DNA from: a virus
Virus record (IMG/VR): IMGVR_UViG_3300047551_002806
Location: 1-29,955 of that record
DNA: 29,955 nucleotides
Reading direction: 5' to 3' (one strand)
Numbering within the stretch: position 1 is the first letter of the stretch; every line of letters begins with the position of its first letter. The notes beneath the pieces were generated by a model. It ran no database searches. It saw only the letters and a list, made by a program, of their open reading frames with translations, and had not been told where the DNA came from. The position numbers were made by a program, and so were the translations under genes. Below, in pieces: positions 1 to 29,955 of this stretch.

Positions 1-2
1 GT

Positions 3-653
3 GATAATACGGTAGATGTTAATGTTACACTTATCACTCACGGAAATAAAGTAGGAGCATCACAAATTGGTCTTAAATATGATCCTCAAATCTTCAAGTT
101 TGTAGGTGTATCTGTAGGTCCAGAAGCTAGTTATTGGAACTCATTCATCTCTTCTAAATCAGGTGAAATCTTATGGGGTGGTCACGAATCAAAAATGGCA
201 CCTTCTCTAATCACCAATCCTACACAAATGTTTAACTTCAAATTTGAAATCTTAAACAATAACTGGGAAGAAGCACCTATACAAATCATTAACAAAGCGG
301 CTGGTAGTGAAAAAGCACAAGATTTAAATATTATTCCTTCACCTACTGATGCTACAATCGTTAATGGTAGAAGAGCTAGAGATCTTGTAGATCAACTTGT
401 CAACGGATTTAGAATTTATCCAAACCCAGTTATTGATGAAATGTATGTAGATTATTTCCAAACAGCACCAGGCAATCTAACTTCAGAAATCTTCGATTTA
501 TCTGGAAAAATCCACAGTAAAGAAACACAATTCGTAGCACAAGATCAAACCGTTACCAGAAGAATCGAAACAAACACTCTCGAGCCTGGCTTATATTTTG
601 TTAGACTAACTACAGACACGAAACAAAAAATATATAAGTTTATTAAAAAATAA
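3..653 (+). CDS. Cohesin-like domain protein with T9SS type A sorting domain (5' partial)
   Basis: The frame is open from base 3, so the gene starts before the window; 216 residues are visible. Residues 1 to about 125 look like a cohesin-type beta-sandwich: alternating strands, the pattern GLKYDPQIFKFVGVSVG, then LWGGHES and FNFKFEIL. Residues 136-216 match a type A T9SS C-terminal sorting domain: FRIYPNPVID at the front, a GLYFVRL strand and a basic KFIKK end. Such tails route Sec-exported proteins through the Bacteroidetes type IX system to the cell surface. A signal peptide is expected upstream but cannot be seen. Two dockerin-like proteins encoded downstream (3179-4330, 4787-5956) make the cohesin reading more plausible. 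The sorting tail is secure; the cohesin call rests on pattern and context. Confidence 0.75.
   Translation, partial: DNTVDVNVTLITHGNKVGASQIGLKYDPQIFKFVGVSVGPEASYWNSFISSKSGEILWGGHESKMAPSLITNPTQMFNFKFEILNNNWEEAPIQIINKAAGSEKAQDLNIIPSPTDATIVNGRRARDLVDQLVNGFRIYPNPVIDEMYVDYFQTAPGNLTSEIFDLSGKIHSKETQFVAQDQTVTRRIETNTLEPGLYFVRLTTDTKQKIYKFIKK
628..638 (+). promoter_or_regulatory. Possible TATATA-type promoter inside gene end
   Basis: AAATATATAAG lies within the last codons of the preceding gene, 30 bases before the ATG at 669. It fits the spacing seen at other TATATA elements in the window and is followed by an A-rich leader. It also encodes lysine and tyrosine codons, so it may be coincidental. Confidence 0.3.
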
Positions 654-668
654 AAAAAAATAAAAACT

Positions 669-1073
669 ATGGCAGAAGAAACCGAAAACGATGGCTCCTG
701 GGGTGGATTGAAAAAAACCATCATAGGCACACTAGCAACTGTAGTAACAGGTGGTGGTGTATGGATTTCTACTACTCTCTTCGGAGGTGGTGGAAACGAC
801 AATGAAGGTGAAAAAACCGAGCAAGCAGCTCCGGCTGCCGCTCCGGTGATTAACCTTAACTTAGAGAATAACAACCAAAATAATTCTTCAAGTAACTCTG
901 GTGGTGGGGGAACGACCGTTATTAGAGAAAAAGAAACTATCAGAGAAGTAGCTCCTGCTACACAAACGGCACCAGCACCAGCTGCTGCTCCTGTAGAAGA
1001 AAAGAAAGAAACTCCAGCCGAAAGGATGAAGAGACTTAGAGCAAAACAACAAGAACAGGAGGGCGAAGAATGA
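669..1073 (+). CDS. Small single-pass membrane protein with Ala/Pro-rich tail
   Basis: 134 residues, no family recognised. An acidic N-terminus (MAEETENDGSWGG) precedes one hydrophobic, glycine-containing segment at about residues 15-38 (KKTIIGTLATVVTGGGVW), consistent with a membrane helix. Next come a Gly/Asn/Ser-rich stretch, Ala-Pro linkers and a charged, probably helical C-terminus (ERMKRLRAKQQEQEGEE). The A-rich leader ending AAAAACT before ATG is typical of this genome. The gene overlaps the next, a CsgG-like lipoprotein gene, by ATGA, so the two are probably translationally coupled. It could be an inner-membrane partner of the lipoprotein or a holin- or spanin-like protein; the sequence does not decide. 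Confidence 0.75.
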   Translation: MAEETENDGSWGGLKKTIIGTLATVVTGGGVWISTTLFGGGGNDNEGEKTEQAAPAAAPVINLNLENNNQNNSSSNSGGGGTTVIREKETIREVAPATQTAPAPAAAPVEEKKETPAERMKRLRAKQQEQEGEE

Positions 1074-1762
1074 AAAAGTGGTTATCAATATTCTCACTTA
1101 GCCTTCTAGTATTGGTTGGTTGTAAATCTAGCATTTCAACTACTCAATACCAAGCAGACTTTGAAAAAACAGATAGAACATTAGAGTCTATCTCAACCTA
1201 TACGGGTAAAAAACAAACCGTACAGCTTTCAAAACTGAATGTCAACAAAGAACTCTGGGAAACTTTTCCTGAACTAAGGGAAAAAAGACTAGGTCTTGGT
1301 GTATCTAACCGTATTGTAGAAAATCTACTTTATACCAATCGTTTCGAATTTACCGAAGAAAAAGACGCCGTAGTCAATCAAATGCTCGACGCCTGGGAAA
1401 AGAAAATCGATGGTCTCGATGATGGTAAAACTAAACTTAAAATGCAGGGTATCCGCTTACCGAAATATATCGTTTACGCAGAGATTTATGATTTTTCTGT
1501 ATCATATAGTGAAAATTACGATAAAGGTAAGTTAAAGAAAACTAATACTACCATTATGGGTATTCAAATTCGTTTAGTTAACGTAGAAAATTCACAATAT
1601 ATCGTTGCCTCTGGTCAAGGTCAATCCACACAATTTGGTGAGGGTTACTTCAAGAATCCAGAAATGGGATTTGACCAATCAACTGTTGGTATTGCTACTC
1701 AGAAAGCTTTAGAGGTTGCTACAATGAACCTAGTAAAGCGTCTAGAGCAAAATGGTTGGTAA
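1070..1762 (+). CDS. CsgG-like outer-membrane lipoprotein
   Basis: 230 residues. The N-terminus is a lipoprotein signal: two lysines, a hydrophobic stretch and the lipobox LVGC, with Cys18 as lipidation site. The mature part has the CsgG/curli-transport pattern: GVSNRIVENLLYTNRFEF (regulated-helix region), then IVYAEIYDFSVSY, then IMGIQIRLVNVENSQYIVASGQGQ and a final helix. CsgG forms a ring-shaped outer-membrane export channel for curli subunits; related lipoproteins also occur without curli. No CsgA-like repeat protein is visible nearby. The gene overlaps the previous one by 4 bases and the next by 11, within a cluster whose other members are exported or membrane proteins. The fold assignment is moderately strong; the function in a phage is inference. 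Confidence 0.65.
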   Translation: MKKWLSIFSLSLLVLVGCKSSISTTQYQADFEKTDRTLESISTYTGKKQTVQLSKLNVNKELWETFPELREKRLGLGVSNRIVENLLYTNRFEFTEEKDAVVNQMLDAWEKKIDGLDDGKTKLKMQGIRLPKYIVYAEIYDFSVSYSENYDKGKLKKTNTTIMGIQIRLVNVENSQYIVASGQGQSTQFGEGYFKNPEMGFDQSTVGIATQKALEVATMNLVKRLEQNGW

Positions 1763-3182
1763 ATTTCTATTATCTTTAATATTCACTCTTTGTATAGGTG
1801 GAATTTTGAGCGTAAAAGCTCAGAGTTTCACCTATACTTATATAAACCCTTGTAACGGAAGACAACAATCCGTTCAATTAACAACACAAAGTTCGCAAGT
1901 TACTATGTTTTTTGCAGGTCAAGCAAGAAACTTTACTTATAGTGAATTGGAGGCTGGTGCTTACGAACAATGGGTAACTTCGATTAGAAACTCATTACCA
2001 GCAGGTGCGAATCCTTGTGCGTCAGAAGCTGCAAGTGAAGCTACAAATGTTACAAACTTTATAGGAAGTGTTACTGCGAATAATGTAGCATCACTCACTT
2101 CGGTTGTTTCTATGGCTAGTTCAATTGGAAGTTCAATAGGTGGTGTGGGTAGTGGTTCATCAGGTAGTGGTGATGGTAGTAGTGGTGGAGAAAATAATTC
2201 AGGTTCGGGAAACTCAAACGGTTCTGGTGGTTCAGTATCAGGGAATTCTGGTTCTGGTGGTAATGTTGGTGGATCAGGTTCTGGAGGCCAAGGAGGTAGT
2301 TCAGGTGGTAGTTCCGGTGGCTCGGGTGGCTCATCAACTCCCGGTAACAATTCAGGATCTGGTGGATCTAATCAAAGGTCAGGTGGTAATACCGGTGGTG
2401 GGACCGGAGAGGGAAGTTCAGAATCCGGAGGTGGTGTAACTGCAGTGGGTGAGCAGAATCAACAGATATCAAGTGGAGGAGAAAGTGGTAATGGAGATGG
2501 ATCTGGATCATCGGGTGGTGGAAAATCATCAAGAGGTTCTTCTCGAGCAGCTAATGGCGCTCTTATAGCTACTGGTGATATTGTCGTTATAAGAAACGAT
2601 TCAGATATCACTAAAACAGGTAATGATAATTTTCGTTTTAATACCTCACTAACTCATATGAACACTGATCAAACTTTTATTAAAGGTATCAACATTAACT
2701 ATCAAACCGGTCAAAATATTCTTAATTTATCAGGTTATGGATCCTTAAAAGTAAAGAATTATATGGGGATTTTCTCAACATCCTATATGACAAACTTCAA
2801 AGAGGACTGGTTTTTAACAGCATCACTTCTAAACGCACAAAAAGTAGATAAAGTTACCCTTATGGGTGGAACTACTTTTACCTTTGGAAAACTAGGAGAC
2901 CAAGATTTTAGAAACTGGGCACTTATGGGTGGAGGATTTACAAATTTCAAAGGTGGTCGTTCGTTAGGTATAAACTTTTTGGGACTTGGTGTATACTCAC
3001 CCTATACCTATTATTATGCCGGTCAGTGGTATCAAGGTGGTTTATTGATTATACCGATGATAAACACCGATATGAAAGTTACCTCTAAATTCAAATGGAC
3101 CGTAAGTTTTTCAGGTGTTTATCAACTAAATCAATCGTTTTTAAACTGGCAAGTATTGACTGGAACTAAAATTTTATTATGA
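1752..3182 (+). CDS. Exported protein with long Gly/Ser linker and beta-rich C-terminus
   Basis: 476 residues. A signal peptide is clear: hydrophobic core FLLSLIFTLCIGGILS, then VKAQ as likely cleavage site. A small N-terminal domain (to about residue 125) contains two cysteines (NPCNG, ANPCAS). Residues about 127-265 are almost purely Gly/Ser/Asn with no regular period. The last 200 residues alternate polar and hydrophobic positions with many aromatic residues (GINFLGLGVYSPYTYYYAG), as in a small outer-membrane beta-barrel or a fibre-like beta domain; there is no terminal Phe. It overlaps the CsgG-like gene by 11 bases and the next gene by ATGA, so it may be the cargo or partner of the CsgG-like protein. 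Family not recognised. Confidence 0.75.
   Translation: MVGKFLLSLIFTLCIGGILSVKAQSFTYTYINPCNGRQQSVQLTTQSSQVTMFFAGQARNFTYSELEAGAYEQWVTSIRNSLPAGANPCASEAASEATNVTNFIGSVTANNVASLTSVVSMASSIGSSIGGVGSGSSGSGDGSSGGENNSGSGNSNGSGGSVSGNSGSGGNVGGSGSGGQGGSSGGSSGGSGGSSTPGNNSGSGGSNQRSGGNTGGGTGEGSSESGGGVTAVGEQNQQISSGGESGNGDGSGSSGGGKSSRGSSRAANGALIATGDIVVIRNDSDITKTGNDNFRFNTSLTHMNTDQTFIKGININYQTGQNILNLSGYGSLKVKNYMGIFSTSYMTNFKEDWFLTASLLNAQKVDKVTLMGGTTFTFGKLGDQDFRNWALMGGGFTNFKGGRSLGINFLGLGVYSPYTYYYAGQWYQGGLLIIPMINTDMKVTSKFKWTVSFSGVYQLNQSFLNWQVLTGTKILL
2140..2545 (+). repeat. Low-complexity Gly/Ser codon tract
   Basis: About 400 bases dominated by GGT, GGA, AGT and TCA codons, distinctly richer in G than the neighbouring AT-rich DNA. 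No fixed repeat unit is visible. It encodes the flexible linker of the 1752-3182 protein and throws up long meaningless reading frames on both strands. Confidence 0.8.
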
Positions 3183-4330
3183 AGAGTTTATTTTCTATTT
3201 TATTTCTCCTCCTAACATTAGGTGTAAGTGCTCAAAATTTCACTCATTCCGGCACAATTAGAGCTGAAGGTAACACACCAATACCAAATATAGTTACTAA
3301 ATTATCTAAAAGAACTCCACAAGTGGCCTTATCTTCAACTCTTAATGTTCGAGTTTATTCAACTCATGCTGGAAATGGAAATACTTCTCAATATGGTCAG
3401 TATCCAACAGTAACATCAGATTTTGATAGATTATTCAATACTGGATTTTCCAATACTCAACTAAGATGGACAGGAACTCTTCCTACAACAACTTGTCTTA
3501 ACTTTACTACTTTCACTACTCTTAGAAACGCAGGTGCTACTATACCAAACAACGGTGATTATTACTCTGTTGAAGTTTTTGGAACTTTTATACCTCAAGT
3601 TACTGGTCAATATTCATTTGGTATCAACTCAGATGACGGTAGCGATCTGTTCATAGGTGGAACTTTTGTTGTAAGTTATTACGGGGGTCACGGTATGAGT
3701 GGTCCTATTTACGGAACTATCAATTTAGTAGCTGGTACACAATATACCTTTAGAGCTCGTATGCAGGAATACGCTGGTGGTGATGGATTATCCGTTGTTT
3801 GGAGAAGACCCGGTCAATCTACACACACGCTACAAACCTCTGAACTAGGTATTTTAACAACTACACCGGGTAGTTGGCAAGTTCAATCAACTCAAACAAC
3901 AAACTTACTAGGTCAATATTCATATTCTTCACCAACAACTGCTAGTGATGAATGGTCTATTGAAATTACTATACCTACAGTTAGTTCAAACTTAGCAAGT
4001 AGTGATTATTTAGGTATTGATAGTGTAGTTTTAGGTAGAATACCTACTAAATCTATTCACTTTCACAAATACGAACTAAATGGTGATACTAGAATAAGTG
4101 TTGGTGATATCTATACTATATCAAGAAGAATAAATGGTCTTAGCTATCAAAAAAGAACTTTACTTTTTACCGAAACCCAGTGGAATAATCTCTTATCTGG
4201 AACAGCAGACACACGAGTTTCTATACCTGGAGTTTTAACGACCTATAGTTTTACACCTATTTCGGGTGGTGTGTCAAATTTTTATCTACTTTCTCCTGGA
4301 TTTACCAACCAATCTAGTTTAGTCTATTGA
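3179..4330 (+). CDS. Secreted PA14-domain protein with dockerin-like module
   Basis: 383 residues. The signal peptide ends at VSAQ (residues 1-19). Residues about 24-45 (HSGTIRAEGNTPIPNI) and about 230-262 (SWQVQSTQTTNLLGQYSY) look like two halves of one small beta-sandwich. Between them, residues about 80-212 form a PA14-like carbohydrate-binding domain: GTFIPQVTGQYSFGINSDDG, DLFIGG and VVWRRPG. Residues about 272-322 resemble a type I dockerin: a degenerate first repeat (SSDYLGIDSVVLGRIP) and a second with a calcium-loop pattern, E299, N301, D303, I306, D310, then IYTISRRINGL. About 60 further residues follow, without a T9SS tail. The start overlaps the previous stop (ATGA). The closest relative in the window is 4787-5956. 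Confidence 0.7.
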   Translation: MKSLFSILFLLLTLGVSAQNFTHSGTIRAEGNTPIPNIVTKLSKRTPQVALSSTLNVRVYSTHAGNGNTSQYGQYPTVTSDFDRLFNTGFSNTQLRWTGTLPTTTCLNFTTFTTLRNAGATIPNNGDYYSVEVFGTFIPQVTGQYSFGINSDDGSDLFIGGTFVVSYYGGHGMSGPIYGTINLVAGTQYTFRARMQEYAGGDGLSVVWRRPGQSTHTLQTSELGILTTTPGSWQVQSTQTTNLLGQYSYSSPTTASDEWSIEITIPTVSSNLASSDYLGIDSVVLGRIPTKSIHFHKYELNGDTRISVGDIYTISRRINGLSYQKRTLLFTETQWNNLLSGTADTRVSIPGVLTTYSFTPISGGVSNFYLLSPGFTNQSSLVY

Positions 4331-4749
4331 TCTCTGTATTGTTTGTCAAGATCGAAAAGTTGACTATAGAAAAATTGTTTAAACTCTTCTAAAATATTTT
4401 TATCAACATCTCGTTTTCCTAAAATTTGATTAGCTAGATAGTATCTACTTATGTAGAAAATATCTTTTGCTTTGTTATAGGCTATTTTGTATGTTCTTTC
4501 CGGTAACTCAATAACGAGTTTCGGTTCTTCGTAAATATCCCAATCTAGAACTTGTTTTATAGTGCCGACATAGTTAGTTTTTCTTTTGTATTCTAATTCG
4601 TCTTTGGTGAAATCCTCAGTACGATAAGTTATAATATTAAAATTTAGTGTTTGACCTACTAAATGATCTAATTTTCTGCCTCTTTTTTTAGAAAGATTAT
4701 CCCAACTTTCTGGGGTTGAAAACTCTTCAAATTTTTTTATAAGTTTCAT
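4324..4749 (-). CDS. Hypothetical phage protein
   Basis: 141 residues, not recognised. It begins MKLIKKFEEF, is highly charged and has no signal peptide or membrane segment. The middle (VGTIKQVLDWDIYEEPKLVIEL) suggests a small beta fold, followed by a helical C-terminus. Its stop overlaps the convergent 3179-4330 gene by 7 bases. Read on its own strand, the leader is TATATATAAAC, an A-rich stretch and then ATG, so it shares the divergent TATATATA element with the gene at 4787. Confidence 0.7.
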   Translation of the reverse strand: MKLIKKFEEFSTPESWDNLSKKRGRKLDHLVGQTLNFNIITYRTEDFTKDELEYKRKTNYVGTIKQVLDWDIYEEPKLVIELPERTYKIAYNKAKDIFYISRYYLANQILGKRDVDKNILEEFKQFFYSQLFDLDKQYRDQ

Positions 4750-4771
4750 ACTTTGGACTTTTGTTTTTTTG

Positions 4772-4783
4772 TTTATATATATT
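4772..4783. promoter_or_regulatory. Shared TATATATA promoter element between divergent genes
   Basis: TTTATATATATT sits 4 bases before ATG 4787 on the plus strand and about 23 bases before the minus-strand start at 4749. The box is nearly palindromic and resembles the T4 late promoter TATAAATA. The same arrangement recurs at 18961, 21784 and 27064. AT-rich DNA makes chance matches common, so support comes from the repeated position, not from one site. Confidence 0.5.
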
Positions 4784-4786
4784 AAA

Positions 4787-5956
4787 ATGAAAATATTTGG
4801 AATCCTTTCCTTTCTTCTCTTAATATCCGGTGCTATACGGGGCCAAGTTATTAATGTTTCAACAATCGATGGTAGAATTCCACAAGGTATACCAGTAACA
4901 GTTGAACATTTTGTTCCAGGTCAAACTGGATATACACAAGGCGTAGCCACATACGCGTATGAATCAACATCTGGAACTTCACTTACTCTTGGAGATGACC
5001 AAACAATAACAAATCTTCCAATCGGATTCACCTTTAACTACTGGGGAACTAATTTTACAACAGTAAATATTTGCTCAAATGGTTGGATATCATTTACCAA
5101 TACAGGTGGTGATATAGTAGGTGGTTCACCAAATAATGTAGTCAGAAATGGTATCCACGCAAATGCTATGGATCTATTCCCAATATCTGGTTATTTTGTA
5201 AGATACCAGACCTTGGGATCTGCACCCAATAGAAGATTTGTGGTAAGTTATCACATAGGATATTACAACTGCAGAACTAACACAACACTCTTTACAGATT
5301 TTCAGATTATACTATCAGAAACATCCAATACAATAAGAATAAATGTTCTTTCTCATCCTGGATGCTCTTCTTTAGCTTCTCTTCAAGGTATATCCAATAG
5401 CACCAGCTCACAAATAATCACCACCTCTGGTAGAAATGGTGTTAATTGGAGTGGGACTTCAAACTCATCTGTTGTTTTCACACCTTTTGTTCAAAGTTCA
5501 ACTTGGACTTCACAAGGAACTACTAATACAAACTCTCAAGGTGTAAGTTCTTTTTCTAATCCACAAAATTATACCTACCGAGTTACGGTTGATGCATCTA
5601 ATTATACAAACACTATATCTGAAAGTGATTTGAATTATCTAATCTTCATCAAAACTTTTCCATCAGAAGCGAGAAGTTGGGATTTTTACAGCTGTGATTT
5701 CAACTCAGATTCTACAATCAATTATTTTGATATTCGATCTTGTTGGTCTAGCTTTTCTAGTGGTTTGGTAGTTAATCAAAATTTAGTTTTTTCAAATACA
5801 GAAAAATTAGATATAGAACAAAACTCTACAACAACAAATTATTACCTTACAAAACCAAGAGGTAGTACGAGAACTTTCGAGAATACCTCGCAACTTTGGA
5901 TAGTTTCTAAAGGTAAACACAGAACCACAACTACTGCTTCTAAAATTCAAGATTAA
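4787..5956 (+). CDS. Secreted beta-domain protein with dockerin-like module
   Basis: 389 residues from the ATG at 4787; an in-frame TTG at 4769 would start inside the promoter element and add residues before the signal peptide. The signal peptide ends near IRGQ (residue 20). Residues about 50-235 form a beta domain common in secreted Bacteroidetes proteins: PIGFTFNYWGTNFTTVNICS, NGWISF, then FVVSYHIGYYN and FTDFQIIL. Residues 240-262 (TWTSQGTTNTNSQGVSSFS) match the segment before the dockerin in 3179-4330. Residues about 266-326 look like a dockerin: degenerate repeat one ending LIFIKTFP, then a loop with D304, N306, D308, I311, D315. No T9SS tail follows. It has its own promoter element. Confidence 0.7.
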   Translation: MKIFGILSFLLLISGAIRGQVINVSTIDGRIPQGIPVTVEHFVPGQTGYTQGVATYAYESTSGTSLTLGDDQTITNLPIGFTFNYWGTNFTTVNICSNGWISFTNTGGDIVGGSPNNVVRNGIHANAMDLFPISGYFVRYQTLGSAPNRRFVVSYHIGYYNCRTNTTLFTDFQIILSETSNTIRINVLSHPGCSSLASLQGISNSTSSQIITTSGRNGVNWSGTSNSSVVFTPFVQSSTWTSQGTTNTNSQGVSSFSNPQNYTYRVTVDASNYTNTISESDLNYLIFIKTFPSEARSWDFYSCDFNSDSTINYFDIRSCWSSFSSGLVVNQNLVFSNTEKLDIEQNSTTTNYYLTKPRGSTRTFENTSQLWIVSKGKHRTTTTASKIQD

Positions 5957-5963
5957 TTTTTTA

Positions 5964-5973
5964 GATATATAAA
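5964..5973 (+). promoter_or_regulatory. TATATA-type promoter element
   Basis: GATATATAAA lies just after the stop of 4787-5956 and 43 bases before ATG 6017, a longer leader than at the other sites. The leader contains a short inverted match (ACTTGAAATTAACTTTTCAAG). Confidence 0.4.
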
Positions 5974-6016
5974 TTACTTGAAATTAACTTTTCAAGATAA
6001 AATCTAGAAAATAAAA

Positions 6017-6421
6017 ATGGATACAATAATTTGTTATTTCATAGCTAGTGTTATTACACTTGCTCATATGAACGGTGTTCAAGATACAAAACTAACTTAT
6101 GGTGCAAAACAAATCGTTACTGAACTTGCTGGCGATAAATATACCTTATGTGATAGTGGAAGGGCTATTAACGTAGAAATACTTTCAATCGAAGCTCCCA
6201 CAAAAGGTATTAGAGTTGGGCCTTTTGAGTTCAAACAAAAGAAAACAATAGTAAAAACAAAAGTTATTATTGATGGAAAGGAATTCATCGGAGAAGGATC
6301 AAATAAAACCTCTGTGAGTTCTACTATTCTACAACTTCAAGATGAAAAACTACCTTTTGAGAGAACAGAATTTTCTTCTGCTCTTCGTCAATCACTTGAG
6401 AATGCTATGAAAAATAAGTGA
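6017..6421 (+). CDS. Hypothetical protein, possibly exported
   Basis: 134 residues, not recognised. The first 17 residues are hydrophobic (IICYFIASVITLAH) but without a convincing cleavage site, so they could be a weak signal peptide or an N-terminal anchor. The rest is beta-rich (VEILSIEAPTKGIRVGPFEF, TIVKTKVIIDGKEFIGEG) and ends in a helix (FSSALRQSLENAMKNK). This strand-strand-helix pattern is reminiscent of small periplasmic assembly factors, but no family call is justified. It sits between the secreted-protein island and the endolysin, with its own promoter element. Confidence 0.65.
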   Translation: MDTIICYFIASVITLAHMNGVQDTKLTYGAKQIVTELAGDKYTLCDSGRAINVEILSIEAPTKGIRVGPFEFKQKKTIVKTKVIIDGKEFIGEGSNKTSVSSTILQLQDEKLPFERTEFSSALRQSLENAMKNK

Positions 6422-6430
6422 TTTTTGATT

Positions 6431-6440
6431 TTATATATAC
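6431..6440 (+). promoter_or_regulatory. TATATATA promoter element and A-rich leader
   Basis: TTATATATAC is followed by CAGAAAAAAAATAAAAAACT and ATG 6461. The leader is almost the same as those at 669, 15188, 21832 and 28749. Confidence 0.5.
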
Positions 6441-6460
6441 CAGAAAAAAAATAAAAAACT

Positions 6461-7315
6461 ATGGTCATAAAATTAAATTCAAAAGGAGAAGAAGTAAAAA
6501 AACTTCAACAAAAATTAGGATTAGCCGCTGATGGTGTGTTCGGTCCTGGAACTGAAAAGAAAGTGAAAGAGTGGCAAGCAGCCAATGGATTAACTGCTGA
6601 TGGTATTGTTGGTGATGGAACTTGGGCAAAAATGTTTCCAGCAGCAACTACCGCACCTACTGCACCGGCCGCAGCAAAACCAATCAAAGAAGATGTAGTA
6701 TTTCCAACAGATTCAAATTTCAAACTTGAAAAACTTAAAGGACATATCCCAGATGCTGTAATCACTCAGATTCCGGATACAGCCAAAAAATTCAACATTA
6801 CCACACCACTTCGCCTAGCTCATTTTCTAGCTCAATGTGGACACGAATCTGGTGGGTTTAAACACATCCAAGAAAATCTCAATTACTCAGCTGATGGTCT
6901 AAAAAAGATATTTCCGAAATATTTTCCTGGAGCTACTGCGGATTCTTACGCTAAAAATCCAGAAAAGATAGCATCTAAAGTATATGGTGGTCGTATGGGT
7001 AACGGTGACGAATCTACAAAAGAAGGTTACAAATTCAGAGGACGTGGTTATATTCAATTGACTGGTAAATCAAACTATACAAACTTCGCAAAGTTTATTG
7101 GTGAAGATACAGTTGCTAATCCAGATCTAGTAGCTAGTAAATATCCGCTAGCATCAGCTGCTTTCTTTTTTGATTCTAATAAGCTGTGGGCTATTTGTGA
7201 TAAAGGTAGTGATGAAGCTACAGTAACAGCTGTTACAAAAAGAGTAAATGGTGGAACTATCGGTCTTGCAGATCGTCTTAAGCACTTCAAGGAGTATTTC
7301 GCCCTACTTTCATAA
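6461..7315 (+). CDS. Endolysin: peptidoglycan-binding domain plus GH19-type lysozyme
   Basis: 284 residues with no signal peptide. Residues 1-65 are a PG_binding_1 domain of two related halves (KLGLAADGVFGPGTEKKV and NGLTADGIVGDGTWAKM). An Ala/Thr/Pro linker at about 66-80 leads to a catalytic domain of the chitinase class I/GH19 type used by many phage endolysins. Hallmarks are LAHFLAQCGHESGGF, whose Glu is the expected catalytic acid, then GNGDESTKEGYKFRGRGYIQ and LTGKSNYTNFAKF. It should cleave the glycan strands of host peptidoglycan at lysis; release through the inner membrane would need a holin, not identified with confidence here (the small membrane protein at 669-1073 is one candidate). 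A weak terminator follows directly. Confidence 0.9.
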   Translation: MVIKLNSKGEEVKKLQQKLGLAADGVFGPGTEKKVKEWQAANGLTADGIVGDGTWAKMFPAATTAPTAPAAAKPIKEDVVFPTDSNFKLEKLKGHIPDAVITQIPDTAKKFNITTPLRLAHFLAQCGHESGGFKHIQENLNYSADGLKKIFPKYFPGATADSYAKNPEKIASKVYGGRMGNGDESTKEGYKFRGRGYIQLTGKSNYTNFAKFIGEDTVANPDLVASKYPLASAAFFFDSNKLWAICDKGSDEATVTAVTKRVNGGTIGLADRLKHFKEYFALLS

Positions 7316-7337
7316 AAAAGTGTAAAAAATCACTTTT
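7316..7337 (+). terminator. Weak hairpin terminator after endolysin gene
   Basis: AAAAGTG and CACTTTT form a 7-bp stem with an 8-base A-rich loop, beginning at the stop codon. The T-tract is short (four), so termination is probably partial. Confidence 0.4.
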
Positions 7338-7342
7338 AAATA

Positions 7343-7352
7343 AATATATATA
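7343..7352 (+). promoter_or_regulatory. TATATATA promoter element of tail sheath gene
   Basis: AATATATATA lies 22 bases before ATG 7375, just after the weak terminator. The leader (AAAATAAATAAACAAAT) is A-rich without a Shine-Dalgarno sequence. Confidence 0.5.
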
Positions 7353-7374
7353 GTATCAAAATAAATAAACAAAT

Positions 7375-10300
7375 ATGGCAATTCAAATTGGAAAATACAA
7401 AAGACCAGGTGTCTTTTTAGAAGAAATTGATAGGTCAATAATCGATTCACCTACTATCATAGATACATTCAGTACTCTAGTAGTTGGATTTTCTAGGAAA
7501 GGTCCTGTAAACACAGCAGTTCTTATTCAGAATACTTCTGATCTAGAAAGGATTTTTGGTCCATTAGATAGAAATCTAGAAAGAAAAGGATCTTTTTTTC
7601 ACAGAACTATTACCAAGTTACTTGAACAAACACCAGTAACAGCGGTTAATCTTTTATCTACTTCTGATACCGAAGATTTACTAAGATATAGAAGCCTTTC
7701 TACGTCAACAAACAATACCAATTTAGTTAAAAGAACTGCTCCTTACAGAAGATTTTTTGATACTACTGGTTTTTGGAAGCGGGATGAGCAATCTTTTGGC
7801 TCATATACCAAACAAAATCAAGGAGACTACACAAAACAAATTCTTTCATTCACAAATTTCTCTGATAGGGTTATTACTGTTTTTGTTATCAAATCCTCAC
7901 TAACTGGATTTGATAGAACGATGATTGAGTGGTATGGAACTGTAGAAAACATGCCAAGATACCTAAATATGCAAGATTATGCATCAGACTATATGGTTGA
8001 TGTTATTGTTATAGGTGGTGATTGGACAAACTACATCGAACTTACATCTGATCCAAGATGGTCACAATACTTTACCACAGAAGGTATCAAAAAGAGTGAA
8101 CTCAGAAATTTTGCTAATGATAGAAATATCAATCTTCTAGCTTATTATGAAGGTTTATCTCTTGTTCCTTACTTCAGAGATGCTAACGGTAGAAATATCT
8201 TTGTTGAGACAATCATCAATAACGATACCGATAGAACTGGTCTATTTTGTACTTTTGATAATGACCAGTTTGAAACTGATTATCCAAATGGTTTAGTGGA
8301 TTTGATTGGTGCTAATTTAGTTGGAACATCAGCTACTTCTGTTGAGTTTTTATCTTACAAAGAAACACTCATCGAAAAACTTTCATACTCAGAGAAATAT
8401 TTAGACTCACCTGGTAATGTAATCGGACTAGCTGGTACTTTTTCCGGACTAGCTGGTACTTTTTCTAGTGATTTTAGAGTTGCTCCTTCTAGAGAAGAAA
8501 GAACAGCTTTTTATGGCGATGGATATGTATATGATCTTGTGGCTGGGACAATAAGTGGATATACATCATCTTTAAGCCTAATGGGTGATACAAGTTTTAA
8601 TTTTGAATATAAAGTAGGTGTAGACTCTTTTGTGGTTATTGGTTCATCAACTGTATCATTAACTGATAGTTTTACCTTTACTGTTAGTAGTGGAACACTT
8701 TCCAATGGAACTTATTCACAGGTATTTTACTTGAATTCTTCCGGTGAATTTAAAACCCTTAGAGGTTCTACAAAACCAACAGTTGCAGCTACAGATATTG
8801 TTCTAGGTTATACAACTTACGATATTGTTTCTGGATCATTTAGTAGCGTTACTTATTCGAATGTTACTGTAGGCCATTCCGGATATAAAGAACTTGTACA
8901 TGGATCTACATCAGATTACTATATTACAGCAACTGGTTCGGATCTTAAAACATTGAACGTATTATTCCCATCAACTACCGGAACAATTCCAACATCTGAT
9001 TATGAAAATTATAGAAGAATTAAAACATTCAATTCTCTAACATCTTTTTTACAATCAACTGATAAATACAAGGGATCTATTGTTTTGAACACGGCTTTTG
9101 ATAAACTAAGTTTACAAAATACCGAAGTTCAAAACGTAGTAAATACACAAACACAGAACAAATCTTTTCAACTTGTTTTACCACAAGCTGTAACCACTTT
9201 GATGACTTCGGGAGTTCTTATACTATACCGAGTAGATAATGAGTTGATACTTGGTGAAAATGGATTCGAAACAAAGACAGCAGTAGCCGAGACTACAGAC
9301 ATGGGATCTGTTGGTGAATGGTCAACTTTTTACAGAAACTACTACGATGGAAATATAAACACTGGTGATTACTTCCACCCTAATGTACTATCAGGAACTA
9401 TCAGCTACCAGTTTATAAACTCTGATCTTGATTTGATTTTATTTACTGGAACAGAACCATCAGAAATAGCAGCAGGTTTTTCTTTCGTCTTACCAGATTC
9501 CACACTCAATACAAGTGTATATGAAATTATTTCCGCAAGTGGATCATATTGGGTATTAGACAAAGTAGTTACTGACGAGACAGGTGTTGCAAATTATATT
9601 TGGGATGCTGATACTAAACATTACCTTAAAATGTATACTTCTGATACAAGTTCAAATGAAAATCTTGTATGTAAATTTACAGATGAAACATTAGCTGGCT
9701 CTCAACCTTTAGTAAACTTAGATTACAACACAAATTTCTTCCCATATTCAAAAAGAGGAAACTTCGATCAAACTGTAGATATCTTAGTTCCAACAGGTTG
9801 GACAGAAAATACTAACAAAATACTAGTAGATTCTACAAGATATCCAGAAATAAAAATCGGTGATTTTCTTGAAGCAGACTACTCAACCGCTTCTCTAGCA
9901 ACTGGTGAAGTGCCAAGGAAACTTACCCGTATCTTAACAAAGAGAAGATGGACAGGTAATACATCACTTACAGAACTTACTTGTGATTCAGCAATTAAGA
10001 AAACTACAGTCAACGGTGATTATATCACTAAAAGATACAGTCAAATTGAAAGCTATGTTACAACCTATAAGGGTTTAGCATTCGAAGGTTTCAATATAAG
10101 AGAAGCATCTATGCCGGATGGAACAGAAACTCGTCAAAACCAGATTCTAAATCTGGTAGCTAAAGGAACACCACTTTTCAGAGCTCTTACAAATAAAGAA
10201 GCTCTCGACTTCAGATATGTTGTCGACTCATTTGGACTTGGTCTGATTGAGAATTCGAAACAACAACTGGTTGATATTTGTGGTGAAAGACTTGACGCTT

Positions 10301-11112
10301 TCGGAATTATCAACATGCCATCTATGAGAAGCTTCAGAACTTCTGTATCACCGAGTTTTGTAGACAGCGAGAATGTTCTTCAAACTAGCTTTATAGCAGA
10401 GGGTGGTGATCCCGATACGGCCGCTGCTTTCTTATACTCCTTTGGTCAAGGAAAGGGTGTATCTGCTGTTGGTTATTTCGCACCTTATGTTACAATTGAT
10501 GACAATGGAAGAATAATAGATGTTCCACCAGCTATGTATGTAGCAGGTTCCTATCTTCGTAAAATTGTAACAACAAACTCAACAATCACTCCTTGGACTG
10601 TTGTTGCAGGTGTTACTAATGGTAGAGTTTTAGGAATAAACAATCTTGAAATGGACTTCTCACTAACAGATATTGAGAACCTAAACGGAGCTAAAATGAA
10701 TCCAATTGTGTTCAAGAGAAACAGAGGATTTGTTATTGAAACAGAGAATACAGCACAAACTCAGTTTGTATCTGCTCTATCTTATATTCACGTTAGAGAA
10801 GTTCTCATTGAACTAGAAAGAGAACTAGCTGATATGTTACTAGACTTCCAATGGAAGTTCAACACCCCAGAAATCAGAGCAGAAATTAAACTTAGAGCTG
10901 ATGTAATCTGTGAAACATATGTTAACAGGTCTGGATTGTACAACTACTTCAACAAATGTGATGAAGAAAACAACACACCTGATATTATCGATAATCAGAT
11001 TGGTGTATTGGATACGTATGTAGAACCGATTAAGGCTATGGGTGTTATAGTAAATAACGTAACAATCCTAAGAACCGGGGCGATACAAAGTGGTGGATTT
11101 ATCACAGCTTAA
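7375..11112 (+). CDS. Contractile tail sheath protein (T4 gp18-like), oversized
   Basis: 1245 residues, about twice the length of T4 gp18. The N-terminus is typical of sheath proteins: YKRPGVFLEEIDRS, then TLVVGFSRKGPVNTAVLIQN, LERIFGPLD and a TPVTAVNLL strand. The C-terminal domain (about 902-1245) is also diagnostic: FEGFNIREASMPDGTE, the region around GVTNGRVLGI, NPIVFKRNRGFVIETENTAQ, and a helical end with SALSYIHVREVLIELERELA. Residues about 340-900 are an insertion rich in Ser/Thr/Gly beta strands, with a 7-residue tandem duplication (GLAGTFS). In T4-like tails the sheath contracts to drive the tube into the cell, and the inserted domains should lie on its outer face. A strong terminator follows. 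The usual adjacent tail-tube gene is absent. Confidence 0.9.
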   Translation: MAIQIGKYKRPGVFLEEIDRSIIDSPTIIDTFSTLVVGFSRKGPVNTAVLIQNTSDLERIFGPLDRNLERKGSFFHRTITKLLEQTPVTAVNLLSTSDTEDLLRYRSLSTSTNNTNLVKRTAPYRRFFDTTGFWKRDEQSFGSYTKQNQGDYTKQILSFTNFSDRVITVFVIKSSLTGFDRTMIEWYGTVENMPRYLNMQDYASDYMVDVIVIGGDWTNYIELTSDPRWSQYFTTEGIKKSELRNFANDRNINLLAYYEGLSLVPYFRDANGRNIFVETIINNDTDRTGLFCTFDNDQFETDYPNGLVDLIGANLVGTSATSVEFLSYKETLIEKLSYSEKYLDSPGNVIGLAGTFSGLAGTFSSDFRVAPSREERTAFYGDGYVYDLVAGTISGYTSSLSLMGDTSFNFEYKVGVDSFVVIGSSTVSLTDSFTFTVSSGTLSNGTYSQVFYLNSSGEFKTLRGSTKPTVAATDIVLGYTTYDIVSGSFSSVTYSNVTVGHSGYKELVHGSTSDYYITATGSDLKTLNVLFPSTTGTIPTSDYENYRRIKTFNSLTSFLQSTDKYKGSIVLNTAFDKLSLQNTEVQNVVNTQTQNKSFQLVLPQAVTTLMTSGVLILYRVDNELILGENGFETKTAVAETTDMGSVGEWSTFYRNYYDGNINTGDYFHPNVLSGTISYQFINSDLDLILFTGTEPSEIAAGFSFVLPDSTLNTSVYEIISASGSYWVLDKVVTDETGVANYIWDADTKHYLKMYTSDTSSNENLVCKFTDETLAGSQPLVNLDYNTNFFPYSKRGNFDQTVDILVPTGWTENTNKILVDSTRYPEIKIGDFLEADYSTASLATGEVPRKLTRILTKRRWTGNTSLTELTCDSAIKKTTVNGDYITKRYSQIESYVTTYKGLAFEGFNIREASMPDGTETRQNQILNLVAKGTPLFRALTNKEALDFRYVVDSFGLGLIENSKQQLVDICGERLDAFGIINMPSMRSFRTSVSPSFVDSENVLQTSFIAEGGDPDTAAAFLYSFGQGKGVSAVGYFAPYVTIDDNGRIIDVPPAMYVAGSYLRKIVTTNSTITPWTVVAGVTNGRVLGINNLEMDFSLTDIENLNGAKMNPIVFKRNRGFVIETENTAQTQFVSALSYIHVREVLIELERELADMLLDFQWKFNTPEIRAEIKLRADVICETYVNRSGLYNYFNKCDEENNTPDIIDNQIGVLDTYVEPIKAMGVIVNNVTILRTGAIQSGGFITA
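8425..8466 (+). repeat. 21-bp tandem duplication within sheath gene
   Basis: Two direct copies of a 21-base unit starting GGACTAGCTGGTAC differ only at the last base (C versus T). They encode GLAGTFS twice, at the start of the inserted region. The near identity implies a recent in-frame duplication. Confidence 0.9.
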
Positions 11113-11126
11113 TAAAAAATACCTAC

Positions 11127-11158
11127 AAAAAAACCAGACCTGTGTGTCTGGTTTTTTT
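11127..11158 (+). terminator. Rho-independent terminator after tail sheath
   Basis: CCAGAC (11134-11139) and GTCTGG (11146-11151) form a stem with loop CTGTGT, extended by A and T runs. Seven Ts follow. Confidence 0.9.
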
Positions 11159-11180
11159 ATGCAGAAAACTTTTGGAATAT

Positions 11181-11192
11181 TTTATATATATG
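11181..11192 (+). promoter_or_regulatory. TATATATA promoter element of endonuclease gene
   Basis: TTTATATATATG lies 9 bases before ATG 11202. The short leader contains GAAAGG, a weak Shine-Dalgarno-like match. Confidence 0.45.
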
Positions 11193-11201
11193 TAGAAAGG
11201 T

Positions 11202-12908
11202 ATGTTAGAAGATTTTGATAAACTATTGAAATATGATGTTTCAGGAAAAATGTCAAAAGAATCCTATGTTAGATATCACTATCCAAAACATTATCTAGAT
11301 ATTCTGAATTTCTGCAAAGAAAATGAGTTAGATGATTTACCTTTCAAAGAAAAGGTATATTTATCATATCATCGGATTTCTATTCGCCCAAAGTGTAAAA
11401 GAGATGGTTGTCAAAATCACACCAAATACAAAAATTCAACTTTAGGTTACATTTCTTATTGTTCAACAAAATGCATTTCATCTGATCCGGACATAAAAGA
11501 TCTAAAAAAAACTAAATCACTTGAAAAGTGGGGAACTAAAACACCAAGTGAATCACCCATCATTCGTAATAAGATAATACAAACCAATCAAAGCAAATGG
11601 GGTGGGAACTCACCTATGTCTAATGATATTATAAAAAATAAATCAAAAGAAACGCTCATCAAAAACTGGAATGTTGATAATCCATCAAAGAATAAAGATA
11701 TATTAGAAAGAAGAGCCAAAAGTTTCAGGGAAAATATTGATGTTTGGAAGGAATCTTTCAAGAAAAGTTCTCTACAGAGATGGGGTACAGAACATCCGTG
11801 GTCTAACCCTGAAGTTCATAGAAAAACAATCACCGAGTTTTACAAAAACTATAAGGATAGAATTGAAGAAAAAATAAATCCATCGGACTATACATTTCTA
11901 GGGTTTGATAAGGATACAGATACAACCAATTTGAATTTTCAATGTAAGAAATGTTCAAATAATTTCAACATCTTAACCTATCAGTTTTACACAAGAATTA
12001 AAAACTCAACACCACTATGTACTATCTGTCATCCTATAGGTGAGACTATCTCATTAAAACAAGAAGAATTGTTAAAAATATTTCAGGAAAATTTTGATGG
12101 TATAGTTCTTATGAATGACAAATCAGCAATATATCCCAAAGAGCTTGATTTTTATATACCAGATCTTAAAATTGCTTTTGAATTTAACGGAGTTTTTTGG
12201 CACTCATCTAGATTTAAAGCAAAAGACTACCATCTAGAAAAAATGAATAAGTGTCAAGAGTTAGGGGTAAAACTCTACACCATCTGGGAAGATGATTACT
12301 TGACTAAGTGGGATATTGTTAAATCTTTTATATTAAATAAGTTAAAAAGACCAACAACTCGTATTTGGGCTAGAAAATGTGAAATAAAGGAAGTGCCCTA
12401 TCTAGAATCAAAAAAGTTTCTAGAGGATAATCATCTACAAGGAGATTGTAAATCTTCAATAAGGTTGGGATTATACTACGAATCAGAATTAATATCACTT
12501 ATGTGCTTTTCTAAAATAAGATTACCTATTTCTAGAAAAGGTGGCGAAGGCATATGGGAATTGACTAGGTTTTGTAATAGGAATTATACCAGTTGCCCTG
12601 GAAGTGCCTCAAAATTATTAACATATTTTAAAAATAACTATTCTTGGATACAAATACAAACCTACTCAGATAATATGATCTCACAGGGAGATCTATATAA
12701 AACTTTAGGTTTTGACTATTCAGGAACTTCAAGACCCGGATATTGGTATGTAGTAAATGGTATTAGAAAGCACCGTTTCAACTACAGAAAACACTTACTT
12801 GTTAAAAAGGGAGCAGATCCAAATAAAACAGAAGACGAAATAACACAAGAACTCGGATACATAAGAGTATGGAATTGTGGTAATAAAAAATGGATTCTAA
12901 ATAAGTAG
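11202..12908 (+). CDS. Vsr-like free-standing homing endonuclease
   Basis: 568 residues. An N-terminal cysteine cluster (CKRDGC, later YCSTKC) looks zinc-binding. Several repeats of the type KWGxxxPxxxP follow (SLEKWGTKTPSESP, SKWGGNSPMS, LQRWGTEHPWSNPE), probably DNA-binding. A second zinc ribbon (CKKC, CTIC) precedes a Vsr/EDxHD-type nuclease domain: E314, D316 (ELDFYIP), E327 in EFNG, H334 in FWH, DYHLEK and IWEDD. The C-terminal 180 residues (HLQGDCKSSIRLGLYYESEL, ELTRFCNRN, ASKL, LYKTLGF) may be a GNAT-like domain. It is flanked by its own promoter element and terminators between sheath and protease genes, as expected of a mobile endonuclease gene that cuts unoccupied alleles nearby. Paralogue: 16945-18462. 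Confidence 0.8.
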   Translation: MLEDFDKLLKYDVSGKMSKESYVRYHYPKHYLDILNFCKENELDDLPFKEKVYLSYHRISIRPKCKRDGCQNHTKYKNSTLGYISYCSTKCISSDPDIKDLKKTKSLEKWGTKTPSESPIIRNKIIQTNQSKWGGNSPMSNDIIKNKSKETLIKNWNVDNPSKNKDILERRAKSFRENIDVWKESFKKSSLQRWGTEHPWSNPEVHRKTITEFYKNYKDRIEEKINPSDYTFLGFDKDTDTTNLNFQCKKCSNNFNILTYQFYTRIKNSTPLCTICHPIGETISLKQEELLKIFQENFDGIVLMNDKSAIYPKELDFYIPDLKIAFEFNGVFWHSSRFKAKDYHLEKMNKCQELGVKLYTIWEDDYLTKWDIVKSFILNKLKRPTTRIWARKCEIKEVPYLESKKFLEDNHLQGDCKSSIRLGLYYESELISLMCFSKIRLPISRKGGEGIWELTRFCNRNYTSCPGSASKLLTYFKNNYSWIQIQTYSDNMISQGDLYKTLGFDYSGTSRPGYWYVVNGIRKHRFNYRKHLLVKKGADPNKTEDEITQELGYIRVWNCGNKKWILNK

Positions 12909-12924
12909 GTTTTTTAGTTTATAT

Positions 12925-12957
12925 AAAAAATCCACCTTCTTTAATAGTGGATTTTTT
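12925..12957 (+). terminator. Rho-independent terminator after first endonuclease
   Basis: AAAAAATCCAC pairs perfectly with GTGGATTTTTT (11 bp, 11-base loop), ending in a T-tract. A related but degraded copy lies at 15122-15156. Confidence 0.85.
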
Positions 12958-12961
12958 AAAT

Positions 12962-12970
12962 AATATATAA
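12962..12970 (+). promoter_or_regulatory. AATATATAA promoter element of protease-scaffold gene
   Basis: AATATATAA is 16 bases before ATG 12987 and abuts the terminator. The leader is ACAAAAAAAAGCCTTC. Confidence 0.5.
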
Positions 12971-12986
12971 ACAAAAAAAAGCCTTC

Positions 12987-15113
12987 ATGAAACCTATACT
13001 AATTGTTGAAAACAACGCAAATCCGCTTAAGGTAAATGAGAGCGCATCATCATCAAAAGGAAATAATTATGTTCTAGGTGGTATTTTCACAGAGTTTGAT
13101 AAGAAAAATCGTAACGAAAGAATTTACACTGCGAATAAGTTTATTCCAGCACTAAACGAGTTGAATGAAAGAATTGAAAACATGGGTGTCGTCTATGGCG
13201 AGTTTGATCACCCAGATGTTTTTGATACATCTCTTTCAAGAGCTTCCCACCTAGTTCTAGAAGCTAGATACCACAAGAATGAAAACAGAGTGGATGGTAG
13301 AATTAAATTACTATCAACTTATTGGGGTAAAGAGGCCAAATCACTTGTTGACGATGGTTGTCCGATCTTTGTTTCCTCAAGAGCAGCTGGTATTACTGAA
13401 TCCGACGGATCAGTAACACTCAAAAAACTATTTACTTATGACATTGTAGCAGATCCAGGATTTGCTTCAGCTAAGATGACTTCAATCAATGAATCTTTAG
13501 GATTCAATAATAAAAGCAACTTTAGGATATATGAAGTATCCAACGAGTCCAAAATAAATGAACTTTTTAATATGAACAAAAACGAATTTGTTACAAAAAG
13601 ACAACTCACGGACTATTCAAATTATTTAATTAACGAGATCGCTTCAACAAAACAACAGGTAAAAACAGCTATCACCAAAGGTAGTGTTGAACCTAGAAAA
13701 GTTGAAAAACTTATTGAGTATTACGAAGAACTTAATAAGACTAACGGTCAAGTAGTTAAATATTTAGATTATCTAGCTGAGAAAATTCAGGTCGTTGTTA
13801 ATGAAAACAAAGACTTGAAAACAAGAACTGAGAAAATTATTTCTCATAATGACTATCTAGCTGAAAATCTAGAAAAAGCAATTAACTATTCTGAATATCT
13901 AGCTGAAAATCTAGATAAGAATATTTCTTACTCTGAATATCTTGCTGAGAATGTAGATAGAAATATCTCTTACTCAAAGTATTTAGCTGAAAACTTAGAT
14001 AGAAATATCTCTTATTCTGAATATCTAGCTGAAAATGTAGATAGAAATATTTCTTATTCTGAATATCTAGCTGAGAACTTAGATAGAAATATCTCTTATT
14101 CTGAATATATTGCTGAAAATCTTGATAGTAGTATTAAGTATGCTGAATACATAGCTGAAAATCTTGATACAAATATCGCTTACTCTGAATATCTAGCTGA
14201 AAATCTAGATAACTCTATTGCTTACTCTGAGTATATCGCTGAAAACCTTGATGGTAACATCGCCTACTCTGAATATATCGCCGAACACCTAGATGATAAC
14301 ATCGCTTATTCTGAGTATCTAGCTGAAAATGTTGATAAGACAATTTCTTATGCTGGACTTATTTCAGAAAAATTAAATGGTTCAAGACTCAATGAATCAA
14401 GAGGGGGTAAAGTTGTTCCAACACTCGAAGACTTCGGATTTGAAGAAGAGGTAGTTGATGAAATGCCAACGATGTATGGTAAAATGAAAAAGGATCTTCC
14501 AAAATCAACTTCTGCATACTATATGGACACAGAAGGTTGTGAAGAGTGTGGTTACGATGAAGATACTATCGAAGATCCACTCGAAGAGAACCCCGTTTAC
14601 AATGAATCTAAATTATCAAAACAAATAGATAAACTGATTTTAGAAGCTAAAAAAAGAAAAGTTTCTGAGAATAATGATTTGAATTTCTTAAAATTCCTCA
14701 ACAAAACACAAGTAGATAGTTTCCACAATCTTACAACAGAAGAGCAGGAAACAGTTAAACTTTATGTAAACGAAAGAAGTTACTTTACTGGTGGAGAAGT
14801 TTTAAGACTAATCAACGAGGCCCTATCGGCCAAAAACGAGTCTTTAGAAGAAAGACTAATCAGATTGATGCCTGATAACATAAAGCCAATCTGGAACAAG
14901 ATCGATGAATCAACTAAAAAATCGATTGTATCACAAGCTAAACTTTATCCAGAACTTGATTCTGAACTTAAAGTTGAACACTTCTGGAACACAAGACAAT
15001 TCAAAAAAGAACAAACTTCTAAGAAGTTAGTTTCTCACGAAGCTCTTATTCAAGAAGATAGACTTAGTGAAAAAGAAATCGGATCGATATTAGAAAGATT
15101 CAAAAGCATCTAA
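12987..15113 (+). CDS. Prohead protease fused to capsid scaffold (T4 gp21 + gp22-like)
   Basis: 708 residues. Residues 1 to about 168 are a T4 gp21-type prohead protease: GEFDHP with His75, FVSSRA with Ser130 or Ser131, and YDIVADPGF. From memory, the 55-residue His to Ser130 spacing equals that of T4 gp21 (His85, Ser140). Residues 287-454 hold twelve 14-residue repeats (consensus YSEYLAENLDRNIS), two heptads each, thus a regular coiled coil. The rest is charged and helical, as in scaffold cores. In T4 protease and scaffold are separate proteins. Motifs of the (I/L)NE kind recur (SINE/S, KINE/L, LINE/I, RLNE/S, LINE/A) and match SINE/N near the capsid N-terminus, so they are candidate self-cleavage sites. 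It sits immediately upstream of the capsid gene. Confidence 0.85.
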   Translation: MKPILIVENNANPLKVNESASSSKGNNYVLGGIFTEFDKKNRNERIYTANKFIPALNELNERIENMGVVYGEFDHPDVFDTSLSRASHLVLEARYHKNENRVDGRIKLLSTYWGKEAKSLVDDGCPIFVSSRAAGITESDGSVTLKKLFTYDIVADPGFASAKMTSINESLGFNNKSNFRIYEVSNESKINELFNMNKNEFVTKRQLTDYSNYLINEIASTKQQVKTAITKGSVEPRKVEKLIEYYEELNKTNGQVVKYLDYLAEKIQVVVNENKDLKTRTEKIISHNDYLAENLEKAINYSEYLAENLDKNISYSEYLAENVDRNISYSKYLAENLDRNISYSEYLAENVDRNISYSEYLAENLDRNISYSEYIAENLDSSIKYAEYIAENLDTNIAYSEYLAENLDNSIAYSEYIAENLDGNIAYSEYIAEHLDDNIAYSEYLAENVDKTISYAGLISEKLNGSRLNESRGGKVVPTLEDFGFEEEVVDEMPTMYGKMKKDLPKSTSAYYMDTEGCEECGYDEDTIEDPLEENPVYNESKLSKQIDKLILEAKKRKVSENNDLNFLKFLNKTQVDSFHNLTTEEQETVKLYVNERSYFTGGEVLRLINEALSAKNESLEERLIRLMPDNIKPIWNKIDESTKKSIVSQAKLYPELDSELKVEHFWNTRQFKKEQTSKKLVSHEALIQEDRLSEKEIGSILERFKSI
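13845..14348 (+). repeat. Twelve tandem 42-bp units encoding a 14-residue coiled-coil repeat
   Basis: The unit encodes YSEYLAENLDRNIS with variations; units 2-6 are closest to each other, units 7-11 share an Ile-Ala version (YIAENL), and a decayed thirteenth unit follows (YAGLISEKLNG). Each unit is exactly two heptads, so coiled-coil register is kept whatever the copy number. Confidence 0.9.
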
Positions 15114-15121
15114 TATTCGAT

Positions 15122-15156
15122 AAAAAATCCACCCTTCTAAAAAGTATGGTTTTTTA
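15122..15156 (+). terminator. Degenerate terminator upstream of capsid gene
   Basis: The same cassette as 12925-12957, but the right arm reads TATGGTTTTTT instead of GTGGATTTTTT, leaving a broken stem. It probably terminates weakly and lets protease-scaffold transcripts run into the capsid gene. Confidence 0.45.
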
Positions 15157-15158
15157 AA

Positions 15159-15170
15159 GAATATATAAAA
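15159..15170 (+). promoter_or_regulatory. AATATATAAA promoter element of capsid gene
   Basis: GAATATATAAAA lies 17 bases before ATG 15188, followed by CAAAAAAAAATAAAAAA. Promoter and leader are of the same type as those at 6431 and 12962. Confidence 0.55.
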
Positions 15171-15187
15171 CAAAAAAAAATAAAAAA

Positions 15188-16855
15188 ATGTCTCACATAA
15201 GAATTGATTCACAAAAAGCACTTAAGAAGTGGTCACCTGTTCTAGAGAACATGGGTATCACTGACAGTGATCGTTTGAACTGGATGTCAGAATATGCTGA
15301 ATTCCATTCAATCAATGAGAATGCCTACGTAAACGCAGGTATTCAAGGTATGGGTGCTGTAACAGCCCCAGGACCACAAAGTTTCGCCGGTCAAACTCTA
15401 GGTAACGCAGCAGGTCAAGTTGGCTCAGGTGACGTAGCTCAAAACCTACTACCAGTTGCAATGAAAATTGCAGCACAAACAATCGGTCTTGACCTAGTAT
15501 CAGTAAAACCAACACCCGGTCCAAGAATTGAACTTCTATTCATTGATTTCAGATACGATGATGTAGATGAAGAAAATGAAGGCAGACCACAAGTTTTCAA
15601 GGTTAATGCCTCAAACTTGGATGCTATCAAGGCGGGTATCACAGCTTCTTTGGCAGGTGCCAGCCCAGCCATCACAGAAACAACTGGTGGTCTTCAAGGT
15701 GGAAGAATTTTTGATAACGTATTCAACTCTTCAGCTATGTATCAAGCTATACCTTCTGCTAATGACAATAAAGAAGGTGTTGTTGAATTCTTAGGTTTCT
15801 CACGTATCGATGGATACCCAATGTTCAGAGCCTACAGACAAACAAACGCTGTTGGTTCGGCTAATTTGTCAGCATTCACATCTCTAAATGTATATGATCA
15901 AGCAAAAAATACATTTGGGCCAACTGCTACTATCGCAGCTCAGATTCGTAACATCGCTGGTGTAACAGCATCAGGTGTTACAGTTGAACTTGTTTCAGCT
16001 CTTGAAGATCACATTCCTGGTTTTTCAGCAAACTGGACAGGAGCATCTGCTTCTGGTGATTATCCAATGGGTCGTGGAGATGATGACAACTCATACGCAG
16101 GTGTAATCGGACCAAAAGTTTCTACTAAGTCAGTTGCTGTTGGAACTATCGAAGTTTCATCAGCTCTTAGAAGAACTGAAATTGAGGATATCAAAGCCAA
16201 CACTGGTATGGATATCACTCAGAAAATGGAAAGTATTCTTGTGAATGAACTTTCACAGACTATCTCTAAGCAAATTGTATTTAAGATTTTCGAAATGGGT
16301 AACCTCAACAGAGCTTCTGCTCCTACGAGAGGTGGTGCTTCTATCTTCGACTTGAACACTAACTATGTTTCTGGACCAGGTGGTGAAACAACTCACGCCG
16401 TTCAGAGAAAACTTATCACTAAGATGGTTCACGCCTCTAACTTCATCGCTACTGAAGGCCGTGTTGGTCCTGCTCAGTTCGCTGTAACAAACGGAGGTCT
16501 AGCAGCTGCTCTTATGGATATTGCTGGTTATACCATCAACCCTCTAAAATCAAAAATTAGTGGTTCTGGTCAGCTTTACCCAGTAGGTCAAATCGGTGAT
16601 ATCACTGTATATGTTGATCCTTATATGAAGTATAACGACAACAGAATCGTAATCGGAAGAAAGAACAATCCTGATCAACCAGGTATTATCTTCGTTCCTT
16701 ACTTGATGGCACAATCCATCAGTATTATCTCAGAAGCAACATTCGCACCAAGAATGCTTTTGAGATCTAGATACGCTGTAACTGAAGTAGGTTGGTATCC
16801 ACAAAAGCAGTATATGACAATCAATGTCACAGATGCTGACGGATACTTGAACTAA
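15188..16855 (+). CDS. Major capsid protein (T4 gp23-like)
   Basis: 555 residues, close to the size of T4 gp23. The N-terminal region is helical and charged, like the delta domain removed on maturation; I42-N43-E44 before N45 is a likely cleavage site for the prohead protease. Then follow PVAMKIAAQTIGLDLVSVKP and TPGPRIELLFIDFRY, the typical gp23 start of the HK97-type shell domain. Near the C-terminus come GQIGDITVYVDPYM, NRIVIGRKN, FVPYLMAQ and MLLRSRYAVTEVGWYP, typical of the family. The codon choice (frequent ATC, TTC, GGT, and AAC) is more biased than in neighbouring genes, as expected of a very highly expressed protein. It is preceded by the protease-scaffold and followed by a strong terminator. 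Confidence 0.92.
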   Translation: MSHIRIDSQKALKKWSPVLENMGITDSDRLNWMSEYAEFHSINENAYVNAGIQGMGAVTAPGPQSFAGQTLGNAAGQVGSGDVAQNLLPVAMKIAAQTIGLDLVSVKPTPGPRIELLFIDFRYDDVDEENEGRPQVFKVNASNLDAIKAGITASLAGASPAITETTGGLQGGRIFDNVFNSSAMYQAIPSANDNKEGVVEFLGFSRIDGYPMFRAYRQTNAVGSANLSAFTSLNVYDQAKNTFGPTATIAAQIRNIAGVTASGVTVELVSALEDHIPGFSANWTGASASGDYPMGRGDDDNSYAGVIGPKVSTKSVAVGTIEVSSALRRTEIEDIKANTGMDITQKMESILVNELSQTISKQIVFKIFEMGNLNRASAPTRGGASIFDLNTNYVSGPGGETTHAVQRKLITKMVHASNFIATEGRVGPAQFAVTNGGLAAALMDIAGYTINPLKSKISGSGQLYPVGQIGDITVYVDPYMKYNDNRIVIGRKNNPDQPGIIFVPYLMAQSISIISEATFAPRMLLRSRYAVTEVGWYPQKQYMTINVTDADGYLN

Positions 16856-16874
16856 TCTTCTTGTAACTCAAAAG

Positions 16875-16905
16875 AAAAAGTCCCTCCAAAAGAGGGACTT
16901 TTTTT
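16875..16905 (+). terminator. Strong terminator after capsid gene
   Basis: GTCCCTC and GAGGGAC form a GC-rich 7-bp stem with loop CAAAA, extended by A/T pairs and followed by a run of seven Ts. Confidence 0.92.
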
Positions 16906-16944
16906 GTTTTTATAGATACAATATGAAACATTCGCTCCTGGTCT

Positions 16945-18462
16945 ATGGATAAAATAAGATTAGATAAACTAAATGAGGCAACACAAGGTTACCCGGTTAG
17001 ATTAAGAGAAAATTTCCTCAAAAATAATTTCTCTGATCTATACAAAGAAATCGTAAGTTTTTGTAAAAATATTGAAGATTTACCCTTTATCCAAAAAATT
17101 TGGCACTGGGTATCCAACAGACCAGATTATTATACCTGTAAATGTGGTGGTAGAACCTCTTTCCACCGTAATTGGAAGGATGGTTACAGAGAGTTTTGTT
17201 CATCAAAATGTTCAGCTACAGATCAATCAACCAAGGAAAAAAGAATGAATACTACACTAGAAAAGTGGGGTGTTGATAACGTTTCTAAGTCAGATATCAT
17301 CAAAAAAAGACAAGAAGAAACCAACCTTGAAAGATGGGGTTATAAATCTAGTTTTCAAAATCCAGAAATACAAGAAAAATACAAGAAAACAGCACTTGAA
17401 AAATGGGGCGCAGATCATTATTTCAAGACCGAAGAATTTAGATTGAAAACAAAAAAATATTACCTAGAAAGATGGGGTGTCAACCATCAACTAGAAATTG
17501 ACCAGGTTAAAGAAAAAATAAAACAAACTTGCTTAATTAAATACGGTGTAGAAACCTATCTAAATACAAAACACTCACGAGATAGTATAAAATCCTATAA
17601 TAGAAGTAAATTTGAAGATGAGATTTCTTCTTTTTTAGACGAAAATGAAATTGAACATAAAATGGGTGAAAGAGATCTTATTTCACCTCTATTAATTGAT
17701 ATCTATATACCTAGCCACAATCTTGCTATTGAATACAACGGACTTTACTGGCATAGTGAATTCAAAAAAGATAAAAATTACCACCTTACAAAAACAAACT
17801 TATGTAAAGAAAGGGGTGTTCAACTTATTCATATCTGGGAAGATGACTGGAAAAATAGAAAAGAAGTTCTCAAATCCATTTTATTAAATAGATGTAAAAA
17901 ATCAAAAAATAGAATATTTGCTAGAAAGTGCCAAGTTGAGGAAATAACTACAAGAGAAATAGTCTCTAAATTTCTGAATGACAATCATATACAAGGTTAT
18001 TCCAACTATTCAACAGCAGTGGGTCTTTTTTACGAAGATAGGTTAGTAAGCTTAATGACTTTTGGTTTTCGTTGGATTAATGGAAAAAAAGAATATGAAC
18101 TTCTAAGATTTTGTAACGGTATTGATTATCAAGTTACTGGTTCGGCATCTAGATTATTTGAATATTTCATAAGGAATAACCCGGATATTGACGAGATAAA
18201 AACTTACGCAGATCTTTCACTTTTTTCTGGTGAAGTTTATTCAAGACTTGGTTTTATTTTTGATAGAAATAGTGGATTAAACTACTGGTGGGTAGTTGAT
18301 GGTTTAAGGAAACACAGATTCGGGTATAATAAAAGAAAATTAGTTAGTTTGGGTTATGATCCAACACTTACCGAAGTTCAAATTATGCATTCTCAAAACT
18401 ATTATAGAATTTGGGGATGTGGTCAAGATAGGTGGATTTGGAAAAAACTTCTAATTTCCTAG
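16945..18462 (+). CDS. Vsr-like free-standing homing endonuclease, second copy
   Basis: 505 residues, a paralogue of 11202-12908 with similar N- and C-terminal domains but without the central zinc ribbon. An N-terminal zinc site (CKCGG, FCSSKC) is followed by five KWG/RWG-type repeats (TLEKWGVDNVSKSD, NLERWGYKSSFQNPE, ALEKWGADHYF, YLERWGVNHQLE, CLIKYGVETYL). The nuclease domain has D252 (LLIDIYIP), E263 in EYNG, YWH, NYHLTK and HIWEDDW. The C-terminus (HIQGYSNYSTAVGLFYEDRL, ELLRFCNG, GSASRLFEYF, VYSRLGF) matches the copy at 12400-12900. It follows the capsid terminator, and no TATATATA box lies before it; TATAGATACAATATG at 16911-16925 is the nearest AT-rich candidate. Its 3' end overlaps the convergent gene by 12 bases. 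Confidence 0.8.
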   Translation: MDKIRLDKLNEATQGYPVRLRENFLKNNFSDLYKEIVSFCKNIEDLPFIQKIWHWVSNRPDYYTCKCGGRTSFHRNWKDGYREFCSSKCSATDQSTKEKRMNTTLEKWGVDNVSKSDIIKKRQEETNLERWGYKSSFQNPEIQEKYKKTALEKWGADHYFKTEEFRLKTKKYYLERWGVNHQLEIDQVKEKIKQTCLIKYGVETYLNTKHSRDSIKSYNRSKFEDEISSFLDENEIEHKMGERDLISPLLIDIYIPSHNLAIEYNGLYWHSEFKKDKNYHLTKTNLCKERGVQLIHIWEDDWKNRKEVLKSILLNRCKKSKNRIFARKCQVEEITTREIVSKFLNDNHIQGYSNYSTAVGLFYEDRLVSLMTFGFRWINGKKEYELLRFCNGIDYQVTGSASRLFEYFIRNNPDIDEIKTYADLSLFSGEVYSRLGFIFDRNSGLNYWWVVDGLRKHRFGYNKRKLVSLGYDPTLTEVQIMHSQNYYRIWGCGQDRWIWKKLLIS

Positions 18463-18957
18463 CTGCTTCTCAGTAATAATAATAAACTCAAATCCCTTTC
18501 TTTGACAATATTCAATCATGTATTTCCACTTTTGTAGGTTTTTATTGTAGGTCTTCAGGCTATATTCTAGGTTTCTGATTTGCTTTGAGTTCATATTCTC
18601 CCTGATAATAGGTTCAACAGTTTCAGAATGAGGTTTCACTTCAGCAACTACTTTAGAAAGAGTTCCATCGGGTCTTTGTAGCTCATAATAAAAATCAGGA
18701 TAGTAAGTATGTTGTGTAGTCTCAAAATCTTTTCTTACAGAGCTCCATTCAGTTTTTTCATAAGGTATCTTAATATACTCTGAGCACCATCTTGTAATTT
18801 TATCATTAAGATCTAGGTAGATCATCATTTTTTTCTCTAGACCACTTCTATAATAAACTCCTCCTTCGTTGTTAGCTTTGATTAGTTTATCCGAGTTTTG
18901 TGGAACATACAATCCTTGATGGTATTTCTGTGTGTTGGTAGGTTTTTGGTTTAGCAT
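18451..18957 (-). CDS. Head-completion nuclease (T4 gp4-like, TnsA/PD-(D/E)XK type)
   Basis: 168 residues from the ATG at 18957; a frame extension to 19014 would run through the promoter element and into the divergent gene. The layout is that of the phage head-completion nuclease family: YRSGLEKKMMIYLDLNDKI, TRWCSEYIKIPYEKTEW, then TYYPDFYYEL and KVVAEVKPHSE. The Asp in YYPDF and the Glu-x-Lys in AEVKP fit a PD-(D/E)XK site. In T4 gp4 acts late, when filled heads are prepared for tail joining; whether this protein is an active nuclease is unknown. It lies alone on the minus strand among capsid genes. Confidence 0.7.
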   Translation of the reverse strand: MLNQKPTNTQKYHQGLYVPQNSDKLIKANNEGGVYYRSGLEKKMMIYLDLNDKITRWCSEYIKIPYEKTEWSSVRKDFETTQHTYYPDFYYELQRPDGTLSKVVAEVKPHSETVEPIIRENMNSKQIRNLEYSLKTYNKNLQKWKYMIEYCQRKGFEFIIITEKQLGN

Positions 18958-18960
18958 ATG

Positions 18961-18970
18961 TTTATATATA
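18961..18970. promoter_or_regulatory. Shared TATATATA element between divergent genes
   Basis: TTTATATATA is the whole gap between the head-completion gene (start 18957, minus) and the 18977 gene (plus). Only 3 to 6 bases separate it from either ATG. If it is a promoter, both transcripts must be nearly leaderless. Confidence 0.5.
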
Positions 18971-18976
18971 GAAGAA

Positions 18977-19669
18977 ATGGGAATACTTCTAGATAAAGTT
19001 GAAACGGACAACAACCTTAAACGGGTATCTATACCGGATGCCTATAAAGAAAATTCTGCTTTTTTCTATAATAAATACCGAGGTAGTGATAAAGAGGTCC
19101 AAAATACTCCATTTAGAGAGATTAGTTTTGGTGGATTTTATTTTTTTCATTACCGAGATGAATCAAACTGGATGAGGTATTCACCGGTATTTACAGTAGA
19201 GTTTAAGAAATTTGAAAATAAAATAATTATACTAGCACTAAACTTCAATTTTATACCACTAGAGTTCCGTGTAAGAATATTTGATAACTATATGATAGAG
19301 AATGATTTTACAAAAAATCGAGATCTAGAAGTAGATTTTCCAGGTATATACAACAAACTTCTACAAATTGGATTTGAATATAGTTTAGTTGAATACAATA
19401 TGGCTCAGCTTATTCAATCACACAGAATTAATACGAATTTAGTTCCGAGGTTTTTATATTCAGGTCATCCGATTAATAAATATGATCCTAAAAAACTATA
19501 TGAGATTATGCTTGCTAAAAAGGATAAACAAAAACAAAGAGATAGTGAGATGAAAAAGTTATCTCTTGAGCAGCTCTATAAAGAAGCCGAAGGTAAGAAC
19601 TTCTCGCCAGTTGAGCTAAAGGAAAGATACGATAGAATTCAAAGAAATTTAGAAAAGTTCAACCAATAA
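18977..19669 (+). CDS. Conserved-looking phage protein upstream of portal
   Basis: 231 residues from the ATG at 18977; an upstream in-frame TTG-type start at 18932 would overlap the divergent gene. The core contains GGFYFFHYRDESNWMRYSPV followed by IIILALNFNFIPLEFRVRIF. This spacing of FYY, a (Y)DRFP-like turn and an N-x-x(Y/F)-x-P-x-x-x-R segment resembles a protein family of unknown role in many T4-like phages; I am not certain of this match. The C-terminus is helical and charged (KKDKQKQRDSEMKKLSLEQL). The position between head-completion and portal genes suggests a virion assembly role. Confidence 0.6.
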   Translation: MGILLDKVETDNNLKRVSIPDAYKENSAFFYNKYRGSDKEVQNTPFREISFGGFYFFHYRDESNWMRYSPVFTVEFKKFENKIIILALNFNFIPLEFRVRIFDNYMIENDFTKNRDLEVDFPGIYNKLLQIGFEYSLVEYNMAQLIQSHRINTNLVPRFLYSGHPINKYDPKKLYEIMLAKKDKQKQRDSEMKKLSLEQLYKEAEGKNFSPVELKERYDRIQRNLEKFNQ

Positions 19670-19676
19670 CAAAAAA

Positions 19677-19690
19677 TTTAATATATAAAA
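19677..19690 (+). promoter_or_regulatory. AATATATAAAA promoter element of portal gene
   Basis: TTTAATATATAAAA ends 20 bases before ATG 19711. The leader is A/T-rich with no Shine-Dalgarno sequence. Confidence 0.5.
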
Positions 19691-19710
19691 ATAAAGATTA
19701 AAAGTTTTTA

Positions 19711-21426
19711 ATGGCATCATATAATCCACAAAATAGAGAAGGATCGGGACTCATCATGAGCTCTTCGGTTGAAAATCGTGGTCTTTTCTCACGGCTTCTA
19801 AGAAATCTTAGTTCGTGGGGTATGAAATATGACGATATGATCTTAAGAAACACCGTTGGTGTTAATATGAACGAAGATCCCTATTCTCAAAAAGATGGAT
19901 CATATTATGATTTTTTCTCACAAAGAGCAGTCGCTAGTATATTAAACAAAAAATCAATACCTTATCTTGATAGATCATATGTTGATAAAAGAAGAATACT
20001 TCGTGAATACTCCATTAAAGATTATCTAAGAGATTATGTTTCAAAAGTTGCTGAAGAGGCGATTATCTATAGTGAGAAAGATTTTTGTACCCCAAAAAAC
20101 ATATCTGCTTCTTATTCACAAGAGATTAGAGATAAATACCAAGAGTTTTTTGAGAAAATCTATAATAAATACGGGTTTAATGATGGTATAACAGCATTTA
20201 ACTTTATGAAAGATTTTTTAATCGATGGATATATAGCTATGGAAATTGTATGGGATGATAAAAAACAAAACATTGTTCATTTCAACAGATTAAAACCAGA
20301 AACACTTGTTCCTGCTTATGAACCAAATATAGGAAATCTTTGGATTCAATTTCCTGAAGATCCACAGCTAAGAAGAATATTTTTAGATTCTCAAATAGTT
20401 TTTATATCTTATTCAACACAAAACGATTATACAGAAATATCTTACTTAGAAGGTCTTATTAAACCCTACAACCAGCTTAAAGTTATTGAACAGGCTAGAA
20501 TAATGTTTAACGTTATAAACGCTACACTATATCAACAATTTACGATTCCAGTTAAAGGACTTCCTCGTCAAAGAGCAGAAGAGCAAATCGGTCAGCTTAT
20601 TTCTGATTATTCTGAAGAAGTTGAATGGGATGACACACTAGGCACTATTCAGATTAGTGGATCCAAACATTTACCCTACAACAAACAATATTGGTTTCCT
20701 GATAGTGAAGCTGGAACTCCTACTATGGAGATTAAACAGCCAACAGGCCACAACCTAAACGAAGATGTTATTCTGGGTTATTTCAAGAAAGGTTTACAAT
20801 CAGCCTCGAAGATACCTTTTCAACGATTTGATGAAGCTAGTGGTGGTGGAACAATTTTTGAAGAGATCTCATCAATGACACGTGATGAAGTTGTCTTTGG
20901 TAACTTTATCAACCGTCTTCGTCAAATTTATAAAGAACTTATCGTAAAGCCGATAAGACTACAAATGTGTATGGAGTTCCCCGAACTTAAAGATGATGAA
21001 GTTTTCTTAAACGAATGTGATATTGTTTTCAACGTAAATCAGGTATTTGAGAACTGGAGAAAGCTATCTAATATGGACAAAAAAGTATCCATTGTGACTA
21101 ATCTTTTAAGTATTATGAAAGATGATAGAACTTATTTCCACATTGATTATCTAATGGAGCATATTTATGGACTATCTCAAGAAGAGAGAAATGAGAATGA
21201 AAGATATTGGTTGAACAAAAAAGTAGAAGGTTCATCAGAAGCTACTCCTGATATGGGTGGAGTGCCCGAAGGTGGATCTCCCGAAATGGGAGCAGAGGCT
21301 CCACCAGCTGAGCCAGGAGCAGAAACTCCACCAGCACAAGGGCCACCAGCTCAAGGACCACCAGCTCAAGGACCACCAGGTGGTGGTGAGACACCACCAG
21401 AAGGTGGAACAGAGTTTGAGTTCTAA
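19711..21426 (+). CDS. Portal protein (T4 gp20-like)
   Basis: 571 residues, close to T4 gp20 (about 520). Features of the family: an N-terminal region with NEDPYSQKDGSYYDFFSQ, YLRDYVSKVAEEAII, and the wing/stem region IVHFNRLKPETLVPAYEPN. Next come ARIMFNVINATLYQQFTIPV, KGLPRQRAEEQI, EIKQPTGHNLNEDVILGYFKK and the C-terminal helices (VVFGNFINRLRQIYKELIVK). As a ring of twelve it forms the DNA entry vertex and the site where head assembly starts. The last 70 residues are a Pro/Gly/Ala-rich tail with three PPAQG repeats, not needed for the portal fold. In T4 the portal gene precedes the protease, scaffold and capsid genes; here it follows them. Confidence 0.9.
   Translation: MASYNPQNREGSGLIMSSSVENRGLFSRLLRNLSSWGMKYDDMILRNTVGVNMNEDPYSQKDGSYYDFFSQRAVASILNKKSIPYLDRSYVDKRRILREYSIKDYLRDYVSKVAEEAIIYSEKDFCTPKNISASYSQEIRDKYQEFFEKIYNKYGFNDGITAFNFMKDFLIDGYIAMEIVWDDKKQNIVHFNRLKPETLVPAYEPNIGNLWIQFPEDPQLRRIFLDSQIVFISYSTQNDYTEISYLEGLIKPYNQLKVIEQARIMFNVINATLYQQFTIPVKGLPRQRAEEQIGQLISDYSEEVEWDDTLGTIQISGSKHLPYNKQYWFPDSEAGTPTMEIKQPTGHNLNEDVILGYFKKGLQSASKIPFQRFDEASGGGTIFEEISSMTRDEVVFGNFINRLRQIYKELIVKPIRLQMCMEFPELKDDEVFLNECDIVFNVNQVFENWRKLSNMDKKVSIVTNLLSIMKDDRTYFHIDYLMEHIYGLSQEERNENERYWLNKKVEGSSEATPDMGGVPEGGSPEMGAEAPPAEPGAETPPAQGPPAQGPPAQGPPGGGETPPEGGTEFEF
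21328..21372 (+). repeat. Three 15-bp repeats in portal tail
   Basis: CCACCAGCTCAAGGA-type units encode PPAQG three times in the disordered C-terminal tail; units two and three are identical. Confidence 0.85.
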
Positions 21427-21779
21427 GAGGTGACTTTAACTCCTGTGCGAGAAAGTATTCGTTTTTTAATCTCTATATTCTGAATAGGATATTCTACACC
21501 TAAAGATTTTTTGAGAGATTCTTTTCTTTTTGATTCAGAACATTTTCTACATTTATAATCTCCCCACTTGTTATCGTATTTGATGTAATTTTTGTAGATA
21601 ACATCTTTTTCTATCCCACACGAATCACATTTACAACGAATTCTATGATGACTACCCGAAGTTAAAAGTTCAACAGGTATTGATATTTCTTGACCAAGCG
21701 CTGGGTCATATCCAAGATTCTCGAAATGATTGATGTTTTGCTCGGTTATTTTTACCTTTATTTCTTTTGTGATGATCAT
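21423..21779 (-). CDS. Truncated homing-endonuclease relative (N-terminal zinc module)
   Basis: 118 residues. An N-terminal beta part (KEIKVKITEQNINHFENLGY, ISIPVELLTSGSHHRIRC) leads into a zinc ribbon (CKCDSC, CRKC) and a single repeat of the kind in the two full endonucleases (SLGVEYPIQNIEIKKRI). The reading frame then stops: no further repeats, nuclease core or C-terminal domain. It therefore looks like the front end of a Vsr-like homing endonuclease, either a decayed remnant or a small DNA-binding protein kept on its own. Its stop overlaps the portal stop by 4 bases, and it shares the TATATATA element with the gene at 21832. Confidence 0.65.
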   Translation of the reverse strand: MIITKEIKVKITEQNINHFENLGYDPALGQEISIPVELLTSGSHHRIRCKCDSCGIEKDVIYKNYIKYDNKWGDYKCRKCSESKRKESLKKSLGVEYPIQNIEIKKRILSRTGVKVTS

Positions 21780-21783
21780 ATAT

Positions 21784-21796
21784 TTTTATATATATG
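21784..21796. promoter_or_regulatory. Shared TATATATA element between divergent genes
   Basis: TTTTATATATATG lies 4 bases before the minus-strand start (21779) and 35 bases before ATG 21832. The plus-strand leader carries GAAAAGGATC and then CAGAAAAAATAAAAAACCAC. Confidence 0.5.
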
Positions 21797-21831
21797 AAAA
21801 GGATCACCCCCAGAAAAAATAAAAAACCACT

Positions 21832-22017
21832 ATGAAAGACGAACTAATCAAATCAGAAACAGGACTTAAAAAAGAAGAAATCTCCCTACTAAGAGAGAGA
21901 TTCATTCATCAATATTGTAAAGATAAAGGTTGGAACCCAGAAAGTTTATCAACTGAGCAGTTATTAGAGATTTCTCAAAATCGAGAATATAAAAATCCCG
22001 GTCTTATTCTTGGCTAG
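21832..22017 (+). CDS. Small hypothetical protein
   Basis: 61 residues, highly charged and probably helical (GLKKEEISLLRERFIHQYCK, then SLSTEQLLEIS). No family recognised. Support comes from the well-formed promoter element and A-rich leader, both of the type used by the endolysin and capsid genes. Its 3' end overlaps the convergent peptidase gene by 14 bases. Confidence 0.6.
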   Translation: MKDELIKSETGLKKEEISLLRERFIHQYCKDKGWNPESLSTEQLLEISQNREYKNPGLILG

Positions 22018-23113
22018 GAAGTTGATCGTAATAATCAATAAAATCAAGCAGATTTTCTCTATCGGCAAAGTATTCTAGAGATCCGTCGATTTCAACAAAA
22101 CACTCTTCACCGTCGTAGTGAATCTTATCGTATTCTATTTCCATCTTATCAAGAACCATCTTAATATCATCAAGAGTAATTCCACCATCTGGATCTAGAT
22201 ATTCACCCTCTTCATCAATAGCTAGACCATCGTAATATTTTTTTGGTCCAGTAGAAGCTGAGCCGTGTGAATGGGTCCAGTAATCGTCACCCCATTCATC
22301 TCTTTCGTCATAATTTCTGCCTACACCATAATAACTACCACCACTGTAAAAATCATAACTATGGCCCCATCCACCATCTCTGACTTTTGGATCACGAGCT
22401 ACGGTCAGAGTTTCCCAATCTATCTTAACAACAGCGTAGCATAAATTTTCAAGGTGAGAAATAATTTGTGATTCATAAGTAGAGTGCTCGTCACGATATC
22501 CAACAGATATATTTGTACATTCTGGAACTATCGAGGCAAACTGATTAGAATCGGTGTAAATACCGGTTGGGTCTGGCTCATACCGAAGACCAAGGCCAGT
22601 ATCATTGAGTTTTCTCGAGAGATCCCTAGCAAACTCGTCTGAGGCGGTTCTTCCATAAGCTTGGTGAGTAATCACAGAGTGAGTTCCGCGCCGATCGAAA
22701 GAAACAACTTTGTTAATCAAGGGATACCTTTCACTGAATACTCTTTTAAGTTTACCCGAACCAATACAACCTCTTTCCTCACCTAGAAAAAAGTAATAAA
22801 GACCTTGAACTTGATTATGAATCATCCAAAGAAGAATGGTCATACCAGATTTATCATCAGCTCCTAAAATACTCCTACCATCGGTGAAAATTTTACCATC
22901 ACGAATAACGTGGTTTACTCGTGTTTTTTCATACGACGCGGTATCCAAGTGACAGGTAAACATCGTGTTGGTGTCTGGATTACCAACCCTAATAAAGTAA
23001 TTTCCGAACTCATCAATACAAATACCTTTCGGTAGAAATGGTTCAAGTTCTCGTTCGTGACCGTGTGGATAAGTTTGAGAGGTCAGCTCTAAAAAAGTGT
23101 CTATTATTTTCAT
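22004..23113 (-). CDS. Zinc peptidase of M20/M28 type
   Basis: 369 residues with the metal-ligand set of co-catalytic zinc aminopeptidases: H55-x-D57 in TCHLDT, D86/D87 in LGADDKSG, the Glu pair E112-E113 in GEERG, D140 in SFDRRG, and H210 in GYRDEHSTYE. The short N-terminus contains TYPHGHE. After the catalytic domain (to about 235) come a Tyr/Gly/Asp-rich linker and an acidic C-terminal domain (GITLDDIKMVLDKMEIEYDK). There is no signal peptide, so it acts in the cytoplasm or after lysis; the substrate is unknown. A second gene of the same family begins at 28749. The start is preceded by a host-type promoter motif rather than TATATATA. Confidence 0.8.
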   Translation of the reverse strand: MKIIDTFLELTSQTYPHGHERELEPFLPKGICIDEFGNYFIRVGNPDTNTMFTCHLDTASYEKTRVNHVIRDGKIFTDGRSILGADDKSGMTILLWMIHNQVQGLYYFFLGEERGCIGSGKLKRVFSERYPLINKVVSFDRRGTHSVITHQAYGRTASDEFARDLSRKLNDTGLGLRYEPDPTGIYTDSNQFASIVPECTNISVGYRDEHSTYESQIISHLENLCYAVVKIDWETLTVARDPKVRDGGWGHSYDFYSGGSYYGVGRNYDERDEWGDDYWTHSHGSASTGPKKYYDGLAIDEEGEYLDPDGGITLDDIKMVLDKMEIEYDKIHYDGEECFVEIDGSLEYFADRENLLDFIDYYDQLPSQE

Positions 23114-23118
23114 AGTAG

Positions 23119-23126
23119 CAAAGATA
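23119..23126 (-). promoter_or_regulatory. Host-type (Bacteroidetes) -7 promoter motif
   Basis: On the minus strand TATCTTTG matches the Bacteroidetes vegetative sigma-factor -7 consensus TAnnTTTG and is followed after 5 bases by ATG 23113. No good -33 TTG is visible at the expected distance. If used, the transcript would start at or next to the start codon. Confidence 0.4.
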
Positions 23127-23212
23127 CGGAATATTTTTTTATTTCCTACTACATTCTATGAAAAAAAAACTTATAGTCTAAAAAAAACTATAAAAAGAAA
23201 AAATAACATAAA

Positions 23213-23959
23213 GTGCCTCCATTCTCATTTATTATAGCTTTTAGATTTTCTCAAGATAGAATCATGAACCTAAGAAAAGTCCTTGAGTGGATGTCTGGTT
23301 TTCAAGGTGTTGAAATTATTGTAGTAGAACAAGATAGAAATACCAAAATCGACCATCTTAATCTTCCAGGAAAACATATTTTTATGTATAACGATGGACC
23401 ATTCATCAAATCATTAGCCTATAATGTAGGTCTTAAGCACTCGACCGGTCAAGTTGTAGTGTTTGGAGATGCTGATGTGATTATGAATCCAAATGAACTC
23501 ATTGAATCTCTTAACCAAACGCAGTTTTATGATGTAGTTAACCCATACGGATCAGTAGTTGATCTAGAAGAGTGGGAAAATAATTTAGATTTCAATCAAA
23601 TCTTAAGTATCAACCGGCCAGGTCGAGGTGAAAACGATCATCAAAAAGTTCCTTTCTGTGGTGGTATTACTATTTTTAGAAGACCTGCTATTGAAAGAAT
23701 CGCCGGTTGGCCGGAAGAATACATCGGTTGGGGAGCTGAAGATGACGCGCAAAGTATTAAAGTTTTTCGTCTTCTATCCCACCATCAAATGCCCTATCGC
23801 TCTTTTCATTTCTGGCACCACAGAGGTCAACCAGATATGGAACTTTATCAAAAAAATCTTCAACTTTTCAATCAATTTAAGATGATTGATGATAGAAACT
23901 TAGAAGCCTATATAAACGCCTCAAGACCTAAAATTGGTCTTTCTAATCGGTTGATTTAA
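23213..23959 (+). CDS. GT-A family glycosyltransferase
   Basis: 248 residues from a GTG start at 23213. GTG is chosen because the first strand of the fold (PFSFIIAFRF) lies before any ATG. The GT-A nucleotide-sugar motif is FGDAD (D86, D88). Downstream, FCGGITIFRRPAIERIAGW and YIGWGAEDDAQ match the GT7-like C-terminal acceptor and catalytic region; HFWHHRG is a probable metal or donor site. It should transfer a sugar from a nucleotide donor. Acceptor candidates are phage DNA, virion proteins or host surface glycans, which the sequence does not settle. It stands alone between minus-strand genes, with an A-rich leader (AAAAAGAAAAAATAACATAAA). Confidence 0.75.
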   Translation: MPPFSFIIAFRFSQDRIMNLRKVLEWMSGFQGVEIIVVEQDRNTKIDHLNLPGKHIFMYNDGPFIKSLAYNVGLKHSTGQVVVFGDADVIMNPNELIESLNQTQFYDVVNPYGSVVDLEEWENNLDFNQILSINRPGRGENDHQKVPFCGGITIFRRPAIERIAGWPEEYIGWGAEDDAQSIKVFRLLSHHQMPYRSFHFWHHRGQPDMELYQKNLQLFNQFKMIDDRNLEAYINASRPKIGLSNRLI

Positions 23960-23966
23960 TCTATTT

Positions 23967-24506
23967 TTAGCTCTGTATACGAACCCGGCCGTATTTAGAT
24001 AGAATGCTATAGAGATCTTTCCATTCTTTATCTAAATCTTCCACCACCATATCAACCCATACCTGTCCATCCAAGACTTGAACTTGGCTTCCTATTTGTA
24101 AATCTTCTCTTACCGACACAAGATGGTAAGTTTTTTCTCTAACAAACCTATAGGGCATATTTTGAATAATAAAATATAAGATTACCGGCTCGATATCATT
24201 CTGGTCAACTACTCTTGATATTTTTATAGTTTCATTTGACCGGGTAAGAATTGACGTTACCCCCATCATAGAAACTACACAGTGGCGAAGACCTGTTTTT
24301 TGTAAAAGATACAAAGCTTCAGATTTCAAGTTTACATCATCTAGGGTATAACAAAAAATAGCTTCACTCATAAGGGTATCATCTACTTTCGAGATATTAC
24401 GAATAAACCAGTTTCTTGAATAGAGTATAGATTCTATAATGGATTTCTGAGCGTGATCATAATCAAAAAAAATAATAAAGTCCGGCCTAGTGATTGAATC
24501 AAACAT
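23967..24506 (-). CDS. Hypothetical protein
   Basis: 179 residues, not recognised. The N-terminus (DFIIFFDYDHAQKSIIESIL) could be a Rossmann-like strand and helix. The C-terminal half has a short beta domain (YHLVSVREDLQIGSQVQVLD, VWVDMVVEDL). There is no signal peptide or membrane helix. It is separated from the upstream minus-strand gene by a promoter-like TATATATTA. Confidence 0.65.
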   Translation of the reverse strand: MFDSITRPDFIIFFDYDHAQKSIIESILYSRNWFIRNISKVDDTLMSEAIFCYTLDDVNLKSEALYLLQKTGLRHCVVSMMGVTSILTRSNETIKISRVVDQNDIEPVILYFIIQNMPYRFVREKTYHLVSVREDLQIGSQVQVLDGQVWVDMVVEDLDKEWKDLYSILSKYGRVRIQS

Positions 24507-24511
24507 GAGGG

Positions 24512-24519
24512 TATATATT
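24512..24519 (-). promoter_or_regulatory. AATATATA promoter element
   Basis: On the minus strand TTAATATATACCCTC leads directly to ATG 24506, giving this gene its own start within the minus-strand block. Confidence 0.45.
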
Positions 24520-24530
24520 AAAAAATGATT

Positions 24531-25700
24531 TTAGAAATCAAATTCTTTTTTTATTTCTAGAAGAAAAATATTCAATACAAAATCATACCGATCCTTTCTA
24601 CAAAAAATACTATCGTGAACGGTGAATAGTTTAATGTTTGGATCTCTTGCGTAAATCTTCTTAATAACTCGGTTGAAAATAAAATCCGATTCTAATTTTT
24701 GTAGCTGATGAGATACCCATCTATAATCACCTCGTTCTCTTTTGATAGTTTTAAGAAAATTGAATATAGTTGGAAAAAAACCACAAAATATTTTTGATAG
24801 AGAGTTTGGGTTATTTTGTCCGAATAAGATCTCAAATACAAGTTTTTTGACCTCTTTGATATTTTTATTTCCAAAAACTTTAGAAAGATGTTGATAGAAG
24901 TTTCCATCTCTTACTAAAGTTGAGAATAATTCGAGTTCTCCCTTCTCAACCTGTATATGACTATTGAGATGTATAAGTTTGAGTAAGAAAAGAGGCTGTG
25001 AGTTAGGTATATCAACTTCAGATATATCTCCATCTTCAATAGTAAGACAATTGTTTCTTAATTGCTTTGGAAGTATAGTAAATGGTGTGTGAAATCTACC
25101 ATAATCATCAAAATGAAAATATATCTGCTCTTGACGAATACAATCAACCGCGTAGTTATCTCTTTCGAGTTCCAGAGGTGAAGTGTGGTCTTTTGACAAG
25201 AGTTCAAGGCAAGCTAGTTCATCTTGTATTTTAACGCTATATAGATCAGATATTAATCTTTCTCTTATCGAAGAGCATATAGGTGAATTGTTTGACCTTA
25301 AATTGAAATCTATCCAGTTTTTTCTTTTCTTTAGCAAGATTTCATCTCCGTTTAGGTATCTAACTATATTACTACTAACTATAGAGTTTGATAGTTGATA
25401 TTGTCTTGAGCGCCTACCCTTCTGATGATTTTTATAAACTATAATAATTCCAGTTTCAATGAGATAATCCATATAGTAGTTATACCACTTTCCGTAAATA
25501 GATCTTAAAATAGAGGAGTGTAATCTAAACTCGTTTTCTTTTGTAAAAAAATACTTTGTAAGCAGTGATGATACTAAATGTATCAAAAAGTCACGTTTTA
25601 GATCTTGTTCACGGAATTTTATAATCTTACTACCTAAAAATCTATCTAAGTAAGTGGGATAATAATTAAGTATATAATCAGAACTATTTTTAACATTCAT
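24531..25700 (-). CDS. Family-A-like single-subunit polymerase (small, exonuclease-free)
   Basis: 389 residues from the ATG at 25700. A TTG at 25736 overlapping the upstream stop (TTGA) would give 401; numbering below uses the long form. Four polymerase signatures occur in the right order. YGRFHTPFTILPKQLRN (211-228) resembles the family A TGR...NLQNIPxR segment. EVDIPNSQP (D242, S246, Q247) fits motif A. VKKLVFEILFG fits motif B K-x3-F-x3-(Y/F)-G (K297, F301, F305, G306). FTVHDSI (H374, D375) fits motif C. A QLQKLESDFIF helix precedes motif C, as in PolA proteins. The first 200 residues look helical and may bind DNA. No 3'-5' exonuclease is present. DNA versus RNA polymerase cannot be decided from the motifs. 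Confidence 0.55.
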   Translation of the reverse strand: MNVKNSSDYILNYYPTYLDRFLGSKIIKFREQDLKRDFLIHLVSSLLTKYFFTKENEFRLHSSILRSIYGKWYNYYMDYLIETGIIIVYKNHQKGRRSRQYQLSNSIVSSNIVRYLNGDEILLKKRKNWIDFNLRSNNSPICSSIRERLISDLYSVKIQDELACLELLSKDHTSPLELERDNYAVDCIRQEQIYFHFDDYGRFHTPFTILPKQLRNNCLTIEDGDISEVDIPNSQPLFLLKLIHLNSHIQVEKGELELFSTLVRDGNFYQHLSKVFGNKNIKEVKKLVFEILFGQNNPNSLSKIFCGFFPTIFNFLKTIKRERGDYRWVSHQLQKLESDFIFNRVIKKIYARDPNIKLFTVHDSIFCRKDRYDFVLNIFLLEIKKEFDF

Positions 25701-25732
25701 ACCCAATAAGTATGATATTATAGGGTAAAAGT

Positions 25733-27049
25733 TCAAGGTTTTTTTTCTGAAAAATCAAATCCTTTTACAGATTTATCTTTTTTAGATTTCTCATCAGCGC
25801 CCTTTTCAAACTCTTTGTAAACATCTGGGTAAACTTGACCTTGAGAATCGGTATCGTATTTTATATCAAAATAATCACTGAAATCCAAAAGACCTTTCTT
25901 TGTGAGTTCTAGTTCTGATTTTTTATTAAGGTATTCATCTACACGAGCCTCTATGGTATCTACAAAACTATTAAAAAGATTTAAGGTATTGTTATTGAAA
26001 ACACCAATCGGTTTTTTCTTTTTTCTATTGAAAGAGCCAAGTACAACCTTAAAGATATATTCTATTTTTGGATCTTGTGAGATAATATTTTTAGTAGCGA
26101 GATCAGATATAAGCTCACGGTTTATTTTAAATTTATCTTTATTAAAAAAGTGTGGTATAGTAAACTCAAAATCCATAACATCTCTTTTTACTTCGGTCAT
26201 ATAAACATTGAAAAGCTTACAGATTAAGCTAATATAGGCCTCTTCACGATTTTGAGCGTCAATCTTAATACGCTTGAGATCTACAGATTGACAAAAACTA
26301 AGAAAATTGATTAGGATAAGAGTATAGATTTCAACGAACTCGGTAGATCCGTTATCAGATATTTTTTTGTAAAGAGGATTCAAGATAGCAAACGTTGTTT
26401 GTGAGTCAGGTGTTCTAATAATCAATTTTTCTAGATTATTTTGAAACTCATCTTCCATTAAAAAAGAGTTCTGTGTGTTTGGATTAAGTATTTTGTAAAA
26501 GAAAAAAGCAAAAGATTTTTCACCAAATACATATTCTAGATCATTTTCAGAGGTATTCAGAAAATATTTTATAGCTTCTTTTGTTTTTTGAGAAAGCCTA
26601 CCCTTGAAAATAATAGGTAGGGAATCAACATCAAATAATCTTGAATATTCATCAAGCTCTTCGATAGTATAGTTATAGTCACGACCTTTAATAATAGAGG
26701 TAAGAACTAATCCATTCTTGGGAGTTCTAGTGTAGGAGATATTAGCAGGTTGGTTATCAGAGAAATACTCAAAAACATACCACCATTTTTTATTGAGTAA
26801 TGATTTTACTCTTTTATCAAGTGAGTTGAAGTAGTCAAAAGCTGCGTTATAATAATTTTGCATAGCTAAATCTACTAGATTTATTGGTTCTGATGATAAA
26901 GATTTTGGCTTTATTGTGAATTTTTCACCATCCCATCCAACTAATATTTTTGATCCTTGAACATCTTCAAATATCATAAGATCAGAATCCAAGATCTTAT
27001 CGATTTGGTCTGTATCACTAATTGTGTTCAAGTTTACTAATTTTGACAT
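25733..27049 (-). CDS. Uncharacterised protein with ligase-like motifs
   Basis: 438 residues. Some segments resemble nucleotidyltransferase-fold ligases: VGWDGEKFTIKPKS where motif I (KxDG) would be, WWYVFEYFSDN like motif III, LEKLIIRTPDS like motif IV, and AILNPLYKK like motif V. The position of the nucleophilic Lys in motif I is Gly, so classical adenylation is doubtful. The C-terminal 200 residues are helical and end in a lysine-rich, probably disordered tail. The gene starts after a rare good Shine-Dalgarno sequence (AAAGGAG, 4 bases before ATG), and its stop overlaps a TTG of the polymerase-like gene, suggesting coupled expression. The ligase reading is tentative. Confidence 0.5.
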   Translation of the reverse strand: MSKLVNLNTISDTDQIDKILDSDLMIFEDVQGSKILVGWDGEKFTIKPKSLSSEPINLVDLAMQNYYNAAFDYFNSLDKRVKSLLNKKWWYVFEYFSDNQPANISYTRTPKNGLVLTSIIKGRDYNYTIEELDEYSRLFDVDSLPIIFKGRLSQKTKEAIKYFLNTSENDLEYVFGEKSFAFFFYKILNPNTQNSFLMEDEFQNNLEKLIIRTPDSQTTFAILNPLYKKISDNGSTEFVEIYTLILINFLSFCQSVDLKRIKIDAQNREEAYISLICKLFNVYMTEVKRDVMDFEFTIPHFFNKDKFKINRELISDLATKNIISQDPKIEYIFKVVLGSFNRKKKKPIGVFNNNTLNLFNSFVDTIEARVDEYLNKKSELELTKKGLLDFSDYFDIKYDTDSQGQVYPDVYKEFEKGADEKSKKDKSVKGFDFSEKKP

Positions 27050-27053
27050 TTTA

Positions 27054-27060
27054 CTCCTTT
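27054..27060 (-). promoter_or_regulatory. Shine-Dalgarno sequence, unusual for this genome
   Basis: Minus-strand AAAGGAG lies 4 bases before ATG 27049. The other leaders in the window mostly have A-rich tracts with no such match. Confidence 0.65.
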
Positions 27061-27063
27061 AAA

Positions 27064-27082
27064 TTTTATATATATATTAAAA
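27064..27082. promoter_or_regulatory. Shared TATATATATA element between divergent genes
   Basis: TTTTATATATATATTAAAA lies between the ligase-like gene (minus, start 27049) and the 27095 gene (plus), 12 to 15 bases from each start. Confidence 0.5.
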
Positions 27083-27094
27083 ACCGATTGTTTA

Positions 27095-27427
27095 ATGAAG
27101 AAATTTACAAATCTATCTCAAGACCTAGAAAATAAAGAACTAGACCTTACTACCGATAAAATTACAGAGCCAGTAGAAATAGAATCTATTGTTGATATTT
27201 TCGTAGAACCTGATAGTGGTATCGCTTCAGGTCTAGATGAAAATCTAATAGCACTTAATACCGATCTAGCCAATAAAGAAGTAAAAAGAGGTGATGTTGT
27301 TTATATTACCGCCTTTATTCGTAGAGAAGGTCAATCTATGACTTCACCTTCAACCCAATCGGTTCTAAAACTACGTGTTATTGATATTTATCAAGGCCTA
27401 TCTCAATTAAATAGACTTTTACATTGA
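27095..27427 (+). CDS. Hypothetical protein, 3' end altered by IS insertion
   Basis: 110 residues, not recognised. An acidic N-terminal half (LENKELDLTTDKITEPVEIE) is followed by a probable beta domain (RGDVVYITAFIRREG, VLKLRVIDIYQG). The last residues and stop (LLH, then TGA) run into the left end of the tnpB element. If the element is removed between TTAC and TCAA, the frame would continue as LLQIIYTL and stop, so only the last residues seem to be changed. No role can be assigned. Confidence 0.65.
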   Translation: MKKFTNLSQDLENKELDLTTDKITEPVEIESIVDIFVEPDSGIASGLDENLIALNTDLANKEVKRGDVVYITAFIRREGQSMTSPSTQSVLKLRVIDIYQGLSQLNRLLH

Positions 27428-27440
27428 CGGTCAAAGAAAA

Positions 27441-27463
27441 CACAGAAGTCTTTAGCTTCTGTG
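27441..27463 (+). repeat. Left-end hairpin of IS605-type element
   Basis: CACAGAAG and CTTCTGTG form an 8-bp stem around loop TCTTTAG. Loop and inner stem pair match the right-end hairpin. A second inverted pair (AACTTTTT 27477-27484, AAAAAGTT 27498-27505) lies further in. Confidence 0.8.
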
Positions 27464-27523
27464 ATGAATTTGACTTAACTTTTTATAAAAAACAACCAAA
27501 AAGTTTGTGGAAAAATACACTTT

Positions 27524-27537
27524 TTAATATATAAATT
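27524..27537 (+). promoter_or_regulatory. AATATATAAATT element before tnpB
   Basis: TTAATATATAAATT abuts the tnpB ATG. It resembles the phage TATATA elements although it lies inside the mobile element. Confidence 0.35.
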
Positions 27538-28692
27538 ATGTTAAAATCCCTTAAATATAGAATATATCCAACTGACGATCAAATAGTTAAACTATCAAAT
27601 ATCTTTGGTCAGGTTAGGTTTGTCTATAATTTAGGATTAGAAACAAAGATAAATGCTTGGAAATCACACAGAAAATCTATATCAGCTTTCGATCTAAATA
27701 ACCAAATTAAAGACCTCAAAGACCATATCGACTGGATTGACGCACCGAGTCAATCACTACAAATGGCAATGAAAAATCTAGATAGTGCTTATAGTGGATT
27801 CTTCAAAGGTGGTGGTTTTCCAAAGTTTAAGAATAAATATAGTAAACAGAGTTTCCAATTACCTCAAGGTGTTCACTTTAAGGATGGTAAAGTATTCATA
27901 CCTAAACTTAAATTAGTAGATATAGATATACATAGAGAATTTAAAGGAACTATAAAGAGTTCAACTATTTCTAAATCAACAACTAATAAATATTACATTT
28001 CAATTCTAGTAGATACACATGAGCCCAAACCAGAAAAGAAACCAATTAAATTATACACTAGTGTTGGAGTGGATCTAGGAATTAAAGATTTTGCTATAAC
28101 ATCGGATGGTAAGAAGTTCAAGAACCAAGACTTCTTAAAATCCGAATTAAATAGGTTAAGGATTGAGCAGCGATCCTTAGCTAGAAAACAAAAAGGATCA
28201 AATCACTACAACAACCAAAAACTTAAAGTATCATTAATTCATGAGCATATCCGAAACAAGAGGGAGGATTATCTACATAAAGTATCTAAATATCTAGTGG
28301 ATAATTATGATACAATATGTATTGAAGATCTTGGAACTTCTAATATGATGAAGAATGGTAAATTATCAAGAGCTATTCAAGACATGGGTTGGTCCAAACT
28401 CAAGTCTATGTTGGAGTACAAATCTGATTGGTATGGTAAAAACCTTCAAGTAATTGGAAGATTTGAACCATCTAGTAAAACTTGTAATTCTTGTGGTGCG
28501 AAGAATAGGGACCTGAAATTATCAGATCGTGAATGGGTATGTAAGGATTGCGGTGAAATACATGATCGCGACATAAATGCTGCCACAAATATAAAAAATT
28601 TCGGGTTGAGGAACCAACCCAGCGTCACTCAACGTAAATCATTGGATTATGCGTGTGCCGTAGAAACACAAAAGTCTTTAGCTTTTGTGTAG
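27538..28692 (+). CDS. tnpB: TnpB RNA-guided nuclease (IS200/IS605 family)
   Basis: 384 residues, full length for TnpB. The N-terminal domain begins LKSLKYRIYPTDDQ and includes QVRFVYNLGLE. The RuvC-like nuclease residues are all present: D179 in VGVDLGIKDFA, E263 in CIEDLGTSNM, and D345 in HDRDINAATNI. A four-cysteine zinc finger (C316, C319, C335, C338) sits between the last two. TnpB proteins cut DNA next to a short target-adjacent motif, guided by an omega RNA from the element's right end, which helps keep the element in the genome. The final codons (QKSLAFV and stop) are encoded by the right-end hairpin. The gene appears intact. No tnpA accompanies it. Confidence 0.92.
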   Translation: MLKSLKYRIYPTDDQIVKLSNIFGQVRFVYNLGLETKINAWKSHRKSISAFDLNNQIKDLKDHIDWIDAPSQSLQMAMKNLDSAYSGFFKGGGFPKFKNKYSKQSFQLPQGVHFKDGKVFIPKLKLVDIDIHREFKGTIKSSTISKSTTNKYYISILVDTHEPKPEKKPIKLYTSVGVDLGIKDFAITSDGKKFKNQDFLKSELNRLRIEQRSLARKQKGSNHYNNQKLKVSLIHEHIRNKREDYLHKVSKYLVDNYDTICIEDLGTSNMMKNGKLSRAIQDMGWSKLKSMLEYKSDWYGKNLQVIGRFEPSSKTCNSCGAKNRDLKLSDREWVCKDCGEIHDRDINAATNIKNFGLRNQPSVTQRKSLDYACAVETQKSLAFV

Positions 28693-28706
28693 TTCATAAC
28701 TTTCAA
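28590..28706 (+). ncRNA. Candidate omega RNA (tnpB 3' end and right end)
   Basis: Known omega RNAs overlap the 3' end of tnpB and end at the element's right tip, with the guide lying just outside. Here GGGTTG (28603-28608) pairs with CAACCC (28615-28620), GTTGAG (28605-28610) could alternatively pair with CTCAAC (28628-28633), and the terminal hairpin lies at 28666-28690. Boundaries and function are inferred; the guide would start at about 28707. Confidence 0.4.
28666..28690 (+). repeat. Right-end hairpin of IS605-type element
   Basis: ACACAAAAG and CTTTTGTGT form a 9-bp stem around loop TCTTTAG, overlapping the tnpB stop codon. It mirrors the left-end hairpin. Confidence 0.8.
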
Positions 28707-28710
28707 AAAT

Positions 28711-28720
28711 AATATATACA
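28711..28720 (+). promoter_or_regulatory. AATATATA promoter element of second peptidase gene
   Basis: AATATATACA lies 28 bases before ATG 28749 and just outside the mobile element. The leader is CAAAAATAAAAAAAAACC. Confidence 0.5.
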
Positions 28721-28748
28721 CTATAATAATCAAAAATAAAAAAAAACC

Positions 28749-29955
28749 ATGCAAAAAGAAAAACAGAAAATAGAAATGTTGGAAGGTGGAGAATCCGGAC
28801 CACTAATCGGTTTCGCAGACCAAATGTGGGTGATGCTCGGTGATCTATCGGATTTATCATATGATAAACTCAAAGTAAGTGATAAAACATCAAAAACTAT
28901 AGAAGATGTAGTTCTTGTATGTGAGTTTTTATTTGATCTACACCAAAACGATAAGTATGAGAATAAGATAAACCTCAAAACACTAGACTGCTCTAGTTCA
29001 GCGGACTTTTTTGATGCTATTATCGGAGAAAAGAGTGGTGTTATTGGTGTTAGTGCTCTTCTTAAATATTTCATGACTAAAAATGAGGAGATATCTACAA
29101 AATACACCAAAAAACAAATAGATTCTCTTATTCAGAATTTTTTGATCTATTATAACCGTTGGATCCAAAAGAAACCTCTACTTCCTAGCGTAAGTAAATC
29201 TACCACCACAACTAAACCATCTACTTCTAAAGGAGCACGTGATGATGATTATGATTATTATGATGGTATATATGGTGGTGAGTTTAGCACTGGAAATTGG
29301 GCCTCAAAACAATCCGGTAAAACTTACGGAACCGGCACAACCTACGGAGGTGGATACGGATACGGTGCTAAAAACTACTATGTAGCAAAAGGAGATCCCG
29401 TAAAAGTTCGTCCATTCTCTTATGATCCAAAAGATGTTCGTTCTACTTTCTTATCTCTTACAACCGAGACCTATCCACACGGACACGAAGAAGAAGTTAT
29501 GAAATACTTACCTGTTCCTGGTCTTCAAAAAGACCCATGGGGTAACTACTATCTAGTAATCGGAAGCTCTGACAACATGTTTACTTGTCACACCGATACA
29601 GCATCAAGAACTAAAGGTCCAGTTAGAGTTCTTTCTTACACAGAAAACAATGATGAGATTTTTGTTACTGATGGAACATCCATTTTAGGAGCCGACGACA
29701 AAGCAGGAGTAACTATACTTCTTTATATGATAGCTAATAGAATACCCGGTGTGTATTACTTCTTTATTGGTGAGGAGCGTGGGGCTATTGGTTCTAGTAA
29801 AGTAGCTGAAAATTTTGATACTATACCTCATCTTAGAGGTATGAAAAAATGTATTTCTTTTGATAGAAGAAATTATTTCTCAGTAATCACTTCTCAACTT
29901 TCTCAAACTTGCTGCTCAAACGCCTTTGCTCAAAGCCTATGTGATGAACTTAACT
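28749..29955 (+). CDS. Zinc peptidase of M20/M28 type, second copy (3' partial)
   Basis: 402 codons are visible and the frame is open at the window end. The first 165 residues are a helical domain with no recognised family, followed by a Ser/Thr and Tyr/Gly-rich linker (YGGGYGYGAKNYY). From about residue 245 the protein follows the gene at 22004-23113 closely: TYPHGHEEEV, FTCHTDTAS, ILGADDKAGVTILL, YYFFIGEERGAIGS and SFDRRN, giving the metal ligands H-x-D, D, E-E and D. The final His ligand would lie beyond the window. The two copies differ in accessory parts: this one has an N-terminal extension, the other a C-terminal acidic domain. Both lack signal peptides. It has its own promoter element. 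Confidence 0.8.
   Translation, partial: MQKEKQKIEMLEGGESGPLIGFADQMWVMLGDLSDLSYDKLKVSDKTSKTIEDVVLVCEFLFDLHQNDKYENKINLKTLDCSSSADFFDAIIGEKSGVIGVSALLKYFMTKNEEISTKYTKKQIDSLIQNFLIYYNRWIQKKPLLPSVSKSTTTTKPSTSKGARDDDYDYYDGIYGGEFSTGNWASKQSGKTYGTGTTYGGGYGYGAKNYYVAKGDPVKVRPFSYDPKDVRSTFLSLTTETYPHGHEEEVMKYLPVPGLQKDPWGNYYLVIGSSDNMFTCHTDTASRTKGPVRVLSYTENNDEIFVTDGTSILGADDKAGVTILLYMIANRIPGVYYFFIGEERGAIGSSKVAENFDTIPHLRGMKKCISFDRRNYFSVITSQLSQTCCSNAFAQSLCDELN

Follow-up and report, generated by a model that had tools for sequence, protein, structure and literature searches.

The window analysed here, a 29,955-nucleotide stretch of viral DNA (IMG/VR record IMGVR_UViG_3300047551_002806, positions 1 to 29,955), encodes on its minus strand a member of an uncatalogued polymerase family, which is carried by many of the largest known phages besides their main DNA polymerase. 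The protein is a conserved accessory polymerase on a sister branch of the divPolA2 group, rather than a lone curiosity. We consider it somewhat more probable than all other readings together that this is an active, exonuclease-free and thumb-less polymerase of the PolA fold, with a winged-helix-like head and a loosened sugar selection, serving as an accessory enzyme for repair or gap filling.

Gene, start codon and selection

The open reading frame given in the preliminary description (24531-25736, minus strand) is present and would encode 401 aa if its TTG start were used, but in L001, a related contig of 96% identity, an in-frame TAG stands three codons past this TTG. The start at 25736 was therefore rejected and the conserved start assigned to the ATG at 25706, which reduces the true length to 391 aa. 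Residues are numbered in this shorter form, so that the D242 and D375 named earlier become D232 and D365. Strong purifying selection acts on the gene, the comparison with L001 giving dN 0.015 and dS 0.198 (dN/dS about 0.08) and that with a second contig (L002) dN 0.17 and dS 1.40 (dN/dS 0.12). The coordinates of the gene, its parts and its partner genes are collected in Table 1.

Table 1. Polymerase gene, parts of its product and partner genes in the window (residues of the 391-aa form; counts refer to 48 family rows)
Feature	Position	Strand	Basis
Accessory family-A-type palm polymerase gene, 391 aa	24531..25706	(-)	ATG at 25706; family alignments, AlphaFold model
N-terminal domain, residues 1-120, replacing thumb/exonuclease	25347..25706	(-)	AlphaFold, Foldseek
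Helical linker, residues 121-195	25122..25346	(-)	DSSP of model
DxxGRxHTxxT...R motif, residues 198-217	25056..25115	(-)	R204, T210 48/48; D200 45/48
Motif A, residues 230-240, putative catalytic D232, Q237	24987..25019	(-)	D, N, S, Q 48/48
Motif B / O-helix, residues 283-296: K287, Y/F291, F295-G296	24819..24860	(-)	hhalign to Pol I
LQxxES motif, residues 333-340	24687..24710	(-)	aligned to Pol I MQGTAAD region
Motif C, residues 360-370, TVHDS, putative catalytic D365	24597..24629	(-)	H, D, S 48/48; aligned to Pol I VHDE
c2, upstream partner gene, 438 aa	25733..27049	(-)	conserved; no family match
c1, downstream partner gene, 179 aa	23967..24506	(-)	conserved; no family match

Distribution of the family

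No credible match to the protein was found in Pfam or NCBIfam, and only chance matches were returned by PHROGs and by the PDB when searched by sequence (phmmer and profile searches). The family A DNA polymerase profile PF00476 matched none of 53 family members, nor the family gene in the genome searches, and one member weakly matched the canonical PolA family phrog_15971 of PHROGs. A defence function was rejected, as the PADLOC profiles for defence polymerases and RTs gave no match to the family.

Homologues, a search for which was suggested in the preliminary description, form a family with copies in both viruses and Bacteroidota. A motif-based scan of IMG/VR gave at least 140 relatives in viral contigs, many of them with lengths in the hundreds of kilobases; 80 relatives were kept. 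With tblastn, six phage records, 595-735 kb in size, yielded full-length relatives with 28-44% identity (two of the six showed identical match values), and a partial relative came from a 35-kb Hymenobacter plasmid. The genome scan yielded six bacterial loci, in Bacteroidota only (Flavobacterium, Hymenobacter, Taibaiella and a Saprospiraceae MAG), and a profile search of Bacteroidota genomes detected the family in 16 of 395.

Conserved motifs and the sugar gate

Conservation was counted over 48 non-redundant family rows, taken from phages and Bacteroidota elements. D232, N235-S236-Q237, K287, Q336, E339 and H364-D365-S366 are identical in every row, and F295 is kept in 47 of them. Motifs A, B and C had already been recognised in the order typical of PolA, an observation strengthened by the invariance of D232, K287 and D365; judged from the alignment, the motifs are not due to chance. 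The DxxGRxHTxxT...R motif is the counterpart of the TGRLSS region of PolA and of the DxxGR motif of T7 RNAP, Q237 sits at the steric-gate position, that of Glu710 in E. coli Pol I, and motif B was paired by hhalign with K758/F762/Y766 of the same enzyme.

The steric gate of family A polymerases is formed by E710 and Y766, and the substitution Y639F in T7 RNAP, at the counterpart of Y766, relaxes the choice of sugar. E710, K758 and Y766 are invariant in the canonical PolA alignment, whereas in the present family the gate Glu (motif A Asp +5) is replaced by Gln in 48/48 rows and the O-helix, which keeps its Lys in all 48, has Phe in place of Tyr in 47. Motif C reads HDS in all rows and HDE in none, with the Asp retained. 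Since both the gate Glu and the O-helix Tyr are exchanged, the polymerase probably tells dNTPs and rNTPs apart only poorly.

The deviations at the gate and in motif C might also be read as signs of a catalytically dead palm protein with a structural or regulatory role, and the position of the gene between portal/capsid genes and conserved unknown genes would suit such a protein. We regard this as highly improbable, because neither the two metal-binding Asp residues nor the O-helix Lys nor the LQ..E motif varies between distant hosts.

Predicted structure and relation to DNA and RNA polymerases

The AlphaFold model obtained with the 48-row alignment (pLDDT 92.3, pTM 0.87) predicts a family-A palm/fingers fold of the PolA type. 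In the Foldseek comparison with the PDB, family-A DNA polymerases were on top (E 7.9e-5 to 1e-3, probability 1.00), the best matches being the apicoplast Pol (E 7.9e-5) and Aquifex Pol I (E 8e-4), while human mitochondrial RNA polymerase appeared lower (E 0.025) and T7 RNAP was weak (E 0.37). The global TM-scores to PDB polymerases are about 0.4, in our reading because the match is confined to palm and fingers. Against predicted viral proteins, the top match came from an uncultured marine phage (TM 0.89, 37% identity; annotated as 'Putative DNA polymerase I'), and a protein of Barba31A that bears the name DNA polymerase was matched as well (E 9e-6). The proposal of a small family-A-type palm polymerase is thus upheld by the fold search suggested along with it, which found a right-hand palm and fingers with PolA ranked above T7 RNAP; the exonuclease domain, said to be missing, is indeed absent from both the ORF and the model, and the model has no canonical thumb.

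Profile comparison gave a similar order. Alignment of the family by hhalign with divPolA2, represented by eleven proteins (the published AUR84708 and relatives including ICP1), reached a probability of 97.6% and an E of 3.3e-12 with the motifs in register. With canonical PolA the E value was 0.16, motifs B and C being in the correct register (K287, F295 and HDS fall on K758, Y766 and VHDE), and with the T7-type RNAP it was 0.38, not significant and out of register. For most family members the sequence similarity to canonical PolA lies below significance.

The N-terminal domain (117 residues), modelled alone, gave a pLDDT of 90. Its Foldseek matches were mostly winged-helix regulators (MarR, Fur) and ORC-complex entries, with a best E of 0.16 and none significant, and weakly suggest a winged-helix-like domain; the RNAP promoter domain was not matched in this search.

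These data bear on the three activities considered at the outset, a DNA polymerase, a primase-polymerase or a single-subunit RNA polymerase. Fold and profile favour the first, and RNA synthesis is kept open by the lost gate Glu and by the HDS of motif C, whose T7-RNA-polymerase-like character had been pointed out before and which extends to all 48 rows. A small single-subunit RNAP, or a primase-like enzyme which starts or extends RNA on DNA, would also agree with the DxxGR motif and with the mitochondrial RNAP among the Foldseek matches, and an RNAP option was raised for divPolA2 by Yutin et al. (PMC11348598). We consider such an enzyme conceivable but unlikely: PolA surpasses RNAP by fold as well as by profile, the motif A of T7 RNAP (SCSGIQH) and its M635 are absent, the N-terminal domain does not resemble the RNAP promoter domain, and a gp61-like primase is already available in five huge-phage records.

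Position in the polymerase tree

The polymerase-core tree was built by a quick method and has long branches and no bootstrap. In it divPolA2 is separated from the present family, the 'NSQ' clade, with an SH-aLRT of 100, and one Bacteroidota row (L120) groups with divPolA2. From this placement the family appears as a separate new clade, sister to divPolA2. Of the phage rows, 46 out of 47 form one group (SH-aLRT 99) situated among the Bacteroidota element copies, and the copy of LR756511 (L010) stands apart from the others. The phage clade was probably seeded from Bacteroidota mobile elements.

Setting in huge phages

The same-strand order c2 - polymerase - c1 occurs in about 40 of 48 huge-phage loci; c1 is present in 42 loci and lies directly downstream of the polymerase in 40. 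Profile searches gave no family for c1 or c2. In its sequence features c2 may resemble an RNA-ligase-like nucleotidyltransferase whose KxDG motif is degenerate. The window holds T4-type portal, capsid and sheath genes, and the location of the polymerase among virion genes, not repair genes, counts against its reading as a repair polymerase.

Several further features were seen in the window. Two paralogous proteins with DUF7487 repeats, 34% identical to each other (11202-12908 and 16945-18462, both on the plus strand), lie on either side of the capsid/scaffold genes and resemble free-standing homing endonucleases, the second having a sub-threshold REase-like match. A 42-bp tandem repeat of about 11.6 copies (13850-14337), composed of YSEYLAENLDRNI repeats, lies within a putative prohead protease/scaffold ORF (12987-15113). 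A TnpB/OrfB-type gene (IS605 family, Cas12f1-like TNB domain) is found at 27538-28692 on the plus strand, near the end of a small ORF, and the phage protein encoded at 195-653 (plus strand) carries a Por secretion-system C-terminal sorting domain, a hallmark of Bacteroidota.

In four of five huge-phage records (LR745206, LR756502, LR756501 and LR756504) PolB is split over two distant ORFs of about 410-570 aa, an arrangement seen in large IMG/VR contigs too; over the records and contigs together the two genes encode about 500 and 370-570 aa, and in several genomes the N-part is located roughly 8-20 kb from the polymerase gene. Neither a PF00476 PolA nor a PolIII alpha was detected in these four records. 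The fifth, LR756511, has PolIII alpha instead, and encodes a 428-aa PolA-type polymerase (L010:9149-10435) the start of which overlaps the family gene's end by 4 bp, so that two family-A-type polymerases are adjacent. Among further large contigs PolB was found in 9/10 and PF00476 in 0/10.

A T4 gp61-like primase was present in all five huge-phage records tested; the T4 gp61 profile proved better suited than PF01807, with which the primase search was nearly empty. The idea that the polymerase is a stand-in for a missing primase was dropped for this reason, and the primase-polymerase option of the preliminary description becomes less likely in huge phages. Since PolB or PolIII alpha and a gp61-like primase are both present, the polymerase is neither the main replicase nor the sole primase. 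The PF00940 search of huge phages for T7 RNAP was empty, but its control also matched nowhere, so that this negative carries no weight.

Bacteroidota mobile elements

In several loci the bacterial copies are found near integrases (tyrosine or serine), an AAA_24 ATPase and DUF3871, and several element loci have no integrase within the stretch read. The locus L092 of Flavobacterium salilacus is an integrated element with integrase, AAA_24, DUF3871, polymerase, type I RM specificity and Septu-like PtuA/HNH genes. Such neighbours, together with the copy on the Hymenobacter plasmid and the place of the phage clade among the element copies, could indicate a past and continuing function in the replication of mobile elements: the winged-helix domain would bind an origin, the core would prime or extend there, and the huge phages would have co-opted the protein. 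This explanation seems improbable to us, as the winged-helix assignment is weak, several loci lack an integrase in the stretch read and the phages possess their own replisome.

Proposed function

The family, its conservation, the predicted fold, the putative catalytic residues and the joint occurrence with a replicase and a primase come from the computations. For the preferred accessory polymerase, we infer catalytic activity, template, sugar preference and repair role along the following lines. D232 and D365 would carry out two-metal catalysis, the fingers helix would supply K287 and the N-terminal winged-helix-like domain would bind DNA. The carriers, huge T4-related phages thought to infect Bacteroidota, have their own (split) PolB and primase, and the enzyme most probably serves short synthesis tasks, such as gap filling, repair or lesion bypass, and end extension during recombination. 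Repair or gap filling is the most likely accessory role, and is preferred over RNA or primer synthesis. It is tempting to speculate, although we give it rather little credence, that a loosened or switched sugar selection and a DNA-binding head allow this clade to start and extend RNA or mixed strands, and that a former replication or priming enzyme of Bacteroidota mobile elements was taken over by the largest phages.

With this family, the thumb-less PolA-like phage polymerases gain an uncatalogued clade, which occurs widely in some of the largest known phages and also in mobile elements of the bacteria that they presumably infect. Its altered gate residues make the question of DNA or RNA polymerase testable on one small, probably expressible protein.

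Comparison with known polymerases

The closest known group, divPolA2, was described in barbaviruses and related phages as a palm core without thumb or exonuclease, encoded beside a regular PolB, for which a function either as repair DNAP or as RNAP was suggested (Yutin et al. 2024, PMC11348598). Both groups have about 400-450 aa, a palm/fingers core with no exonuclease or canonical thumb, an N-terminal globular domain and another replicative polymerase encoded alongside. They differ at the gate position, which is Glu, His or Trp in divPolA2 and Gln in the NSQ family, and in motif C, always HDS in the latter. The conserved c2-pol-c1 neighbourhood is likewise peculiar to the NSQ family. Moreover, divPolA2 is hosted by gammaproteobacterial phages of 80-150 kb, the named carriers being ICP1, barbaviruses and Aeromonas/Vibrio phages, whereas the NSQ family resides in huge phages and Bacteroidota elements. 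In divPolA1 a dead exonuclease is fused to the palm, while the polymerase described here has a 120-aa N-terminal domain instead, the comparison being one of domain layout alone.

With the family A enzymes (E. coli Pol I, T7 gp5, apicoplast Pol) the protein shares the fold, the motif order, the catalytic Asp pair and the O-helix Lys; it differs from them in the changes of E710 to Q, Y766 to F and HDE to HDS, in the lack of an exonuclease and a canonical thumb, and in having no PF00476 match. The features common to T7-type RNAP and POLRMT are the HDS of motif C, the DxxGR motif and a weak structural match, but the DGSCSGIQH motif A, the M635/Y639 fingers signature and the promoter-binding domain of the T7-type enzymes (PF00940) are absent.

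Mahaphages, the clade to which the largest phages belong, are predicted to infect Bacteroidetes (PMC12607003). Moraphages, which are T4-related aquatic phages with predicted Bacteroidota hosts, also have a second polymerase named after PolA, the orthologous group VOG01986 'DNA polymerase I', listed next to PolB (Perez-Hernandez et al. 2025, PMC12619734). Compared by description only, VOG01986 may be the same family as the polymerase of the window.
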